Positions 1 through 64,000 of a stretch of DNA of 64,000 bases are shown here, piece by piece (position 1 is the first letter of the stretch; every line of letters starts with the position of its first letter). The translations under genes were made by a program, and so were the position numbers. The DNA comes from Methanoculleus horonobensis (lineage in GTDB: Archaea > Halobacteriota > Methanomicrobia > Methanomicrobiales > Methanoculleaceae): positions 1-64,000 of the forward strand of contig NZ_BCNY01000015.1 in the NCBI RefSeq assembly GCF_001602375.1, written 5' to 3'. The notes under the pieces are model-generated. The model saw only the letters and a list, made by a program, of their open reading frames with translations. It was not told where the DNA came from and ran no database searches.

Positions 1-17
1 GATCATTCCCCCCTCCC

Positions 18-66
18 CTGTCCCCACCCCCCTCCGTGGCGATAGCCCTTGAAATCCGTATACCGG
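18..66. repeat. Dispersed repeat, copy 1 (left edge)
   Basis: A C-rich run followed by a CTTGAAATCCGTNTA block reappears with few changes at 10457-10506, in the same orientation. The second copy sits at the right end of a hairpin-rich element, so this is probably the tail of another member of that family, cut by the window edge. I see no gene in 1-259. An AT-rich stretch near 160-190 has no reading frame attached to it. Confidence 0.6.
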
Positions 67-259
67 GATATTTCCTCGCTCTGGTCACTCAGTTTACCGC
101 TCCTCAATTACGATCTCTGGAACCGAAACAGGATTACAACAGAGCATATCGAGTAAACCGCTTTTTCGAGTAGAGCCCTTTTATGGTATGTGAGAGGACC
201 CGTCAATAACCGGACGTATGTAAACCCGGGGCACCGGAAATAGCCAATGCCCCGCAGCC

Positions 260-1132
260 CTACCCCCAACTCACCCCTGCGAGCCTGCGGGCCAGGTCAA
301 GAAGTTCTTCCCGGTCGCGGAGCGCGGCGAGCCACGATGGGGGGATCGCCTCGAGTCCGTACCGTGCCCCGGCCAGCCCCCCGACGATCGCCCCGACGGT
401 ATCGGCATCGCCCCCGAGGTTGACCGCCGCGACCACCGCTTCGCGGAAGGACGGGGCATCCATGAAGACCCTGACGGCGCAGTGAGTGCAGAGAACGGCG
501 TCGAGCGACGGTTCCGGCGGATACGCCCGGTAGTCCTCGATGAGGCCGCGGAGTTCGGGGTCCTCGCAGGCGGCAAGCGCCCGGCCGAAGGCTACGGGAA
601 CCTCTTCTCCCCGGCAGATCCCGCTGACCATCCGGTTGACGAACGCCGAGGCTTCGCCGGCGGCGGAGTCAAAGTGCGTCACGCGGGATGCGGCGAGGCT
701 TGCCTCCCGGACCTCATCGGGCGGGTAGAAGATGCCGACCGGGATGCCGCGCATGACGCTCCCGTTGCTCCGGCTCCCGCCCCGCTCCTCGTGCGCCATC
801 CTTGCGGCGATGGTGGGCGCGATGCCCGCCTCGACAAGATCGAGGACGGCACCGGAGGTCGGCCCGAAGAACTCCGGGTGAGCGCGGTAGACCCGAACCA
901 GGCGGCGAGCGAAGTCCGCCGGGTCGAACCCACCGCACTCGATGAGAGTCTGCGCCAGGGCCGACGCCTGGAGGGTGTCATCGGTATACTGGCCCGCAGA
1001 GACGTTGTGAATCCCGCCTCCCACCATCTCCGTTACGGTCAACGGGGCCGGCGGAAGGCCTTCCAGGGGCGCGCCCAGGGCATCGCCGATTGCAAGCCCT
1101 ATGAACGCTCCGACCGCCCGCATCTTGTGCAT
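260..1132 (-). CDS. ADP-ribosylglycohydrolase family protein (DraG-like)
   Basis: Protein of 290 residues that should remove ADP-ribose from proteins or small molecules by a binuclear Mg/Mn mechanism. The family marks are visible: an N-terminal GLAIGDALGAP block, the metal-binding YTDDT near residue 50, and the C-terminal GGDADTVGAIVGG, whose two Asp complete the metal site. Length is normal for the family. The start is supported by a GGTGATC ribosome site about 8 nt upstream of the ATG. It is divergent from the UPF0058/Elp3 operon and shares a short promoter region with it. No ADP-ribosyltransferase partner is visible nearby, so the substrate is unknown. Confidence 0.88.
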   Translation of the reverse strand: MHKMRAVGAFIGLAIGDALGAPLEGLPPAPLTVTEMVGGGIHNVSAGQYTDDTLQASALAQTLIECGGFDPADFARRLVRVYRAHPEFFGPTSGAVLDLVEAGIAPTIAARMAHEERGGSRSNGSVMRGIPVGIFYPPDEVREASLAASRVTHFDSAAGEASAFVNRMVSGICRGEEVPVAFGRALAACEDPELRGLIEDYRAYPPEPSLDAVLCTHCAVRVFMDAPSFREAVVAAVNLGGDADTVGAIVGGLAGARYGLEAIPPSWLAALRDREELLDLARRLAGVSWG

Positions 1133-1199
1133 ATAAAAAGATCACCAACAAATTATATCTACCCGCGGACAGTAGTATTCTTCGAGGAAAGGTGATATC
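1133..1199. promoter_or_regulatory. Divergent promoter region
   Basis: The 67 bp between the ADP-ribosylglycohydrolase and UPF0058 genes contain AAATTATATC near 1150-1161, which reads as a TATA-like element on both strands. An AGGTGAT ribosome site lies 5-6 nt before the GTG start at 1200, and GGTGATC precedes the ATG of the minus-strand gene. Assignment is by eye from archaeal promoter rules. Confidence 0.5.
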
Positions 1200-1466
1200 G
1201 TGCAAAAGGAAGAGCTGCTCCACTTACATATGCTATTAGTCCACATCAGAAAGTACTATGAAACCACAACAGGGGAGGATGTCCCTACCGACCAGTACAA
1301 CGCTCTCCACATCTCACCCGTCCATATCCATAAGAATAAGATCACTCACAAAAAGGCAATTTTAACGCTTGGGGGCGAGATCGTCCACCACATCCGGGCC
1401 AACCACAATCCTTACATCGAGTATCACGCTGATTTTCAGTCCGAACGTATTGCAACCGAACATTAA
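1200..1466 (+). CDS. UPF0058 family protein
   Basis: Small 88-residue protein starting at GTG, with an AGGTGAT ribosome site. The MQKEELLHLH start and the helical, His-rich sequence match the archaeal UPF0058 family, which has no assigned biochemical role. It ends 3 bp before the Elp3 gene, so the two are probably cotranscribed. It has no signal peptide or membrane segment and should be cytoplasmic. Confidence 0.8.
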   Translation: MQKEELLHLHMLLVHIRKYYETTTGEDVPTDQYNALHISPVHIHKNKITHKKAILTLGGEIVHHIRANHNPYIEYHADFQSERIATEH

Positions 1467-1469
1467 ACG

Positions 1470-3044
1470 ATGAACGATACCGATACTCTCCGGGAGATCA
1501 TCTCCCGCATCCTTTCTACCGGGCCGGGCACCGCCGACGTCCAGAAGATCAAACTCGAGGTCTGCCGTGAGCACGGTGCGAACATGCCGAAAAATTCCGC
1601 TATCCTCGCCGTCGCCGCCGACGATGAGCGCGAGCGGCTCCGGCCGATCCTCCAGGTGAAACCCACGCGGACGATCTCGGGAGTGGCGCCCGTTGCGGTG
1701 ATGACCTCGCCCCACCCCTGCCCCCACGGCAAATGCCTCCCCTGCCCCGGCGGGCCGGAGCACCCCTTTGCCTCCCCCCAGAGTTACACCGGAGAGGAGC
1801 CCGCGGCGCTCCGGGCAAGAGAGCACGCCTTCGACCCCTACGCCCAGGTGCAGGCCCGCCTCGGGCAGTTCGAGGCGCTCGGCCACCACGTCGACAAGGC
1901 GGAGCTGATCGTGATGGGCGGGACGATGACCGCCCGCCCGCTCGATTACCAGGAGTGGTTCGTCGGGGCCGCCGTGCAGGCGATGAACGACTACCCGCGG
2001 GCCGGGGCTCCGCAGGAGAAGCCCGATCTCGAGGCGATCTTTGCCGCGAACGAGTCGGCACGGGTCCGGTGCGTCGCCGCCACCTTCGAGACGAGGCCGG
2101 ACTGGTGCCGCAAGGAGCATATCGACCGGATGCTCTCGATGGGCGTGACCAAGGTGGAACTCGGCGTCCAGCACGTGGACGACCGGCTCCTCGACTACAA
2201 CCGCCGCGGCCACGCGGTCGCGGACTCGGTCGCGGCGAACTGCCTTCTGCGGGACGCCGGACTGAAGGTCGGGTTCCACATGATGCCGAACCTCCCCGCG
2301 GCGAGCATTGAGGACGACCGGCGGATGTTTCGGGAACTCTTCGCTGATCCGCGGTTCCGGCCGGACTTCCTGAAGATCTACCCGACCCTGGTGACGCCGG
2401 GCTCAGAGATCGAGGCGCTCTGGGAACGGGGAGAGTATCTGCCCTACACCGAGGAAGTACTGATCGACCTCGTCGCCTACGCGAAGTCTCTCCTCCCGGA
2501 GTACGTCCGTCTCCAGCGGATCCAGCGGGATATCCCGGCAAAGCTGATCGTCGCGGGTTCACGGCATAGCAACTTCCGCCAGCTTGCCGAGGCGCGGCTC
2601 CATGAGCAGGGGCTTCGCTGCCGGTGCATCCGCTGCCGCGAGGTGGGCAGATCGCCCGAACCGGAGGAGGTGGCGATCTCGACCCTGGTTTACCAGGCGT
2701 GCGGCGGAGAGGAGAGGTTCATTCAGGCGGGCTCCGAGGACGCCCTCGTCGGGTTCGCCCGGCTCCGGTTCCCGCACAACCCCTTCCGCGACGAACTCGC
2801 GGGCGCCGCGCTCCTGCGCGAGCTCCATGTCTACGGGAGCGTGGTGCCGATCAGCACTCCGGCATCCGCCGACGAGTGGCAGCACCGCAGTTTCGGTAGC
2901 GTTCTCCTCTCCGCGGCCGAAGAGGAGGCACGCGATCACGGCTACCGGCGCCTCGCGGTGATGAGTGGTGTCGGGGTGCGGCCCTACTACAGGAAACAGG
3001 GATATGAACGAGTGGGCCCATATATGATCAAGACGTTCCCATGA
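1470..3044 (+). CDS. elp3: Elp3-type tRNA uridine-34 radical SAM/GNAT enzyme
   Basis: Protein of 524 residues that modifies the wobble uridine of tRNA (carboxymethyl side chain) using SAM radical chemistry and acetyl-CoA. The iron-sulfur Cys are C84, C89 and C92 (CPHGKCLPC), followed by the Elp3 signature PGGPEHPFASPQSYTG. The last ~120 residues form a GNAT acetyltransferase domain ending in a VGVRPYYRKQGY block. Length fits archaeal stand-alone Elp3, which works without the rest of the eukaryotic Elongator. The stop overlaps the primase start by 4 nt (ATGA), a sign of translational coupling. Confidence 0.95.
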   Translation: MNDTDTLREIISRILSTGPGTADVQKIKLEVCREHGANMPKNSAILAVAADDERERLRPILQVKPTRTISGVAPVAVMTSPHPCPHGKCLPCPGGPEHPFASPQSYTGEEPAALRAREHAFDPYAQVQARLGQFEALGHHVDKAELIVMGGTMTARPLDYQEWFVGAAVQAMNDYPRAGAPQEKPDLEAIFAANESARVRCVAATFETRPDWCRKEHIDRMLSMGVTKVELGVQHVDDRLLDYNRRGHAVADSVAANCLLRDAGLKVGFHMMPNLPAASIEDDRRMFRELFADPRFRPDFLKIYPTLVTPGSEIEALWERGEYLPYTEEVLIDLVAYAKSLLPEYVRLQRIQRDIPAKLIVAGSRHSNFRQLAEARLHEQGLRCRCIRCREVGRSPEPEEVAISTLVYQACGGEERFIQAGSEDALVGFARLRFPHNPFRDELAGAALLRELHVYGSVVPISTPASADEWQHRSFGSVLLSAAEEEARDHGYRRLAVMSGVGVRPYYRKQGYERVGPYMIKTFP

Positions 3045-4204
3045 AACCCGCGACGCTCGAGTTTGTGAAGCAGAGGTTCGCCGAGTACTACCAGAGGCAG
3101 AATCTCACCGTTCCGTCCTCCCTCGAGCAGCGCGAATGGGGATTCATCTTCTTCGACGCCGCGGCCGAGGTCCGGATGCGGCGGCACATGGCGTTTGCCG
3201 ACCGTGAGGAACTCGGGGCATACGTGAAAAGCCTGGTTCCCGCCCACGTCTACTACTCGACGGCCTACTACCAGACGCCGTCGGCGCCGACGATGAACGA
3301 GAAACACTGGGCGGGCGCCGACCTCATCTTCGATCTCGATGCCGACCATATCGTCCGCGGGCCCTACGCGATGATGCTTGCCCGGGTCAAGGAGGAGACC
3401 GAGAAACTGCTCGGGATGCTGACCGACGAGCTCGGTTTTGCCAGGAACCAGATCAGGATCGCCTTCTCCGGGGGGCGCGGCTACCATATCCACGTCACCG
3501 AGATCGCCGTCCGGGGCTGGAGCAGCCAGGAGCGGCGGGAGATCGTCGATTACGTCTGCGGCATCGGACTCGACCCGGCCGCGATGCTCACGCCGGGGGG
3601 CGGCGAGACCGAGTCAGACCTTCGGTCTGACCGGGCGGGCGCCGAAGGTGCCCGCACCGGGTGGCGGCGGCGCTACGTGGAGACGCTCCGCGCCCACCTC
3701 CTGGGTCTTGCCGCTCGCGACCCGGCGGAAGCGACGGCTTACCTCTCCGGGCTCGACGGTATCGGGAAGCGAACGGCCGCGGAGTTCCTTGTGGATATCG
3801 ACAGCCTCGCGGCCAATGCCCCCGAGGAACTCCTCAAGAACCGGGTCGTCCGGGCGATCACGGCCGCACCCGACTTCGAGGAGAGGCTCCGGGACGCGGG
3901 GGCGCGGGCGGACGAACCGGTCACGACCGATATCAAGCGGCTGATCCGGACACCGGGGTCGCTGCACGGCGGCAGCGGCATGCGAGTCGTGCCGCTCGAG
4001 ATCCGGGACTTCGCGGAGTTCGATCCGCTCGTGGACGCGGTGGTCTTCGGCGACCGCGACGTGCGGATCGACCTGAAAGTAAACTTCAGCACCTCCCTGC
4101 TCGGGAACACCTACTCGCTCAACGCAGGTGTCCAGAACGTCCCAGAAGCGCTCGCGATCTTCCTCTGCTGCCGGGGCGTGGCGGAGATAGCCGGGGGTGC
4201 ATGA
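3041..4204 (+). CDS. priS: DNA primase small (catalytic) subunit PriS
   Basis: Protein of 387 residues, the catalytic subunit of the archaeal/eukaryotic-type primase that starts DNA strands at the fork. FDLDAD at 97-102 carries the two metal-binding Asp, and SGGRGYHIH at 143-151 carries the nucleotide-binding His. A C-terminal block with RTPGSLHGGSG is also typical. A polar insertion around residues 188-210 looks lineage-specific. It overlaps Elp3 upstream and Gins51 downstream by 4 nt each, which links priming and helicase loading in one transcript. The large subunit PriL is not in the window. Confidence 0.95.
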   Translation: MKPATLEFVKQRFAEYYQRQNLTVPSSLEQREWGFIFFDAAAEVRMRRHMAFADREELGAYVKSLVPAHVYYSTAYYQTPSAPTMNEKHWAGADLIFDLDADHIVRGPYAMMLARVKEETEKLLGMLTDELGFARNQIRIAFSGGRGYHIHVTEIAVRGWSSQERREIVDYVCGIGLDPAAMLTPGGGETESDLRSDRAGAEGARTGWRRRYVETLRAHLLGLAARDPAEATAYLSGLDGIGKRTAAEFLVDIDSLAANAPEELLKNRVVRAITAAPDFEERLRDAGARADEPVTTDIKRLIRTPGSLHGGSGMRVVPLEIRDFAEFDPLVDAVVFGDRDVRIDLKVNFSTSLLGNTYSLNAGVQNVPEALAIFLCCRGVAEIAGGA

Positions 4205-4863
4205 TGACCGCCGATCTTTTAGAGAAACTCCGGCAGATGCTGCTCGATATGCAGCACTCGGGACGGCTCTCGCATATCGAGCCCGGCCTCTACGACGACG
4301 CCCGGGCGTACATCGAGAAGCGCAAGACGGACTACTACGACCTTAAAAACCCCCTGGAGAGCAGGATGGGGAGCCTGCTCATCGAGGAGATCGGCAGCGT
4401 CACCGAGACCGTCCAGGAGATCTTCTCGGTCAGGACCCGGCAGATCCTCGATCTTGCGTTCCAGCAGATGGAGGGACAGTACTTCGACAAGGATGAGGGG
4501 CGCAAGATGCTCCCGGAGGAGCGGGCGATGTACGAGCAGATCATCACCGCCATCAGGGAGTGCCGGGAGGCACTCGTCCGCGGCGGGGCCTCGCCGTTCG
4601 GCAGCGACAATGCGGCCGCCGTAGAGCGGATCGACGAGGGCGAAGGTCTTTCAGAACCCCGGAGAACGTCTGCGGTTCCCGCTCCCCGTCCCATCCAGTC
4701 TCCCTACGCCCTCGTGCATATCCGCTCCGATGTGGAGTCGTTCATGGGGATGGACGGCAGGACGTATGTCCTGGAGATGGGGGATATCGTCACCCTGCCG
4801 GAAAACAATGCAGACGTGCTCTGCGAGCACGACATAGCCTTAAATATTAGGCTTAACAAGTAA
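4201..4863 (+). CDS. gins51: GINS replication factor subunit Gins51 (Gins15-like)
   Basis: About 220 residues starting at ATGATG, overlapping the primase stop. An all-alpha A domain (residues ~1-140, with the YYDLKNPLESRMG and MLPEERAMYEQI helices) is joined by a Pro/Ser-rich linker to a small B domain (~165-220) that ends in a VTLPENNADVL strand. This A-then-B order is that of archaeal Gins51, which joins Gins23, MCM and GAN/RecJ in the replicative helicase. A priS-gins51 pairing is common in Euryarchaeota. The reading frame stays open far upstream, but that part is a shadow of priS. Confidence 0.85.
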   Translation: MMTADLLEKLRQMLLDMQHSGRLSHIEPGLYDDARAYIEKRKTDYYDLKNPLESRMGSLLIEEIGSVTETVQEIFSVRTRQILDLAFQQMEGQYFDKDEGRKMLPEERAMYEQIITAIRECREALVRGGASPFGSDNAAAVERIDEGEGLSEPRRTSAVPAPRPIQSPYALVHIRSDVESFMGMDGRTYVLEMGDIVTLPENNADVLCEHDIALNIRLNK

Positions 4864-4870
4864 TATAGGT
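4838..4870 (+). promoter_or_regulatory. Internal promoter for the L44e-S27e-aIF2-alpha genes
   Basis: CTTAAATATTAGG (about 4839-4851) and TAATATAGG (about 4861) are TATA-like boxes placed 35-60 bp before the L44e ATG at 4901, inside and just past the end of gins51. A GAGGTTA ribosome site lies before the ATG. This suggests the ribosomal genes can be transcribed separately from the primase operon. Confidence 0.5.
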
Positions 4871-4900
4871 ACTCGAATCTATTGAATAGAGGTTACTATC

Positions 4901-5179
4901 ATGAAAATGCCGTCAAAATTCAAGACATACTGCCCGTTCTGCAGGAACCACCAGGTTCACGAAGTCGTGAAGGTAAAGAGGGGCAAAGTGCGCCACTTCA
5001 ACTGGATCGACCGCCAGAAGGCGCGCAGGAGCACGGTGGGCAACATGGGCAAGTTCAACAAGGTGCCCGGCGGCGACAAGCCGACGAAGAAGATCAACGT
5101 CAGATACCGGTGCACGGTCTGCGGCAAGGCCCACCTTCGGCCGGGATTCAGGATCGGTAAATTCGAGCTTACGGAGTGA
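4901..5179 (+). CDS. rpl44e: Large ribosomal subunit protein L44e (eL42)
   Basis: Basic 92-residue zinc-binding ribosomal protein. Two CxxC pairs (CPFC near residue 11 and CTVC near residue 70) bind zinc, and the GDKPTKKINVRYRC stretch is characteristic of the family. In archaea it sits near the E site of the large subunit. S27e follows 6 bp later and aIF2-alpha after that, the usual archaeal order. Confidence 0.97.
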   Translation: MKMPSKFKTYCPFCRNHQVHEVVKVKRGKVRHFNWIDRQKARRSTVGNMGKFNKVPGGDKPTKKINVRYRCTVCGKAHLRPGFRIGKFELTE

Positions 5180-5185
5180 GTTGAT

Positions 5186-5374
5186 ATGGTCCGGGTAAAC
5201 AGAGAGAACAGGAGCACATTCCTCCGGGTAAAGTGCCCCGACTGTGAGAACGAACAGGTAGTCTTCGAGAGAGCGAGTACCGTCGTAGAGTGCACCGTCT
5301 GCGGACGTATCCTTGCGGAGCCCCACGGCGGGAAAGCTGATATAAAAGCTGAGATAATGGCAGTACTTGAGTGA
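5186..5374 (+). CDS. rps27e: Small ribosomal subunit protein S27e (eS27)
   Basis: Protein of 62 residues with a four-Cys zinc ribbon (CPDC and CTVC). FLRVKCPDCENEQVVFE and the ending around KADIKAEI match S27e. It lies between L44e and aIF2-alpha in one transcription unit. Its TGA overlaps the possible TTG start of the next gene. Confidence 0.96.
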   Translation: MVRVNRENRSTFLRVKCPDCENEQVVFERASTVVECTVCGRILAEPHGGKADIKAEIMAVLE

Positions 5375-5381
5375 TTATTAC

Positions 5382-6161
5382 ATGAACGAGAGAGAGTGGC
5401 CCGAGGAAGGAGAGCTCGTTGTCTGCACGGTCGCGGATGTCAAGGACTTTGCGGCGTTCGTGACCCTGGACGAGTACAACGAGCGGAGAGGGCTCATACC
5501 GATATCCGAGATAGCGCGGGGCTGGATCAAGTACATCCGGGACTTCGTAAGAGAAGGACAGAAGGTCGTCTGCAAAGTCCTGAACGTCGACCCCGATCGC
5601 GGCCACATCGATCTCTCGTTAAAAGATGTAAACGAGCACCAGCGGCGCGAAAAGGTTCACGAGTGGAAGAACGAGCAGAAGGCCTCGAAGTGGATCGGGT
5701 TCGCCTCCGAGGCGTCGGGGGTAGACAGGAAGATCATCGAGGAGGCATTCTTCCGTGAATACGGTCAGCTGTACCCGGCCTTCGAGGATATCGTCACCAC
5801 CGGCGGCGAGGCAGCGGATAAACTGAACCTTGATGAGCCGGTCAAAGCGGCGCTCATCACCGTCGCGAACGAGAACGTGAAGGTCTCGAGGGTGACGATC
5901 ACCGGGCACCTCGTCCTGACATCGTCGCGGCCCGACGGCGTCAACGTGATCCGCCGGGCGCTCCGGAGTGCGCAGCCGAAGGTCGAGAACGTGGATATCG
6001 ACCTGATCTACGTCGGAGCCCCGAAATACCGGATAAAAGTGACCGCGCCCGATTATAAAGAGGCCGAGAAGGCGATCGAGAAGGCGGCGAGCGCCGCCGT
6101 CGGCGTGGTCGAGCGGGCCGGCGGCTCCGGCAAGTTTATCCGGAAGCAGAAGGCCGGATAA
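5382..6161 (+). CDS. eif2a: Translation initiation factor aIF2 subunit alpha
   Basis: About 259 residues: an S1-type OB fold (residues ~8-85, with DVKDFAAFVTLDEY and GLIPISEIARG), a helical middle domain and a C-terminal alpha/beta domain. It joins aIF2-beta and -gamma to bring initiator Met-tRNA to the small subunit. I chose the ATG at 5382 because homologues begin close to the EWPEEGELV block. A TTG at 5367 is the in-frame alternative and would overlap S27e. The OB-fold loop is followed by YNERRGLIPIS, as in the archaeal family. Confidence 0.95.
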   Translation: MNEREWPEEGELVVCTVADVKDFAAFVTLDEYNERRGLIPISEIARGWIKYIRDFVREGQKVVCKVLNVDPDRGHIDLSLKDVNEHQRREKVHEWKNEQKASKWIGFASEASGVDRKIIEEAFFREYGQLYPAFEDIVTTGGEAADKLNLDEPVKAALITVANENVKVSRVTITGHLVLTSSRPDGVNVIRRALRSAQPKVENVDIDLIYVGAPKYRIKVTAPDYKEAEKAIEKAASAAVGVVERAGGSGKFIRKQKAG

Positions 6162-6167
6162 GACCAT

Positions 6168-6335
6168 ATGAGCAGCCGCATTCGCCGCTGTCCGCACGAC
6201 CGGCGATACACGCTCTCGGATCTCTGCCCGGTCTGCGGCCTGCCGTCCCGGCCGGCCCACCCGGCACGTTTTTCGCCCGAGGACAGGTACGGTAGATACA
6301 GGAGGGCCGTACGCAGATGGAACACGTCAGAGTAA
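6168..6335 (+). CDS. nop10: Nop10-like H/ACA ribonucleoprotein protein
   Basis: Short 55-residue protein that I read directly from the sequence. Two CxxC-type pairs (C8 with a nearby His, and CPVC at 20-23) and the PAHPARFSPEDRYGRYRR block are typical of archaeal Nop10. The family binds Cbf5 in the H/ACA pseudouridylation particle. It starts 6 nt after aIF2-alpha and overlaps the next gene by 19 nt. The aIF2-alpha, nop10, PAC2 order is widely conserved in Euryarchaeota. Confidence 0.92.
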   Translation: MSSRIRRCPHDRRYTLSDLCPVCGLPSRPAHPARFSPEDRYGRYRRAVRRWNTSE

Positions 6336-7063
6336 CCTTTCTACGGGACGACAATATCGATGCCCCGGTCCTGATCGAGGGTCTGCCCGGCATAGGACAC
6401 GTCGGGAAACTCGTTGCCGATCACCTGATCCACGAACTCGGGGCCGAGAAGATAGGGGAGATCTCCTCCCTCCACTTCCCGCCGCAGGTGATCGTCGACG
6501 AGCAGGGCATCACCCACCTCGTCAAGAACGAGATCTACCGCTACGAGACGGACGGCAGAGCAGCCCTCTTTCTCGTGGGCGACTTCCAGAGCAACTCGGC
6601 CGAAGGGCACTACATCCTCGCGGAGCACTACCTCGATATCGCCGAAGACCTCGGTGTCAAGCGAGTCTACGCACTCGGCGGCTACGGTGTCGGGCACCTG
6701 GTCGAGAACCCGAGGGTGCTCTCGGCGGTCAACATGGAGCACCTCCGCTCCGAGGTGGAAGCGGCCGGCGGGTCGTTTGAGAACGCCGGGAGCGGCGGGA
6801 CGATCGTGGGAGCATCCGGGCTCCTGCTCGGCCTCGGCGAGGCGCGGGGCATCGAGGGGATCTGCCTGATGGGGGAGACGAGCGGCTACATCGTCGACCC
6901 GAAGAGTGCCGAAGGTCTTCTTACGGTGCTCTCCCGCCTGACCGGGATCGAGGTCGACCATACCTCCCTGCAGCAGCGTGCCGAGGATATGGAGCAGTTC
7001 ATAGCTAAGATCCAGGAAGCCGAAGAAGCCAAAGGCCGCGAAGAACTGAGTTATATCGGATAA
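6317..7063 (+). CDS. PAC2-family proteasome-assembly-chaperone-like protein
   Basis: Protein of 248 residues with the family motif LIEGLPGIGHVGKLVADHL near residue 20, a central YALGGYGVGHLVENPRV block and a helical C-terminus rich in Glu and Lys. The family resembles eukaryotic proteasome assembly chaperone 2, but the archaeal function is inferred. Its start lies inside nop10, so it is translationally coupled and the last gene of the operon. A short T-run follows the stop. Confidence 0.88.
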   Translation: MEHVRVTFLRDDNIDAPVLIEGLPGIGHVGKLVADHLIHELGAEKIGEISSLHFPPQVIVDEQGITHLVKNEIYRYETDGRAALFLVGDFQSNSAEGHYILAEHYLDIAEDLGVKRVYALGGYGVGHLVENPRVLSAVNMEHLRSEVEAAGGSFENAGSGGTIVGASGLLLGLGEARGIEGICLMGETSGYIVDPKSAEGLLTVLSRLTGIEVDHTSLQQRAEDMEQFIAKIQEAEEAKGREELSYIG

Positions 7064-7075
7064 CCTCCTTTTTAA
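7064..7075 (+). terminator. Weak oligo-T terminator after the translation operon
   Basis: CCTCCTTTTTAATT directly after the PAC2 stop has five T in a row (7069-7073), the kind of T-run archaeal RNA polymerase stops at. No hairpin is needed or visible. Confidence 0.35.
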
Positions 7076-7185
7076 TTCCGGGCCCGGAGAGAGGCCGTCG
7101 TGGTGTCCGACGCGGCCATCGGCGACCCGTCAACCACCGATCCACCCGAACCGTTAAGAACCACAGGGATCGACAGATCATCGAT

Positions 7186-7638
7186 ATGGTCACCCTCTAC
7201 ATCGCCAGGTGGGAGACCCGTTTCTGGGCCTGGCTCATCGACTTCATCCTGGTAGGACTGCCCGCCTGGGCGATCTCCGACCGGCTGCCGCCCTCCTGGC
7301 AGTTCAGCATAGATCCCGGGCTCATATCGATCAGCCTCTCCTCGGTCGTCTTCTTCCTCTACTGGACGCTGTTCGAGGGATATCGCGGCCAGTCGATCGG
7401 CAAGATGGCGCTCGGGATCCGGGTCACCGGTCGTGCCGGTGAAGATATCGGATTTTTTGCCGCAGCAATCCAGAGTTTCGGTAAAGCGTTTCTCCTCGTC
7501 CCCGACTGCCTTATCGGGTGGCTTGCCATGCCGGGCTCGAAGCAGCGGCTCTTCAATAGGATATCGGGAACCGTCGTGATAGAGTCCCGCGAAACGGAGG
7601 AGCCGGAGGGCGTCACCTACGTGAAGCAGAAGGAGTAA
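7186..7638 (+). CDS. RDD family membrane protein
   Basis: Protein of 150 residues with three predicted membrane segments. The RDD-family features are RFWAWLIDFILVG near residue 12 (Arg and Asp in helix 1) and the later GQSIGKMALGIRV block. RDD proteins are small membrane proteins of mostly unknown function; some act as ion antiporters. It stands alone, with converging neighbours and no obvious partner. Confidence 0.8.
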   Translation: MVTLYIARWETRFWAWLIDFILVGLPAWAISDRLPPSWQFSIDPGLISISLSSVVFFLYWTLFEGYRGQSIGKMALGIRVTGRAGEDIGFFAAAIQSFGKAFLLVPDCLIGWLAMPGSKQRLFNRISGTVVIESRETEEPEGVTYVKQKE

Positions 7639-7689
7639 AGGCGGCCCGGTGACGGCACTCTGCTTCGCAATCCCATCGAGAACCCGGTT

Positions 7690-8112
7690 TTAACCGATCA
7701 CGGGGAGCCCGGCCGCCTTCCAGGCGCTCATGCCGCCCTCGATCTCGTAGACCTCGCGGAATCCGGCATCGCGCATCATCTCCCGGACACCGGAGCTCCG
7801 ACCGGCCCGCTGGCAGTAGATGAGGTAGGTTGCCCCGGGGTCGAGGTCATCAAGGTGCTCTGAGAAGTGTGCCGAGTCGATGTTGATCGCACCGGGGATG
7901 TGTCCGGCAGCGAACTCGTCGGGTCTCCGGACATCGATGATGACAAAACCCAGTTCGCCTCCCCCCCCTTCGATCAGGGTGGACGCTTCGAGCGGTGTGA
8001 TCGTCCGGACGACCTGAGCGTCGGGCGCAGGGCTGCCTTCGAGACACCCCACGACGAGCACAAACGCAACAGCGAGCAGGAACGCGGGCAGGAGAGGGTG
8101 ATGAACGGTCAT
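7690..8112 (-). CDS. Rhodanese-domain lipoprotein
   Basis: Protein of 140 residues. Residues 1-22 are a signal sequence ending at a lipobox-like VVGC, so it is probably anchored outside the membrane. The rest is one rhodanese domain with DVRRPDEFAAGHIPGAINI and the active-site loop CQRAGRSSG, whose Cys should carry the persulfide. The substrate is unknown. It is transcribed convergently to the RDD gene and lies downstream of the degenerate ABC ATPase, with no sign of coupling. Confidence 0.85.
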   Translation of the reverse strand: MTVHHPLLPAFLLAVAFVLVVGCLEGSPAPDAQVVRTITPLEASTLIEGGGGELGFVIIDVRRPDEFAAGHIPGAINIDSAHFSEHLDDLDPGATYLIYCQRAGRSSGVREMMRDAGFREVYEIEGGMSAWKAAGLPVIG

Positions 8113-8204
8113 GCTTCCATGTCACGGCCGCAACGATAAAGCGGTTTCGATCGTCCCGGCTGCTCCTGTCGCCGGGTTCGCCAGGGTGCAACGACCCGGG
8201 ACGC

Positions 8205-8924
8205 TCAAGCAGGGTTGTCGAACTCGATCGGCGTCTCGTCGAGGGCCATCACCTTACGGAAGGTCTCCGGCGTGTCCAGGGCAACGACCTCACCGCGGTC
8301 CACCACCGCAACCCGGGTACAGATCGCCTCCGCCTCTTCCACATCGTGCGTCGTAAAGATGATCGTCGCGCTCCGCTCGCGGTTCAGCCGCCGGAGCAGG
8401 TTCCAGGTCTCCCGGCGCCCGGCATCGTCCAGACCGGCCGTCGGTTCGGCAAGGAAGATGACCGACGGGTGCGTCAGGTATGCCCGGGCGATCTCAAGGT
8501 GCTGCAGCATGACGGGAGAGTAGGTCTCGACAGGAGCATCGGCGCTTCCGGCGATGCCGAAGAGGTCTACGACATCGGGGATCCTCCTCCTCCTGAGATC
8601 ATCGCCCAGGCCGTGCAGCCGGGCTTGGAAGTCCAGGTTCTCCCTGCCGGTCAGCGCAGGGTCGAGCACCGGCTCCCGGAGAACGATGCCCATGCTTCTG
8701 CGCACGTCCCCGAGGTTGCCGAGAATCGCAAGCGGTGAACGCTCGGCAAATCCCGGAACCGGAAAGAGCATCGTCATGAGAATGTCAATCAGGGTCTGCC
8801 GGTCCTGACCGCAGGGACAGAGGATACCAAAGATCTCTCCGCTCTTGACGTCGAATGGGATTGGGCCCCTTGCCTGAAGTTGCTCCAGATGCCGGATCAG
8901 GTCTTCAACGGTAAAAGCAGTCAT
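8205..8924 (-). CDS. Degenerate ABC-type ATPase domain protein
   Basis: Protein of 239 residues with the full ABC ATPase fold (drug/Na export type), but every catalytic motif is altered. The Walker A position reads CPCGQDRQT with no Lys, the signature is YSPVM in place of LSGGQ, and Walker B ends LAEPTAGLD with Ala for the usual Asp. I checked these on the reverse complement. The D-loop, the switch His (FTTHDVEEAEA) and overall length are kept, and the frame is intact. No permease is adjacent; the nearest ABC-2 permease is at 25 kb. It may be a non-hydrolysing regulator or a slowly decaying gene. Confidence 0.8.
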   Translation of the reverse strand: MTAFTVEDLIRHLEQLQARGPIPFDVKSGEIFGILCPCGQDRQTLIDILMTMLFPVPGFAERSPLAILGNLGDVRRSMGIVLREPVLDPALTGRENLDFQARLHGLGDDLRRRRIPDVVDLFGIAGSADAPVETYSPVMLQHLEIARAYLTHPSVIFLAEPTAGLDDAGRRETWNLLRRLNRERSATIIFTTHDVEEAEAICTRVAVVDRGEVVALDTPETFRKVMALDETPIEFDNPA

Positions 8925-9375
8925 GCTCCTCTGCAGAGATACAATCGGCCGGAACGGAGTTGTTCCCGACCACCCACCATCCCCGAAATCTGCACAGGAT
9001 TCGTACCGATCGGAAACCTCTCTGAGCGAGGGCGGCCGGCGATTGTTATCCGGTGCCTGTTACCGGATTCGGGGAAGGAACTATTGGATTAACACTATTT
9101 TTGGTTACGCATATATGAATATATCTATTTCAAAATGAATATAAAATACGCAATTTAGGATTTCTATTTTATATTGACTCCCCCTTTTACGTTATCATCG
9201 GTGATCTTCAACATTCACAGGATGCTAAAGCAGGCCGGGTTGGGCGGCGCCGATCGGTTCAGATGACCGTCAGGTCGACGTCGTGCGGGAACCGTCCCAC
9301 GGCACGTCTCCGGGGGGCTCGCCGGGGAACGGCCCGTGAAACTATTTATGGCATGAACCCCGGTATACCCGGCCA
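8925..9375. promoter_or_regulatory. AT-rich intergenic region between ABC-like and DUF1614 genes
   Basis: No convincing gene is seen in these 451 bp. Bases 9085-9180 are much richer in A and T than the surroundings (GCATATATGAATATATC and TTTTATATTG), consistent with promoter DNA or old foreign DNA. ACTATTTATGG near 9342 is a TATA-like element for the DUF1614 gene that starts at 9376. Confidence 0.4.
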
Positions 9376-10083
9376 ATGGAGACCGAACTGCCCGCAATCG
9401 CGATTCTTCCGGTTCCTCTCAGCCCGGAGCAGATCGTCATTGCGTTGGCGGTTCTCATACCGGCCCTGGTTATATTCAACCTCTTCCTCATCAGCGAGGG
9501 GATCTTCGAATTGATCGGGCTCCGGTTCTACCAGGCGCTGCTGGTGACCGCAGGGGCGCTGCTCGGGAGCCTGATCGATATCCCGCTCCTTTCATTAGGG
9601 GAGGACATCATCGCGGTCAACGTGGGCGGGGCCGTCATCCCTCTCTTCGTAACGCTCGAGATGGTCGGGCGGGGCCGGGTTTCGCGGCTGAAGTCCCTTG
9701 CCGCCGTTCTTCTGGTCTCGCTCGTCGCCTACGCCGCTGCAACGCCCGTTCCCGGCCTCGGGATCACGATGCCGTTCTACGTCGCACCCCTCGCAGGAGC
9801 CATGACGGGGCTCCTTCTCGCCCGCGGCTGCCGGGCCGCTCCCGGCCTCGCCTACGCGGGCGGAACCATGGGCACCCTGCTCGGGGCCGATATCCTCAAC
9901 CTCGCGAATCCCGACGTGCTTTCGGCGCTCACCACAAGCGGGCCGACCGTCCTCTCCATCGGGGGCGCGGGGATCTTCGACGGCATCTTCGTCACCGGCG
10001 TCCTCTCCGTCCTGCTCGCGGCGTATGCGGGGAGGGGGCTCCGGGAGAAGGGAGGGGTCTGCCCGCAGGAGGGAGGGGAGTGA
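9376..10083 (+). CDS. DUF1614 family membrane protein
   Basis: Protein of 235 residues with six or seven hydrophobic segments. The DUF1614 hallmarks are a PVPGLGITMPFYVAPLAGA loop near residue 120 and the late SIGGAGIFDGIFVTGVL block. A middle segment contains GGTMGTLLGADILNL. The function of the family is not known; the polar residues inside its membrane helices suggest transport or membrane catalysis. It stands alone, followed by a repeat element. Confidence 0.8.
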   Translation: METELPAIAILPVPLSPEQIVIALAVLIPALVIFNLFLISEGIFELIGLRFYQALLVTAGALLGSLIDIPLLSLGEDIIAVNVGGAVIPLFVTLEMVGRGRVSRLKSLAAVLLVSLVAYAAATPVPGLGITMPFYVAPLAGAMTGLLLARGCRAAPGLAYAGGTMGTLLGADILNLANPDVLSALTTSGPTVLSIGGAGIFDGIFVTGVLSVLLAAYAGRGLREKGGVCPQEGGE

Positions 10084-10211
10084 GGGGGAGAACTCCGGGA
10101 TGCAGAGCGAACTCACCAAAAATACGGTACATTGCGCAAACCTAGTGCACACGAGTTCTCAAAGATTGTAAGTACCCAACACTTGAAACGAGGAAAAAAC
10201 CCGGTGCAGTG

Positions 10212-10506
10212 GACCGTGGGGATATCGCGTCTGGGGGAGGGCGACTGGCCGAAGGGCAGGAGCACGAGAAGAACGAAGTTCTTCGAGGGGCTGACGGGGA
10301 GTGCGATGGTTCGTAGAACCGGAGCTCGACCACCGTCAGGTGGGGAGGGGGGAGTATTCCCCCCTCGAAACCCTTCGGGTTTCTCAAGCTTGCTGCGCTC
10401 GCACTCCGCACCCTTCGGGTGCTCGAGCTCCGGGCGTGCCGCCCATCGCACTCCCCATTGTCCCCACCCCCCTCTCGGCGATATCCCCTTGAAATCCGTG
10501 TATGGA
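10212..10506. repeat. Hairpin-rich intergenic repeat element, including dispersed repeat copy 2
   Basis: A long imperfect inverted repeat. The left arm (GGGGATATCGC near 10218, GGGGAGTGCGATGG near 10299-10312, CGGAGCTCGA near 10320) returns as its reverse complement near 10420-10490. Inside are two short perfect hairpins with C(UUCG)G loops, at 10367-10383 and 10408-10422, plus GGTTCGTAGAACC and a G-run/C-run pair. The right end (10457-10506) matches bases 18-66. Open frames crossing it have biased composition and no recognisable domain, so I treat it as non-coding. It probably recurs elsewhere in the genome. Confidence 0.65.
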
Positions 10507-10550
10507 GTATGCAACCGAAAGGGAAGTATGAACCGCTTGAAGGGCACTGC

Positions 10551-12383
10551 TCAAAATTCAACTGCTCCATCGGCATTCTCCGCCTCAAACGCCCGGAGCC
10601 ACATCTCCGCGCAGGCTATCCGCCAGAACTCGGTAGAATAAGGACTCTTCCCCTCGAGGAACGCCCGGTAGTTTTCGAGCACCTGCTCCGCGTCCCAGTA
10701 GGGCCGCTCTGCGAATTCGGGCGTCGAGAAGAGGTCGAGGATACGCGGCGCAAGTTCGCCCTTCATCCAGACCTCCTCGGGGGTGACGAACCCCATCTTG
10801 TCCATCCTGCACCGGACGGCGTCCGGGACCAGCCCCCGGATCGCCCGCCGGAGGACGTACTTCGTGACGCCGCCGCGGATCTTCTGGTCGATCGGGAGCG
10901 ATCCGAGGTACTCCACGAGCCGATAATCGAGGAATGGAACCCGCGCCTCGATCGAGAAGGCCATCGAGTTCCTGTCCTCCCAGTGGAGCAGGAGAGGGAG
11001 GTTCGACGCCGTGACCTCTCGTTTCAGCACCTCCTCAAGCGACCCCGCATACCGGAGGATCTCCGGCGGCGATCCCCGGAGGAGTTCACGGCGCTGCGAC
11101 CGTACCCGGGATTGAGCAGCCGCCCACGAGAAGAACGACCGGTGGTGCCGTACACTCCCGATCCCCTCCCGGAGAGCAGCAAGGAACTTGCGCCGCCGGA
11201 GGAGACCGCGGATATAAGGCGCCTGGTAGGCGATGTAGCCGCCGAGCTGCTCGTCGGCGCCCTGCCCGTCGAGAACCACCTTCACCTCGTTCTGTGCGAG
11301 CCGCATCACGCAATACTGGGCGTAGATCGAGAGGGATGCAAACGGCTCGTCCTGCATGTAGAGCAACCTCTCGATATCCTCCCAGAGCCCCTCCGTGCCC
11401 GGCGTCGTCCGGCGGTTCGCGACGCCGGTCGCCGCGACCACCGTCTCGATATGCCGGCTCTCGTCGAATCTCGGATCATCGAAACAGACCGAGAACGTCT
11501 TCTGCCGCTCGCCGACGCTCTCCGGGCTCTCCGCCTGCAGGAGAACGTTGATCAGGGCGGTGACCGTCGAGGAGTCGATGCCGCCGGAGAGGCAGGTTCC
11601 GACCGGGACGTCGCTCCGGAGCCGGAGCCGGACGGCGTCGGTCAGGAGATCGCGGACGTCGCGTGCGGCGGCTTCGTCGTCGGCCCCGCCCGGAGCGCCG
11701 TTCATCGCGAGGTCCCAGTAGCGTTCCGGCTCCCCGACGCCTTCCGCGGAGACGAGGAGCGCATGGGCCGGCGGGAGCTGGAAGACACCGTCGTACATCG
11801 TCTCGGCGGTGTGATCCGCAACCCCCCATGCAAGGAACGTCGAGAGCATCCGGTCGTTCGGCCGCCGGCCGACCCCGGGATGCACCCGGAGCGCCTTGAT
11901 CTCCGAGGCAAAGAGGAACGAGCCCCCGGTCACGACGTAATAGAACGGCTTGACGCCCAGGCGGTCCCGGGCGCAGAAGAGTTCGCGGCGGCGCCCGTCC
12001 CAGAGGGCGAACGCCCACATCCCGTTGAACCGGGCGAGGCAGCCCCTCCCCCACTCCTCGTAGGCGTGCAGGATCACCTCCGTATCGGATGCGGACGCGA
12101 AACGGTGGCCGGCGACCGAGAGTTCCTCCCGGATCTCGCGGTAGTTGTAGATCTCGCCGTTGAAGACGATCTGAAGCGACCCGTCCTCGTTTCCCATCGG
12201 CTGGCGGCCTTCGTCGGAGAGGTCGATGATCGCAAGGCGGCGATGGGCAAGGCCGACCGGCCCGGAGAAGAACGTTCCTTCGCCGTCAGGGCCGCGATGA
12301 GCCAGCCGCCGGGCCATCTCCCCGACGAGAGCCGCATCCGCATCCTCCCCGTTCAGGGCAAACTGCCCGGCAATACCGCACAT
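10551..12383 (-). CDS. asnB: Asparagine synthetase (glutamine-hydrolysing)
   Basis: Protein of 610 residues. The mature N-terminus is Cys2 (MCGIAGQF), the nucleophile of the class II glutamine amidotransferase domain (~1-215, with RGPDGEG and NGEIYNYREIREEL). The C-terminal synthetase domain has the PP-loop LSGGIDSSTVTAL near residue 255 and a late RVPFLDYRLVEYL block. It converts aspartate to asparagine with ATP and glutamine. Length is full and the start is fixed by the required Cys2. It lies about 20 bp after the AhpD-like gene, so it may be read through from the marker operon. Confidence 0.95.
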   Translation of the reverse strand: MCGIAGQFALNGEDADAALVGEMARRLAHRGPDGEGTFFSGPVGLAHRRLAIIDLSDEGRQPMGNEDGSLQIVFNGEIYNYREIREELSVAGHRFASASDTEVILHAYEEWGRGCLARFNGMWAFALWDGRRRELFCARDRLGVKPFYYVVTGGSFLFASEIKALRVHPGVGRRPNDRMLSTFLAWGVADHTAETMYDGVFQLPPAHALLVSAEGVGEPERYWDLAMNGAPGGADDEAAARDVRDLLTDAVRLRLRSDVPVGTCLSGGIDSSTVTALINVLLQAESPESVGERQKTFSVCFDDPRFDESRHIETVVAATGVANRRTTPGTEGLWEDIERLLYMQDEPFASLSIYAQYCVMRLAQNEVKVVLDGQGADEQLGGYIAYQAPYIRGLLRRRKFLAALREGIGSVRHHRSFFSWAAAQSRVRSQRRELLRGSPPEILRYAGSLEEVLKREVTASNLPLLLHWEDRNSMAFSIEARVPFLDYRLVEYLGSLPIDQKIRGGVTKYVLRRAIRGLVPDAVRCRMDKMGFVTPEEVWMKGELAPRILDLFSTPEFAERPYWDAEQVLENYRAFLEGKSPYSTEFWRIACAEMWLRAFEAENADGAVEF

Positions 12384-12404
12384 ACTCAGGAGACCAGAAA
12401 CAGG

Positions 12405-12851
12405 TTATTTGTCCGAGCAGGTCTTATCGAGACCTGTCCCGTTGATGTCGCAGGAGGGGCAGGGGGCCGAGCCGTTCACCACCCGGTAGGCATCCGCGAG
12501 GACGGCGGAGTTCGCGAGCATCCCCGCGATCAGGATCACCTCGAGGATCTCGGCCCGGGTCGCGCCCTTCGCCATCGCGGACTGCATGTGGTACTCCACG
12601 CAGTGGCTGCACTTGAGCGCGGCGCCCACCGCGAGGCTGATCAGCTCGATCGTCTTCGGTTCGAGCTGGCTTGTCTCGACGACGGCGCCCTTGTAGAGGA
12701 GGTGCGAGATGAGGATCTCGGGCCGTTCCGCCATCCGCTCAAAGATCAGGGGAACTCTCCCGTACTCGTTCTCGATCTCCCGGAGGAGATCCTCCGCGAA
12801 GACATCCGACCCCCGTTCCATAACCCGCGTGAGTACCTTCTCGAAGTCCAT
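12405..12851 (-). CDS. Carboxymuconolactone decarboxylase/AhpD-like protein
   Basis: Protein of 148 residues with an AhpD-type core: KCSHCVEYHMQSAMAKGAT near residue 90 gives the redox CxxC and following His of alkylhydroperoxidase-like proteins. The tail carries a second CPSC pair and another Cys (TCSD), which is not part of the basic family. It begins 5 bp after mmp7, so it looks like the last gene of the methanogenesis-marker operon. A thiol redox role linked to reductase activation is possible but is inference only. Confidence 0.85.
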   Translation of the reverse strand: MDFEKVLTRVMERGSDVFAEDLLREIENEYGRVPLIFERMAERPEILISHLLYKGAVVETSQLEPKTIELISLAVGAALKCSHCVEYHMQSAMAKGATRAEILEVILIAGMLANSAVLADAYRVVNGSAPCPSCDINGTGLDKTCSDK

Positions 12852-12856
12852 GGCAA

Positions 12857-13798
12857 CTACACCAGTATCCTCGTTTCCGAGAAAGGTTTTATCCGAATCA
12901 ATATGTAGTTGCGCATCCGTGACGGCGTGACGTCGGCGATATCGCCGACCGTCACCCCTTCAGCGACCGGAAGCGACCGCACGTCGTCGGCATACGAGTC
13001 GTAGGGGAGCTTCACCCGGAGCCCCTCCATCTGGGCGGTCACCGGCGTCGGGTGCGTGAGCAGGCTGATCTCGTGGATCTGCTCCTCGATGATCGCCATC
13101 AGGCGGGGCGGAAAGACGGAGAGCGGGTCTTTTGCGAGAGCATCCCGGCGGCCATCCAGGACACGGGAGACCTCGTCCACCAGTTCATCGAGTTTCCCGA
13201 GTTCCTCGGGGCGCTTGAACCGGTGCATGATCCTGCCGACTCCCCCGACGTAGCCTTCGACGGGCGGGTCGATCGCCCGCATCAGGGTCTCGCGGTCGGG
13301 CGCGCCGGTCACCACGATCGGCACGTGGATCTCACGGCGGATCGCCGGGAACTTCTGCCGGATACACTCCTCGAAGTTGCCGAGCGCGTAGACGGCGAGA
13401 TCGTGCTCGTTGATGACGTCCCGCTCCTCGTCGTTCAAGTTCGCAATCCGTTTCCCGAATCCTCTCGATAGCCCGACCATGTTGGTCTTCGCGCCCGACC
13501 GCCTGAGATACTCGGCGATATCGCAGGCGACGTGGGGAAGGTGATGGATCTCCAGACTCGGGCTCACGACGGCGATCTCGGTTCCGACGAGGGGCGCCTC
13601 GATCACCTCGCCGGCGAGCGGTTTTGCGATCCGGCGTATCATCTCGATATCGTCACGCGGCACGAACGACTGGAGCACGACATCCTGGGCCATGACGTGC
13701 TTCTGGACGATGTAGCCCCCGAGGTCGTCGATCAGATCCATGATCTCGTCGTGCCGGTAGACGCCTCCCTTGTAGGTCACCGGCACCAGTGTCGTCAT
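12857..13798 (-). CDS. mmp7: Methanogenesis marker protein 7
   Basis: Protein of 313 residues. TYKGGVYRHDEIMDLIDDLGG at the start, HLPHVACDIAEYLRRSG in the middle and the GYVGGVGRIMHRFKRPEE block fit marker protein 7 of methanogens. Recent structural work on methyl-coenzyme M reductase (MCR) activation places marker 7 in the ATP-driven complex with McrC, marker 3, marker 17 and component A2. It overlaps mmp17 by 4 nt. The gene order of the whole cluster supports the call more strongly than any single motif. Confidence 0.9.
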   Translation of the reverse strand: MTTLVPVTYKGGVYRHDEIMDLIDDLGGYIVQKHVMAQDVVLQSFVPRDDIEMIRRIAKPLAGEVIEAPLVGTEIAVVSPSLEIHHLPHVACDIAEYLRRSGAKTNMVGLSRGFGKRIANLNDEERDVINEHDLAVYALGNFEECIRQKFPAIRREIHVPIVVTGAPDRETLMRAIDPPVEGYVGGVGRIMHRFKRPEELGKLDELVDEVSRVLDGRRDALAKDPLSVFPPRLMAIIEEQIHEISLLTHPTPVTAQMEGLRVKLPYDSYADDVRSLPVAEGVTVGDIADVTPSRMRNYILIRIKPFSETRILV

Positions 13799-14379
13799 AG
13801 CGTCACCCCCATCTTCTCAAAGAGCGGCACGACCGCCGTCTCCACGATATCGGTCGGCAGGGTATCCTCGCTCGCCACGTAGTAAAACTTCCCATCCCGG
13901 ATGTACTGGCGGCGGACCTTGAACCCCTCGGGGGCGATGTACTGGAGCGCGTAGATGATGTCCTTATAAAGGGTCTCGCTCGGATCGGCTACCACCAGCT
14001 GGTCGAGATCGTCTTCCCCGGCCACTCCCGCCGGGAGGACGACGGTGAACCGGTCGGGCTGATCGACGTTCTCCTTGCCGTAGATCGTCCAGAGTTTCTG
14101 GAGAAGCGGCGCAAGGTAGGTTTCGTCGCCGATATCGAGGACGATCTCCTTCTCGCCGCGGTTGACGTTGGCGAAGTCGGCGATACGGATCGCACGCGGC
14201 ATATGCCGCAGAAGCCCGACGGCGACGAAGATCGGCACTTTCGGGTCGACGGAGATGTGCAGCCGGTCGATCACCTTGATGAGATCGAGGTCCTGGAGGA
14301 CATCGGCTGCGACCCGCTCGTAGGCCACTCTCCCGACCTCATCCGGCGACTCGACCACGAAGTAGTTCAACGGGGGCAT
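13795..14379 (-). CDS. mmp17: Methanogenesis marker protein 17
   Basis: Protein of 194 residues, soluble, with no signal sequence. Its place between mmp15 and mmp7 and the DIGDETYLAPLLQKLWTIYG and APEGFKVRRQYI stretches identify it as marker 17. The family is found in methanogens and is reported as a subunit of the MCR activation complex. The start is 1 bp from the mmp15 stop, and its end overlaps the mmp7 start (ATGA). Confidence 0.9.
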   Translation of the reverse strand: MPPLNYFVVESPDEVGRVAYERVAADVLQDLDLIKVIDRLHISVDPKVPIFVAVGLLRHMPRAIRIADFANVNRGEKEIVLDIGDETYLAPLLQKLWTIYGKENVDQPDRFTVVLPAGVAGEDDLDQLVVADPSETLYKDIIYALQYIAPEGFKVRRQYIRDGKFYYVASEDTLPTDIVETAVVPLFEKMGVTL

Positions 14380-15618
14380 CTACTCTCCCTTGATGAATCC
14401 GGACGCGAGCAGGGCAGATCCGACCGCACCGATATACTGCGAGTGGTGCGGGACGACGATCTCCGTCTGCAGGAGCTGGCCCATCGCGTAGACCAGCCCC
14501 TCGATCAGCGAGGTGCCGCCGACCATGATCACCGGCTCCTTGATGTCGATCTCCTGCAGCTGCTGCTCGAAGACCTGTTCGGCGACGCTGTGGCAGGCCG
14601 CGGCCGCGACGTCCTCGCGCGAGGAGCCGGCGGCGAGCGCGTTCACCAGGCTCTGCGTCCCGAAGACGATGCAGTAACTGTTCATCGGAACGTTCACGCC
14701 CATGCCCTTCATGGCGAGAGGGCCGAGTTCGGTGATATCCACGCCGAGCCGTTTTGCGGTCATCTCGAGGAACCTGCCGCTCGCCCCGGCGCAGATCCCC
14801 CCCATCGTGAAGGTTCCGGGGATGCCGTCGATGACGCTGATCGCCTTGTTGTCCATCCCGCCGATATCGATGACGGTCGCGGAGCCCCGCTGGTGGCCGG
14901 CGAGGTAGACGGCTCCTTTCGAGTTCACCGTCAGTTCTTCCTGGATGAGATCCGCCCCGAGATGCTTGCCGATCAAGAACCTGCCGTATCCGGTGGTGCC
15001 GATCGCCTGGATATCCTCGCGCGAGAGTCCGGCCATCTCGAGCGCGTCCGCGACGGCGCTCTCGGCGCTCTTGATCACCTCGGTCGTCGGGTGCCATCCG
15101 GTGCCGACGATCTCGTTCTCCTTCATCACGACGGCCTTCGTCGTGCTCGATCCCGAGTCGACGCCCATCGTGATCCCGGTCTGCTCCTCACGGGCAAGGA
15201 GCGCTCTCCGGCGGGCGATGGTGGTCAGGGCCTCCATCCTGGTGAGGAGGGTCCCTGAGGTCGTCCGCTCGGTGAAGGAGTAACTCACCACCGGCAGACG
15301 GGAGTTCTCGTGGATGTATCGCCGGAGTTCGTTTCGGACGATCGCCGCCTCGGCGCACCTGAAGCAGGTGCCGATGAAGACCCCGTCCGCATCGACCTTC
15401 CCCTCTACGAGGGCCATCGCCCGGGCGATCATCAGTTTCAGGTCGGCGCTCCGGACGTCGAGGCCGAACGCTTTGACGCCCCGCTCGACGTCGGCGAGAG
15501 CGATGTCGGGGAAGAAGACTTCCGCATCCACCGACTCGGCGGCCTCGTAGATCTCTTTCTGGACGCCGCTGTACTCCGGCCCGCAGGAGAGCTGGGCAAT
15601 CCGCACCTTGCGGCTCAT
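14380..15618 (-). CDS. mmp15: Methanogenesis marker protein 15 (BadF/BcrA-type ATPase fold)
   Basis: Protein of 412 residues with the ASKHA ATPase fold of 2-hydroxyacyl-CoA dehydratase activators. A phosphate-binding [14 protein letters not shown] lies near residue 150 and [14 protein letters not shown] near residue 248. Cys in [14 protein letters not shown] and [15 protein letters not shown] can hold the [4Fe-4S] cluster of this class. The N-terminal ~140 residues add CGPEYSGVQ and GTCFRCAEA. By analogy it couples ATP hydrolysis to low-potential electron transfer; its target in methanogens is not established. Confidence 0.93.
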
Positions 15619-16067
15619 GCTTCGTCCTCCCCGGGGAGACCGTCGAGGAACTTCCTGACGGCAGCAACGAACTGTATCCCTTCCTCTTCATCCGTCGGAT
15701 ACTTCAGTTCCAGGATGGGTATCCCGCTCTGGCGGAGAGTGAAGACGATCAGTTCGTCGGTGCGGGCGCAGCCCATGCAGCCGAACGCAAGGTCGGCGTC
15801 CGTGACGATGATTGCGGCTTCTGCCTCCTCGATGAGGGGGCCGTAGATCGCCATCCGCCCCCTGACACCGGACGGCACCTCGACGGCCGCGTACTTCAGG
15901 CCGCGTTTGGGTTCTTCGGGGGTGATCTGCAGGGGCGGGGAGTCTACCCCGGCGGTCTGTATCCTCTCCCGGATACCAAGGGCTGCACCGAGCGGTTTAT
16001 GACCGAACCGGGCCACCAGGTCGGAGAGGATGAGGCTCGTTGCAGGATAGATAAACACCTTTGCCAT
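15615..16067 (-). CDS. mmp5: Methanogenesis marker protein 5
   Basis: Protein of 150 residues. The motif [13 protein letters not shown] near residue 95 (two Cys three apart) and the start [18 protein letters not shown] are those of marker 5. Its end overlaps mmp15 by 4 nt. The paired Cys could bind a metal cluster or form a redox pair; no function has been proven. Confidence 0.9.
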
Positions 16068-16072
16068 TGTAT

Positions 16073-16534
16073 TCAGGACTCCTCTGTATCTATCAGTTCT
16101 TGTAGTCGCTTGATATCAAGTAACGGTCGTTTCTCAAGTGCGGGCGGTGCCGGTTCCGCCTCACCTTCTTCACGCCGGTCGAGCTCCTCGAGCCCGCGGG
16201 TGATGTAGCGCAGAAGGCGGAACTCCCGTTCGTGACCGAGGTACCCCGGCCTCGCTCCGCCGAGGTTCGCCCGGCAACGTCTCGGATCTCCGGGAGGAAA
16301 ACCCCGGTCCTTGACGAAGATGTGAGTCGGGTCGAACGAACGGATCTCCTCGATGAGGCGGTCGACGGACTCCGGTTCGCCCGTCACCTGCAGCCCGAAG
16401 CACGTCTCCTTGATGAGGACGCCCTCGGAGGCCTCGTAGGCTCTGAGCGCGAGCTCGCCGGGGGTCATCGTCGGAGACTCGACGAAGACATACTTGGTCA
16501 CCGTGCCCACATAGTCAGGAGTATATTCGGCCAT
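16073..16534 (-). CDS. mmp6: Methanogenesis marker protein 6
   Basis: About 153 residues, beginning at the ATG that overlaps the mmp3 stop (ATGA-type overlap); a GTG one codon earlier is possible. A GAGGTGA ribosome site fits the ATG. The KETCFGLQVTGEP stretch and the FVKDRGFPPGDPRRCRANLGGARP block match marker 6. The last ~35 residues are charged and variable. It is found only in methanogens and relatives, and its exact job is unknown. Confidence 0.9.
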   Translation of the reverse strand: MAEYTPDYVGTVTKYVFVESPTMTPGELALRAYEASEGVLIKETCFGLQVTGEPESVDRLIEEIRSFDPTHIFVKDRGFPPGDPRRCRANLGGARPGYLGHEREFRLLRYITRGLEELDRREEGEAEPAPPALEKRPLLDIKRLQELIDTEES

Positions 16535-18060
16535 CACTTCACCTCTTTCACGTATACCGTGGCCCCTTCGCTCATCCCGGCAAGGTTCCCCGCATCCAGC
16601 ACCTTCCCGATGACATTCGTACCGGTGAGCGGCTCGGACGTCGGGCCGAACTCGGCGTTCGGTGTCGTGCGGAGCCCGACCATGCCCGCGCCCCGCCGGG
16701 AGTCATTCGTCATCGCGAGGGTGTAGGCCGGCACCTCGCCGTCGGGAGTGTTCTCCGGGATGATCCCGACGCCCTTGCCGATCTTCGGCTTGAAGAGGAA
16801 GACGTCCTCGAAGACGAAGACGAGCGGCATCTTCCCGACGCTATGGTGCTTGAGCCCGGTCACTTCACGGAAGATCGTGACCGACCGGGGCGCGGCCGCC
16901 TCGTCGAGGGTGATGCTGACGACATGGTCGGCAGGCACCGTCTCGATCCGGACCTCGCCACCGGCCAGCGCCTCGAGCGTCGTCGCCGGGGTCTGGGCGA
17001 CCACGACGCGGTCACCCTCGGCCGCATCGGCGGCGAGGGAGATGCCCCGCCGGGCGGCGACCGCTTCCGCATCGGCGAGCGAAAGGCCGACGAGATCGAA
17101 CTGCTCCGGTTCCGCACGGATGGCGAGGAGGTCGCCCTCTCCGGCAAACCTGAGGAGTTCGATGCCGTGGACGACCCGTCCTACAACGGTGTGCGCCGGG
17201 CTTGCCGAGACGCCCTGGGTGTAGATGTAGACTCCTCCCGAGGACTTCCCGGCGGTCCTGACGGTGACGGTGCCTTCAAGCCTCGGACCGGAGAACTCCG
17301 CCGGGACCCGGGTCGGAACCAGGTGCGTATCGGCGACGTAGGTGCTGGTCGAGCGGTCCACCCTGAATCTGCCGCCCTGCACGGAGAGAAGAAAGTGCTC
17401 GACGCTCCGGGCGGTTCCGGTATCGATCCCGTCTTCTCCGAAGCCCTGCACATCCGCTTCCACGTAGGAGACGACCTGCATCCCGTCTTCGAGCGGGAAG
17501 TCGGAGTCGCGGATGACGACGACGTTCGAGCGGTCGACACGCCGGAAGACCCGCTCGACGCCGGTGATCCGGTCGCCGTCGGCGAGCCGGTCGAGCAGCC
17601 CGCGGCCGGTGACGACCTTGCCGATGACGCCGCCGTCCTCCGGGGCGCCGTAGTCGGCGGTATGCCTCATGCGTGCGAAGATCAGGTAGGACTGGGAGGG
17701 ATCGTAACCCCCGCACCCGAGGATCACGTCGCCGCGCTCGTACCGGCCCGGACGGCGTGCCGGGCGGATGTCGGTCTCGAACGTCCCGAAGGCGGCGGCG
17801 TACCGGTCCTGCCAGTGCAGGCGGAGCCGTTCTGCATATTCCGGCTGAAGGAGACGGGAGACTGCTGCGGGCTTCGCCACCTCGACGACCAGGTCGCCCG
17901 CCGGGGTGGCGAACCTGACCCCCTGCGACTCGCCTTCATCTTCGACGAGCGCCGGGCGGATGATGGCGACGCTGTACCGTTCGTCCCGTTCGGGGAGGAG
18001 ATCCCCGAGCCGGGAATCTTCCGGAACCAAAGTGTGTTTGCCGTCCAGGTGGATCTCCAT
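16534..18060 (-). CDS. mmp3: Methanogenesis marker protein 3
   Basis: About 508 residues. I start at the MEIHLDGKH codon because a TGAGGTG ribosome site, which also carries the atwA stop, lies 7 nt upstream; an ATG at 18084 would overlap atwA. The N-terminal ~65 residues look ubiquitin-like, and later regions carry cyclophilin-like blocks (HTVVGRVVHGIELLRF and GKVVTGRGLLDRL). Marker 3 has been described in the MCR activation assembly with component A2. The call rests on these blocks and on operon position. Confidence 0.92.
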   Translation of the reverse strand: MEIHLDGKHTLVPEDSRLGDLLPERDERYSVAIIRPALVEDEGESQGVRFATPAGDLVVEVAKPAAVSRLLQPEYAERLRLHWQDRYAAAFGTFETDIRPARRPGRYERGDVILGCGGYDPSQSYLIFARMRHTADYGAPEDGGVIGKVVTGRGLLDRLADGDRITGVERVFRRVDRSNVVVIRDSDFPLEDGMQVVSYVEADVQGFGEDGIDTGTARSVEHFLLSVQGGRFRVDRSTSTYVADTHLVPTRVPAEFSGPRLEGTVTVRTAGKSSGGVYIYTQGVSASPAHTVVGRVVHGIELLRFAGEGDLLAIRAEPEQFDLVGLSLADAEAVAARRGISLAADAAEGDRVVVAQTPATTLEALAGGEVRIETVPADHVVSITLDEAAAPRSVTIFREVTGLKHHSVGKMPLVFVFEDVFLFKPKIGKGVGIIPENTPDGEVPAYTLAMTNDSRRGAGMVGLRTTPNAEFGPTSEPLTGTNVIGKVLDAGNLAGMSEGATVYVKEVK

Positions 18061-18070
18061 TACGTGCACC

Positions 18071-19684
18071 TCAGGGGGTTCCACCGGCCCCCATCACCGT
18101 TCGTTCGTCCTCGGTGAGGTGGGCGAGCACCTCCTCCGTCGGGCCCATCTGGATGATCTTGCCTCCCCGCATGAGGGCGACGCGATCGCAGATATCTCTC
18201 ACGAACTCCATATCGTGCGAAACCACGATAAATGTCTCGTCCATCTCTTCGCGGGCGTGGAGGATCGAGTGCTTCACGTCGATCTTCGTGATCGGGTCCA
18301 TGGTGCCGGTCGGCTCGTCGAGGACGACGAGCAGGGGCTCGCGGATGAGCACCTGGGCGAGCGCCACCCGGTGCTTCTCACCTTCGGAGAGCTGGCCCGG
18401 ATAGCGGTCCAGGATCTCCTTGCTCTTCTCGGGGGTGAACCCGGCCATCCCGAGGGTGATGATTGCCTTCCTCATCGCAAGTTCCTTCGGGAACTCGAGC
18501 CCGATGGCGTCGGTGAGGTTGTCGAGCACCGTCCTGTGCGGGTAGAGGTCGTACTCCTGGTGGAGGAGCCCGATGTATCCCTTCGCCCGGCCGCGGTTCT
18601 CGATGCCGGGTTTCGTCATATCGATCCAGTCGTCGCCGATCCGGATGTTCATCTCGCCGCTGGTGGGCTCGAGAATCCCGGATATGATCCGGGAGAGGGT
18701 CGTCTTGCCCGCCCCGCTCTTGCCGATGATCCCGAAGATCTCTTTCTCGCCGACCTCGAACGAGACGGTGTTGACCGCCCGGACGACGCCCCGGTCGACC
18801 GAGAGGTAGCGCTTGACCACGTCACGAGCGACCAGGATCTTCTCGCCGACCGCCCCGGCCTGGTGCTGCTCGACGTCGCTGTAGTTCTCCATGAACCGGC
18901 CGATGACCTCTCCCGGGACACCGATCCCCTTGATCTCCCCGTTCTCAAGGAGGATAGCCCGGTCGGCCACGTCCTCGATGACTTTTGAGAAGTGGGACGT
19001 GACGATCATGCCCATGTCGTTTGCCCGGGCACTCTCGATGAGCATCCGGTGAACGAGCGTGGCGGTCTCCGGGTCGAGCGTCCCGGTCGGTTCGTCCGCA
19101 AAGAGCATGAACGGGTTCTTCGCGAGCTGCCGGGCGAGCACCACCCGCTGCTTCTCGCCGCCGGAGAGGTCGCGGGCGATATGCATCATCCGGTGGGAGA
19201 GCCGGACCTGGTCGATGAGGTCGGCGGCCCTGCTGACGGCCTTCTCGCCCGGGTAGCCGACGTCGTCGAGCGCTCGCAGGACGTTCTCGATCACCCGGTC
19301 GTCACCGTAGAGTGCGAACGTCCGCTGGAACATAATGGCGGTTCTCCGCATGATCCGCCGTTTCATCGGGGCGCTCTCCTCGGCCCAGAGATCGATATCC
19401 GCCGGTTCGAGGTTGCCCCCGCAGGCAGGACACGGTTTTCCTACCTCGCTCGGGACACCGATGTAGTCGCATTTGCCGCAGATGCCGACGTGATAGATGA
19501 TTGCACCCTTTGTCGGAGGCTGGTCGACACCCCGCATAAGGTGCATGAGAACGGTCTTGCCGGCGCCGCTTCTGCCGATGATGCCGACAGTCTCTCCCTC
19601 CGCCACCTCAAAATTGATGTTTTTAAGCACGGTAGTCCCGTTAAACTCCATGCAAAGGTCTTTCACCGTAATAAGTGGGGTCAT
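18071..19684 (-). CDS. atwA: Methyl-coenzyme M reductase system component A2
   Basis: Protein of 537 residues with two ABC ATPase domains and no membrane segments. Walker A is GRSGAGKT (37-44) and GKSGAGKT in the second half. Signatures are LSGGEKQR and LSEGEKHR; Walker B lies in ADEPTGTLD and [10 protein letters not shown] four-Cys zinc site (C69, C72, C85, C88) is inserted in the first domain. A2 supplies ATP hydrolysis for reducing the nickel of F430 in MCR. It heads the marker operon. Confidence 0.96.
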
Positions 19685-19728
19685 CTTGAGATCCTCGTTA
19701 AACTAATCTTCTTCTGGTATCATATTAG

Positions 19729-19741
19729 GGTTTATATTGTT
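19729..19741 (-). promoter_or_regulatory. Promoter of the MCR-activation operon
   Basis: On the minus strand ACAATATAAAC forms a TATA box about 45-55 bp before the atwA ATG. It overlaps the stop codon of the upstream HAD gene. A start about 25 bp downstream would leave a leader of roughly 25 nt with a GAGGATC ribosome site. The HAD gene upstream is therefore probably a separate unit. Confidence 0.55.
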
Positions 19742-20574
19742 GCACTTTTCCCGGTCGCCGCGGTATCCGTGAGGAGTTCTGCCACGATACCGGGCACCTC
19801 GCTGACGTTGAGGATCACCCGATCCACGCTCGCATAAAGGACGGCCGGTTTCCGATCCGACTGCTGTTCGGTGAGCACTGCAAGATCAGCCTTCCGAAAG
19901 GCGTTCAGGTCGTTGATGGCATCTCCAACCATAACAACTTTATCGTACTGCTCTTTGAGATCCTCTACGATCCGGGCCTTCATCGAGGGGGTTGCGACAC
20001 CGTAGACCCTCTCCCGGGGGATTCCGAGGTAGTCGCCCATCCGTTCGAGCTTTGCGACGCGATCGCCGGATGCTATGTATGCGGGAACACCCATCCGGTG
20101 CAGTTCGCTGATGGCCTCTTTCGCGCCTTCGAACGGTCTCCCGCCGGTCGTCACCGTGAACTCGATGCCGGGGATCTCCATGTTCAGGATCACGCCGCTG
20201 TTCATGGTGACGATCGACTCTTTCTTGCAGCAGCTCCAGACCTGCCGGATACATGCCTGCAGGTCGCCGATGCGGGCATGTTCGTCGTTGTAGAGGAGGT
20301 TCCCGACCTCTTCGGCGGGGATGACCCGGCGGGAACAGGCCACGCCGAACCCGATCGACTGCTCCAGGAAGAACTCGGAGAGGCACTGATCCTCCGGCGC
20401 CTCCATGACGTCCCGGGAATGGAGGTGGAGAACGACGAGCACCCGGGCGTCCGAACCGAAGGTGATGGTCGTGGTCTCGACCTCGGTCAGCATCTCGTCG
20501 TGGAGGATGTCGCGTGCTACCCGGTAGGTCCGCAGAAGTGTGCCCGCACTATCAAAAACAACGGCTACCGACAT
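19732..20574 (-). CDS. HAD-superfamily phosphatase, P-type-ATPase-like fold
   Basis: Protein of 280 residues. HAD motif I is VFDSAGTLL at residues 6-14 (Asp nucleophile), motif II is in YIASGD, and motifs III/IV are in a Lys-containing region and VGDAINDLNAF near residue 220. The latter resembles the end of the P-domain of P-type ATPases, but there are no membrane helices. The cap region contains VWSCCKKE. The substrate is unknown. It lies directly upstream of atwA on the same strand and divergent from ribose-1,5-bisphosphate isomerase. Confidence 0.8.
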   Translation of the reverse strand: MSVAVVFDSAGTLLRTYRVARDILHDEMLTEVETTTITFGSDARVLVVLHLHSRDVMEAPEDQCLSEFFLEQSIGFGVACSRRVIPAEEVGNLLYNDEHARIGDLQACIRQVWSCCKKESIVTMNSGVILNMEIPGIEFTVTTGGRPFEGAKEAISELHRMGVPAYIASGDRVAKLERMGDYLGIPRERVYGVATPSMKARIVEDLKEQYDKVVMVGDAINDLNAFRKADLAVLTEQQSDRKPAVLYASVDRVILNVSEVPGIVAELLTDTAATGKSATI

Positions 20575-20628
20575 ATTCTCACGTCAATAAGTCTATTTAG
20601 TCTCTTGTCCTCTCTTGAATGAGGACGT

Positions 20629-21558
20629 ATGTTACTGAGTGAGACGGCAGCAAGCATAAAGAATATGGAGATCCGGGGCGCCGGCAGGATCGCCCGGGCT
20701 GCGGTGGAGGCACTGGCCGATTATGCCCGAAATCTCGATGTATCCGACCCCGAGACCTTCAAGCAGGAGATGCAGAGGGCGGCCGACATCCTCACCGGAA
20801 CCCGGCCGACCGCCGTCTCGCTTCCGAACGCCGTGCGCTCCGTGATGCGGGCGCTCGACTCGTTCGATTCGGTGGAGGCCGCACGGGACGCGGTTCTTGC
20901 CCGGGCGGCGGAGTTCGTCGACCACTCGGAGCACGCGGTCGAGCGGATAGCGGCAATCGGGGCACGCCATATCTCCGACGGCGACGTCCTCCTGACCCAC
21001 TGCAACTCCGAGGCGGCGCTCGGGTGCATCCTGGAGGCCCACCGGCAGGGGAAGGATATCGAGGTCTACGCGACGGAGGTGCGGCCCCGGGGCCAGGGGC
21101 TCATCACCATCAGGACGTTGAACGACGCCGGTATCCGGACGAACTACATCGTCGATTCGGCGGTCCGCTACTTCATCAACGACGTCGACCTGGTCGTCGT
21201 CGGCGCCGACGCCATCGCGGTGAACGGCGCGGTGGTGAACAAGATCGGGACCGCCCAGATCGCGCATGCCGCACACGAGGCCCGGACGAACGTCATCGTG
21301 GCTGCGGAGACCTACAAGTTTGCTCCGCGGACGATCCTCGGGGAGCTGATCGAGATCGAGGAGCGCGACCCCGACGAGGTGCTGCCCCGCGAGGCGGCGA
21401 AGGAACTCCCGTTCGTCCGGGTCAGGAACCCGGCCTTCGACGTGACGCCCGCGGAGTACGTCGACCTGATCGTCACCGAGCAGGGGGCGATCCCGCCGGG
21501 GCTGGCGTTCACGGTGATAAGGGATTATCTCGGGTGGAGGATCGAGGAGTTGCGGTAG
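20629..21558 (+). CDS. Ribose-1,5-bisphosphate isomerase
   Basis: Protein of 309 residues of the eIF2B/MtnA-like fold. It converts ribose 1,5-bisphosphate to ribulose 1,5-bisphosphate in the archaeal AMP degradation pathway, upstream of type III RuBisCO. The proposed catalytic Cys lies in LLTHCNSEA (C125) and the Asp in VVVGADAIAVNG (D194). EVRPRGQGL and the NKIGTAQIA block also match. RuBisCO and AMP phosphorylase genes are not in the window. Start follows a TATA-containing gap shared with the HAD gene. Confidence 0.9.
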   Translation: MLLSETAASIKNMEIRGAGRIARAAVEALADYARNLDVSDPETFKQEMQRAADILTGTRPTAVSLPNAVRSVMRALDSFDSVEAARDAVLARAAEFVDHSEHAVERIAAIGARHISDGDVLLTHCNSEAALGCILEAHRQGKDIEVYATEVRPRGQGLITIRTLNDAGIRTNYIVDSAVRYFINDVDLVVVGADAIAVNGAVVNKIGTAQIAHAAHEARTNVIVAAETYKFAPRTILGELIEIEERDPDEVLPREAAKELPFVRVRNPAFDVTPAEYVDLIVTEQGAIPPGLAFTVIRDYLGWRIEELR

Positions 21559-21570
21559 GGCCCGGAACGC

Positions 21571-22377
21571 CTACCGGAGAGGTGAGTCGGCACGGCTTTC
21601 GGCACCCGTTCCGTTCCAGGGAAGGAGGGGCACCGTATCGCCTACCGTCCCCTCGAGAGCCCCGGAAGACGCCAGTGCCTCGCTGGTGAGTGCGTAGCGT
21701 ACCGTCCGGCCGTCGCGATTCGTTTCGACGAGTCCGTCTGCGGCGAGCCGTCGCATGTGCCAGGCGGCTGTGGAACACGAGATGCCGACGATCTCGGCTA
21801 TCTCTGACTGCGTGATGCCGGGTTTTTCAAGGAGAAGGGCAAAGATCTGCCGACGTGTGCCGTTCTGGAGGTGCAGGCATACGACCTTCTCGGCCGTGTC
21901 ATAGTCGCCGTTCCGAAAACAGCCCACCCTGCCGTCCCGATGCAGGATACTGACCAGACCGGCCTCCCGGAGGCGGGAGAGGTGGTAACGGATCGTTCCC
22001 CGGTTGATCCCGGTGATACGGGCGATCTCTGCGGGCGCGATCCCGGGGTGGTCCCGGATGCAGGCGTAGATCCGGGACCGTTTCTTGTTGTCCAGGAGAC
22101 TGCGTGAAGACCGGTAGCCGAGGTACGCCGTGACGCCGGTAGAATAGACGAGTTCGAAGGGCATCGCGAGGAGCGGGCAGTGGAGGAGGAGGAGAATGGT
22201 GAGCAACTCCATCGGCGGGTAGGACCAGAGCGGCATGAAGAACTCGTCGTCGACGTTTATCCCATCAGTGGGGAGTTCAGCGGGACCTGGTTCGACGATG
22301 ATCTTTGCCGCTGCAGGGCTCCAGAGGAGGAGCAGGGCCAGGGACAGGACAATGAACAGGTCAGCCGCTCTGTGCAC
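21571..22377 (-). CDS. Membrane-anchored double winged-helix regulator A
   Basis: About 268 residues. I chose the GTG at 22377 because AGGGGGCC lies a few nt upstream and the result begins with a normal signal/anchor helix (LFIVLSLALLLLW); an ATG at 22485 is the alternative. A second hydrophobic segment (LLTILLLLHCPLLAM) follows a short outer loop. The cytoplasmic part has two winged helices: one with GTIRYHLSRLREAGLV and one with STAAWHMRRLAADGLVE. The layout is the same as the protein at 27469. It probably senses an envelope signal and acts on nearby promoters. Confidence 0.8.
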   Translation of the reverse strand: MHRAADLFIVLSLALLLLWSPAAAKIIVEPGPAELPTDGINVDDEFFMPLWSYPPMELLTILLLLHCPLLAMPFELVYSTGVTAYLGYRSSRSLLDNKKRSRIYACIRDHPGIAPAEIARITGINRGTIRYHLSRLREAGLVSILHRDGRVGCFRNGDYDTAEKVVCLHLQNGTRRQIFALLLEKPGITQSEIAEIVGISCSTAAWHMRRLAADGLVETNRDGRTVRYALTSEALASSGALEGTVGDTVPLLPWNGTGAESRADSPLR

Positions 22378-22556
22378 GGTCCGGCCCCCTATGAGGGGGC
22401 TGCACCGGACAACGCCCCATTCTCCAAAGTGTGCACTGTGCTTTGTTATGCGCATGAACCCTATGCACAACGTCCGAACCCCCAACCTTAAACGTTCTGT
22501 GCTGACCCTCGAATTGTCATCGGGAATTTCCGAGTAACGCTTTCATCGAATCAGCG

Positions 22557-22772
22557 ATGGATATCGATAACACGGAAGGAATGGAGATTTTCCAGTGGAA
22601 GTCACCCCCGGACACAGTCCAGGAGGCTAAACGGCGTTTAGAATCAATAACAGAGATACTCCCCGGAATGGCAAAACCCGGCAATATTATGACCCTCCTC
22701 GGAAAATCCACCTCCGGCAAGGGGATTATGCGCGCCCTACGAGGAGACTGTAGCGCCGCTGGTTCTTCGTAA
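22557..22772 (+). CDS. Possible small protein of unknown function
   Basis: An open frame of 71 codons with a plausible mixed composition and a helical middle (PDTVQEAKRRLESITEI). No ribosome site, homologue or domain is apparent, and the opposite strand is also open, so coding is uncertain. It lies in the upstream region of membrane regulator A. Confidence 0.25.
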   Translation: MDIDNTEGMEIFQWKSPPDTVQEAKRRLESITEILPGMAKPGNIMTLLGKSTSGKGIMRALRGDCSAAGSS

Positions 22773-22973
22773 CGAGCGACCATCACCGGAGTTCCGATCC
22801 CGGGTGGATCTACTGCACTCTCAACGGATCGACCAGCTCAACCCGGGTCACCAGGGGCGCTTTGTCCGGCCCGGTCCTACCAGATAAACCTGCTGAGCAT
22901 ATCTGATAATTTACACGGGCGGACATCACGCGGTGCCTCGTAGGCTCGGTAACCCCGTAGGATCTTCCCGAGT

Positions 22974-23248
22974 ACCGGAGTATCTGCAGAACTGATCATA
23001 TTCGCTGTTCGGAGCCTTCAAACGCCTTGACGTGTCGATGATTGGCACAGAAAAGGTATTAAGAGAAACAACAAAGCCTCAATCGAGGATACCGCACGTG
23101 GTATCTCGCGGGGGCCGGGTGTCTCGATTGGCGTCGTGCCCCGGAGCCCACAGCGTGCCCGGGGGCTGATGGTGCTGACGGCTGCGAACAGGGATAGCCG
23201 TTGCGGTTCCGCGGCCTCCTGGAGCATGCGTGAAAGGGGAATCGAATC
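22974..23248 (+). repeat. Inverted leader repeat, copy A, with palindromic core
   Basis: These ~275 bp match, at roughly 80 percent by eye, the reverse complement of 27069-27345. Matching runs include CTGCAGAACTGATCATATTC, TGATTGGCACAGAAAAGGTAT, TCTCGATTGGCGTCGT, and GGTTCCGCGGCCTCC close to the start codon. The core at 23088-23105 is GATACCGCACGTGGTATC, a near-perfect palindrome. Both copies end at the ribosome site and ATG of a gene for an exported protein. The remainder of 22773-22973 shows nothing I can name. Confidence 0.7.
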
Positions 23249-23812
23249 ATGAAACAGAGCAAAATCTTCAGAATGTGCGCTGCAGCTGCCATCGGCCTGC
23301 TTCTGGCCTGCATGGCGGTGGTGCCGGTCAGCGCAGAGAACGATCCGACCCACATTATACCTATCGATGGGAATTCGGCACGCATCACGCCCGTAGATCC
23401 GGACCTGACCACCATCATGTCCGTTGGCGGGAACCTGACATGGGTCCACATCATACCCATCGACGGTGGTTCGCTCGTCATCGACGAAGGAGGAGGGACA
23501 GATTGCACCGCATATGCAGGCTCATGGTTCGTCGAGAACAATGTGCCGGGGTCGGTTTACCGGTTCATCGTGGAGTGCGAATACGCCGACACCAACCGTG
23601 CAATCGGAGAGACAGCCGAGTTCCGGCTGGAAGGGCCGGATGGTGCGGTAGATACATGGTCCATAAACGACACCCCGTTCTTCAACGACGACTGGAAAGG
23701 GACGCTGTCGGTGGATTTCATGCCTGAGGGTCCCGGTGCGTACCACTGGGAGATCGCGTGCGATAAAGGCGGAGAGAGCGCTTCGTCGCGCGGGGATCTC
23801 ATCTTCCGGTAG
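23249..23812 (+). CDS. Exported protein of unknown function
   Basis: Protein of 187 residues with a clear signal peptide (residues 1-30, ending VVPVSA). The mature start carries two near-identical units, THIIPIDGNSARI and VHIIPIDGGSLVI, about 32 residues apart. The C-terminal ~110 residues look like a beta-sandwich, with WFVENNVPGSVYRF and GAYHWEIACDKGG. No catalytic motif is seen. The gene sits behind leader copy A and probably shares its control with the lipoprotein at 26079. Confidence 0.7.
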   Translation: MKQSKIFRMCAAAAIGLLLACMAVVPVSAENDPTHIIPIDGNSARITPVDPDLTTIMSVGGNLTWVHIIPIDGGSLVIDEGGGTDCTAYAGSWFVENNVPGSVYRFIVECEYADTNRAIGETAEFRLEGPDGAVDTWSINDTPFFNDDWKGTLSVDFMPEGPGAYHWEIACDKGGESASSRGDLIFR

Positions 23813-23934
23813 GAGATCATCCGAAAGAGAATGAACCGTATAATCTCTGAAAAGTGCCCGGCGATATCTCATTTGATGTCCTTGAGGGGTGGCTCCTGTA
23901 GGGTGTAGCAATCTAATGAGCAGCAGGTAACATC

Positions 23935-24342
23935 ATGGCCAGCATAAACGCGTTGACTGCCGGTATCGTAATACTGGCCTTCATAGCCGGAACCGGGGCC
24001 GGCTATCTCCTTACAGCAAGGAATGAAGCCCCCACAGCAGGGGCTGAAGGGACGTGCCCGGCAGAGGTCACGTCCCTCAATATACTGACCGTGGCGCTTA
24101 ATGACCCGAAGGTCATCGGATTGCTGGGCAACAAAAGTATTGGCGCAATCGCGTTCTCACGAGGCACCTATAGCGAACAGGATATGAATTATACCCAGAT
24201 CGTCTTTCGTCTCCAAGATCCTGACCCCGACGACCACATGACCGCCTCGATGATTGTTGTTCAGATCAACGATTCCTGCAAGGTATACTCCGTCTATGAG
24301 ACATATCCATCGTATATCCCCAAGATTGTCCCGGAGACGTAA
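23935..24342 (+). CDS. Membrane-anchored small protein of unknown function
   Basis: Protein of 135 residues with one N-terminal hydrophobic helix (GIVILAFIAGTGAGYLL) followed by an outer domain with two Cys (CPAEV near 41 and DSCKVY near 117). The domain has an alternating strand pattern (TQIVFRLQDPD and MIVVQINDSC). An AGGTAAC ribosome site precedes the ATG. I do not recognise the family. Confidence 0.6.
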   Translation: MASINALTAGIVILAFIAGTGAGYLLTARNEAPTAGAEGTCPAEVTSLNILTVALNDPKVIGLLGNKSIGAIAFSRGTYSEQDMNYTQIVFRLQDPDPDDHMTASMIVVQINDSCKVYSVYETYPSYIPKIVPET

Positions 24343-24396
24343 GAGTGGTCACTTGAAGAATCTCAGAGCCAGAAGGGTCCGCACCCAGAGGAGGGC

Positions 24397-24687
24397 ATGA
24401 GGAATATGAGGAGTAATAACCGGCCGTGTGGTCTCACCGAGGCAGCCCATCATCCTTTTAAGGGCATTCCACGACCCCTAGCAATCCGGATAGGCGAGGA
24501 GATTGCATCACTCGCCGGCGAGACCGACCCGAAGAAGCATCTCAAACAATTGAAGGGAGCGAGCAATCCCCCGCTCTACTCGCTCCGAAGCGGGGACTAC
24601 CGGCTGGTTCTCTCGATCATAGACGACCTCCTGGTGATCCATGTCATCGCAGTCGGACACCGGAGCAGGGTGTACCGCAGGTTCTGA
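24397..24687 (+). CDS. RelE/ParE-family toxin-like protein without a visible antitoxin
   Basis: Protein of 96 residues. IPRPLAIRIGEEIASLA, LKQLKGA.NPPLYSLRSGDYRLV and the ending VGHRSRVYRRF are the standard RelE/ParE fold, a ribosome-dependent mRNA nuclease or gyrase poison in known cases. An AGGAGGG site precedes the ATG. No antitoxin gene is seen on either side: the upstream gene encodes a membrane-anchored protein and downstream is non-coding. It may be inactive, or be neutralised from elsewhere. Confidence 0.8.
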   Translation: MRNMRSNNRPCGLTEAAHHPFKGIPRPLAIRIGEEIASLAGETDPKKHLKQLKGASNPPLYSLRSGDYRLVLSIIDDLLVIHVIAVGHRSRVYRRF

Positions 24688-25003
24688 ACGGAGAGCCTCT
24701 GCAGGAGGGTGCCGGGCTTGCCTCAATCGTACCCACCGGGAGCACGCCATGACAGGGTGGGCCGGTTCCCTACTTCGACATCATTTCGGTTCATGAGTAA
24801 TGTGGCCGACATCCAGTGGAAATCGACCCAAGCTGCCCCGGGTGTGGGGGCGTGCTTCGAACCGCAATTCGTACATCTTCCCTCCCATTCTAAGATCTTG
24901 CGACACTGTTGGCCCGCTCCCGAGATGACCGCACGACAGGAATTAAGTGCGCGCGCACCTGCCCGCCGCACGTGTACACACCGAGTGAAACCCATCTCCG
25001 CCG
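24688..25003. other. Intergenic stretch without a recognised feature
   Basis: These 316 bp lie between the RelE-like gene and the 3' end of the ABC-2 permease gene. Open frames on both strands cross it, but none has a ribosome site, a hydrophobic pattern or a family motif. No hairpin or repeat stands out. Confidence 0.4.
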
Positions 25004-26056
25004 TCACCGGATATCCATCCTCATGAAACGGGTGTATGCCGCTCCGAAGAAGATCGCCGGTAACGCAAGCATCGCGACGATCGGCTGCCAGATGAGAGCG
25101 ATCAGGCCGGGTAGATCGGGAAGCGGATCTTCCCCGGGGTGGGGTGTTCTCAGGGCGAAGGGGTCCGGATTGATCCACATCGAGAACCGTGGATTGGTGA
25201 TCGCTACCGAGAGTTCCTGGTAATTCCTTTGTGGCGAGATGAGGCGGACGGTCGCTCCGATACGCTCCTGGTGTTCGAGGTAGGCTCGCTCCTCCTCCCG
25301 GTACTGCAGCCACTCCTCCTCGGTGGGATGCGGGTCGCCCATAAGATCCACCACATCCGGGGGCGTTCCGGCAGTCGCATCGGTAAGGATGCTACCGGCC
25401 ATCGGTACGACGGAGGAGAAGACGAAGATAGCGACCAGCGACCAGACAAGAGCGCTCCCGCTCTCGGCAACGACCGCCGAGGCGAGGAGAGCGACCGAGA
25501 AGAACGTGAAGAGATACACCAGCGAAACGAGCCAGAAGGCCAGGATCGCTCCGAGCTCGGCTGGTGAGGGGACGATTGCAGAGAGCAGAAGGAGCGCGAG
25601 CGCGATGAGAACCGCGATGCTCATCGCCAGCGTCAGGGCGGCGAACCCGCCGAGTGCCTTGCCGGTGATCACCTCGTCGCGGAAAACCGGACGGGAGAGG
25701 AGGGTTTTGAGCGAACCCGACCAGCGTTCCCGCGTGATCAGATCGAACCCGGTCGCGATCGCAAGCAGCGGGCCGTAGCTCAGGACCTGCGAGGAGAGGT
25801 TGAGGAAGACTACGAGGAGGGAGGGTTTCTCCGGCATCCAGCCGGGGTAACCCAGGAATTTCGGCACCGGCGCGGTACCGTCGGAGTATGCCGCGAGTTT
25901 CTCACTGTAGTTCTCGACGCCCTCGTAGAGGGAGACGGAGCAGAGGATCAGGAAGAGGAGGAGGACAAGGGTGAACCGCCGGCTCGCGAGGTGGTCGGCA
26001 AACTCTTTCCCTGCCACGAGGAGCGTGCGGCTCGGATCGGATACCCGGTCTGCCAT
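25004..26056 (-). CDS. ABC-2 type transporter permease
   Basis: About 350 residues. Start taken at MADRVSD, 5 nt after GGCGG; a GTG five codons earlier is possible. After a cytoplasmic AGKEFADHLASRRF segment come about six membrane helices, with a large outer loop (roughly residues 205-290) between the last two. YGPLLAIATGFDLITRERWSGSLKTLLSRP is the usual ABC-2 (NosY-like) inner motif. No ATPase gene is adjacent. The only other ABC piece nearby, at 8.2 kb, lacks catalytic residues. It follows the lipoprotein at 26079 by 22 bp and is likely cotranscribed with it. Confidence 0.82.
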   Translation of the reverse strand: MADRVSDPSRTLLVAGKEFADHLASRRFTLVLLLFLILCSVSLYEGVENYSEKLAAYSDGTAPVPKFLGYPGWMPEKPSLLVVFLNLSSQVLSYGPLLAIATGFDLITRERWSGSLKTLLSRPVFRDEVITGKALGGFAALTLAMSIAVLIALALLLLSAIVPSPAELGAILAFWLVSLVYLFTFFSVALLASAVVAESGSALVWSLVAIFVFSSVVPMAGSILTDATAGTPPDVVDLMGDPHPTEEEWLQYREEERAYLEHQERIGATVRLISPQRNYQELSVAITNPRFSMWINPDPFALRTPHPGEDPLPDLPGLIALIWQPIVAMLALPAIFFGAAYTRFMRMDIR

Positions 26057-26078
26057 TCTCCCGCCTTCCACGAATCCG

Positions 26079-27068
26079 TTACCATCCCGGGTTGTAATTT
26101 GCAGAAAGAACCTCTCCCGAATGGGCGTTCATCCATATTTCAGCCGCCCTCGGCGGATCCTGCGAGCGGTGCCGCTCGTCGTCGAACGTGATGTGCCAGG
26201 CAAGAGGCACCGCGACCGGTTCCTTTGATGGGCGTTGCCGTGCGTTCAGGTCGTACCACCGCAGCTCTGTCGACCGGATGGCGAACTCGCCGGGATCCTT
26301 GCCGTAGGTATCGTTGAGGTACGCCAGAACCCGTTCCTGTACCGCGTCTTCCGGGATCGAGGGGTCAGGATCGGCCATGGTGTCGTTGTTCGATACTTTC
26401 CAGAACTTAGAAAAAGAGACGACACGGCCGTTGACTGAATCGATCGCAAGGATGAACCCGTCATACAGGCAGAGGACGCCGTCGATCGAGCGCCGATATA
26501 CGAAATGGTACGGGCCGTTTCGCGAACCCAGCGGTGTATCTACCATAGAGAGTGCGGCGTCGGTCTTCACGACGTCCGAACGCTCGGTTCGCTCCCGGAG
26601 ATATGCATCGGCAATCTCTTCCGCCGCATCGATCGTGATTGCAGGATCATCAGACCGGAAATAGTCGCGGCCATCCTGGAAATGCACCATCTCCCCGTCG
26701 ACAGCATCGATCCATACCATGATATCACCTTCAGGGTCGGGGTCGTCTACCGCTTTCACCCGGAACCGCCAGACGTCGCCATAGGTCTGCACGTCATACG
26801 GTTCGGCGACCATCCGTTCGATCCGGACCCCGGGGATCTCCCGTCCCAGTGCGGCCGCGGCGAGAGAACGTGCTTCCTCCTCGCCGATCAGGCCGCCCGG
26901 CGACGGTTGAGCCGTTGTCACCCCGGGCGACACCGTCGCCTCCGGCGACGTCGGTGCAGCCGGCCCGTTTTCACTCGCATCCGTCCCGACACACCCCGCC
27001 GACGCTGCCAAACAGGCAAGGAAGAGGACTGCTGCGAGTGTGTAACCGATTTTGTTGATAGGTTTCAT
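26079..27068 (-). CDS. Lipoprotein with PepSY/YcdB-like repeats
   Basis: Protein of 329 residues. A signal peptide ends in a lipobox (ASAGC near residue 26), followed by a Thr/Pro/Ser-rich spacer. The mature part seems to hold two or three PepSY-like units, e.g. EEARSLAAAALG...VWRFRVKA...WIDAVDGEMVHF near residues 65-135, and further ones ending VNGRVVSFSKFWK and NAHSGEVLSANYNPGW. Such domains often act as protease inhibitors or sensors outside the cell; that role is inferred here. It sits behind leader copy B and upstream of the ABC-2 permease. Confidence 0.72.
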   Translation of the reverse strand: MKPINKIGYTLAAVLFLACLAASAGCVGTDASENGPAAPTSPEATVSPGVTTAQPSPGGLIGEEEARSLAAAALGREIPGVRIERMVAEPYDVQTYGDVWRFRVKAVDDPDPEGDIMVWIDAVDGEMVHFQDGRDYFRSDDPAITIDAAEEIADAYLRERTERSDVVKTDAALSMVDTPLGSRNGPYHFVYRRSIDGVLCLYDGFILAIDSVNGRVVSFSKFWKVSNNDTMADPDPSIPEDAVQERVLAYLNDTYGKDPGEFAIRSTELRWYDLNARQRPSKEPVAVPLAWHITFDDERHRSQDPPRAAEIWMNAHSGEVLSANYNPGW

Positions 27069-27345
27069 GGTTCTATCCTCATTTCACGCATGCCCCGGGA
27101 GGCCGCGGAACCGCAAGGGCTATTCCTGTTCACAGCCGCCAGCACCATCAGCCTCCAGGCACGCTGTGGGAGCCGGGAAACGACGCCAATCGAGATCCGC
27201 AGACTCCCGCAGGATACCGCATGCGGTATCGCCAATCGAGACGTTGTTGTCCGTCGTTATACCTTTTCTGTGCCAATCATCAAATCGACCGGGCACTCGA
27301 AGGCCCCGGATCGGGAATATGATCAGTTCTGCAGATGCAGGAGCC
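27069..27345 (-). repeat. Inverted leader repeat, copy B, with perfect palindrome
   Basis: Reverse-complement partner of 22974-23248. Its core at 27213-27230, GATACCGCATGCGGTATC, is a perfect 18 bp palindrome. Next to it CTCGATTGGCGATACC repeats part of the nearby CTCGATTGGCGTCGT. The element runs up to the start of the lipoprotein gene, so it looks like a leader and not a free element. Bases 27346-27468 hold nothing further that I can name. Confidence 0.7.
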
Positions 27346-27468
27346 TGCTACTCCGGCACAATCCCCGAATACCGGCTGCAGGCCGATCGGGCACGTCTGC
27401 GCGACGCCGGCGGGGGCCGGAGATGTGCCGGACTGAAGGTGGCAAGAGCCTTCATCCGCAAGACAGAC

Positions 27469-28317
27469 TCACCCGGTATGTTCCGCAGGAACCTGTGCGG
27501 GTTCGGGACTGCGGTCATGCACATACTCCGTCATCAGCATTCGAGCGTAGTTGTCGGTGAGAGTATACCGCACATACCGCCCCTCCCTCTCGGACATTAC
27601 AATTCCCTGGTGTTCCAGATATTTTACGTGCGTATAGACTGTGGCTTTGGACAGACCCGACTCTTCGGCGAGCTCTTCGGTGTGTGCACCCCCATTCAGG
27701 AAGATCTGTGTTATAATCCCCCGCCGGGCGTCATTGTTCATAGTAATGATAAGAGTCTCATTTTCAGCCGAATACGGCGAACCGGGGGCAAAATAGTGGA
27801 TTCTCCCCCTGCTCCTGATCGCCTTCAACAGACCTGCGGACTCCAGTCTCTCCAGATGGTAGCCAAGTGTTCCTCTCGTCAGGGACATCTCCTGCAACAA
27901 TTTCCTGAAATGCAACCCCGGGTTTGCCTTGATGAAATTCAGGATCTCAAGCCTCCGTGGGCTGTCCAGAACATTCTTTCTGGAGATTCGTTTGTACCCG
28001 AGGTAGCCGAAGGCCTTCAGGGGGAGAAGGACCTCGATCGGGGCCGCCGTCAACTGGGGAAACACGCACAGCAGCAGGACGAGCCAGAGCGGGATCGGGT
28101 CGATCTCCCGCACCGTCTCGCCCGATACAGAGGCGCCGGGCTCTTGCCCGACATTTCTCGAGGGCCGAACCGTGTATTCGGTGGCATCGGCAACCGATAT
28201 CAGCAGAACCGAAAATAGGATCGAGAGGGTGAGTAACCGGAGAAGTCTGCCCGCTCCGGCGCCGGTAGAGGTTGAGGACGTACGATCTCCGGAACGACAC
28301 CTGTTCGCCGTATACAT
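27469..28317 (-). CDS. Membrane-anchored double winged-helix regulator B
   Basis: About 282 residues, taking the ATG at 28317 (GGGAG lies just upstream); an ATG at 28335 is possible. One hydrophobic helix near residues 25-45 (LLTLSILFSVLLI), an outer loop, and a second helix (PLWLVLLLCVFPQL) precede two winged helices, around RGTLGYHLERLESAGLL and KATVYTHVKYLEHQGIV. It has the same architecture as the regulator at 21571 with a different sequence. Together they bound the exported-protein island. Confidence 0.8.
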   Translation of the reverse strand: MYTANRCRSGDRTSSTSTGAGAGRLLRLLTLSILFSVLLISVADATEYTVRPSRNVGQEPGASVSGETVREIDPIPLWLVLLLCVFPQLTAAPIEVLLPLKAFGYLGYKRISRKNVLDSPRRLEILNFIKANPGLHFRKLLQEMSLTRGTLGYHLERLESAGLLKAIRSRGRIHYFAPGSPYSAENETLIITMNNDARRGIITQIFLNGGAHTEELAEESGLSKATVYTHVKYLEHQGIVMSEREGRYVRYTLTDNYARMLMTEYVHDRSPEPAQVPAEHTG

Positions 28318-28631
28318 AGAATCTCCCGGGGCCATGAATTTTCTCTTAACTGATACCTCAATATGGCTTTCCGTATTTTATGAGTTTTATAGCACAAAAA
28401 TCAATTTTATCTCGTCTCTGCCCGCTTCGTCTCCAGGAGACGAACGTACCTGAGGACCATCACGACCGTATCGTGCCCGCCGGAGTTGCCATATCCGAAA
28501 AACAGGTGCAATGCTGACGTGCCGGGACGGCCTGCGCGCAATGCACGGCGAGAGCGCCCTCCACCGGATCTGCTGAAAGACTTCGTTATACCCCGAGAGG
28601 CGCACGGGTAGATAGAGCGCCCTCCGCCGGC

Positions 28632-29360
28632 TCACTCCCAGCAGAACGTCTCCATATCGTATCCGGCGTGCGGCATATCCGGCGGAACCATGTGGCTCAT
28701 GTGGACGCACCGGTAGTCCCTCGCCCCGACGCCGCGGGCGAACCGGACGGCCTCGGCGTAGTTCATGTGCTTGGTGATGGAGTAGCCTTCGGGAGCGATG
28801 GCGTCGACGAAGAGGAGATCGATATCGGTATTTTTGAGGAGATCCATGCTCGCTTCCGGGATATCCTCCCGCGTGTCGGCGGTGTAGGCGACCGCAACAT
28901 CGTCGTGCTCGATCAGGAGCCCGCAGGTGTAGACCGGCGGGTGGTTCACCTCAAAGAACGTGAAGGTCACGCCGAAGAGGTCGAACGGCTCGTAAACGGG
29001 GACCGGGTGCTTCTCGAACGGCAGGAAGTGGAGGTAGCCCGAGCAGTAGTCCATCACCGGCGGCGCCGCGTAGGCCGGCGGCACCTTCTGCACCCGGTAG
29101 AACTCGCCGAACCCGATGAAGTGGTCGTAATGGCCGTGCGACCAGAGGACGGCGTCGATGTGGGGCGAACAGGCCCGGAGGAGTTGCTGGCGGAGGTCCG
29201 GGGACGACTCGATGAGGATGTGCTTTCCATCCGTCTCGACGAGGAGGGACGTCCGGAGCCTCGACCGCCCCGCCGCGACCATCGCCCGGCAGTTCACGCA
29301 GTCGCACCCCACCTTCGGCGTCCCGATGGCGTCCCCGGTCCCGAGCAGCGTGATCCGCAT
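28632..29360 (-). CDS. Metallo-beta-lactamase-fold hydrolase, PhnP-like
   Basis: Protein of 242 residues. The metal motif is SHGHYDHFIGF near residue 95, and the N-terminal LGTGDAIGTPKVGCDCVNC contains the CxC..C zinc site found in PhnP and related cyclic-phosphate phosphodiesterases. Later His in VNHPPVY and CVHMSHM complete the site. The likely substrate is a cyclic or diester phosphate, unproven. It is the last gene of a minus-strand run and starts 1 bp after the AAA ATPase gene. Bases 28336-28631 downstream hold no recognised feature. Confidence 0.85.
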   Translation of the reverse strand: MRITLLGTGDAIGTPKVGCDCVNCRAMVAAGRSRLRTSLLVETDGKHILIESSPDLRQQLLRACSPHIDAVLWSHGHYDHFIGFGEFYRVQKVPPAYAAPPVMDYCSGYLHFLPFEKHPVPVYEPFDLFGVTFTFFEVNHPPVYTCGLLIEHDDVAVAYTADTREDIPEASMDLLKNTDIDLLFVDAIAPEGYSITKHMNYAEAVRFARGVGARDYRCVHMSHMVPPDMPHAGYDMETFCWE

Positions 29361-29361
29361 C

Positions 29362-30678
29362 TCAGCGCCCTGTCCGGATGACGTTCCTCTCCTCCGCCCG
29401 GAGGAGACCCTGCTCGATGTCCACCGGGCCGATCCGGTGCCGGTCCTCCATCAGCGCCGACATCACGGCCTCTTTCATCATCATCCTCAAATCGGAGCCT
29501 GAGAACCCTTCCGTCCGGGCGGCAAGGTCCGCGAAGTCGCATTCGCACTCGATCGTGGCGGCGACCTTTTCGAGGATCGCCTGCCGCATCTCCCGGTCGG
29601 GGAGCGGGAACTCCACGACCTCATCGAACCGCCGCCAGGCAGCCTCGTCGAGGATCCTGGGGTGGTTCGTCGCCCCGATGAGGAGGACGCCGTTCTTGAT
29701 GAAACTGATCTGGTCGATGTTTTTTAAGAGCATGTTCACCGCGCGCTTCATCGCGCCGTGGTCGTCGCTGACCCGGGTCTTCGCGACGAAGTCGAACTCG
29801 TCGATGAAGAGGATGCAGGGGGAGAGTTTCTTCGCGAGATCGAAGATCCGGTCGATGTTCTTCGAGGTCTCGCCCAGGTACTGGGAGGTGACCATCGCGA
29901 GACGGACCTCGAGCACCGGCATGTGGAGCGCCCGCGACATCGCGAGCGCAAGCGAGGTCTTCCCGGTTCCGGGCGGGCCGACGAAGAGGAGCCGGCCGAA
30001 CTCGTAGATGCCGTGCTGTTTTAAGAAGTCGCGGTGCCCGAGGGCAACGCCGATCTTCTTGATGGTCTCCTCCTGCCGGGGCGTGCAGACCAGTTTCTCG
30101 ACGGTGAACTCGACCTCGTTCGGTGCGCTGATGATGATGAGGTCGCGCGCTTCCCGCATCTCCTCGCTCTCTCCGATGATCCGGGAGAGCCTCGCCTCCA
30201 CGTACTCCTTCGTATCCTCGAACCGGCGGTTTTTCGCCCGGACGTCGCGGTACCTGACCCCGACGCCGTCTTTCCCGTCGAAGAAGTACGCGAGAACGGG
30301 ATTCTCCCCGACCCTCTCCTCCCCGCCTTTCTTCAGGAACCATCCCGCCGCCGTGTCGAGCGAAGGCAGGTTCAGCCGCTGCCCGAACTCGTCGTATCCG
30401 ACGAACGGGTTTGCGCGAACAGCCTGGCAGACGGCGTCAGGGGTGCTGAAAACCTTCCTGATCGCTCCCTCGCTCACGATCAGGGGACGTTTCACCTCGG
30501 GATTTCCGCTGCTCCCGGCACCGAAGAACTCCCGGCAGCGCGGGCTGAGGTCATTGATGTCGAGTTCCTCGTTCCGGTTGAATATCTCCGCGGTGAGCAG
30601 GAGTTCCATGATGGCGAGGACGTCACGTGTACCAGTGTCGCCGGTCATTCTATGAGCAGACATATTTGTGCGCGGCAT
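29362..30678 (-). CDS. AAA ATPase with an unusual N-terminal region
   Basis: About 438 residues. The AAA module is in the C-terminal half: Walker A GPPGTGKT near 245, Walker B ILFIDEFD near 300, sensor 1 GATNHPRILD and arginine-finger region AAWRRFDEVVEFPLP. It resembles proteasomal/Cdc48-type AAA domains. The first ~230 residues (ELDINDLSPRCREFFG and GYDEFGQRLNLPSL) do not match a domain I know and may bind substrate. It lies 10-15 bp after methionine aminopeptidase and 1 bp before the MBL hydrolase, in a single operon. Several ATG/TTG starts are possible. Confidence 0.8.
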   Translation of the reverse strand: MPRTNMSAHRMTGDTGTRDVLAIMELLLTAEIFNRNEELDINDLSPRCREFFGAGSSGNPEVKRPLIVSEGAIRKVFSTPDAVCQAVRANPFVGYDEFGQRLNLPSLDTAAGWFLKKGGEERVGENPVLAYFFDGKDGVGVRYRDVRAKNRRFEDTKEYVEARLSRIIGESEEMREARDLIIISAPNEVEFTVEKLVCTPRQEETIKKIGVALGHRDFLKQHGIYEFGRLLFVGPPGTGKTSLALAMSRALHMPVLEVRLAMVTSQYLGETSKNIDRIFDLAKKLSPCILFIDEFDFVAKTRVSDDHGAMKRAVNMLLKNIDQISFIKNGVLLIGATNHPRILDEAAWRRFDEVVEFPLPDREMRQAILEKVAATIECECDFADLAARTEGFSGSDLRMMMKEAVMSALMEDRHRIGPVDIEQGLLRAEERNVIRTGR

Positions 30679-30691
30679 CAATAAGCGTAAC

Positions 30692-31573
30692 TCACCGGGT
30701 GGTGACCTCGCACCCCTCTTCGGTGACGATCATGGTGTGCTCCGCCTGCGAGACGAACGAGCCCGGGACGTCGTGCAGCATCGGGAAGGGATGAAGGATC
30801 CCGTTCCGCACAAGGGTGGATAACCCGATCTCGATCTTGTCCCCCTGAACCCAGCGGCGGGAGAACGGTAACCCCCTGCGCGGCCGGGCGGTCTCGAGAA
30901 TCCGTCTTGCCGACGGGAGGCGTGCGGGCCGGGCTGCGATCTGCTTGTAGATCTCCACGCGCGCCGCCTCGGTGACCTTCCCCGACCCCGTTGTGGCGAA
31001 GGGCTCGATCGCAAAGACCATCCCCTCTTCGATGACGGTGCCGCCGCTCATCGCGACGTTCGGGATCGTGGGCTTTCCGTGGAGGTCGTAGCGGTCGAGG
31101 CCGTGCCCGGTGAGGTTTCCGACCGGCTTGTAGCCGTGCTCCTCGATCGACGCCTGGATGATCGTCCCGAGCTCCCCGGTGACGATGCCCGGCCGGACAA
31201 CTCCGATCGCCGCCTCGAGGGCCGCCCGGGACGCCTCGACGAGCGCCCCGTGGTCGCCGAGGTCGACGGTCATGGCGGTGTCGGCGATGTAGCCGTCGAC
31301 GTGTATCCCGAGATCGACCTTGATGAGGTCGCCCCGGGCAAACACCCGCTCGTCTCCGGGCATGGCGGTGTCATGCGCCGCGGCCTCGTTGAAGGAGACG
31401 TTCAAGGGGAAGGCGAGCAGCGCTCCCTCCTCGGCCACCATATTCTCCGTCTCTTCGACCATATCGAGGAGGAGCGTCCCCTCCTTCACGAGCCCCGCAC
31501 CACGCCGGAGCACCTTCCTTGCCAGCGCCCCTGCTTCCCGGTAGGCATCGTAAACTTCGTTATCCATGATCAT
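30692..31573 (-). CDS. map: Methionine aminopeptidase, type II
   Basis: Protein of 293 residues that removes the initiator Met. Metal ligands are visible: the Asp pair in VDLGIHVDGYIADTAM, the His in GHGLDRYDLHG, the Glu in AIEPFAT and the last Glu near the C-terminus. The ~60-residue insertion near 195-255 (RLPSARRILETARPRRGLPF) marks type II, the archaeal form. Its ATG overlaps the stop of the upstream M24 peptidase by 4 nt. Confidence 0.93.
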   Translation of the reverse strand: MIMDNEVYDAYREAGALARKVLRRGAGLVKEGTLLLDMVEETENMVAEEGALLAFPLNVSFNEAAAHDTAMPGDERVFARGDLIKVDLGIHVDGYIADTAMTVDLGDHGALVEASRAALEAAIGVVRPGIVTGELGTIIQASIEEHGYKPVGNLTGHGLDRYDLHGKPTIPNVAMSGGTVIEEGMVFAIEPFATTGSGKVTEAARVEIYKQIAARPARLPSARRILETARPRRGLPFSRRWVQGDKIEIGLSTLVRNGILHPFPMLHDVPGSFVSQAEHTMIVTEEGCEVTTR

Positions 31574-32700
31574 AGCGTGAGCTCCTCTCTGTATTGGGTG
31601 AACCGGTCAAACCCGATCTCAGTCACCGCGCCCATATCCTCCAGTCGGACGCCGCCGGTTCCGGGATAGTAGAGCCCCGGTTCGATCGTGACGACGTTTC
31701 CAGGGACGAGTTCCCCGCCCTGCGGCCCGAGCGACGGCTCTTCGTGCACCTCGAGCCCGACGCCGTGGCCGAGGCTGTGGGTGAATCCCTGCGTGTTGCT
31801 CTCGTAGCCGCGGTCGCGGAAGAACTCGACCGTCGCGCGGTAGAGATCGGCGCCGACGGCACCGGCACGGACCATCGATGCTGCGTTGGCTTTTGCGTCC
31901 CGCACAGCCTCGTACATCTCCCGGATTGCAGGAGAGGGCTCGCCTTTCACGACCGTCCGGGTCATGTCGGCGTGGTAGCCGGTAAATTCGTCCTGCGGGT
32001 AGATGTCGATGACGATCGGTTCGTTCTCCCGGAGCGGCCCTGCACCGGGGCTGTGCGGGAGAGCGGTGTCGGGACCGCAGGAGACGATGGTGTCGACCCC
32101 GCGGTAGCCGTTGGCGAGAAGGCAAGCGTGCATCTCGGCGCGGACGGTCTCAGAGGTGAGGGGCGCGCCGTTCCGGTGAAGGACGCCCCCTTTCGGGACG
32201 GACGAGCGGATGAGCGCCAGCCCGTGCTCAATCGCGGCCTCGGTAGCCCGCTGAACCGAGCGAATCCACTCGATCTCCTCCGGCGTCTTGACCGCCCGCA
32301 TCGCCTCGACCGCCCCCCGCTCGTCGAGGACGACCGGCTGGAACGATTCGAGTTCTCTCGCGAGCGCAAGCGGGAAGTTCGCGGGGACGAGAACCGGGCC
32401 ACCGGCGAGGTCGGCGATCATGTGGGCGGTCGCACGCCAGCGCGGCTCTCCGGCCTTGATGTACTCGAGGTACCCGGCATCGGCACGGGTGGCGACCGCC
32501 GCCGTCGATTCGCGGACGGCACGTTCGTGCTCCATCTGCGGGACGACGATCATCCCGCGCTCGCCCGGTTTCTGGACGTAGACCACGGGGTCGGTGGTGC
32601 GGAACCGGGTCAGGTAGCGCACGTTGGCATCTATAGACGAGCCGTAGGCCGCGTATGCCGCTGCATCCGTGTCCCGGATAACCGAATCCAGTCCATTCAT
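31570..32700 (-). CDS. Xaa-Pro aminopeptidase-like M24 peptidase
   Basis: About 376 residues, starting at MNGLDSVI; the frame is open further upstream but lacks a ribosome site there. An N-terminal creatinase-like domain (~1-130) is followed by the pita-bread domain with metal ligands in IDIYPQDEFTGYHADMTR, HSLGHGVGLEVHE, TIEPGLYYPG and a final Glu in RLEDMG. It should cleave peptides with Pro in position 2. It is the first gene of the four-gene minus-strand operon. Confidence 0.88.
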   Translation of the reverse strand: MNGLDSVIRDTDAAAYAAYGSSIDANVRYLTRFRTTDPVVYVQKPGERGMIVVPQMEHERAVRESTAAVATRADAGYLEYIKAGEPRWRATAHMIADLAGGPVLVPANFPLALARELESFQPVVLDERGAVEAMRAVKTPEEIEWIRSVQRATEAAIEHGLALIRSSVPKGGVLHRNGAPLTSETVRAEMHACLLANGYRGVDTIVSCGPDTALPHSPGAGPLRENEPIVIDIYPQDEFTGYHADMTRTVVKGEPSPAIREMYEAVRDAKANAASMVRAGAVGADLYRATVEFFRDRGYESNTQGFTHSLGHGVGLEVHEEPSLGPQGGELVPGNVVTIEPGLYYPGTGGVRLEDMGAVTEIGFDRFTQYREELTL

Positions 32701-32759
32701 TCTACCAACTCTTCCGTTGAAACCACAAGTACTTTTACCCGCGCGTTCAAGTATGAATA

Positions 32760-32993
32760 ATGGATGAGGCAACCAAACAGGTCTTCAAGGCTAAGTTCAT
32801 CATGCTGACGGTGATGCTCAACGTCATCGTCCTCTGCTTCGCCATGGGTGTCTTCGTCCTCTTCCGGTTCGCGCCTGAAGGGACCACCGGCCTTGCGATC
32901 GGTCTTCTCCTCCTCGCGGTAGGGGCGATCGCCTCCATATCGTTCCGGACGCAGTATGCCCGGGCGAAGGTCTGGCTGCACGAACAACCATAA
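32760..32993 (+). CDS. Small two-helix membrane protein
   Basis: Protein of 77 residues with two hydrophobic helices (FIMLTVMLNVIVLCFAMGVF and AIGLLLLAVGAIASISF) and charged ends. No family is recognised. It is divergent from the M24 peptidase gene and about 30 bp upstream of the winged-helix gene, so the two are probably cotranscribed. Confidence 0.65.
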   Translation: MDEATKQVFKAKFIMLTVMLNVIVLCFAMGVFVLFRFAPEGTTGLAIGLLLLAVGAIASISFRTQYARAKVWLHEQP

Positions 32994-33024
32994 TAATGCG
33001 CGTGACACGTGCGCGGAAAAACCC

Positions 33025-33324
33025 ATGCTGGCAAAGATCAAATCCGAAATTGAACTCGTCTCAAGGCACCTGGAGGTGATCCGGGCGGTCGTGGAGCACC
33101 AGCCCATCGGCATCATGAAACTCGCCGAGATCCTGGACCTCCCCTACCACCGGGTCCGCTACTCGCTACGCATCCTGGAGCAGGAGGGATACATCCGCGC
33201 CTCGCCGGCCGGCGCGGTGGCGACACCCCTTGCAGGCGACCTTCTTTCCACCCTGGACACCGAGGTCGACGAGCTGATCGATCTTCTTCGGGTTATCCGG
33301 AAGGAGAATTCCCGTAACGTTTAA
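33025..33324 (+). CDS. Winged-helix DNA-binding protein
   Basis: About 99 residues from the ATG at 33025 (MLAKIKSEIEL). A single winged helix occupies residues ~18-65: MKLAEILDLPYHRVRYSLRILEQEGYI is the HTH and RASPAGAVATP the wing. A helical tail (TLDTEVDELIDLLRVI) may dimerise. It is a predicted transcription regulator with unknown targets, and tRNA-Asn follows 35 bp later. Confidence 0.78.
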   Translation: MLAKIKSEIELVSRHLEVIRAVVEHQPIGIMKLAEILDLPYHRVRYSLRILEQEGYIRASPAGAVATPLAGDLLSTLDTEVDELIDLLRVIRKENSRNV

Positions 33325-33594
33325 TACGATTCAGTCGAGACATTATAGAGCACTTGTGTGCCGCCATAACTCAGTTGGTAGAGTGGCTGGCTGTTAACCA
33401 GCATGTCACAGGTTCGAGTCCTGTTGGCGGCGTTTCCATCTCCGGTCTTTTCAGCAGAATCACGCCTTATTGCACCCCGTATTTTCATTCCCGCGATCTC
33501 TCCCCTGAGCGCCCGAAGACCTATACAACACATTGTCCCGATCGTTTTGGTTCTGCAAAAAAGAATTCCCGTGATGTCTGATACGATTCAGTCG
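33305..33594. repeat. Direct repeat flanking tRNA-Asn (33305-33337 and 33562-33594)
   Basis: AGAATTCCCGT, a variable 6-7 nt, then ATACGATTCAGTCG occurs at the end of the winged-helix gene and again 257 bp later, past tRNA-Asn. The two 33 bp copies differ at about five positions. Between tRNA-Asn and the next gene (33433-33747) no reading frame is convincing and no integrase is present. Confidence 0.6.
33360..33432 (+). tRNA. tRNA-Asn (anticodon GUU)
   Basis: The 73 nt fold as a cloverleaf: acceptor GCCGCCA pairs with TGGCGGC, the D arm holds AGTTGGTAGAG, the anticodon loop CTGTTAACC has GTT, and the T loop is GGTTCGAGTCC. The discriminator base is G, as expected for Asn. CCA is not encoded. 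No intron is seen. Confidence 0.96.
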
Positions 33595-33747
33595 GCGTCT
33601 TTCCGAATCCTCGTTACCCCACGCGAAGGCTATGTCGACCGGGTCGGGATACGCCTCCGCACCGAAGTCTCCGCTCTACGACGATGAACGCCGTTTTGCA
33701 CCGCTACGCACAGAACCTCATGACGAGACGGGTTCTCTCGGGCAGGG

Positions 33748-33933
33748 TTACTTGCTCCAGGGCGATTGCCCCGAGACCAGGAGTTTCTCCGGCCGGTGCC
33801 CGTCCACCCCGGCGTCCTGCTTTGCCGCCGCCTCCAGGCATTCCGCGCTGCAGTAGGGTACGCTTTCGCCTGCGGCTCGCTCCTTCAGCGAGAACTCCCG
33901 TCCGCAGTATCCACAATAGGCTAATTTTGGCAT
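33748..33933 (-). CDS. Small zinc-finger protein (TRASH/YHS-like)
   Basis: Protein of 61 residues. CGYCGREF near residue 7 and a second YCSAEC pair 20 residues later form a likely four-Cys zinc site, similar to small TRASH/MYND-like metal-binding modules. AGGTGAG lies 7 nt before the ATG, a strong ribosome site that supports real coding. Function unknown. Confidence 0.7.
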   Translation of the reverse strand: MPKLAYCGYCGREFSLKERAAGESVPYCSAECLEAAAKQDAGVDGHRPEKLLVSGQSPWSK

Positions 33934-34119
33934 CCGAACTCACCTGAAGATAGAAAAGGTATGTCAGAGGATAAACTTTCCCCCAGGTTCCGAAAGATCG
34001 CCATCGGTCGATCCAGAATTGTCCGTTCGATGAACCGGAGACGTCCGGCGGATGGCCTCGTGCATGGGAGTGCCCCCTCCTTTTACCGGCGCCGGCAAGG
34101 CGATGCTAAGGGCACACCT

Positions 34120-35958
34120 TTACGCGGCCCGCTTCAGCGTGAACCGGAACGCCGCCCCCGCATCCGGGGCGCCGGGCACCCGGTCTTCAACCCGGATCCA
34201 CCCCCCATACCGTTCGACAAGCATCCGGCAGATGAAGAGTCCGAGCCCCTCTCCGCTTCCCCGTCCCATGCCCCGCTCGAACCTGGCAAAGAGCCTTTGC
34301 TTTATCTCGTCCGGTATACCCGGACCGGTGTCCTCGACCGAAACCAGCACCTCCCTGTCCTGCACCTCTACCCGGATGGTGATCCTAACATCGGGACCGC
34401 CGAACTTCACGGCGTTGCCGATCAGGTTGATAAAGACGGTCGGGAGGAGGCCGTCCGCCAGCACCTCGATCTGCGGGTCAGGGTAGTCGATCGATGCCTC
34501 GGGGAACCTGCCGATCTCGTTTCGGATAACCGCGTCGAGGTTCACCGGCACAAGGCCGGTCTCTTCTTCGTGTATCCGCCGGACGGTGGCGACGCTCCTG
34601 AGGATATCATTGCTTCGCTCGATGCTGCCCTGCAGCTTCTCCGCATAGGTCTTCAGGTCGCCGTCGGCGAGCTCGGTCAGGAGGTCGGCATACATGCCCG
34701 AGACGTTGTTCGCGTTCCGCACATCGTGGGTCAGGATGTCGAGGTACATATGCGCCTCGTCGCGTGCTGCTTCCACCTCCGCGCTCTTCCGGGCAAGGTC
34801 TTCGGCGCGGCGCCGGAGTGCTTCTTCCGCTCGCTTGCGGCCGGTGATATCCCGGACGATCATCGTCGTTCTGGCGTTTCCGTCTCTGTCCGTGTAGAGT
34901 GCAGACGATATCTCAACGGGGAAGACGGTCCCGTCTTTGCGCCGGAATCGGAGTTCCCCCCTGAACTGCCCTTTCCTGGCTCTCTCCTCAAGGCAGGATC
35001 GGAGGCGCGGGTCCGATGGATCCATGACGCCGTCCCTCCCTGCACGGATGAGTTCCTCTTCGGTCATGCCGAAGATCCGGCAGGCTTCACGATTTGCGGC
35101 ATAGATTGAGCCGTCGGGAGCGGTGAGAAGGACTGCGTCGATGCTGTTCTCGACGAGGTTCCGGTACTGATCCTCGTTCTCGCGGAGGGCTTCTTCTGCT
35201 CGCTTGCGGTCGGTGATGTTACGTGCATTCACCACGAAACCCCGGACAGCCGGCTCTTTTACAAGATTGATACCGATTACGTCGAAGTTCAACCACTCTC
35301 CTGATTTGTGCCGAAGCCGAACTTCGAGGGTGACCCGGTCCTCCGGATGGGCGGCAACAGTGGAGAGGGCATTCGTCACCAGCGACAGATCGTCGGGATG
35401 CGTCAGTTCGATGGCATTTCGCCCGATGAGTTCTTCGGGCGCATATCCCCCGACCTGCCGCACCGATGGGCTTGCATACGAGATGGTTCCGCCTGCATCG
35501 AGAACGATGACGATATCGGAGGCGTTCTCGGTGAGGAGCCTGAATCGTTCTTCACTCTGCCGTAACGCGTCCTCGACCTTTTTGCGCTGGGTGATATCTT
35601 TTCCGTATACGTTCACGTAGTGCAGATCCCTTAACGGAACAAATGTGAGGAGGTAGGTCTCTGCACCTACGCGGTGCTCCACCTCCTGCCGGACACCGGA
35701 CGCCAGGGCTGTTTCTGCTATCGCGGCAATATTTTCGGGGACATCCGTGCCGGGGCCGGCGAACGCCTCTGCAAATGCCGCCCGGGCTGCGCTGTTGGCA
35801 TAGATGATGGTGCGCCCGTTGTCAAGCCGCAGGGTTGGATTAGGATTTTCGGCAGGGAACCGGGCAATGGACTGGAGTTCCTCCTGTGCCCGCTTGCGCT
35901 CCTTGATCTCGCTCTGGAGCCGGATGTTGGCACGTTCGAGTTCGGCAGAGCCGCGACC
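34120..35958 (-). pseudogene. 5'-truncated multi-PAS sensor histidine kinase
   Basis: The frame is open from 35958 to the stop at 34120 (about 612 codons) but has no usable ATG upstream; a GTG at 35682 is the first listed start. Reading it from 35958 shows a coiled coil (ELERANIRLQSEI), a PAS domain running across that GTG, at least two more PAS domains, a dimerisation helix with the phospho-acceptor His (YLDILTHDVRN) and a catalytic domain (NLIGNAVKFGG and VEDTGPGIPD). The kinase part is intact, but the N-terminus is cut at about 35945-35958, where a second, oppositely oriented kinase begins. Confidence 0.75.
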
Positions 35959-36623
35959 TTAAAGAGGCACGGAACGAGGCGAACCTGTACCTCGATATCC
36001 TGACCCACGATATCGGGAACACCGAGAACGTCGCGAACCTCTATGCCGACCTGCTCCTCGGCACGCTCTCGGGGGATGCTGCCATATATATCAAGAAACT
36101 CAAGCGCAGCATCGATAAGAGCATCGAGATCCTCGGAACCGTCTCCACCATCCGCCGGATCCATTCCGGGTCGCCGGAGATCAAGGCGATGGATCTGGAT
36201 GCGGTCATCAACGAAGAGATCAGCCACTACCCCGGGAGCAGCATCCGCTACGAAAATGCCCCTGGACTGATTCTTGCCGACGACCTCCTCCGGGAAGTCT
36301 TCGCAAACCTGATCGGCAATGCCGTCAAACACGGTGGTCCCGATGTCGAGATCACGATCCGGACGGAAGATGCGGGGGGGGTTGTCCGCGTCTCGGTCGA
36401 GGATACCGGCCCGGGCGTGCCGGACGACCAGAAGGAGGCGATCTTTCATCGATACGAGCAGCAGAAGCGGGGTGTCGGGGAAGGGCTGGGGCTCTACCTG
36501 GTGCAGATCCTGATCGACCGCTACGGGGGGAAGGTCTGGGTCGATGACCGGGTGCCCGGCCGGCCAGATGGGGGGGCGGCGTTCGTCTTCACGCTCCAGA
36601 AGGCTTCACCCGTCCCCGGGTAG
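35946..36623 (+). pseudogene. 5'-truncated histidine kinase, C-terminal half
   Basis: The plus-strand frame, open from 35907, encodes a kinase linker (RDLKEARNEANLY), the His box YLDILTHDIGNTENV and a full catalytic domain (NLIGNAVKHGG, VEDTGPGVPDDQ and GLGLYLVQILIDRYGG). It has no sensor domains and no start before an internal ATG at 36189, which would omit the His box. It is a paralogue of the minus-strand kinase it abuts head to head. Either it is a rearrangement remnant, or the join is an assembly fault. Confidence 0.75.
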
Positions 36624-36669
36624 GATCGCGACCCGTCCGCCCGTCTCCTCGATACGGGGGCCTACGGGC

Positions 36670-38115
36670 TCACCTGAGCCACCCAATCTTGTAAAAGATC
36701 CAGCCGACCCCGAGCATGGCGATCACCGTCCAGACGGTCACCTGCCAGAGGTAGAGGCTGAAGGGGACATCAAGGGTGTTCATCCCGAGCATCTGGCCGA
36801 CCAGCGTCGGGATCAATACGAGGGCGGAGAGGACGGCGATCACCCGCATCGCCCGGTTCATCTCGTAGGAGACGGTGTTGATGTGGACGTCGATCAGGGT
36901 GAGGAGCCCTTCCTGGATGTTCCCGGCGGTCTCGTGCAGGTAGTCCGTCTCGCTCGCGAGGGCGTCGAAGATACTCTTCTGCCCCGCCCATGACCCCGAA
37001 ACGGAGATGCTCCGCGCGAGGACCGTTGTCACCTCCCGCTCGTGAAAGAGGCTCGAAGCAAGAGCGCTGCTTATCCGCTTGAGGTGGAAGACGGAATCGA
37101 GGAAGTTCTTCGGCATCTCGTTGCTCGGGGTGCCCTCGAGGCGCAGCAGCTCGGCTTCCAGTTCCACGAGGATCGCGGCGTAGTTCTCGTTGATCCGGTC
37201 GAGGGCTCCGTAAAGGACCCGGGAATGCAGGGGAACCCCGGGAAGGGCGTTCGCACCGAGACCTGCCTGGACCTGCTCGAAGAAGTGGTCGCGTGCCTTC
37301 GCGACGGTGGCGATCGTTTCACCCCGGTTCACGACGATGAGCCCGATCTTCGTCACGCCCGGAACCGGGGCACCTTTGCGAACGCGGCTGATCTGTTCCG
37401 GCTCCTGCACGAAGATGAGCCGGGTTGCCCCGGCGGAGGTTATCCCCGGGTGGGACGGTCGCATCAGCCGGCTCTCGAAGTAGACGGCGGGAACCCCGAG
37501 GAGTTCGGCGAGGATGGGAAAGTCCGGCCGGGAAACCCCGGAGAAGTCGAGCCAGACCCCGGCCGGGGCGCTCTCGAGGTACCGCTTCGCCTCCTCGGAG
37601 GTGAGGTCGAGCACGTCTCCGGTCCCCCCCGCCATTCCGCGGATCCGCATCGTCGAGAACGGTGGCGGTGCAGGCTCCAGGGCAGTGACCTCCGGCTCGA
37701 TCCGCCGCTCCACTGACCGCCCGCCGGCCGCCGCCACCCGAACCACCCGGAGGAGCCGGAGCGCGGGGGACGACCGGGCAAGGGTCGAACCGGCCACCGG
37801 AAGCACCTCGAGAGCCGGGAGCGTGATGATGACGAGGTCGAGGAGGTGCCAGCGGTCCAGGAAGTGGCTCACCCGGTTCTCCGCAAGGCCCAGTTTGAGA
37901 AAGTACTCGATGACGAAGATGGCGATGATCAGGGTGTCGGCGAGGTTGAAGAACTCGATGACCGGTTCCGGGAGGGCAAAGAGGAGGGGCAGGATGACGA
38001 TCGGGGCCATCACCAGGCCGAGGAAGATCATCAGGCCGTCGGAGAGGATGCGGTAGACGAGATCCCGTGCGGCCGCCTTTCTCCCCTTCTCCCCCGAAGA
38101 CCGGAGCCCCTGCAT
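36670..38115 (-). CDS. Voltage-sensor-like domain fused to a CorA-type channel
   Basis: About 481 residues; the ATG at 38115 has an AGGAGAGG site upstream. Residues 28-48, 57-77, 90-108 and 118-130 are four hydrophobic segments like a voltage-sensing S1-S4 unit, and the fourth has Arg every third residue (R120, R123, R126). Residues ~150-481 are a CorA domain with a long helical funnel, two final membrane helices and the selectivity motif GMN at 444-446. CorA proteins carry Mg2+ (or Co/Ni). An N-terminal voltage-sensor-like unit is not part of standard CorA. Confidence 0.8.
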   Translation of the reverse strand: MQGLRSSGEKGRKAAARDLVYRILSDGLMIFLGLVMAPIVILPLLFALPEPVIEFFNLADTLIIAIFVIEYFLKLGLAENRVSHFLDRWHLLDLVIITLPALEVLPVAGSTLARSSPALRLLRVVRVAAAGGRSVERRIEPEVTALEPAPPPFSTMRIRGMAGGTGDVLDLTSEEAKRYLESAPAGVWLDFSGVSRPDFPILAELLGVPAVYFESRLMRPSHPGITSAGATRLIFVQEPEQISRVRKGAPVPGVTKIGLIVVNRGETIATVAKARDHFFEQVQAGLGANALPGVPLHSRVLYGALDRINENYAAILVELEAELLRLEGTPSNEMPKNFLDSVFHLKRISSALASSLFHEREVTTVLARSISVSGSWAGQKSIFDALASETDYLHETAGNIQEGLLTLIDVHINTVSYEMNRAMRVIAVLSALVLIPTLVGQMLGMNTLDVPFSLYLWQVTVWTVIAMLGVGWIFYKIGWLR

Positions 38116-38257
38116 ATCGTTCCTCTCCTGATGACCGGACAAGAGCCGCGGATGAGGTGAAGGGGTTTCGTCGTGTATATATACCCTGGGTTGCGGGCCG
38201 CTGGAGACTGCCCTGGTGAGCGCAAGAGTTATCCCTTCCGTCTCCAGCAGTCGTTGC

Positions 38258-38654
38258 ATGCCGATAGACGCTTTTCGCATCGACACTCCCGGGCAGGTCC
38301 TGGACGACCTCCGGGTTCGGCTCCGCGAGACCCGTCTCCCCGACGAGGTCGAGGGTTCGGGCTGGGACTACGGCACGAACCTCGGTTACATGGAAGAACT
38401 GGTCGACTACTGGCTGAACCGGTTCGACTGGCGGGCTCGCGCTCCCCCCGAAGGATATCGACCCGATTCCGCCGCGGGAGTATGCGGAGCGCAACCTGAA
38501 GGATATCCGGCGCTGGACGGTGCTTGAACACGGCGGCCACTTCGTGGCGATGGAGTTCCCGGATCTCATGGCCCGGGAGATCCGGGAGTTCTTCCGGCCG
38601 CTCTGTGCGACCCGGAGGGAGGCGATCCCGAAAGGAAATCTTCGTAACCCCTGA
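38258..38654 (+). pseudogene. Epoxide hydrolase remnant with internal deletion
   Basis: The first ~60 codons (TPGQVLDDLRVRLRETRLPDE, then GWDYGTNLGYMEELVDYW) match the N-terminal domain of epoxide hydrolases. Near 38436 the frame shifts, and the next ~70 codons in another frame match the far C-terminus (PPREYAERNLKDIRRWT, EHGGHFVAMEFPDL and IREFFRPL). The middle, with the catalytic Asp and most of the alpha/beta-hydrolase core, is absent. No active enzyme can be made. Confidence 0.82.
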
Positions 38655-38687
38655 AGTCGAGCTCCATGCATCGATGGGGAGAACGAG

Positions 38688-38834
38688 ATGCCGAGGCTGG
38701 TGCTGATCGATACGGCGACGGGGACGCGGATCCGCCACCGCATCAGGAGCCTGAAGCAGGCTCTGAAGCAGCAGGAGTGGTACGAGACGAAACTCGGGCG
38801 GCGGGTGCGGATCGAGAAGGTCTTCGGACGGTAG
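38688..38834 (+). CDS. Small basic protein of unknown function
   Basis: Protein of 48 residues, read directly: MPRLVLIDTATGTRIRHRIR at the start, then a helix ending GRRVRIEKVFGR. A GGGGAG site lies 9 nt upstream. It has two strands and one helix by pattern and is strongly basic. I do not recognise the family. Confidence 0.5.
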   Translation: MPRLVLIDTATGTRIRHRIRSLKQALKQQEWYETKLGRRVRIEKVFGR

Positions 38835-38889
38835 CACCGCTCCGGGCGGCGGGAAAGAATGATAGTCCTGCCGGACGTACCTGACAATC

Positions 38890-39297
38890 ATGCACGGCGA
38901 TGCGGCGGAACCGGTCTCGCTTGCGGACGCTATAGCGGCGGCGGAGGTCTCCCGCCGGGAGAAGAAGAAATACCCGGCGATTGCGGCAGGGCTTTCGCTC
39001 CTCTTCAACGGCCTCGGCCAGGCCTACAACGGACAGTTCGCACGGGGCGTCCTGGTGCTGCTCGGAAGCCTCCTCGGCCTCTTTGTCATGATCGTTCCGG
39101 GGGTGGCGATCTGGGCCTGGGGCGTCTACGACGCCTGGGCCACGGCCCAGCGGATGAACGAGGGGCTCGTCCCCTACCGGGAGACGAGTCCGCTCGAGAT
39201 CGTCGCGTTCGTGGTCGTCTGGGCGGTGACGATCTTCCTGCTCTCGGCGGCGTCGGCGATGCTGCTCGTCGCGCTGGGGCAGCAGGGGATGCTGTAG
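38890..39297 (+). CDS. TM2/DUF5683-like membrane protein
   Basis: Protein of 135 residues. A cytoplasmic helix rich in Lys/Arg (EVSRREKKKYP) is followed by hydrophobic segments containing LLFNGLGQAYNGQFARGVLVL, which resembles TM2-type proteins (GxGQxYxGxxxxG), and then a last segment. It is 3 bp upstream of the flavoprotein gene, so likely cotranscribed. Function unknown. Confidence 0.7.
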   Translation: MHGDAAEPVSLADAIAAAEVSRREKKKYPAIAAGLSLLFNGLGQAYNGQFARGVLVLLGSLLGLFVMIVPGVAIWAWGVYDAWATAQRMNEGLVPYRETSPLEIVAFVVVWAVTIFLLSAASAMLLVALGQQGML

Positions 39298-39300
39298 GCG

Positions 39301-39810
39301 ATGAGACGAAAGGATAAGGAGATAGCCGACCCTGCGCTGCTCGCCGCGGTTCTTCGCGAAGCGTTCGTCTGCAGGCTCGGGCTTGCCGACGGGAACCTGC
39401 CCTACGTGGTGCCGGTGAACTTCGTCCACTCCGGCGGATGCCTCTACCTCCATTCCGCGAGCGAGGGACGAAAGATAGAGATCCTGAGACGGAACAGCCG
39501 GGTCTGTTTCGAGACCGAGACCGGCGTGGAACTCGTGCGCTCGGAGAGGGCGTGCGACTTCGGCGCCCGGTACGTCTCCGTCATCGGCACCGGCACTGCG
39601 TCGTTCGTCACGGACTCTGCCGGGAAGAGCCGGGTCTTCGACCTCTTCATGGAGAAGTACGCCCGATCCGGGAGCGGGTCATACCCCGAGGCGGCACTCC
39701 GTGCGGTGACCGTGATCCGCATCGACGTCGAGACGCTGACCGGGAAAGCGTCCGGCTATACCGAAGAGGAGGTGCGGCGCCTTCTTGCCGGTGAAGCGGC
39801 AGGTTCGTGA
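39301..39810 (+). CDS. Pyridoxamine-5'-phosphate-oxidase-fold flavoprotein, NimA-like
   Basis: Protein of 169 residues. The N-terminal ILR-type lead is followed by FVCRLGLADGNLPYVVPVNFVH and LYLHSASEGRKIEILRRN, which are typical of the split-barrel FMN-binding NimA/pyridoxamine oxidase group. The GSGSYPEAALRAVTVIRIDVE ending also fits. Such proteins reduce small molecules or bind F420/FMN/heme; the substrate here is unknown. Confidence 0.82.
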   Translation: MRRKDKEIADPALLAAVLREAFVCRLGLADGNLPYVVPVNFVHSGGCLYLHSASEGRKIEILRRNSRVCFETETGVELVRSERACDFGARYVSVIGTGTASFVTDSAGKSRVFDLFMEKYARSGSGSYPEAALRAVTVIRIDVETLTGKASGYTEEEVRRLLAGEAAGS

Positions 39811-39904
39811 ATCGGGGGAGGCGAACGGCCGGTTATCTCCCGAGGAGCGCGATGCCTTCTCAAATGGGCCGGATTACAGACACCCGGTTGTCGGCGTTGC
39901 GGTT

Positions 39905-39920
39905 ACGTAACATTTATATC
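39905..39920 (+). promoter_or_regulatory. TATA promoter facing the candidate RNA
   Basis: ACGTAACATTTATATC contains a good archaeal TATA box (39912-39919). No plus-strand gene follows it, and expected initiation near 39938 falls just before the hairpin described next. Confidence 0.5.
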
Positions 39921-39937
39921 CCCTTCTGCATTGTATG

Positions 39938-40010
39938 TATATAGTGAGTAAGTCCTTCCCGAAACGGATGAGGCTACCTTGAGGTAGGTGGGACAAAGTA
40001 GGGAAGGGTT
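39938..40010 (+). ncRNA. Candidate structured small RNA
   Basis: An outer stem CCTTCCC (39954-39960) pairs perfectly with GGGAAGG (40001-40007). Inside, CTACC (39974-39978) pairs with GGTAG (39983-39987) around a TTGA loop. The two internal single strands are each 13 nt and purine-rich (GAAACGGATGAGG and GTGGGACAAAGTA). A TATA box sits at the right distance upstream and no protein is encoded. The 3' end would face the DUF3800 gene. No known RNA family is identified. Confidence 0.4.
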
Positions 40011-40017
40011 CACCATT

Positions 40018-40665
40018 CTACTTCTGGCGACCCTTAAAAAAATCGAGCGCAATTGTCGTTTTAGGTTCGATAATGCTGTAGTAGGTTTCATCATCATCCC
40101 GATACCGCTGGTGGACTGCACCTGCTGCAAAGTCTGCAGCCTGTATGCAGGGTTCTGTTCGAGAATCAACGTGTTCGATGACGAGCTGGTCAAGTGGTGT
40201 CGCACAGGGAACGCCGTTGTCGAACATACGGTACGCGAGATAGTCGTCAAAATGGTCACGTTGAAGGCTGTACATCGATTTGTCCATACAGACGTAAATA
40301 CATCCTTCGATCGTGTACTGGTTGGCAATACTGGATATGAGGGATCCGGTGAGATAATTATAGACGATCTGCTGCTTATCCCTCAACCTGCCGTACACCT
40401 GATCCTTCCGGAGCACCGCGTAGGCAATGTCAAGATCACAATCGGCTATGCACTGTAAAATACGGTCCTTAATCAACCCTTTTGTGTTGTTATACTTGAA
40501 CTCAGGGAGATCTCTGAGTGATTTCTTGAGTTTTCTCTGGCGGATCTTTTTAAAACAGCGCCGAATCGTCTGCTCATCACGGACTACAAGGGCCGCAAGG
40601 ACAAAATAACGAGACGCCCTTTGTCCAAATCCGAGATCTCCAGATTCATCGACGTATATCTTCAC
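40018..40665 (-). CDS. DUF3800 family protein
   Basis: Protein of 215 residues. MKIYVDESGDLG at the start and LQ/CIQAADFAAGAVHQRY near residue 175 are the two Asp-bearing blocks of DUF3800, which has an RNase H-like fold and is common in mobile and defence regions. The gene is visibly richer in A and T than its neighbours, which suggests transfer. The catalytic acidic residues are kept. No phage or transposase gene is next to it. Confidence 0.87.
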   Translation of the reverse strand: MKIYVDESGDLGFGQRASRYFVLAALVVRDEQTIRRCFKKIRQRKLKKSLRDLPEFKYNNTKGLIKDRILQCIADCDLDIAYAVLRKDQVYGRLRDKQQIVYNYLTGSLISSIANQYTIEGCIYVCMDKSMYSLQRDHFDDYLAYRMFDNGVPCATPLDQLVIEHVDSRTEPCIQAADFAAGAVHQRYRDDDETYYSIIEPKTTIALDFFKGRQK

Positions 40666-40856
40666 GCAATAGATAATTGGGGGTACTCTTCATAAAGACT
40701 GTGAGGATTCACGCACCCTCCCGCCTCACACCGGTGTGTCCTGCGATGCACCTCTCCACCAGGGCCGTCATCACGATATACTTCTGAACACCCGATCTTC
40801 AGACTTGTTAGCACAATGAGAAACATTCATATTACCTGATCGACAAACGAGAACCC

Positions 40857-41372
40857 ATGATAGGTCTCCCGGCAAACCGCCTTTTCTGCCTCCTTCTCCT
40901 GTCGCTGCTCATCCCGGCCGTGGTCTGCGGCGCACCGGTCACCCGGACGCTCTCGACCGCGGAGCCCGGGGCGGGGGAGGTCGTTACCGTCTCGCTCGCG
41001 ATCGACGGCATCGACCTCGGCGGAGTGGTCGAGACGCTGCCGGCAGGCTACGCCTTCGCGGGAACCGATCACCCGGACGACCGCGTCCTCGTCCGGGGGC
41101 AGAAGATCGGGTTTGTGGTGATGAACGAGACCCGCATAACCTACTCCGTCACCGCCCCCGCCTCCGGGAGCGGGGATATCACCGGGACGTGGGAGGACTT
41201 CCTCGGTGAGTCGGACGGGGAGGTAGCCGCCTCGCACGTCGCGGTGGACGGGATCGAGACGGCACCGGAGAGCGGCGGCGAGAAGCCCGCCGCACAGGAA
41301 GCCGCATCGCCGTTCGCTGTCATTGCGGCGGTTGCCGCCCTCCTCATCGCCGTGCGGGGTGGCCGGCGATGA
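40857..41372 (+). CDS. Exported membrane-anchored protein of the iron-type importer operon
   Basis: Protein of 171 residues: signal peptide (1-25), an outer beta-rich domain (TLSTAEPGAGEVVTVSL and RVLVRGQKIGFVVMNETRITY), a Glu/Ala/Pro-rich spacer and a C-terminal membrane helix (FAVIAAVAALLIAVRGGRR). It overlaps the binding-protein gene by 4 nt, so it belongs to the importer operon. It may present or capture ligand at the cell surface; that is inference. Confidence 0.7.
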   Translation: MIGLPANRLFCLLLLSLLIPAVVCGAPVTRTLSTAEPGAGEVVTVSLAIDGIDLGGVVETLPAGYAFAGTDHPDDRVLVRGQKIGFVVMNETRITYSVTAPASGSGDITGTWEDFLGESDGEVAASHVAVDGIETAPESGGEKPAAQEAASPFAVIAAVAALLIAVRGGRR

Positions 41373-42574
41373 AGCGGCTCCTTCTCGTTCTCCTCCTGCT
41401 CCTCGCCGTCCCGGCATCGGCGGCAGACGGGATCCCCGGGGACGGCGACGGCGACGGGGTGCTTGCCTCCGGTGAATACGCCTCGGCGGCCCTCGCCTAC
41501 CTCGATACCACCTATATGGGCGGGGCGGGAGACCTCGACCGGGACGAGATCCAGGACGCCGCCTGGGTCTACGCCCGCTGGGACGGGAAGCCCCGGGAGG
41601 TCGTCGATTCGTCGGGGCAGACCGTGACGCTCTACCGCCCCCTTCGCCGGGTCGTGACCTTCAGCGGCGAGTCCCTCGAGACCCTCCGGTCGGTCGGGTT
41701 TGATATGGACAGGGTCGTCGCCGTCGACAAGTACAGCCACGAGAAGAAGACCTTCTTTCCCGAGTGCCAAATGAAGGCGAACGTCGGGTCGATCTGGTCG
41801 CCCGACATGGAGAAGGTTCTCTCTGTCCGGCCGGACGCAGTCATCCTCTACGCGACGATCAGCACCGCGGCCTGCGACGACATCCAGAAGAGGCTCGGGG
41901 CGAGCAGCCCCGGTATCCGGGTCTTCCGGTTCGACTGCTTCAAACCTGCAACTTATGCGGACGAGATCCGCACGCTCGCCTCGATCGTCGACGAGACCGA
42001 GCGGGGAGAGGAGTTTGCATCATTTTACGAATCGACGATGAACCAGATCCGGGACGGCGCGGCGGGGATCCCGGAGGACGAGAAGACCCGGGTTTACTTC
42101 GAGTACTGGTTCGACTACACGACCGTCGCCGCCAGTGCGGGCTACAACGAGAAGACCGAACTCGCCGGCGGGAAGAATCCCTTCGCCGTCGGAACCGCGG
42201 AGTACCCCGTCGTCGACCCCGAGGCGATCCTCGTCGCGGACCCAGAGGTCATCGTGAAACTGGCCGGGCAGGGCCTGGCCGTCGGCGGATACGCAGGCCA
42301 CGACCCTGAAGCGCTCGACGCGATACGGTCGGCGCTGCTCGACCGGCCCGGATGGTCGAGGATCTCCGCGGTGAAGGACGGCCGCGTCCACGTCATCCAC
42401 TCCGACATCCTCGGCGGCGCCCAGCACTTCATCGGGACGGCCTACCTCGCGAAGTGGTTCTACCCCGACCGGTTCGCCGGCCTCGATCCGCACGCCGTCC
42501 ACCAGCGCTACCTCACCGGGTTCCAGGGGATTGACTTCGACCTCGCGTCCGAAGGGACGTTCGTCTACCCGTGA
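41369..42574 (+). CDS. Iron-complex-type ABC binding protein with dockerin-like N-terminus
   Basis: Protein of 401 residues. After a signal peptide (1-19), residues 24-70 hold two Asp-rich loops (GDGDGDGVLASGEY and GDLDRDEIQDAAWVY) like the paired Ca-binding loops of dockerins or EF-hands. Residues ~80-401 are a class III periplasmic binding protein (RRVVTFSGESLETLRSVG, KPDAVILYAT-like, YLAKWFYPDRF). Ligand is probably an iron or cobalamin-type chelate. Two more genes of the importer follow with overlaps. Confidence 0.87.
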   Translation: MKRLLLVLLLLLAVPASAADGIPGDGDGDGVLASGEYASAALAYLDTTYMGGAGDLDRDEIQDAAWVYARWDGKPREVVDSSGQTVTLYRPLRRVVTFSGESLETLRSVGFDMDRVVAVDKYSHEKKTFFPECQMKANVGSIWSPDMEKVLSVRPDAVILYATISTAACDDIQKRLGASSPGIRVFRFDCFKPATYADEIRTLASIVDETERGEEFASFYESTMNQIRDGAAGIPEDEKTRVYFEYWFDYTTVAASAGYNEKTELAGGKNPFAVGTAEYPVVDPEAILVADPEVIVKLAGQGLAVGGYAGHDPEALDAIRSALLDRPGWSRISAVKDGRVHVIHSDILGGAQHFIGTAYLAKWFYPDRFAGLDPHAVHQRYLTGFQGIDFDLASEGTFVYP

Positions 42575-42585
42575 CCGGTGCCGCC

Positions 42586-43638
42586 ATGGAACAGAGCGTC
42601 GTCATCCAGGAAGGGTATGCCCGGCTGAAGAAGACCCGTGCCCTCTTCGTCGGGGGACTCCTCGCCGCCCTCGCCATCCTCGTCGGCGTCGCGGTCACGC
42701 TCGGGTCGGCCGACTTCACCGTGGCCGAGTCCTACCTCGCGATCCTTGCCGGGCTCTTCCCCGGCACGTTCACCGCCCCGGAGATGGCCGGGATCATCGT
42801 CTGGGACTACCGGCTCCACCGGGTGCTCTTCGCAGTCTCGGCCGGGTTCGGGCTCGCGGTGGCGGGCTGTGTCATGCAGGGGATCCTCAGAAACCCGCTC
42901 GCGAGCCCCTTCACCCTCGGGATCGCCTCGGCGGCCACCACCGGGGCCTCGATCGCGATCGTCCTCGGCGCCGGGGTCGTCGGCGGGGAGTACCTCGTCA
43001 TCGGCAACGCCTTCCTCTTCGCTTTGCTCGCGGCGCTCGCCATCTACGGGATGGCACGCTACCGGGGGATCGGGTCAGAGACGATGGTGCTCGCCGGTAT
43101 CGCCATCATGTACCTCTTCTCCGCGGTGACGTCGCTCTTGCAGTACGTCGGCAGCGCCGAACAGCTCCGTGCGGTGGTCTTCTGGACGTTCGGGTCGGTC
43201 GACAAGTCCACCTGGCCCAAACTCGCCGTCGTCAGCCTCGTCCTCGCCTGCACCATACCCTACCTCCTCTACCGCGCCTGGGATCTGAACGCCCTCGCGG
43301 AAGGAGACGAGGTGGCGGCCGGTCTCGGGGTGCCCGTGGAGCGCTCGATGATCGTCTTCATGGCGATCGCCTCTCTCATCACCGCGGTGATCATCTGCTT
43401 CACCGGGACGATCGGGTTCATCGGGCTCGTCGCCCCGCACATCACCCGGATGGCGATAGGAGGGGATTTCCGCACGCTCCTCCCCGCCTCCGGCCTGGTG
43501 GGGGCGCTCCTCCTCCTTGGTGCGGACAGCATCGCCCGGAGCGTCCTTGCGCCGCAGGTTCTCCCCGTCGGGATCGTGACCGCGTTCCTCGGCGTGCCGT
43601 TCTTCATCTACCTCTTCATGCACCGGAGGGACGCCTGA
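42586..43638 (+). CDS. FecCD-family ABC transporter permease
   Basis: About 350 residues with nine or ten membrane helices. The DYRLHRVLFAVSAGFGLAVAGCVMQGILRNPLASPFTLGI-type region (split here for length) is the BtuC/FecD signature, and GFIGLVAPHITRM is the ATPase-coupling loop. I prefer the ATG at 42586, which has GGTG 5 nt upstream; a GTG at 42571 overlaps the previous gene. It forms the channel for the chelate importer. Confidence 0.92.
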   Translation: MEQSVVIQEGYARLKKTRALFVGGLLAALAILVGVAVTLGSADFTVAESYLAILAGLFPGTFTAPEMAGIIVWDYRLHRVLFAVSAGFGLAVAGCVMQGILRNPLASPFTLGIASAATTGASIAIVLGAGVVGGEYLVIGNAFLFALLAALAIYGMARYRGIGSETMVLAGIAIMYLFSAVTSLLQYVGSAEQLRAVVFWTFGSVDKSTWPKLAVVSLVLACTIPYLLYRAWDLNALAEGDEVAAGLGVPVERSMIVFMAIASLITAVIICFTGTIGFIGLVAPHITRMAIGGDFRTLLPASGLVGALLLLGADSIARSVLAPQVLPVGIVTAFLGVPFFIYLFMHRRDA

Positions 43639-44426
43639 TGCCCCGGATCTCGGTAAACGGCCTCTCGTTTGCCTACCGCGACCGCCGGGTGCTTCACGGG
43701 GTCACCTTCTCGGTCGGCGCGGGCGAGGTTCTCGGGCTCGTGGGGCCGAACGGGTGCGGGAAGACGACGCTGATCAGGTGCATCGACGGGATGCTCTCCC
43801 CCGGCGGGGGAACGGTGACGCTCGATGGGCGGGAGCTTCGCACGATGCATCGGCGGGAGGTCGCGCAGGCGATGGCCTACGTGCCGCAGTCGGCCGGGAA
43901 CCGGACAGGGGCGACGGTCTTCGAGACCGTCCTGATGGGGAGGCGGCCCTACCTGAACTGGACGGTGAACAGAACCGACGAGGAGAAGGTGGTTGCCGCG
44001 CTCGACGCCCTCGACCTCGGGGATCTCGCGCTCCGTAACGTCGGCGAACTCTCCGGCGGGGAGCGCCAGCGGGTGATGATCGCCCGGGCGCTCGTCCAGG
44101 AGACCGGGGCGATCCTCCTCGACGAACCGACGAGCAACCTGGACGTCTGCCACCAGATGGGGGTCATGGAGGTTCTCCGCGGGCTGGCCGGGGAGAAGGG
44201 CCTCTCGATCGTCATCGCGCTCCACGACCTGAATCTCGCCGCCACCTACTGCCACCGCCTCATGGTGATGAAGGCCGGGGCGGTCTACGGCTACGGGGCT
44301 CCGGAAGAGGTCCTCACCGAGGAGATGCTCAGGGCGGTCTACGGCATCGAAGCGGTGGTGAAACGGGATCTTGCGGCGCCCTATATGGTTCCGGTCAGGC
44401 CGGGCGGCCTCAGGGGAGGGGTGTAG
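43638..44426 (+). CDS. FecE/BtuD-type ABC transporter ATP-binding protein
   Basis: About 262 residues. Walker A GPNGCGKTT near residue 37, Q-loop in YVPQSAGN, signature LSGGERQR, Walker B ILLDEPTSNLD and switch His in ALHDLNLAA are all intact. Its ATG overlaps the permease stop by 1 nt. It energises the chelate importer. The upstream frame is open for a long way but shadows the permease. Confidence 0.95.
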   Translation: MPRISVNGLSFAYRDRRVLHGVTFSVGAGEVLGLVGPNGCGKTTLIRCIDGMLSPGGGTVTLDGRELRTMHRREVAQAMAYVPQSAGNRTGATVFETVLMGRRPYLNWTVNRTDEEKVVAALDALDLGDLALRNVGELSGGERQRVMIARALVQETGAILLDEPTSNLDVCHQMGVMEVLRGLAGEKGLSIVIALHDLNLAATYCHRLMVMKAGAVYGYGAPEEVLTEEMLRAVYGIEAVVKRDLAAPYMVPVRPGGLRGGV

Positions 44427-44431
44427 AACCC

Positions 44432-44692
44432 CTACCTCCCCAGATGCTTCAGCGCCTCCTTCGCCTCCATGACCGGGTGCATCTCGGTATAGCCGAGATC
44501 GCCCCAGGGATAACCTGCTTTCAGGAGGGCTGCGGAATCTTCCACCTCGACCAGCCGGAAGACCGTGTTGCTGCCGAGATCGAGCCACTCGTTGATCACG
44601 ACCATCCCGTCCGGAGCTTTCTCCGCGGCCCGCATCTCCATGACCTCGCCGGTTCTCCCGGGCTCCCAGGTGAAGATATTCATGAACTGCAT
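44432..44692 (-). CDS. DUF3303 family protein
   Basis: About 86 residues from MQFMNIFTWEPG, with a GGGTGG site upstream; a start 11 codons earlier lacks support. NEWLDLGSNTVFRLVEVED and WGDLGYTEMHPVM are typical of this small ferredoxin-like-fold family of unknown function. It is convergent with the importer ATPase gene. Confidence 0.8.
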   Translation of the reverse strand: MQFMNIFTWEPGRTGEVMEMRAAEKAPDGMVVINEWLDLGSNTVFRLVEVEDSAALLKAGYPWGDLGYTEMHPVMEAKEALKHLGR

Positions 44693-44793
44693 GCCAAACC
44701 ACCCATTCCGTCTCCCGCCCGGCACGCCGGGTGGAGTAAACCGGCGTCAACGGGCTCCAGGTATAAATACCTGGTGCAGGGCGGAGCCATCCA

Positions 44794-46062
44794 TTACGCA
44801 GACCGCCTCTTAACGGCGGCAGCGATGACCATGGCGGTGACGGCGGAGATGACAAGGAGGACGACCGTGTACTGGTCGGCCGTCCCCACGACCGCGACCA
44901 GGAGGATGGAGGTCAGGGGCGCCCCGAGGGCGAGAGTGAGGGCCGCAACCTCGATGCAGAGGACGAAGATGCCGACCGGGATGCCGGGGAAGACGAGGTT
45001 CAAAGCGAGCCCGATCAGCGTCGACGAGAAGATGATCGGAAAGAGGGGGCCGCCGATGTACCCGCTCTTGAACGAGAGCGCGAGCAGGAGGACCTTTAAG
45101 ATTGCTACCCCAAGCAGCATCCCGACCCCGAGCCGGGCCGGGTCGGCGATGATCCCGTGCAACTGGGCCTCCCCGGAGAAGAGCACCTCCGGGACGAAGT
45201 AGCCGGCACACGCGATGACCGCCCCGGCGGCGAGGACGCGGGTGATGACCGCCTCCCCGAAGACCCGATCCATCACCGTCCCGGCGGCCTGCATGGCGAC
45301 TCCTGCAAAAACCGCGAGGAGCGATCCGAAGATACCGAGGGCGATCGCACAGAGGATGTAGCCGGGATGCAGCCCGCCGATCGGCTCGAACGGGATGCTC
45401 CGCGCGAAGGAGGGGAACCCGAGGAGCAGGTAGAAGAGGTAGCCGACGGTGCCGGCGAGCAGGTTCCAGGTGAGGAACCGGAAGGCGTTCCTGTTCCCGC
45501 CGACCTGGAACTCGGTGGCGAAGACCCCGGTAAAGAGCACGCTGCCGACGATCCCGTTGAACGCCGATGCCAGGGCGGCGACGTCGAACCCGAGCGCGGC
45601 CCCGGGCGACTCGATCCCGAGCCGGTCGCGGACGTACGAGGAGACGTAGCCGACAAGAACGGTGATGGTTCCTTCCGGCCCGACGCTTGCCCCGGAGAGG
45701 AGCGAGAAAAGCGACGAGAGGAGGGCGCCGGGAAACGTCCGGTAGTCGGGTCTCTCGCCTCCGCCTCGGAGCGATTCGGTGAACCCGCCGTGGATCACAT
45801 CGGGTGCGTGCAGGTACCTGCGGCAGAGGCCGACGAGCAGCGAAAACAGCAGCACCCCGGCCGGAACCGCCCAGGGGGTGTCATGCATGAAGCCGTCCTC
45901 GGACCAGACGGCGTTCTCGAGCAGCCCGTAGAGACCCAGGTAGGCGGCCGTAAAGACGATCGCGACTACGGCGATGAGGACGATCTGCCAGAGGGCCGGG
46001 GTTCGTCCCCGTTCGTCGGGCAGCGCTCCCGAACCGTCTCCAGTGACGGGCATAGCAGGCAC
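44794..46062 (-). CDS. ClC-family chloride channel/antiporter
   Basis: Protein of 422 residues with about ten membrane segments. The ClC filter regions are visible: LLSGASVGPEGTI (matching G(K/R)EGP) near residue 120, and GYIGGPLFPIIFSS near residue 340. The first GSGIP-type motif is not clear, and the usual gating Glu is at the E of GPEGT. Whether it is a channel or an H+/Cl- antiporter cannot be told. It stands alone. Confidence 0.85.
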   Translation of the reverse strand: MPAMPVTGDGSGALPDERGRTPALWQIVLIAVVAIVFTAAYLGLYGLLENAVWSEDGFMHDTPWAVPAGVLLFSLLVGLCRRYLHAPDVIHGGFTESLRGGGERPDYRTFPGALLSSLFSLLSGASVGPEGTITVLVGYVSSYVRDRLGIESPGAALGFDVAALASAFNGIVGSVLFTGVFATEFQVGGNRNAFRFLTWNLLAGTVGYLFYLLLGFPSFARSIPFEPIGGLHPGYILCAIALGIFGSLLAVFAGVAMQAAGTVMDRVFGEAVITRVLAAGAVIACAGYFVPEVLFSGEAQLHGIIADPARLGVGMLLGVAILKVLLLALSFKSGYIGGPLFPIIFSSTLIGLALNLVFPGIPVGIFVLCIEVAALTLALGAPLTSILLVAVVGTADQYTVVLLVISAVTAMVIAAAVKRRSA

Positions 46063-46146
46063 GGCATCACCGTTTGGGGTAGTTGTGCGGCCGGCTCCAC
46101 CCGCCCACCGAAAAAAAGCAGCCGTTCCCCGGACTGCCGTCCGGGG

Positions 46147-46662
46147 TTACCTCCGCCGGGGCCGCGTCTCGACCCGCTCGGTCGTCACGACATCGGGCGG
46201 CGGGGTCTCCGTCCGCTTCATGGCTTCCGCCTCCTCGCGGGTCGGCGGGGTTATGCTTCCGGCCGACTGGATGAGGCTGTAGTCCGCTTCCCGGGGCCAG
46301 TGGTCTTCATCGAAGCCCGGCAGGTCGTCCAGCCGCTGCTTGTCGATGTTCACGACGAAGTTGTCGTCGCCGGGGCGGTAGATCACGGCTTCCGGCGGGA
46401 CAGCAAACCTCTTTGCCGCCATCCCGAGCACGCCGCCGTACCTGAGCACCAGGTAATCCACCTTGCCCTCGGGGAACCCAATCCGCATATCCGAGATCTC
46501 CCCGAGGTCATCTCCCTCCTGGTTGATCACGTTCTTGTCCAGGATGTCGTCGGCCGACATGAACCACTCCTCGCCGGCCGTTCGCGTCCTGCGTTCGAGA
46601 ATTACCTCCGATCTCTCCTGCATCTTCTTCAACTCCATCGCCCCCATATCCAGGGGAAACAT
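46147..46662 (-). CDS. PRC-barrel domain protein
   Basis: Protein of 171 residues. Residues ~36-115 form a PRC barrel (SADDILDKNVINQEGDDLG, DMRIGFPEGKVDYLVL and KRFAVPPEAV). The N-terminal 30 residues are charged and helical, and the start could be an internal ATG at MGAM or MELKK. The last ~30 residues are polar. Archaeal PRC-barrel proteins may bind CdvB- or RNA-processing partners; function here is unknown. Confidence 0.8.
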   Translation of the reverse strand: MFPLDMGAMELKKMQERSEVILERRTRTAGEEWFMSADDILDKNVINQEGDDLGEISDMRIGFPEGKVDYLVLRYGGVLGMAAKRFAVPPEAVIYRPGDDNFVVNIDKQRLDDLPGFDEDHWPREADYSLIQSAGSITPPTREEAEAMKRTETPPPDVVTTERVETRPRRR

Positions 46663-46784
46663 CCCACAGCGGGGGCGTGCACTGAGTGCCGGGAGTCCTT
46701 AAAATGATTTGCACACCGTGCCCGGGGGGCAGCCCGACCTCACGGGAGGGGCGACCCCTGCCAAAATGGGCACAGGAAAATCCC

Positions 46785-47156
46785 ATGTACCAAAAAATAA
46801 GCCACATACGAAGCCTGAATGAAATGGATGAAGTTATTACCGGGTGCGTCAATCCCCTCTTCATGGGGCCTACTGTCAAACTGGATCTCACCACAATCCT
46901 TCAGGCAACAGGCGAGTTGCAGCATTTTCTTGACCTCGGGGCGGCCCGCCTGCGAGCGGAAGGGCCGTTGCCGGAAGAGGCATCCGAGGAGCTGATATTT
47001 ACCATGGCCGATGAACTTGAGGATCACCTGCGGGCGATGCGAGACCGGCGGGGGTCCGCGAGCATCAACGATCTCCAGGGCTGGACGCAAGCCTGGATAG
47101 ACGAGCAGCAGGAAGCGCTCGCCCGAAAACCGTCGCAGGGCGGCGATCGGGGGTAA
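46785..47156 (+). CDS. Helical protein of unknown function
   Basis: About 123 residues from MYQKISHIRSL; an AGGA lies 9 nt upstream. The protein is mostly alpha-helical, with VKLDLTTILQATGELQHFLDL and a long acidic helix ELIFTMADELEDHL. No known motif is present. The more distant ATG at 46686 would add a Pro/Cys-rich stretch that looks non-coding. Confidence 0.55.
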   Translation: MYQKISHIRSLNEMDEVITGCVNPLFMGPTVKLDLTTILQATGELQHFLDLGAARLRAEGPLPEEASEELIFTMADELEDHLRAMRDRRGSASINDLQGWTQAWIDEQQEALARKPSQGGDRG

Positions 47157-47231
47157 CCGCCCGGCGGCTTCGCCGGGGCTGCCCCCGGAGAGACCCCATG
47201 ATTTATCAGCACGCGCACCCATGCGCACCCG

Positions 47232-47726
47232 ATGCCTCACTTCGACCTCTTCTTCAAGACCGAGGATCTGCGGCGGAGGCTTGAGCCGCACCTCCGGCTC
47301 ATCCCGCCGTACTTCCAGTTCACCGTCCGGACGGGCACCCCGGAGGTCCGCTACTTCGACCAGAAGGATCCTATGTGGAAGGGCTTCCCGTTTCCGGTCC
47401 CTGACGGAACCGTCTACGTCTTCGACGACGATATTCCCGCCCGAGCGCTCGGGGGCGGGATGCAGAACCGGGCGAGCATCCGGGTCGCACGCGAGGACAC
47501 GGACGACGAAGCGCTCATCCTCCGCATCTGGCACGAGGTTCTCCACGCGGTCGGGCAGCCGGCGGACGATCTGGTCAGGCGGGCGGGCGAGTGGCAGAGC
47601 CTCTCCGACCGGCTCATGTGGGCGGCCTGGCAGTCGCTCTCCCGGCCGATCGACGTGCCGTTCTGGCACCGGAAGTTCTACGCGTGGCTGACGGAGCGGG
47701 CGGCGAGCGGAGCGGGGGGAAGGTAA
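47232..47726 (+). CDS. Zincin-like protein with HExxH motif
   Basis: Protein of 164 residues. IWHEVLHAVGQ near residue 101 is an HExxH zinc-protease motif in a predicted helix. Around it are YFDQKDPMWKGFPFPVPDG and a C-terminal region rich in Trp (LMWAAWQSLSRPIDVPFWHRKFYAWL). No signal peptide is seen, so it should act in the cytoplasm. The family is not recognised; a third metal ligand cannot be assigned. Confidence 0.65.
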   Translation: MPHFDLFFKTEDLRRRLEPHLRLIPPYFQFTVRTGTPEVRYFDQKDPMWKGFPFPVPDGTVYVFDDDIPARALGGGMQNRASIRVAREDTDDEALILRIWHEVLHAVGQPADDLVRRAGEWQSLSDRLMWAAWQSLSRPIDVPFWHRKFYAWLTERAASGAGGR

Positions 47727-47812
47727 AACCACGGCCGGGATGCGCCCCATGCGGCAATCAGGAACTATGCCTGCCGACAAATTATATCAACAGGCGAAAC
47801 GAATCTGTGAGG

Positions 47813-48730
47813 ATGAGATCTCTCGCGATTTCACTCACAGTCCTGCTTGTTCTCGGCCTGTCTCTGCTCTCGGCCGGTTGCATGCAGAGTGATTCCAGTG
47901 CCGCTGTCCTGACACCAGAGATTACCACCGTACCAGAGGCAGAGTACACCTCGAACGAGACGCTCGTCGCCTTCGTCGAGAGCGCGGGTGCCTATGTGCA
48001 AGAAAACGGCAAGGAGGCCGCCCTTGCCGAGTTCAACGACCCGAACGGAAGGTTCGTCCAGGGTGAACTCTATATCTACGCGTATGACTTCAACGGCACC
48101 ACCCTCGCCCACCCGGTGAACCCCGAGAAGGTCGGCGTCAACCGCCTGAATGAGACCGAGGGGAATGTGGGGGCGTTCCTCCGGGAGATGAACGATGCTG
48201 TCAGGAACGGGGACGGTTTCGGCCGGATTGCCTACATCAACCCCACGCGTGACCGGACGCTCGAGTCGAAACTGGCGTACGGGGTGCAGGTGGACGAGGA
48301 TTGGTGGCTCGGCTCCGGGATCTACACAGGGTCCGTCGATCTGCCCGAGGCAGCAAACCCGACGGTCCGGGCCGATTACCCCGGGATGGTCGGCGTCTGG
48401 AGAGCGGACGACGGCGTTGTGTACTTCCTGAATGACACGATCGACGAGGTGCTTGCCGGAGAGAACAGATGGGTGGTCACCGCGCAGGACGACCGGGTCA
48501 TCAGCGGGTTCAAGGTCTTCTCCCTGCCGGATGGAACGGTGGAGAACCAGACGTTTGTAGGCATATTCGATCCCAACAAAGAGACCATATCGTTCATCGA
48601 CCAGCCGGGAGGATGGGCGACGGGAACCCTGGCCGATCAGGACACCCTCTACATCGCCTGGACGAACCCGGGCGGTGATACGGCAACGGTGGTGGGCGCT
48701 CTGACCCTGCACCGGGATACCACAGCGTGA
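47813..48730 (+). CDS. Cache-domain lipoprotein
   Basis: About 305 residues. The signal peptide ends in a lipobox (LLSAGC near residue 23). Residues ~47-170 form a Cache-type ligand-binding domain: VESAGAYVQENGKEAALAEF, YIYAYDFNGTTLAHPVNPEKVG and GFGRIAYINP. A C-terminal ~120-residue beta domain follows (YPGMVGVWRADDGVVYFLND). No kinase or receptor gene is nearby. A GTG at 47807 is an alternative start. Confidence 0.8.
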   Translation: MRSLAISLTVLLVLGLSLLSAGCMQSDSSAAVLTPEITTVPEAEYTSNETLVAFVESAGAYVQENGKEAALAEFNDPNGRFVQGELYIYAYDFNGTTLAHPVNPEKVGVNRLNETEGNVGAFLREMNDAVRNGDGFGRIAYINPTRDRTLESKLAYGVQVDEDWWLGSGIYTGSVDLPEAANPTVRADYPGMVGVWRADDGVVYFLNDTIDEVLAGENRWVVTAQDDRVISGFKVFSLPDGTVENQTFVGIFDPNKETISFIDQPGGWATGTLADQDTLYIAWTNPGGDTATVVGALTLHRDTTA

Positions 48731-48903
48731 ACGACCCCTCCGCTTCCAGAGAGGGCCTTCCCGCGCGTGCCGCCGGGCCGTGCGGGGATACATTCCTTCC
48801 CATTTTGATGCGGGCCGGACGACCGGGGACATCCTCGCCTTCAATCCGGAATACTCCCGCCGCACCTGCATTTTTATGAATAACCCCGGAGAAATTATGA
48901 TCG

Positions 48904-50166
48904 ATGAGAATGCCGTACGGGAACCGGTCCGGGAAGGATAACGAGGCAGGAGTCACGGCGATCTCGCCGGACGAGTTCTCGCAGAGGCTCGAATACACCC
49001 GGGCCGAGGCGGAGAAGATCCTCAATGCGGCAGAGAACGATCTGGCCACCCTTACCGGGGTGAAGTGGAGTCTTGAGTACACCTCGCCCATCCTCGGAGC
49101 GGCGATCCTGATCAATCTGGGGCTTTTACTCGCATACACCGGGGAGTACTACCTCTACTGGATCATGGCGTCCTTCATATTCCTGATGATAAACCCCTTT
49201 CTCCTCCTGCTTCCGACCGATACGGGGGATCTGAAGTCCTACATCAGGTATTTCTACGATCTCAAGAATCGCGAGCGAAAGAGCCTCGAGGAGATCATCT
49301 CGTGGGAGAGTCTCGAAAAGAGCGCCGCCGTCCCGGCCGAGGCGATAGAGGCGGTCAGACGGCTCACGCAACAGAGGAATTCCCTCTACGAACTCGGCTG
49401 GAACCTCTTCTTCATCAACTGCCAGCCGCTCGCCCCGGGCTTCCTGGTGCTCTTCACCCTCTCCTCGGTCTTCGCACTTGCAGGCTGGCTCTTGAACGGC
49501 GCGTTCGAACCGCACTCCGCCGTGATCGTCGTCATCCAGTCCGCCGCAATCGTCGTCTTCTATGTCGCGATCGTGTATGTGCAGCCGTACTCGCGGGGCT
49601 TCTTTGCGGGGATACTCGGGATGCAGTCCCGCATCAAAGAACGGTATAACGAGGCCTGGATCCAGGGGCTGAAGTATGCCCTCACCGCCACCGTCGTGAC
49701 GACCGTCGCCGGCATCATCTCCATCGCGGCGATCGTCCTCCCGGGGGTGACCTACAACAGTTTCACCGCCGTCGAAGCCGATATCGAGCTCGGGGCCGGC
49801 ATCTTCGCTCTCATCTTTCTGACGCAGATGATCGTCGTGCGGCACCTGCAGGGCGGTTACAGCCGCACGCTCGTCCACTCCCTCCTCTCATCCCGGATCG
49901 AGATGATCCGCGGGAAGGTGCTCCCGGCCGTCGAAGACCTCGCCCGGGCATCGCGGAACGACACCGTGACCCCGCAGACGGCGCAAGACCTCGAGAGGAT
50001 AACCCTCGACCTGACCCGGTGCCGGGCGCTCAAGATCGACTACGCATCGCTCTTCGGCTACTTCCCGGTCGCTATGGTGACGCCGGACGTCGGTGTCCTC
50101 ATGCGTGTTGCCGGAACGGTGGGCGGCGGGCGCGGAAGAGCCCGGGCCGACGAGGCAGCCGCGTAG
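48904..50166 (+). CDS. Large multi-spanning membrane protein of unknown function
   Basis: Protein of 420 residues with about seven hydrophobic segments, in pairs: near 62-110 (two), 190-245 (two), 265-290 and 300-320. Cytoplasmic stretches are helical (RKSLEEIISWESLEKSAAVPAEAIEAV) and the tail is rich in Arg, Gly and Ala. No transport or catalytic motif is recognised. It stands alone between the Cache lipoprotein and a non-coding gap. Confidence 0.65.
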   Translation: MRMPYGNRSGKDNEAGVTAISPDEFSQRLEYTRAEAEKILNAAENDLATLTGVKWSLEYTSPILGAAILINLGLLLAYTGEYYLYWIMASFIFLMINPFLLLLPTDTGDLKSYIRYFYDLKNRERKSLEEIISWESLEKSAAVPAEAIEAVRRLTQQRNSLYELGWNLFFINCQPLAPGFLVLFTLSSVFALAGWLLNGAFEPHSAVIVVIQSAAIVVFYVAIVYVQPYSRGFFAGILGMQSRIKERYNEAWIQGLKYALTATVVTTVAGIISIAAIVLPGVTYNSFTAVEADIELGAGIFALIFLTQMIVVRHLQGGYSRTLVHSLLSSRIEMIRGKVLPAVEDLARASRNDTVTPQTAQDLERITLDLTRCRALKIDYASLFGYFPVAMVTPDVGVLMRVAGTVGGGRGRARADEAAA

Positions 50167-50514
50167 CCGGGTGCCTGCAGGGTTCCCGACAATTCCCGGT
50201 AAATTCAAGGCCGGACGATCCTCATCAACGTCCGCGATGCCGCCCCACGCATAACCGGCCCCGGCTGTTTGGACGAAGGATATCCGCCCGTCTACGCGCC
50301 CGTTCCGGTATCGCCACCCTCTCCCGGATTCGAGAGTCCGCCTGATTTTCCGCTCGGTCGTATACCTGCAGGAAATCATCATCTCCAGGGCCTTATTTCT
50401 GAAACAACCGCTTGATACCGGATGGAAATAGGAACGCCGCCCTCATTACAGGGGGGTATGTATATGAAGGAAAACGATGAATAGAACCAGTCAAAGAAGG
50501 AGCAGAGTAATCGT
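50167..50514 (+). other. Intergenic gap upstream of a small Lys-rich gene
   Basis: About 348 bp. No ORF looks real. The AT-rich end near 50400-50490 includes a GTATGTATATGAAGG stretch that can serve as promoter/leader of the gene at 50515. No repeat or hairpin stands out. Confidence 0.35.
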
Positions 50515-50652
50515 ATGCCGACGAGCAAGAAACAGATGGAGAAACTGAACCGGGCAAAGAAGGCCAAGGCAGAAGGACTCGCGCAGCAGGCGGCCGAGGG
50601 CAGCGAGGCCGCCAAGAAGAAACTCAAGAAACTCCAGAAGAAGATCAAGTGA
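50515..50652 (+). CDS. Small Lys/Ala-rich helical protein
   Basis: Protein of 45 residues read directly: it begins MPTSKKQMEKLNRAKKAKAE and ends in a run of Lys-rich helix (KKKLKKLQKKIK). It is a highly basic amphipathic helix, likely nucleic-acid or membrane binding. AGGAG lies about 14 nt upstream and a T-run follows the stop (near 50669). Function unknown. Confidence 0.55.
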   Translation: MPTSKKQMEKLNRAKKAKAEGLAQQAAEGSEAAKKKLKKLQKKIK

Positions 50653-50842
50653 GCCGCCCGGGATAGCCACTTTTTTACCGTCGTCTACGGTCAATTCGAC
50701 GGACAGAGCGCCCGGTCGAGACCGCGATCATCCTTGATGGCGTATCGGGGCGGCGAGGTTCCGGCCCGACACCCCGGAACCCTGTACGACGCCGATTGGC
50801 GCGAAGCACAACTCTTATTCCCGCGAAAAAATCACACTCCTT

Positions 50843-52888
50843 GTGAAGCACGTTCTTCTGACCCTTCTCCTGATCGCCGTTCTCGCCTGCGCGGGGTGCT
50901 CCGCCCCGTCCGGGACGGCGACCCTCGATCCCGTATCGCAGCCGCCCGAAAGCGAGTTCGTCCTCAACGAATCCGTCCATCCGGGCGACGACTTCTACGC
51001 TTACGTGAACGATCCGTGGATAGCGGAGCACCCTATCCCGGCCGACAAGCAGTATTACACGACACTCACCGCGATGCACGATGATGTGGACGACGATCTT
51101 CATACCCTCTTCGAGGAGGCTGCAGCGGCTCCGCCGGGGAGTGTTGATCGGAATACCACCCTCCTTGGAACATTCTACCGGTCGGGCATGGATACCGATG
51201 CGATCGACCGGGAGGGACTCTCCGGGATCTCCGATCTCCTCGCGGCGATCGATGCGATCGACTCCCGTGCCGACCTGACCGCGACCACGGTCGTCCTCCT
51301 GGAGCAGGGCTTCCTCCCGGTCTACTTCTACGGGGCCGGAACCAACCCCGAGAACAGCAGCGAGATGATTCCGTACCTCTACCAGGGCGGGCTCGGGCTG
51401 CCGCAACGGGACTACTACCTCCGAAACGACAGCGAGAGCGTGGAGCTCCAGGACGCCTACCGGGAGCACATCGCCCGGGTGCTGGTGCTCGCCGGCGAGT
51501 CCTCAGAGCAGGCCGCCGCCGGCGCAGAGGCCGTATACGCCATGGAGAAGGCCCTTGCCGCCGCCCACCTCAGCTCCGAGGAGGGCCGCGACCCGCAGAA
51601 GATCACGAACATCCACACCCTCGCCGAACTGGAGGAACGGTACCCCGCGGTCGGGTGGGAGACCCTCGCCGCCATCCCGGGCTCCGGGCCGGTCGAGGAG
51701 GTGCACGTCTACCAGCCGGGCTACGTGGAGGAACTCGATTCCCTGCTCGTGACCGCGCCGCTCGAAGACTGGAAGGTCTACCTGCGCTACCGGCTGATCG
51801 ACCAGGCGTCCCCTTACCTTGGGGCGCCGTTCGAGGAGGAGCACTTCGCCTTCTACGAGACGACGCTCTACGGGGTTCCCGAGATGAAGCCCCGGTGGCA
51901 GCGTGTCGTAGCGGCGGAGAGCGAGCTCCTCGGCGACCTGGTGGGCCGGGAGTATGTCGCCCGGTACGTCGATCCCCGGACACGCGATATGGTATCGGAG
52001 ATGGTCGTTGCCATCCGCGAGACCTTTGATGAACGGATAACCGATCTTACCTGGATGAGCGAGCCGACGAAGGCCGCGGCCCACGAGAAACTTGCCGCCA
52101 TGGGGGAGAAGATCGCGTATCCCGACCAGTGGACGGACTACTCCGGGCTGAACCTCTCGGACTCATACGTGGAAAACGTCCGTGCCGCAAAGGCCCATTC
52201 CTTCATCCACGGTCCCGAAGGGCTTGAGAAGGTCGGCGGGCCGGTCGACCCGGGCACCTGGTTCATGCCCCCGCAGACGGTGAACGCCTTCTACGACCCG
52301 ACCAGGAACGAGATGGTCTTCCCCGCGGCCGTCCTCCAGCCGCCGCTCTTCGACCCCGATGCGGATCCCGCCTTCAACTACGCGGCGCTCGGCTGGATTG
52401 TCGGGCACGAGATGACGCACGGTTTCGACGACCAGGGAAGGCAGTACGACAAAGACGGAAACCTGAAGGACTGGTGGACGGAGGAGGACGCCGCGAACTT
52501 CAACGACCGGACGGCCCTGCTCGTCGCCGAGTACAACGCGTTCGAGGCGCTTCCCGCCCTTTACGTCAACGGCAACCTCACCCTAGGGGAGAACATCGCC
52601 GACCTCGGCGGCCTGACCATGGCCTACCACGCCTGGAAGAAGGCGGAGAACGTCTCGGCCGACTCCGCCGCGGACCGGCGGTTCTTCCTCGCGGCCCCCC
52701 GCCTCTGGAGGGCGAACGACCGGGGGGATTCGCTCCGGAACCTGGTGCTGACCGACCCCCATTCCCCGGAGAAGTTCCGGGTGAACGGCGCTCTCTTCAA
52801 CATCCCGGAGTTTTACGAGGCGTTCCCGGAGATCCAGCCCGGCGACGCCCTGTACCGGGAGGTCGAGGAGAGGCCCGTCATCTGGTGA
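50843..52888 (+). CDS. M13-family (neprilysin-like) metallopeptidase lipoprotein
   Basis: Protein of 681 residues starting at GTG, with a lipobox signal (LACAGC near residue 19). M13 features: HPGDDFYAYVNDPWIAEHPIP near residue 45, NAFYDPTRNEMVFPAAVLQPP, the zinc helix WIVGHEMTHGFDDQG near 518, and GENIADLGGL, which gives the third ligand. It is full length and should cleave peptides outside the cell. A T-run follows the stop. Confidence 0.95.
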   Translation: MKHVLLTLLLIAVLACAGCSAPSGTATLDPVSQPPESEFVLNESVHPGDDFYAYVNDPWIAEHPIPADKQYYTTLTAMHDDVDDDLHTLFEEAAAAPPGSVDRNTTLLGTFYRSGMDTDAIDREGLSGISDLLAAIDAIDSRADLTATTVVLLEQGFLPVYFYGAGTNPENSSEMIPYLYQGGLGLPQRDYYLRNDSESVELQDAYREHIARVLVLAGESSEQAAAGAEAVYAMEKALAAAHLSSEEGRDPQKITNIHTLAELEERYPAVGWETLAAIPGSGPVEEVHVYQPGYVEELDSLLVTAPLEDWKVYLRYRLIDQASPYLGAPFEEEHFAFYETTLYGVPEMKPRWQRVVAAESELLGDLVGREYVARYVDPRTRDMVSEMVVAIRETFDERITDLTWMSEPTKAAAHEKLAAMGEKIAYPDQWTDYSGLNLSDSYVENVRAAKAHSFIHGPEGLEKVGGPVDPGTWFMPPQTVNAFYDPTRNEMVFPAAVLQPPLFDPDADPAFNYAALGWIVGHEMTHGFDDQGRQYDKDGNLKDWWTEEDAANFNDRTALLVAEYNAFEALPALYVNGNLTLGENIADLGGLTMAYHAWKKAENVSADSAADRRFFLAAPRLWRANDRGDSLRNLVLTDPHSPEKFRVNGALFNIPEFYEAFPEIQPGDALYREVEERPVIW

Positions 52889-52902
52889 CGGGCTCTGTAT
52901 AC

Positions 52903-52908
52903 TTTTTT
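52903..52908 (+). terminator. Oligo-T terminator after the M13 peptidase
   Basis: TATACTTTTTTGTC has six T beginning 14 bp after the stop codon. Confidence 0.45.
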
Positions 52909-52944
52909 GTCCCCCTGCACCAGCCGTGTCACGGGCGAAACGTT

Positions 52945-53085
52945 TAGGATAGGTTATATACATCGAAACCAATGATATAATATTTTCCATTGGGAAATGT
53001 CGTTGATTCTGCGATATCGCAGATTCCGGAGGAGATTGGCCAAATATTTCCAAATTGGAAGGCTTTTCAGGGGTGTTGAACAGTA
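52945..53085 (+). promoter_or_regulatory. Promoter region of the envelope locus
   Basis: AGGTTATATACATC (near 52955) is a TATA-like element. Downstream come the near-palindromes CATTTTCC...GGGAAATG (about 52983-53000), TGCGATATCGCA (about 53011-53022) and CCAAATATTTCCAAATTGG (about 53039-53058), before GGGGTGTTG and the ATG at 53086. The region is AT-rich compared with its surroundings. The palindromes may be operator sites; none matches a known one. Confidence 0.45.
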
Positions 53086-54090
53086 ATGGCAGACAGTGAC
53101 AAAGTGAACGAAATTTTTGGCAGGTGCAAAGAGGTCGCATCCGTTGCCGCCGATAAGGCAACCGTGGCGATCGACTCTGCATCGGCCAGCGTTTCAGCGG
53201 GTATCAAGGAGATGCGCGAAGAATCTGCGGCATCTCCGCGTACAGACGACGGCAGCTATGCCCGGGACGGCGAGGGCCGTGCAGCGGCTGAGGCAGGCGA
53301 GTGCGTCCTCTCCGGCGAACTCGCCATCTCCGGTGCTGCGGACGATGCAGCGGGCATACCGGTCAGGCATACCGCGGGCGAGGTCATGAAAGGATGCGTG
53401 CTACAGAGGATCAACGGCTTCAAGAGCGGTTTGCAGAATAAAAAACTCCTGATCACCGCGGGAACCATGGCCCTGGTCTGGTTTGCCCTGACCATCCTTC
53501 CGGCCCTGGGGTTCAACCCGGCTCCCGTGCAGTCCCTCTCCTTCCTGACCTTCGCGCGGGGCGGGCTCTCCGGCGGCGTGCCGGGGCTCATTGGCGGCCT
53601 CATCGGGAAAGGGCTGATCGCCTACTTCGCGACGCTGCTCATCGTCGGCGGGATATCCGGTGAGAGCATCGTAGCAAACGTTCGCTCTCTTGCTGCAAGG
53701 TTCTCCGGGCAGAAATGGGACGCCGCATCGATCTCTCCTCTTCTCATCGGCGGCGGCGCGGCCCTCTTCGTCTACAACTTCCTTGCGGGAACGTCGTCGA
53801 TCATGAACTGCATGGTGGGGGTCGTGGCGTTCCTCATCGCCGCCCGTGCGCTGGCGAACCGGGCGGGCTGCGTGCGGCAGGTCTTTGCCGCAGTCTTTGC
53901 GAGAGAGGGCAGGGCCGACTCCGGGCTGGTCACGCATGTGATGGCGGGATGGGCCGGAGGGTTCGGTCTCGGCGTCGTCCTCTCCGTCTTCGGGGGATAC
54001 ACCTGTTACATCGCCGGGTTCCTCCTTCTGGCGGCCGGTGCCGTCCTCATGGTTACGGTTCAGAAGCAGGCAGGAGGTGTCCCGGCATGA
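53086..54090 (+). CDS. Six-TM envelope protein of unknown function
   Basis: Protein of 334 residues. Residues 1-115 are soluble and helical (SDKVNEIFGRCKEVASVAADK and ASASVSAGIKEM). About six membrane helices follow from residue ~125 (LLITAGTMALVWFALTILPAL) to the end, with GGLSGGVPGLIGGLIGKGLIAY in the second hairpin. The stop overlaps the start of the large exported protein by 4 nt, so the two are made together. No family is recognised. Confidence 0.65.
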   Translation: MADSDKVNEIFGRCKEVASVAADKATVAIDSASASVSAGIKEMREESAASPRTDDGSYARDGEGRAAAEAGECVLSGELAISGAADDAAGIPVRHTAGEVMKGCVLQRINGFKSGLQNKKLLITAGTMALVWFALTILPALGFNPAPVQSLSFLTFARGGLSGGVPGLIGGLIGKGLIAYFATLLIVGGISGESIVANVRSLAARFSGQKWDAASISPLLIGGGAALFVYNFLAGTSSIMNCMVGVVAFLIAARALANRAGCVRQVFAAVFAREGRADSGLVTHVMAGWAGGFGLGVVLSVFGGYTCYIAGFLLLAAGAVLMVTVQKQAGGVPA

Positions 54091-57000
54091 GGCCGATGGC
54101 GAGACTGCTGCTTGTCCTCCTTGCAGCCTTCTTCCTCTCCGGAACCGCGGCTGCAAGCTACTCGCTCACCGATACCAACAGTTACGACTACAAACTGGCG
54201 AGCAAGTACATCCACAGCATGGAAGACGAGGGGTTCGTCGTCGAGATGCCGATCGGCGTCTACAAGAAAGGGACGGACGAACTCCTTGCGACCGAGAACA
54301 CGCTGCTGATCATCGGCAACCTCGGAAAGATTGACCCCGAGGCTGAACGGCTTGTCCTGACCGAGATCCCGACAGACGTCTACAGTTACACCTATCAGGG
54401 CGACGCAGGCGGCGGCGAGATCAGGACGAGTACGGGAGAAGTCACCTGCGGCCGCTACATGTTCACCGAGTTCGGCCTCACCACGAAGTACAAGACGGTG
54501 AGCGAGTATGCCAGCTACTTGAAGACCGAACTCGAAAAATCGGTCGAGACTTCCAGCGCAAGGATCGAGTACGTGGATACGACCATAAACGGACACCGCG
54601 TCGTCGGCGTGCGCGAGTTGACGGACGACTCCAACTGGGCGGCCGGCGGCGGCTCCATGGACAACCACCTGGAGAACACGTTCACCTACTACGTGATCCG
54701 TGAGGACTTCTACCCGACGGGCTCGGGGCTCGCCCACATCAGGTTGCGCGGTCATGTCGGCCTCGAACATGACAACGGCCGGTCATTGACGTATGATCCG
54801 TATCCCTCGGAGAACCAGGTAGCTATAGCACTCTCCGAGATGAAAAGGGCGTACGAGGATGCGAACAAGGTCATGGACTCGATCATCGCCGATGCGGCGA
54901 ACGCAAAGGGAACGCTCATCGTCGGGAACTACGAAGAGGTCTTCGGCGGCTACGGCGGCGGCAGCTTCTCCATCGATACCCCGGGCGGGGGTGCCGGTGA
55001 GAGCGATTACGGCATACCGCTCGCGGTTATAACCGGGATCGGTGCCGCGGGAGCCGCGGTTGCGGGCGCTGCAGCGGCGGCCGGCGGCGGTGGCGGCAAC
55101 GGCGGCAGCGAGACGGAGCGCACCAGCACCTACCGGATGAGGATCCGCAAAGACTTCGAGGATTATATCGTCTGCGGAAAGAGCCCCGAGACCATCTACG
55201 CCCAGATGATCGAGATCACCGCGGAAGGCCAGACGATCGAGCGTGACGACCTCACCGCGACGCTCTCGATAACCTCCGGCGGCGGGCTCCGGGTCGAGGA
55301 TCAGACGCTCGCCGGCAGTTACATGGGAGCGTTCGTATCTGCGGACGAGAACGAACTCGCGGAGGAAGGCATCGTCAGGGTGGCCTACACCGGAAAGGGC
55401 GGGTCGTTCACGAACAACATCCACTTCCGGATCATCGGCGAGCCGAGGATCAAGTTCCCCGAGCAGGGGGCGGCGATGGACATGCGGCTGAACGTCCTCT
55501 ACGGCGACGGGCTGACCTACGACGTCGAGGTCGAACTCGTCGACTTCATAGAACCGCCCAAGGAGGTCACGATCACCCAACTCGACGAGGCGCCGTTCAC
55601 GAGCTCGCTAGAGAAGATCGACGATACGCACTACATTGCAAAGATCGTCAACACGAGCCCGCTGCCCGAGAAGGGAGCGCCGGTGACGAGATACGGCGCC
55701 AGAGTCATCGCCACCTGCGAGGATGACGAGATCGTCGAAGAAGCGTTCACGGTGATCTTCTATCCCGAGGGCATCAGCGTCACCGACGTCGTCTACGACG
55801 ACGAGGGACACGCCCAGTTCGCGGCCTACGACGATCTCGACACCGAAGAAGACGACGTTGCAGCGACCGGATTCATCGTGAACCTCGCCGTCAGGGTGAC
55901 CGAGAACGAGAAGGAAGTGGTGAAACTCCTGGACGGGACGGAGTACGCGCCCGAGTTCGGCGAGCTCAAGGGAACCGACCAGAGGACGGAGGTCCTTGCC
56001 TCGAGGTTCAAGTACACCATCGAGAAGAAGCCGGACAACACCAACAAGGCCTACAAGTTCACCCCCGCCCAGCAGATCGGCGAGGACGAGAGGAACCCCT
56101 ACTTCCTGGAACTCCCGATCACCTGCGAGTACGGCGACGAGACCTATGAACTCGATCTCCCGATCCGCCTCATCGGCGACAAACTCGGGGTGCGCAAGGA
56201 TCGCGAGACCGAACTTGCGAACTTAAAGAAGAGGATCCAGAAGTTCGGCATCAATCCGGACACCGCCCGGTTCCTGCGGGAGAACGTGCAGAACTTCAAT
56301 GCCGCCGAGCTCCGCCTGATGAGCAAGAAGATCGTCTACGACTCGATCGTCTACTACACCCAGGAGTCGGCGGACTTCATGGAGACCGCCGAGACCATGG
56401 ACGACTGGATCACCTTCCTCTCCGTCGTGAAGTGGTTCGGCGATCAGGCGTTCTCGTACCTCATGACCATCTACACGGGGCCCGCGGGAGAGGCGATCCT
56501 CACCCCGACGAAGGAGCTTACGGTCGAACTGATCGGCGAGATGTCGGCCGACCTCTTCATGGGCAACGGGGTGAACTGGGACGAGATCAAGGTCGGTGTG
56601 CACATCTCCGAGATGATCGAGAACTACACCAAGTCCTGCTTCGAGGATCTCGGGAAGGCAAACCCGAAGAAACTCGCCCAGGTGATCGCAGGGCTCTGCG
56701 TCTTCAATCTGGTGCGCCACTACTCCTTCGATCTCGACGAGAACGGCAAACGCAGCCTGTATAACGCGATCATCTCGTCGTTCTCCGACATCTCGCTCGA
56801 GTTCTTCTCGAACAAGTTCTCGGGCTTCCTCAAGGGCAAGGTCAACGACCCGAAATCGGGCCTCTCCAAGCTCCTGAACTCGTCGGCAGCCAGGATGCTC
56901 GAGGACATGATGCCGGAGGGCAAACTCGCGGTTCCGGGCGTGAACACCCTCACGGAAGACGTGGCGGTAGGCCCTATCCTCCAGAAGTACGTGGAGGGGC

Positions 57001-57275
57001 TCTTCGGCTTCGGTGCGTCCTATGTGACGCAGGAGTTAGGAACGGCGGCTGCCGAGACTCTCTATGTGAAGGTGAAGGTCGGCGTCCCCAATTCGGACCG
57101 GGAGATCGACTGGTATGTCTTCATAGACCCGATCAAAGCGGCCGACAAACTCCTGGACTACATCTTCACGTCGCTCTTCGAGAAGTTCCCGTTCCCGACC
57201 GCGGAACTGGGAGAAGCCTCCAAACCTCGCGACCCGCTCTACATGGATCCGAAGACCAACCAGCGGATCGGATAA
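54087..57275 (+). CDS. Large exported protein with internal Gly/Ala-rich membrane helix
   Basis: About 1062 residues; AGGAGGTG lies upstream of the ATG at 54087. Signal peptide 1-23 (AAFFLSGTAAAS). Residues ~30-290 form an alpha/beta domain. Residues 308-332 are a Gly/Ala-rich hydrophobic helix followed by a run of Gly. Residues ~345-700 look like repeated Ig-like strands (TYRMRIRKDFEDYIVCGKSP and LEKIDDTHYIAKIVNTSPLP). Residues ~715-1062 are helical (VKWFGDQAFSYLMTIYTGP and FGFGASYVTQELG). No catalytic motif is seen. A T-run ends the operon. Confidence 0.7.
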   Translation: MRPMARLLLVLLAAFFLSGTAAASYSLTDTNSYDYKLASKYIHSMEDEGFVVEMPIGVYKKGTDELLATENTLLIIGNLGKIDPEAERLVLTEIPTDVYSYTYQGDAGGGEIRTSTGEVTCGRYMFTEFGLTTKYKTVSEYASYLKTELEKSVETSSARIEYVDTTINGHRVVGVRELTDDSNWAAGGGSMDNHLENTFTYYVIREDFYPTGSGLAHIRLRGHVGLEHDNGRSLTYDPYPSENQVAIALSEMKRAYEDANKVMDSIIADAANAKGTLIVGNYEEVFGGYGGGSFSIDTPGGGAGESDYGIPLAVITGIGAAGAAVAGAAAAAGGGGGNGGSETERTSTYRMRIRKDFEDYIVCGKSPETIYAQMIEITAEGQTIERDDLTATLSITSGGGLRVEDQTLAGSYMGAFVSADENELAEEGIVRVAYTGKGGSFTNNIHFRIIGEPRIKFPEQGAAMDMRLNVLYGDGLTYDVEVELVDFIEPPKEVTITQLDEAPFTSSLEKIDDTHYIAKIVNTSPLPEKGAPVTRYGARVIATCEDDEIVEEAFTVIFYPEGISVTDVVYDDEGHAQFAAYDDLDTEEDDVAATGFIVNLAVRVTENEKEVVKLLDGTEYAPEFGELKGTDQRTEVLASRFKYTIEKKPDNTNKAYKFTPAQQIGEDERNPYFLELPITCEYGDETYELDLPIRLIGDKLGVRKDRETELANLKKRIQKFGINPDTARFLRENVQNFNAAELRLMSKKIVYDSIVYYTQESADFMETAETMDDWITFLSVVKWFGDQAFSYLMTIYTGPAGEAILTPTKELTVELIGEMSADLFMGNGVNWDEIKVGVHISEMIENYTKSCFEDLGKANPKKLAQVIAGLCVFNLVRHYSFDLDENGKRSLYNAIISSFSDISLEFFSNKFSGFLKGKVNDPKSGLSKLLNSSAARMLEDMMPEGKLAVPGVNTLTEDVAVGPILQKYVEGLFGFGASYVTQELGTAAAETLYVKVKVGVPNSDREIDWYVFIDPIKAADKLLDYIFTSLFEKFPFPTAELGEASKPRDPLYMDPKTNQRIG

Positions 57276-57280
57276 TCCTC

Positions 57281-57287
57281 TTTTTTT
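57281..57287 (+). terminator. Oligo-T terminator after the large exported protein gene
   Basis: TCCTCTTTTTTTGAG carries seven T just past the stop codon. Confidence 0.5.
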
Positions 57288-57469
57288 GAGTGGTTGCCCG
57301 GCACTCTCGGGCAGCAGGGAACCGTCTCGCGAAGGGGTGTCGCGGGCGGCGCCACGCAGATTTCGCGAGACTATATGATCATTGCGGGTACCGTGTTCTT
57401 TACCGCTGTTTGTGATATTATTTTTCCTTAAATCCCAGAATCCGCCAATATTATTCACACCCGGCGGTT

Positions 57470-57512
57470 TTCTTTACTAATATTTTTTATACAAGATATT
57501 TCATTCACTATT
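57470..57512 (+). promoter_or_regulatory. AT-rich promoter of the FecR-like gene
   Basis: TTTACTAATATTTTTTATACAAG contains TATA-like boxes 20-40 bp before the ATG at 57513. It shows that the FecR-like gene can be transcribed on its own. No clear ribosome site is seen, so initiation may be on a short leader. Confidence 0.45.
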
Positions 57513-58271
57513 ATGCAATCCCTATCGAACTGTTGTCGTCTCCTTCTCATCTTCGGGCTCCTCATGCTCTGCGTTCCGCCGGCAGCGGCGCAGGCCGGCT
57601 CGCATACCACACTGCAGGTCTACACGGATGAGACTGTTCTCGGTCGAATCGTCTCGATCACCCCGGCTTCGGATGTCGGTGCGTATTCCATCACCATCAC
57701 GCGCGGCACGAGCGTTCAGCCTGCCGGCGTGGGCGACACACTCCGCCATAAAGATATCATCACCCTGCAGCGCGGCTCGTTTGCAGACATCCAGCTCGTC
57801 GACAGGAGCGATACGACGATGCTCGGCGGAGGCACCGGGGGAACCGCGATCCTGATCGAACGGGCAGGCGGCAGCTCCGGACAGGCGGCGGCTCCCGAGG
57901 TGACGGAAACCCCGTCGGGCAGCGGGATAATTTACGTGGATTACGGACAAACTGAAGCAGGAACGGTGACATCTATTCAGGGCAGAGCGGAGATCCTTAG
58001 AAATGCCCGGATCTTTCCTGTATATAGAGGAGATAGCCTGCTTGTCGGCGATACCCTGTTTATCAGAGAGGGTGTGGTGACCGTTGAGATCTGGGACTCC
58101 GGGACAAGGACGATCTATGAGGGAGGGATACTCAGCGTTGAACAAAGAGCGAAACCCCAGGAACTGCTCGAACCGGTCTTCACCTTCTTCAACGATCTAA
58201 AGAATTCCCTTGAACGCGCTCTGGGATTTGAAGTCAGGGTCCCAACCGACACAGCCGGGGTCCGGGGATAA
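57513..58271 (+). CDS. Exported FecR-like domain protein
   Basis: Protein of 252 residues with a signal peptide (1-26). Two FecR-like modules are seen: residues ~50-120 (SITITRGTSVQPAGVGDTL and DIITLQRGSFADIQLVD) and ~145-215 (VTSIQGRAEILR, FPVYRGDSLLVGDTLF, VVTVEIWDSG). They are joined by a Gly/Ser/Pro-rich linker. FecR modules act as outer sensors or scaffold proteins. No sigma-factor partner is expected in an archaeon. Grouped by position with the two preceding envelope genes. Confidence 0.78.
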   Translation: MQSLSNCCRLLLIFGLLMLCVPPAAAQAGSHTTLQVYTDETVLGRIVSITPASDVGAYSITITRGTSVQPAGVGDTLRHKDIITLQRGSFADIQLVDRSDTTMLGGGTGGTAILIERAGGSSGQAAAPEVTETPSGSGIIYVDYGQTEAGTVTSIQGRAEILRNARIFPVYRGDSLLVGDTLFIREGVVTVEIWDSGTRTIYEGGILSVEQRAKPQELLEPVFTFFNDLKNSLERALGFEVRVPTDTAGVRG

Positions 58272-58327
58272 CGGGATACGGGGGAGGAGCCCTCCTCCGG
58301 CTATTTTTATCGCTACGACCGAACCGG

Positions 58328-58543
58328 TCAGCGCTTCGTGCGGCGGTCGAGGTCTTCAGCCGCCGCCCTGAACTCTTTTAGGCGGTCTTCAACCGATCCG
58401 TCGGCGTCGCGAAGGGTCACAAGCCTGCCGCAGCCGCCGCAGACGATCGGTCTGTTCTCTTGCAGGTGCTCGACCGTAACCTGAAGCGGAAGATTGCAGT
58501 CCGGGCAGCGTATCGTTGGTATGGGGTGGGTTCCGGGGTTCAT
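58328..58543 (-). CDS. Small zinc-ribbon protein
   Basis: Protein of 71 residues with CPDC (near 18) and CGGC (near 36), a four-Cys zinc ribbon, followed by an acidic and basic helix (EDRLKEFRAAAEDLDRR). Likely cytoplasmic. It is convergent with the FecR-like gene. No more specific family is recognised. The following gap 58544-58829 holds no recognised feature. Confidence 0.7.
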   Translation of the reverse strand: MNPGTHPIPTIRCPDCNLPLQVTVEHLQENRPIVCGGCGRLVTLRDADGSVEDRLKEFRAAAEDLDRRTKR

Positions 58544-58829
58544 ATTCAGGATTGCGGACGTTGATGGAATAATCTTTTCATACGCAGTTTCTTACCGCTC
58601 TAATCCTGTCAAACCGGATTACGATGCGCTCTCCCCACCTCCGCCACGGGGATCTTCGCGGATTCCGCGGGGGATCGCCAACCGCAAGCCGACGGGATTG
58701 CATACACTCCGCTCTCACCCCTGCTCATCCGGTCTCGAGTGGAACAACGACGAATCATCGATCACGGCAATCTGCTACTGTATTCAGGTGCACTTCCTTC
58801 ATGTCGCATTACGGACAACTGAATAAGGC

Positions 58830-60056
58830 ATGGTTACACCGTTCAGACCAACGAGATGGACGCTGCTTTTCCTCCTGCTTGCAGCCATGATGGTTCTCAT
58901 GGGAGGAGCTGCAGTCGCGCCGGCTCTACCGTTGATCAGCGAAGCATTTCCCGATGAACCAGAAGCCACGATCTCCATGATCATTACACTTCCCGCGCTT
59001 GCGATAGCCCTCACCGGCTTTTTCGTCGGAGAACTCTCGGACAGGATCGGTAAAATACCGGTCCTTGCCGTCTCTGTTGCTATCTTCTCCATCGCGGGAT
59101 GCTCCGGATATTTCCTCACCTCCTTACCCGCAATACTGGCCGGGAGGTTCATCCTCGGGATCGGCATCGCCGGGATCATCTGCACGACGTCCGCCCTGAT
59201 CGTCTGTTATTACGATGGGATCTCCCGCACCAGGGTGCTCGGATACCAGGCGGCCGCAATGGGCATGGGAGTGGTGGTCCTCGAGACCAGCGGCGGTTAT
59301 CTCGCAGGGATATCCTGGCGTGCGGCGTTTCTCATCTATCTGGTCGGTGTCGTCATTCTCGCGGGCGTTCTCCTGACGATGAGGGAACCCGCTCGCGTGA
59401 ACGTCGAGAAGACGGCGGGAGCACCCGAAGAGACCTTCCCGGCCTCCCTCCTCCTCCCTGCATATGCAACCGTGTTCCTCGGGAACCTGCTCTTCTTTCT
59501 GGTGCCCACGAAGTTCCCGTACCTGATTGCGAATCTGGATGCAGCGCGGATCCTGGGCGAAAACTTCGCGCTTACCGCCGGGATATTCCTCGGAGCCATG
59601 GGCTGCGCCTCCTCGCTCGTGGGACTCGTTTACGGGAGAGTTGCCTGGAGGTTCCACCGGTATACCCTGCTCACCCTCTGCTTTGCCTTCTTCGGAACCG
59701 GTCTGTGCGGCCTCGGGTTTGCCACGTCGCTTCCCGCCGTCGGGGTCTCCGTGATCCTCGTCGGTCTGGCCCAGGGCATCCTGATGCCGACGATCCTGAG
59801 CTGGATCGCCGCGATCACGCCGAAACCGTTCATCGGCAGGGCAAGCGGCGGGTTCTCGGTGACCATGAACCTCGGCCTGTTCGTCTCCACGCTTGCCATG
59901 GTGCCGGTCATCGCGGTTGTCGCGACCTACGGCAACCTCTTCCTGGCGTTCGGATCTGCGGCGTTTGCGCTCGCTCTGCCGTATCTTTTCTCGATGGTGA
60001 AACGGCAGTTTGCCCCGCCGGGGGTTGCCGTCGACGTGAAGCCCGGGGCGGAGTGA
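58830..60056 (+). CDS. Major facilitator superfamily transporter
   Basis: Protein of 408 residues with twelve membrane helices. The MFS loop-2 motif is seen as GELSDRIGKIPVL near residue 66, and a family sequence LPAILAGRFILGIGIAG follows. The later half includes IGRASGGFSVTMNLGLF. It resembles drug/sugar efflux pumps, but the substrate is unknown. A T-run follows the stop. Confidence 0.88.
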   Translation: MVTPFRPTRWTLLFLLLAAMMVLMGGAAVAPALPLISEAFPDEPEATISMIITLPALAIALTGFFVGELSDRIGKIPVLAVSVAIFSIAGCSGYFLTSLPAILAGRFILGIGIAGIICTTSALIVCYYDGISRTRVLGYQAAAMGMGVVVLETSGGYLAGISWRAAFLIYLVGVVILAGVLLTMREPARVNVEKTAGAPEETFPASLLLPAYATVFLGNLLFFLVPTKFPYLIANLDAARILGENFALTAGIFLGAMGCASSLVGLVYGRVAWRFHRYTLLTLCFAFFGTGLCGLGFATSLPAVGVSVILVGLAQGILMPTILSWIAAITPKPFIGRASGGFSVTMNLGLFVSTLAMVPVIAVVATYGNLFLAFGSAAFALALPYLFSMVKRQFAPPGVAVDVKPGAE

Positions 60057-60060
60057 AACC

Positions 60061-60067
60061 TTTTTTT
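60061..60067 (+). terminator. Oligo-T terminator after the MFS gene
   Basis: ACCTTTTTTTGCGG carries seven T just after the stop codon of the transporter gene. Confidence 0.5.
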
Positions 60068-60154
60068 GCGGGGTTCTGTAGTTCAGGTTGTGCTAAAAAC
60101 CGGGTCCGGTTGAGTACGAGAGCGTTGTCATCACCCTCCGCCGGGCGCACCTCT

Positions 60155-60190
60155 GCGATCACGGGGAGGGCGTCCCGAACCCCCCCCTGC
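60155..60190. repeat. Direct repeat, copy 1 (partner at 61715-61751)
   Basis: GCGATCACGGGGAGGGCGTC followed by CGAACCCC recurs 1.56 kb downstream with about four changes. This copy lies in the gap between the MFS and alpha/beta-hydrolase genes; the partner forms the end of the hydrolase gene. Confidence 0.6.
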
Positions 60191-60333
60191 ATCGCCGCCC
60201 GGCTCATCATACCACCGGCGCATGGCGGGGCCGGACAGTTATGCAACCTTTTTTTAATAGGCGACGTATCGAGAGTCCGCACGAACATCGCAACCATTAT
60301 CTCCCCTGTTACGTGATCCTTTTACGATCCACC

Positions 60334-61758
60334 GTGAAACCCGGCAGAACCCTGATAACCACGATCACCCTTTTCATCGCAATCCTCTCCGTCGTCTTCG
60401 CGGGCTGCAGCGCGACGGGCGAGCAGTCGCCAGTATCGCCTCCCGCCACGCCGGTTGCCGCACAGGCCTCCGACTGCCCGGCGCTCGTGTTTACGGATCG
60501 GGAGTTTGCGTTCGAACTCCAGCGGACACTCGGCGCCTCGTATTCGGGAGAGGCCGATATCGGCGAGTGCCTTGCCACTGCGTCCAGGATCAGGGAAGGG
60601 GACTTCGAGAGCTGGTATGGCGAGTGGAAAGCGACCGCAGACAACTTCAGGGCGGCGGGCGACGAGAGTCTCGCCGCCGGGCACAGGGTCACCGCGATGG
60701 AGGCATACTACCGGGCCGCGACGTATTACCGGACGGCCGAGTTCTTCCTGCACGGCAACGCCACCGATCCCCGCATCGTGGAGACGTGGGGGATGAGCCG
60801 GGAAACGTTCCGCAACGCGCTCGCGCTCGACGCCGTCCCCTACGAGATCGTCGCCGTCCCGTACGAGAATACCACGCTGTCGGGCTACTTCTATGCGGTC
60901 GACGACTCCGGCAGACCCCGGCCGCTGCTCATCGTCCAGACCGGCTTCGACGGCTGCCAGGAGGAACTCCACCCGTACGCGATGGAGGGGATCCGGCGCG
61001 GATACAACGTCCTGACGTTCGAGGGGCCGGGCCAGGGCGAAGTGATACGGGTTCAGCAGATCCCGTTCCGCCACGACTGGGAGAAGGTGATCGGGCCCGT
61101 CGTGGACTACGCGGTGAGCCGGCCCGACGTCGACGAAGGTCGGATTGCGCTCTGGGGGATCTCGCTCGGGGGCTACCTCGCTCCCCGCGGTGCCGCATAC
61201 GAGCCCCGGATCGCGGCGCTGGTCGCGGACGGGGGCACCTACGATGTCGGACAGACGCTCCTCGCGAACCTGGAGGCCGGCGGGGCAGGGAACCTGACGG
61301 AAGACGAACTCCGGGAGTGGCTGCAGACGGATCCGGTCGAGTTCAACGACGCCATCCGCGACGTCATGGCCCACGATACCGGCACCCGATGGCTGAACGA
61401 GAACGGGATGTTCGTCTTTGATGTCGGGTCGCCGGCGGAGTTCTGGGCGAAGTGGATGGAATTTTCGCTCGCCGGGGTTGCCGAAGAGATACGCTGCCCC
61501 ACGCTGGTCTGTGCCGGTGCGGCCGACCACTTCGACCCGGACGGGGTGCAGGCGAAGGCGCTCTACGACCACCTCACCTGCGAGCGGGAACTTATGGTCT
61601 TCTCCGACGACTACGGTGCCGGGTCGCACTGCCAGCTCGGGGCGTTCGCGCAATCGTTCGGCGCCAAGTTCGACTGGCTCGACGATAGGATGGGGATGGC
61701 GGGGACTTCTCCCGGCGATCACGGGGAAGGCGTCTCGAACCCCTCTCCTGCAAGATAA
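60334..61758 (+). CDS. Exported alpha/beta-hydrolase lipoprotein
   Basis: About 474 residues from the GTG at 60334. The signal ends in a lipobox (VFAGC near residue 24). An N-terminal helical region (~55-150, ATYYRTAEFFLHG) precedes the hydrolase core. The nucleophile elbow is WGISLGGYLAPR near residue 290, the oxyanion region is in TGFDGCQEEL, the acid in CAGAADHFDPDG and the His in GAGSHCQLG. It resembles FrsA-type/dipeptidyl-peptidase-like hydrolases. Its last 13 codons lie in a dispersed repeat and overlap the HEPN gene by 40 nt. Confidence 0.85.
   Translation: MKPGRTLITTITLFIAILSVVFAGCSATGEQSPVSPPATPVAAQASDCPALVFTDREFAFELQRTLGASYSGEADIGECLATASRIREGDFESWYGEWKATADNFRAAGDESLAAGHRVTAMEAYYRAATYYRTAEFFLHGNATDPRIVETWGMSRETFRNALALDAVPYEIVAVPYENTTLSGYFYAVDDSGRPRPLLIVQTGFDGCQEELHPYAMEGIRRGYNVLTFEGPGQGEVIRVQQIPFRHDWEKVIGPVVDYAVSRPDVDEGRIALWGISLGGYLAPRGAAYEPRIAALVADGGTYDVGQTLLANLEAGGAGNLTEDELREWLQTDPVEFNDAIRDVMAHDTGTRWLNENGMFVFDVGSPAEFWAKWMEFSLAGVAEEIRCPTLVCAGAADHFDPDGVQAKALYDHLTCERELMVFSDDYGAGSHCQLGAFAQSFGAKFDWLDDRMGMAGTSPGDHGEGVSNPSPAR
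61715..61751. repeat. Direct repeat, copy 2, forming two overlapping gene ends
   Basis: Near-copy of 60155-60190. On the plus strand it encodes the hydrolase tail GEGVSNPSPAR, and on the minus strand the HEPN tail GEGFETPSP. One repeat thus supplies the C-termini of two convergent genes. Confidence 0.6.
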
Positions 61759-62171
61759 CCGGAGACTATCTCGAAGATCTCCCCGGCATCGTGCACGGTT
61801 CCGTTTGCGGAGGCTTCACCGTACGTCAGACCATAGTCGGCGGCCTCCCGTGCGGTCTTCGCCCTCCGGAGGTCGGAGACAACTGCAGCAGGGAGCACAC
61901 CTTTTTCGACGAATAGCTCTTCGATGGCGGCTATAAGGCACTCGTGGCTTTTCTCGACGTAACCGGCGCTAAAGAGCAGCGATTTGCAGGTGTGGAACAT
62001 AGAATAGTATGCCTTGATGATCGTCCACTTGAAGTCCGAGTCACAGAAAGAGTTCTTCGCCGAATCGAGATCTCGTTTCGCTTCGACTAACTCCTTCTCG
62101 ACCATCGCCCTGCTTGCGGGGCGTTTGACCACACCCCGGCGGTTCACGCAGTCCTGAAACCTGTATGACAT
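61719..62171 (-). CDS. HEPN-domain protein of an MNT-HEPN pair
   Basis: Protein of 150 residues, all helical. The HEPN core includes KWTIIKAYYSMFHTCKSLLFSAGY near residue 60 (split) and TAREAADYGLTYGE near 110. In toxin pairs HEPN is often an RNase with an Arg-x4-6-His motif; I do not find that spacing here. It starts 4 bp after the nucleotidyltransferase, so they form one operon. The C-terminus ends in a dispersed repeat. An ATG at 62105 is an alternative start. Confidence 0.83.
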   Translation of the reverse strand: MSYRFQDCVNRRGVVKRPASRAMVEKELVEAKRDLDSAKNSFCDSDFKWTIIKAYYSMFHTCKSLLFSAGYVEKSHECLIAAIEELFVEKGVLPAAVVSDLRRAKTAREAADYGLTYGEASANGTVHDAGEIFEIVSGYLAGEGFETPSP

Positions 62172-62174
62172 TCT

Positions 62175-62834
62175 TCACCCGCTTAGAACAATCCCCTGTC
62201 GGATACTATCGAAGAATGGGGCATCCCCAGTCTTTAATCGATAGGTTTCGTCCGGGGTATGGACGACCGGGGAGAGTTCCCGCGAGAGAGCGGCCCGGTG
62301 CCGTTCCAGCACCTCCCGGACGGGTTCTTTTTCGGCGGTCTCGATATAGAGGTCGATATCGCTCGAAGACGTATCCTCCCCTCGTGCACAACTGCCGTAG
62401 AGGACGACGCTCGTCGTCACGTCCTGCAGGTCGCGGACGAGGGGCTGCAGTTCCAGGAGTGTGAACCAGATCTTCATCTGCCGGAGGAGAACGCTCTCCA
62501 TCCTCGCCTGGTAAAAGGCGAGGTTTCCCACGTCATCACGGGTGACCAGACCCATCGCCTCCAGGTCTTTGAGGTTTCTGCTGACGAGCGAGACGTCGCG
62601 CCCCACCATCCGCGAGAGATCCCGGACGTGAAACTGTTTCGTGTATTCCCTTCCGAGGACGACGAGGAGGATCAGCGACGACTTCCGGAGGAGCGAGCCG
62701 TAATCGTCCAGGAAGTCCCAGGGGTGGAGGTCCCCGGCCGGGGTGGGCTCCGGGGTCTTGTTGTGCGGGGGTTGCCGGGTGGGGTTATCCATTTGTTGAG
62801 TTACATTCAACACATGTTGATCCCTTGTCATCAT
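62175..62834 (-). CDS. Winged-helix plus minimal nucleotidyltransferase (MNT) fusion
   Basis: About 219 residues. A winged helix lies at ~55-110 (FHVRDLSRMVGRDVSLVSRNLKDLEAMGLV). The C-terminal ~100 residues are an MNT domain with YGSCARGEDTSSSDIDLYIE, which has the Gly-Ser and the Asp pair of active nucleotidyltransferases. MNT antitoxins can AMPylate HEPN toxins. Starts at 62894, 62834 and 62792 are all in frame; I use 62834 because a TATA box at ~62859-62866 would place initiation there. Fused DNA-binding domains are unusual for the antitoxin. Confidence 0.82.
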   Translation of the reverse strand: MMTRDQHVLNVTQQMDNPTRQPPHNKTPEPTPAGDLHPWDFLDDYGSLLRKSSLILLVVLGREYTKQFHVRDLSRMVGRDVSLVSRNLKDLEAMGLVTRDDVGNLAFYQARMESVLLRQMKIWFTLLELQPLVRDLQDVTTSVVLYGSCARGEDTSSSDIDLYIETAEKEPVREVLERHRAALSRELSPVVHTPDETYRLKTGDAPFFDSIRQGIVLSG

Positions 62835-62853
62835 TTGTTGAGTATATGTCAAC
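62795..62853 (-). promoter_or_regulatory. Operator array before the MNT-HEPN operon
   Basis: Two 17 bp palindromic sites with GTTGA/TCAAC half-sites, at 62795-62811 and 62837-62853, each preceded by ATTT, lie 42 bp apart (four helical turns). TCAACACATGTTGA (62807-62820) forms a third symmetric pairing between them. They span the region between the TATA-like box and the start codons, where a repressor would block transcription. The fused winged helix is the natural candidate for binding. Confidence 0.65.
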
Positions 62854-63002
62854 TGAGATACATAAAGGCATCTGTGGGGAATTGTCATCTGCACAGGCGT
62901 ACCCGAGCAACCTCTCTATCCCCTCATCTACAACATCTATCAATTTGTTACATTTTGATAGATAATGATAATAAGGATCGAAGCAATAGATGAAATTAAA
63001 CC

Positions 63003-64000
63003 ATGAAACCCCCTCGCACTCCCGAATACTCTCCGGCAGATGTAAAGAAGGCCTGGGAGCATGCGGATACCAGAGATGTGATCGACGCGGTCTTCAACTA
63101 CAACAAACGGTACCTGCACTGGGAGGAACTCAAATGGCGCGATCTCCCGGTAGACCCCCTTTACGTCTGGATACTGATGAAGGCCTTCAGAGAGAGGGAT
63201 ATGAAATATGTCTCGTTCGACGATCTTCGGCTGAAATATAACCTTCTTGATGATTTTCTCGAAAACCTTCATTTTCTCGACAGATCGGCAGCGGAGATCA
63301 TCTCATCGGGCCTCGATTCGCGGCCCCAGGATCGGAACCGGTTCATCACCAACTCCCTGATGGAAGAGGCGATTGCATCGAGCCAGATTGAAGGAGCCGC
63401 AGTCACGAGGACGATTGCAAAAAAGATGCTCCGTGAACAGAGGAAGCCCGCCACGAAAGACGAGAGGATGATCCTGAATAACTACATCACGATGAAGAGG
63501 ATCACGCAGGTAAAAGACGAAGATCTGACCCCGGAGTTGATCTTAGAGATCCACAAGACCATCACCCGGGATACGCTCGAAGATCCGAACGACGAAGGGA
63601 GATTCAGGGACAACAACGAGATCAGGGTCTTTGATATGCGGGGCAATGTCCTGCACACGCCTCCCGATTTCGCGTTGATCGAAGGACTCATCGAGGAACT
63701 CTGCGCCTTTGCAAACAACGACGACGGGCAGTTCATCCATCCGGTGATCAAAGGCATCATCCTGCACTTCCTGATAGGATACATACATCCGTTCAATGAC
63801 GGAAATGGTCGGACTGCACGGAGTATCTTTTACTGGTATATGCTGCGGAAGGACTACTGGCTGTTCGAATATATGGCGGTATCGAGAGCGATAAAAGACG
63901 CGGAGGGGCAGTACAAACTCGCATACCTCTACACCGAGAGCGACGAAAACGACCTCACGTATTTCATCCGCTACAATCTCGCGGCAGTAAAGACCGCGGT
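63003..64000 (+). CDS. Fic-family AMP-transferase, 3' end outside the window
   Basis: At least 332 residues, cut by the window edge. The Fic active-site motif IHPFNDGNGRTARS is near residue 264, and the flap region is around VFDMRGNVLHTPP. An inhibitory helix SSQIEGA near residue 125 fits (S/T)xxxE(G/N) and lies before the Fic motif (class II auto-inhibited type). Fic proteins usually transfer AMP to a target Ser/Thr/Tyr. It is divergent from the MNT-HEPN operon. Confidence 0.92.
   Translation, partial: MKPPRTPEYSPADVKKAWEHADTRDVIDAVFNYNKRYLHWEELKWRDLPVDPLYVWILMKAFRERDMKYVSFDDLRLKYNLLDDFLENLHFLDRSAAEIISSGLDSRPQDRNRFITNSLMEEAIASSQIEGAAVTRTIAKKMLREQRKPATKDERMILNNYITMKRITQVKDEDLTPELILEIHKTITRDTLEDPNDEGRFRDNNEIRVFDMRGNVLHTPPDFALIEGLIEELCAFANNDDGQFIHPVIKGIILHFLIGYIHPFNDGNGRTARSIFYWYMLRKDYWLFEYMAVSRAIKDAEGQYKLAYLYTESDENDLTYFIRYNLAAVKTA

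Follow-up and report, generated by a model that had tools for sequence, protein, structure and literature searches.

The window analyzed in this study, a 64,000-nucleotide stretch of the Methanoculleus horonobensis genome (contig NZ_BCNY01000015.1), very probably carries the scar of a single deletion of approximately 4.1–4.3 kb. The deletion affected a locus composed of two divergent histidine kinase genes (designated A and B) with a gene for a KaiC-like ATPase (kaiC) between them, and the ends were rejoined at the tetranucleotide CGGC. In our interpretation, inverted paralogues have here been subject to recurrent deletion, within a variable spot beside a tRNA-Asn gene. Divergent paralogues are inverted repeats of each other and can be lost together with an intervening gene, here one for a KaiC-like signalling ATPase. 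The window case represents, for the most part, the usual decay of genes at an unstable site, and its modest significance arises from the recurrence of the loss; the genus Methanoculleus provides a set of naturally occurring variants in which palindrome-linked deletion can be tested in archaea.

Kinase gene remnants in the window

The frame of kinase A (minus strand) is open from position 35958 down to the stop codon at 34120, and that of kinase B (plus strand) from 35907 to 36623. Stop codons bound them at 35959–35961 and 35904–35906, respectively, in full agreement with the frame limits given in the initial annotation. Comparison with related genomes revealed that genuine kinase A sequence extends to 35946 and genuine kinase B sequence starts at 35943, the bases past 35943–35946 in either open frame being the antisense of the other kinase gene. 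This places the head-to-head junction in the coiled-coil linker of both genes, as previously proposed. The accompanying description of the kinases as truncated at the same point holds insofar as both are cut in the coiled coil, but not for what remains of them, since A keeps PAS domains and the kinase core, and B the kinase core only.

The A remnant (34120..35946, minus strand) encodes PAS domains, an H-box and HATPase_c (Pfam PAS families and HATPase_c), and lacks approximately the first 200 codons, including the start and PAS1. Its DNA is 77–92% identical to gene A of three relatives (Methanoculleus sediminis S3Fa, designated G011, and genomes G007 and G008). The B remnant (35943..36623, plus strand) encodes only an H-box and HATPase_c (Pfam HATPase_c families) and lacks approximately the first 234 codons; at the DNA level it is 83% identical to the B genes of G011 and G008. 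The combination of PAS and HATPase_c domains in this pair resembles that of methanogen PAS sensor histidine kinases. A census of archaeal histidine kinases reported HATPase-lacking kinase-like genes in Methanoculleus marisnigri JR1 (PMC5847659); unlike these genes, the window pair retains HATPase and has lost its 5′ ends. The consulted passages of the same work do not mention the locus.

No in-frame ATG, GTG or TTG codon is present at the junction for either kinase, which bears out the earlier statement that neither has a usable start there. The first such codon of A is GTG 35682, located midway through a PAS domain, where alignment identified it as an internal valine codon position common to the relatives. 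In the case of B it is ATG 36189, 183 nt beyond the H-box histidine codon at 36006, which, judging from the motif LTHDIGN, presumably specifies the phosphorylated residue. The intact relatives combine a PAS sensor, an HATPase_c core and a start codon, whereas the window remnants contain the domains but are startless at their cut ends. Since A has no start near the cut end and the first start of B lies past the H-box, both fragments are almost certainly pseudogenes, as far as can be judged from their sequences.

Alternatively, the shortened kinases might be translated from internal starts and keep their function. Neither frame is interrupted by a stop codon or frameshift, and in-frame CTG codons are available at 35832 (A) and 35985 (B). 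In addition, dN/dS on the window branch is low: 0.22–0.23 for B and 0.20–0.25 for A, i.e. not higher than between relatives (0.24–0.29 and 0.29–0.53, respectively), the A comparison with G007 being blurred by domain differences and the B figures by a core exchange described below. We nevertheless regard working remnants as improbable, because GTG 35682 occupies the internal valine position, B would be initiated past its H-box, and the upstream regions of both genes, as judged against G011, were removed with the deletion. A recent deletion would give low dN/dS values too, and this is their plain reading.

Intact arrangement in related genomes

In M. sediminis S3Fa both kinases are complete and divergent, with the KaiC-like ATPase gene between them (A on the minus strand; kaiC and B on the plus strand). 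At this locus (L029), A occupies positions 3782–7141 (1119 aa), kaiC positions 7670–9442 and B positions 10110–11492 (460 aa). The KaiC-like protein was assigned to NCBIfam NF006799 (713 bits, cut-off 408) and scored under the cut-off of TIGR02655 circ_KaiC (326 of 546 bits). The same trio, in the same order and orientation, was identified in G007, in which the front of B is kept and its 3′ end is cut. This B copy is fused, at the 7-bp match CGGGCTG (L030:2332–2344), to a remnant that we take to be derived from an epoxide-hydrolase-like gene, forming a 481-aa open frame.

Window positions 35582–35945 show 91% identity to L029:6177–6540, and positions 35943–36626 show 83% identity to L029:10812–11495. 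Orthologues of both remnants are found in matching order and orientation in G011 (complete) and in G007 (with B cut at the 3′ end), and the window therefore corresponds to this arrangement minus 4274 bp (G011 coordinates) or 4140 bp (G007 coordinates). The NF006799 family member placed between two divergent kinases in G011, as in G007, is absent from the genome of the window. No published account of the A-kaiC-B locus was found in the literature searched, which covered few of the subscription journals.

The deletion junction and the missing DNA

Ungapped comparison with G011, G007 and G008 localized the junction to CGGC at 35943..35946, a tetranucleotide common to the A and B parents: base by base, the window tracks the A parent as far as this tetranucleotide and the B parent from its first base onward. 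The breakpoints map to L029:6537–6540 and L029:10812. In 200,000 random breakpoint pairs drawn on the G011 parent, a match of at least 4 bp occurred by chance in 2.0% of cases and one of at least 7 bp in 0.07%, which makes the 4-bp match weak if taken alone.

Apart from three short, weak matches of 50–72 bits, no copy of the 4311-bp stretch missing relative to G011 was detected in the window's own genome, nor did the KaiC protein have a match there at E 1e-30. The window thus shows a single clean junction, and the missing segment is absent from its genome. Of the genus's 35 genomes, seven contained a match to the KaiC protein, four of them (including G011) with at least 86% identity. Relocation of kaiC was rejected, as this search gave no match in the window's own genome.

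The initial annotation had explained the junction by an inversion or recombination through similar linker sequences, an event which would have joined the two 5′ parts to each other elsewhere. A and B are indeed paralogues arranged as inverted repeats, and a hybrid B-A kinase in G025 indicates that exchange between them does occur. However, A and B are already head-to-head neighbors in G011 and G007, in the same order as in the window, and it is the stretch between them that is gone. The two sides of the junction have just 4 bp in common and do not lie in matched homologous sequence. A search of the genome for the reciprocal junction, as had been suggested, yielded no such structure: the missing DNA does not recur in any other part of the genome, so there is no reciprocal junction, and neither 5′ part is copied, which contradicts an inversion unless its reciprocal product was lost later. 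We consider this explanation extremely unlikely.

Misassembly, also raised earlier, would imply that the real chromosome retains A, kaiC and B and that the part between the cut ends was passed over during assembly. The division of the genome into 15 contigs leaves room for such a fault. On the other hand, the assembly is 99.85% complete and kaiC is missing from all of it; the junction carries no long near-identical repeat, its sides sharing only 4 bp, and the best other match to the region in the genome does not exceed 76% identity. Moreover, a similar join, at another breakpoint, is present in the single-contig genome of G006. An assembly fault is therefore very unlikely, and a deletion remains the preferred reading.

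Inverted repeats and the possible mechanism of deletion

The 5′ parts of A and B form inverted repeats in both intact relatives: 353 nt at 84% plus 262 nt at 80% identity in G011 (arms at L029:6513–7139 and 10139–10765), and 638 nt at 82% in G007, with the arms approximately 2.8–3.0 kb apart. The G011 parent thus contains an inverted repeat between or beside the breakpoints, the deletion ends being located close to the outer ends of the arms, approximately 30 bp to the inside for A and 47 bp to the outside for B. No inverted repeats of at least 30 nt are left at window positions 35500–36400.

The DNA that the window lacks extends from the coiled coil of A to that of B, and the starts and N-terminal PAS1 of both kinases were lost with it, together with all of kaiC. 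The paralogous 5′ ends, as inverted arms of approximately 630 bp, could form a hairpin aiding deletion by slippage or end-joining, with short direct matches near the hairpin base used for rejoining. That the inverted layout helped the deletion in this way has, in our estimation, slightly less than an even chance. The hairpin or slippage step is one that we only infer, because the 4-bp match is weak alone and the corresponding join in G008 has no clear microhomology.

Slippage in vitro at a hairpin with short direct repeats has been described for the replicative polymerases PolB and PolD of Pyrococcus abyssi (PMC4134008). As in that system, the junction in the window has a short direct match, and the deleted stretch contained inverted arms; in contrast, the arms considered here are imperfect (80–84%) and approximately 2.8–3.0 kb apart, and the process is deduced from sequence comparison.

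Other head-to-head junctions

Three different A/B head-to-head junctions were distinguished: that of the window and, in other species, that of G008 and one common to G006, G012 and G031. In G008, A and B are joined inside PAS1, with arms of 339 nt, 33 nt between them and no kaiC; comparison with the parents revealed no clear microhomology at this join. The loss in the window may also have proceeded in two steps, first of the loop, as in G008, and then of the palindrome.

In G006 (a single contig), G012 and G031, all that remains of the two genes is roughly the final 61 bp of A and the final 75 bp of B, with the join at CCGGGCACCCGG, a 12-bp sequence present in A and B of both G011 and G008 (the A side of G031 was read by eye, unaligned). 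In B of G011 and G008 this site lies within CCGGGTGCCCGGGCACCCGG, a 20-bp palindrome coding for RVPGHP. Since the latter sequence is palindromic, it can act as a direct repeat even when the two genes that contain it are inverted; in this variant, the short direct repeat of the junction comes from a codon string that is the same on both strands.

In trees of the rpoB region (22 genomes) and of the flank (17 genomes), the window groups with G007, G011, G006 and G012, and G008 is placed in another clade. The grouping of the window with the intact loci of G007 and G011 supports the deletion. Because intact loci sit among deleted ones in these trees, the window and G008 represent separate deletions, barring horizontal movement of the locus. 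The flank tree places G006 and G012 as sisters, but the rpoB tree does not. For G031 no rpoB match was found; in the flank tree it falls with G014 in the other clade, and the junction it has in common with G006 and G012 therefore means either transfer or a repeated event. The rpoB domain PF00562 was detected twice in G006, with equal scores (C1:276042–277157 and 291762–292877, 15.7 kb apart within the single contig), reflecting either a duplication or an assembly repeat.

Probable exchange of kinase modules and cores

From approximately position 35976 on, the window B sequence resembles a G018 kinase more closely than it does the B genes of G011, G008 and G007, and the 33 bases before this point are B-like. 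The G018 kinase (L034:3633–4272), 92% identical to window positions 35976–36615, has a quite different N-terminal part, which suggests that kinase cores may be exchanged at the H-box. In the window, the exchange probably preceded the deletion. The affinity to G018 counts against the deletion as reconstructed above, in that the pre-deletion gene was not exactly of the G011 type.

The hybrid kinase of G025 (C3; L032:4667–7657) lies after kaiC on the same strand; approximately its first 400 nt are B-like and the rest is A-like. Simple inversion of the spacer was rejected as its origin, since the orientation of the hybrid gene with respect to the flanks is at odds with such an event, and we regard this kinase as only a recombinant. 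One could view the intact A-kaiC-B locus as a sensor-swapping device, whose inverted 5′ ends would exchange PAS1, as in the hybrid of G025, between two kinases that have a single KaiC-like ATPase in common; the head-to-head scars (window, G008, and G006/G012/G031) would then be its failed products; such a role seems to us quite doubtful.

The set of PAS/GAF modules of kinase A differs between G011, G007, G008 (L029, L030 and L031, respectively) and the window (34120–35946), with changes at repeated linker sequences, a pattern that looks like in-frame module shuffling.

Variability of the spot beside tRNA-Asn across the genus

The region adjoining the genes for the peptidase, wHTH and tRNA-Asn was examined in the window and 24 other genomes, which makes 25 of the 35 available for the genus. 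The left border is the tRNA-Asn (gtt) gene (33359..33433, plus strand; ARAGORN), which was found at the spot in all 14 loci scanned, and a blastn match borders it in 24 of 24. The right neighbor of the remnants is a CorA-like gene (36670..38286, minus strand; TIGR00383 corA, 64.5 bits, under the cut-off of 200.75), also present in G011 and G008. A conserved small ORF (38890..39297, plus strand), which from its hydrophobic sequence is, in our reading, membrane-protein-like, also flanks the spot on the right in relatives and was taken as the right border. The contents between these borders (33359–39297) vary over the 25 genomes and include PBP4-like, kinase, kaiC, epoxide-hydrolase-like and CorA-like genes.

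The complete A-kaiC-B trio was found in one of the 25 genomes (G011) and the trio with B cut at the 3′ end in another (G007). Head-to-head remnants are present in five (window, G008, G006, G012 and G031) and other related kinases in two (G018 and G026). One genome each has kaiC with the B-A hybrid (G025), A but no kaiC at the spot (G002), and approximately the final 76 aa of A (G009). No A or B was found inside the spot in the remaining 13; among these, the stretch is short in G021 (2.5 kb), the right border was not reached in G017, G029 and G001, and G014 and G034 have matches only beyond it.

Pseudogenes formed by deletion occur in variable, tRNA-bordered spots of prokaryotic genomes. The wide variation in content between tRNA-Asn and the right border conforms to this pattern; unlike at ordinary tRNA-bordered spots, one divergent kinase pair has been repeatedly lost here, with a head-to-head join each time.

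Outside the 25 genomes, a 3.5-kb contig of G024 carries kaiC together with the front part of B. Within the window, remnants of two epoxide-hydrolase-like genes are located to the right of the CorA-like gene (38216–38820); in G011 an intact pair lies to the left of it.

Follow-up and report, generated by a model that had tools for sequence, protein, structure and literature searches.

A voltage-sensor-like domain fused to a CorA-type channel in a family of archaeal proteins

Does the minus-strand gene at positions 36670–38115 of this locus, in which four hydrophobic segments precede a CorA domain, encode a cation channel that responds to membrane voltage? A sequence-only reading of the DNA had raised this possibility, and here we examine it for the window, i.e., the whole 64,000-nucleotide stretch of Methanoculleus horonobensis DNA that was analysed, and for related archaeal genomes. 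The most likely answer is a pentameric cation channel that uses membrane voltage in its gating, with voltage gating and ion selectivity both being inferred.

The gene spans positions 36670–38115 on the minus strand, stop codon included, and is one continuous frame of 481 amino acids (P0001), as the earlier reading had it; all features of the protein given below lie on the same strand. Its start is the ATG at 38115, and a ribosome-binding-site-like motif visible in the sequence, GGAGAGG (38122–38128, minus strand), is located 6 nt upstream. A GTG-initiated extension of the frame to 38286 is possible; homologues begin near the ATG. About 60 bases 5′ of the ATG, at approximately 38174–38183 of the window, there is an archaeal TATA-box-like stretch, GTATATATAC. 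Rfam gave no match in 36400–39000 and hence no RNA leader such as a Mg2+ riboswitch.

The N-terminal part of the protein is recognized as a voltage-sensor-like domain (VSD) by sequence profiles. Residues 29–127 (37735–38031) match positions 6–102 of the 241-position Pfam profile Ion_trans (PF00520), corresponding to S1–S4 only, with an E-value of 4.8e-9 and 36.2 bits on the full protein against a gathering cut-off of 25; the first 145 residues scanned alone score 40.4 bits. All nine relatives scanned also exceed the Pfam cut-off, each with S1–S4 and no pore. A match that exceeds the gathering score in this protein as well as in nine relatives is not a product of chance. The S5-P-S6 pore is absent from all of these proteins, the Ion_trans match ending at profile position 102–112 of 241. 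The source genome encodes no other Ion_trans protein.

The AlphaFold model agrees with this assignment. An amphipathic pre-S1 helix (residues 4–23; 38047–38106) is followed by four transmembrane helices, the same number that had been proposed from the sequence: S1 (residues 26–45; 37981–38040), S2 (residues 50–77; 37885–37968), which carries D60, F67, E70 and K74, S3 (residues 88–104; 37804–37854), which carries the charge-transfer aspartate D93, and S4 (residues 117–139; 37699–37767), which carries R120, R123 and R126. The earlier description of S4 as having arginine at every third position holds strictly (i+3) for these three residues but for no others, apart from one further arginine that is displaced; beyond the trio, R114 lies upstream and R133 downstream. 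Searched against the PDB with Foldseek, the VSD model ranks NavAb, NavMs, Kv4.2 and Nav1.7 first, with a probability of 1.0 and TM values of 0.5–0.6; the E-value is only 0.025, which is weak as such, and pLDDT is modest in the S4 region. A profile built from 19 VSDs of the family and run against the PDB finds Nav, Cav and Kv4 voltage sensors with whole-chain E-values up to 2e-27 and a best single repeat of 4.8e-10. Several Nav/Cav VSD repeats are aligned, with the acidic residues of the family profile, Glu in S2 and Asp in S3, placed opposite their Nav/Cav counterparts.

The charge-transfer center of the window protein consists of an S2 F-x-x-E motif (F67, E70) and D93 in S3. The spacing of D60, F67, E70 and D93 matches that in Kv1.2, where we take the corresponding residues to be E226, F233, E236 and D259: the S2 Glu lies 10 positions after the first acid and 3 after the Phe, and the S3 Asp follows 23 positions later. 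Pfam, the fold and the PDB search with the family profile thus all match residues 1–140 to voltage sensors. The N-terminal part of homologues, near and distant, is the same VSD with its charge-transfer residues, which excludes unrelated membrane helices. Neither of the two outcomes that the earlier reading had named as contradicting it was therefore observed; hydrophobic helices arising by chance are ruled out by the full-length relatives together with the profile and fold matches. In its S1–S4 fold, charge-transfer center and periodic S4 arginines the domain resembles the VSDs of voltage-gated channels (NavAb, NavMs, Nav/Cav, Kv4). It differs from that superfamily in having neither an S5-P-S6 pore nor an S4–S5 linker, and in being joined to an unrelated pore of a pentameric type.

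A VSD without its own S5–S6 pore is also the layout of Hv1, which is further marked by a selectivity Asp at the mid-membrane level of S1 and by an RxWRxxR motif in S4. The restriction of the Pfam match to S1–S4 would therefore also suit a protein whose VSD itself conducts protons, with the CorA domain as a regulator or scaffold. We regard this as very improbable. Neither the S1 selectivity Asp nor the S4 motif occurs in any aligned family member, and an Hv1-type proton channel was rejected on these motifs; moreover, conservation within the protein is highest in the CorA pore region, and a review states that Hv channels have not been found in archaea (PMC13095418).

The C-terminal part was described at the outset as a complete CorA domain with a GMN motif, and so it proves: within residues 150–481, residues 186–476 (36688–37560) cover positions 4–292 of the 292 in Pfam PF01544, with 104.8 bits against a cut-off of 27 and an E-value of 6.8e-30. 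The AlphaFold full-length model, predicted as a single chain, has the long CorA stalk helix and TM1 at residues 380–445 (36781–36978) and TM2 at residues 456–477 (36685–36750); the GMN selectivity-filter motif is read from the sequence at residues 444–446 (36778–36786). This model matches TmCorA (Foldseek E-value 3e-13) and MjCorA, the same structures that a family profile of the CorA part finds in the PDB. A G-x-N filter between the two C-terminal TM helices is present in 24 of 25 members, the remaining one having GMK. The cytoplasmic α/β domain, stalk helix, two C-terminal TM helices and G-x-N motif are those of the CorA/Mrs2/ZntB 2-TM-GxN superfamily, to which the fusion adds an N-terminal S1–S4 voltage sensor.

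There are further differences from ordinary CorAs. The M1 regulatory site of TmCorA includes the aspartates D89 and D253 (PMC3629940). All 14 ordinary archaeal CorAs compared have Asp at both positions, whereas no family member among the 25 examined has it at either, the window protein having Ser and Ala there; the two canonical Mg2+-sensor aspartates are absent from these members. MjCorA also lacks D89 and keeps D253, so only the loss of D253 is unusual. Ordinary CorAs have an acidic loop, MPEL, behind the filter; in all family members this loop is shorter and altered. The filter itself drifts among relatives to GTN, GSN, GEN, GVN and GMK, and the NCBIfam CorA equivalog TIGR00383 is missed by a wide margin (64.8 versus 200.75 bits). 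Because of the M1 Asp loss, the altered loop, the filter drift and the equivalog score far below cut-off, we classify the protein, on sequence grounds, as a channel of the CorA superfamily that is not a CorA orthologue.

The filter drift makes Mg2+ selectivity uncertain. The varied filters, the altered loop and the low equivalog score, together with the presence in the source genome of two ordinary CorAs for Mg2+ (on another contig), would all suit a protein that is voltage-regulated but whose CorA half serves another cation, either as a ZntB-like channel or transporter or as a less selective pore. On the other hand, GMN is retained in the window protein as well as in several relatives, and conservation across the family is highest from TM1 up to the filter (entropy 0.92 bits). 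We consider another cation a real possibility, though one in which we place distinctly less than even confidence.

The sequence-only reading also suggested a survey of methanogen genomes, and the fusion is indeed present in several archaeal families (here families are denoted by f-numbers, genomes by G-numbers and loci by L-numbers). About 30 genomes, drawn from four families, carry it as a full-length open gene. A search within the genus gave full-length orthologues with 68–79% identity in twelve other Methanoculleus genomes, one of them with a stop near the end, as well as one full-length relative with 32% identity in another family of the order (f5). VSD-profile searches added further f5 genomes and a clade of seven genomes in f36, which belongs to another order. 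Family f22 contributes two copies in G675 and one in G661 that is broken up by masked bases. Both domains were found by Pfam in all nine diverse members scanned. The profile survey covered genomes of this archaeal phylum only. A scan of genome contigs showed the fusion only in Methanoculleus records or close metagenome bins, and it was not found in viral sequences (scans) or in plasmids (tblastn).

Presence within Methanoculleus is patchy, and the gene has been lost or broken in several genomes and so is dispensable. One might suppose from this patchiness and from the broken copies in G029, G043 and G064 that the gene is decaying or that the fusion stems from misannotation or misassembly. That supposition is hardly tenable: the survey already refutes it, about 30 genomes in four families having the gene as a full-length open frame, and dN/dS for the whole gene is 0.33. 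The broken copies differ in kind. In the Methanoculleus genome G029 (L018/L044), a deletion with one edge inside S4 joins the VSD to the final part of a histidine-kinase ATPase domain resembling a neighbor of the window gene; the resulting frame has 363 aa and lacks CorA. G043 (f3; L024/L070) has a decayed remnant of the VSD that is interrupted by several stops, and G064 (f3; L060) a frameshifted copy with the filter GEN.

The two halves behave as one evolutionary unit. With a profile of the CorA domain run over 393 genomes, VSD-bearing members score at least 381 bits and the next CorA, an ordinary 355-aa protein, no more than 104 bits; no member of this CorA subfamily without a VSD was found with the profile among the 393 genomes. 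Distances in the VSD and CorA parts correlate with r = 0.97. Trees of the two parts each recover Methanoculleus, f36 and f5 as single groups, and they disagree on the long-branched G050. Because the distances correlate and both trees recover the main clades, the fusion looks old, and was apparently inherited vertically or transferred as one gene, with losses.

Whether the VSD still senses voltage is a separate matter. The S1–S4 domains of many TRP and CNG channels have a non-voltage-sensing role, and the domain here could likewise keep a VSD-like fold as an anchor, an assembly element or a lipid- or ligand-binding module, with an ordinary CorA that is perhaps constitutive or Mg2+-regulated. 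Several features fit this reading. The window protein has only its three strictly periodic arginines, one orthologue has lost an S4 arginine, and the six f5 members have Gln at the positions of R123 and R126, with an extra Arg upstream; three of the six also lack the S3 Asp. Strong gating charge is therefore not universal in the family. However, R117 and R120 stay in register in f5, as R114 mostly does, most members of the family have three S4 basic residues in register, G675 has five, one at every third position, and three S4 arginines suffice for Hv1 to work. None of the 25 members departs from F67, E70 or R120, and D93 is present in 22 of 25. Constraint is also strongest in S4: the S4 region has a dN/dS of about 0.06 within Methanoculleus, the lowest value in the gene, compared with 0.27 for the VSD, 0.47 for the linker and about 0.33 for the whole gene. 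Mean entropy across the family is 1.24–1.37 bits in S1, S3 and S4 versus 2.03 in the cytoplasmic part of CorA. We therefore judge a purely non-sensing domain to be unlikely, without being negligible. The S4 arginine missing from one orthologue, in G027 (L014), is one of the periodic residues and is taken out by an in-frame loss of three residues.

Of the readings considered, we regard the best explanation as an archaeal family in which a genuine S1–S4 VSD, fused N-terminally to a CorA-type pentameric channel, makes that channel voltage-gated, and we hold it with rather more confidence than doubt. What the analysis establishes is the presence of both domains with their folds, their inheritance together, selection acting on S4 and the lack of the two M1 aspartates. 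The earlier suggestion that Mg2+ or another cation flows in a voltage-sensitive manner is supported by anatomy and conservation, which do not demonstrate it, and its Mg2+ component is weakened by the filter drift in relatives.

How such a channel might work can only be inferred. Five subunits would surround one CorA pore with five voltage sensors at the periphery, and the membrane potential would move the S4 arginines through the charge-transfer center formed by F67, E70 and D93. The protein has no S4–S5-like linker to the pore, and coupling would thus need a route through the cytoplasmic domain: S4 movement could be passed by a short linker (approximately residues 134–156) to the CorA cytoplasmic domain and the stalk helix. 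In SLC9C1, S4 couples to a cytoplasmic domain (PMC10620092), and transmission of this kind is inferred here by analogy. A hydrophobic gate would be opened or closed as a result, with the usual Mg2+ feedback replaced or supplemented. The permeant ion is presumed to be a cation, Mg2+ being the default guess for members bearing GMN; transport of Mg2+ is itself an inference. That the VSD now does the work of the Mg2+ sensor is attractive as an inference but no more than that, and TmCorA mutants of the M1 site are still able to close (PMC8865849). Our confidence is evenly divided on the fuller proposal, which puts a five-fold CorA pore, outside the tetrameric S5–S6 superfamily, under the control of five voltage sensors and has a Mg2+ sensor exchanged for a voltage sensor.

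Gene neighborhoods give no hint of the ion: no operon partner is common to different lineages, and neighbors are shared only within a lineage. Beside the window gene lie a histidine-kinase fragment with the ATPase domain only (36189–36623) and a PAS-PAS histidine kinase (34120–35682), neither of which is kept beside the fusion gene in other lineages. The divergently oriented gene at 38890–39297 encodes a small membrane protein that matches DUF5683 weakly, and homologues of it are located near the fusion gene in all six other Methanoculleus genomes compared. Four f5 genomes have, directly 3′ of the fusion gene, an orphan gene that codes for about 185 aa and has no Pfam match (L119:9257–9814, L120:9006–9590, L121:6324–6878, and also in L118), and a polyphosphate kinase 2 gene is near the pair in three of the four.

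Known VSD carriers are tetrameric channels, Hv1 and a phosphatase and, among transporters, only SLC9C1 (PMC10620092; review PMC13095418). Like the archaeal fusion, SLC9C1, the sperm Na+/H+ exchanger, has a VSD on a transporter that does not belong to the voltage-gated channel superfamily, but it is an animal, dimeric exchanger with the VSD on the C-terminal side, whereas the fusion is archaeal, with a CorA-type pore and an N-terminal VSD. Ci-VSP and Hv1 share with it a VSD without an S5–S6 pore, and Ci-VSP also the order of an N-terminal VSD followed by a cytoplasmic effector; the effector is a phosphatase in VSP, is absent in Hv1, and is an ion channel of another family here. We found no description of the VSD–CorA fusion in the open-access literature; subscription papers and domain-architecture databases were outside the scope of the search. 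The archaeal family thus appears to be previously undescribed, although with a literature scope limited to open access its priority is not proven.

The family may represent a voltage-controlled metal-ion channel of a previously unknown kind. If so, the voltage-sensor module would also have found its way into an unrelated pentameric channel, this time in archaea, and the family would offer a natural system for coupling between a VSD and a pore without an S4–S5 linker. For methanogens, it would link membrane potential to the entry of divalent cations.
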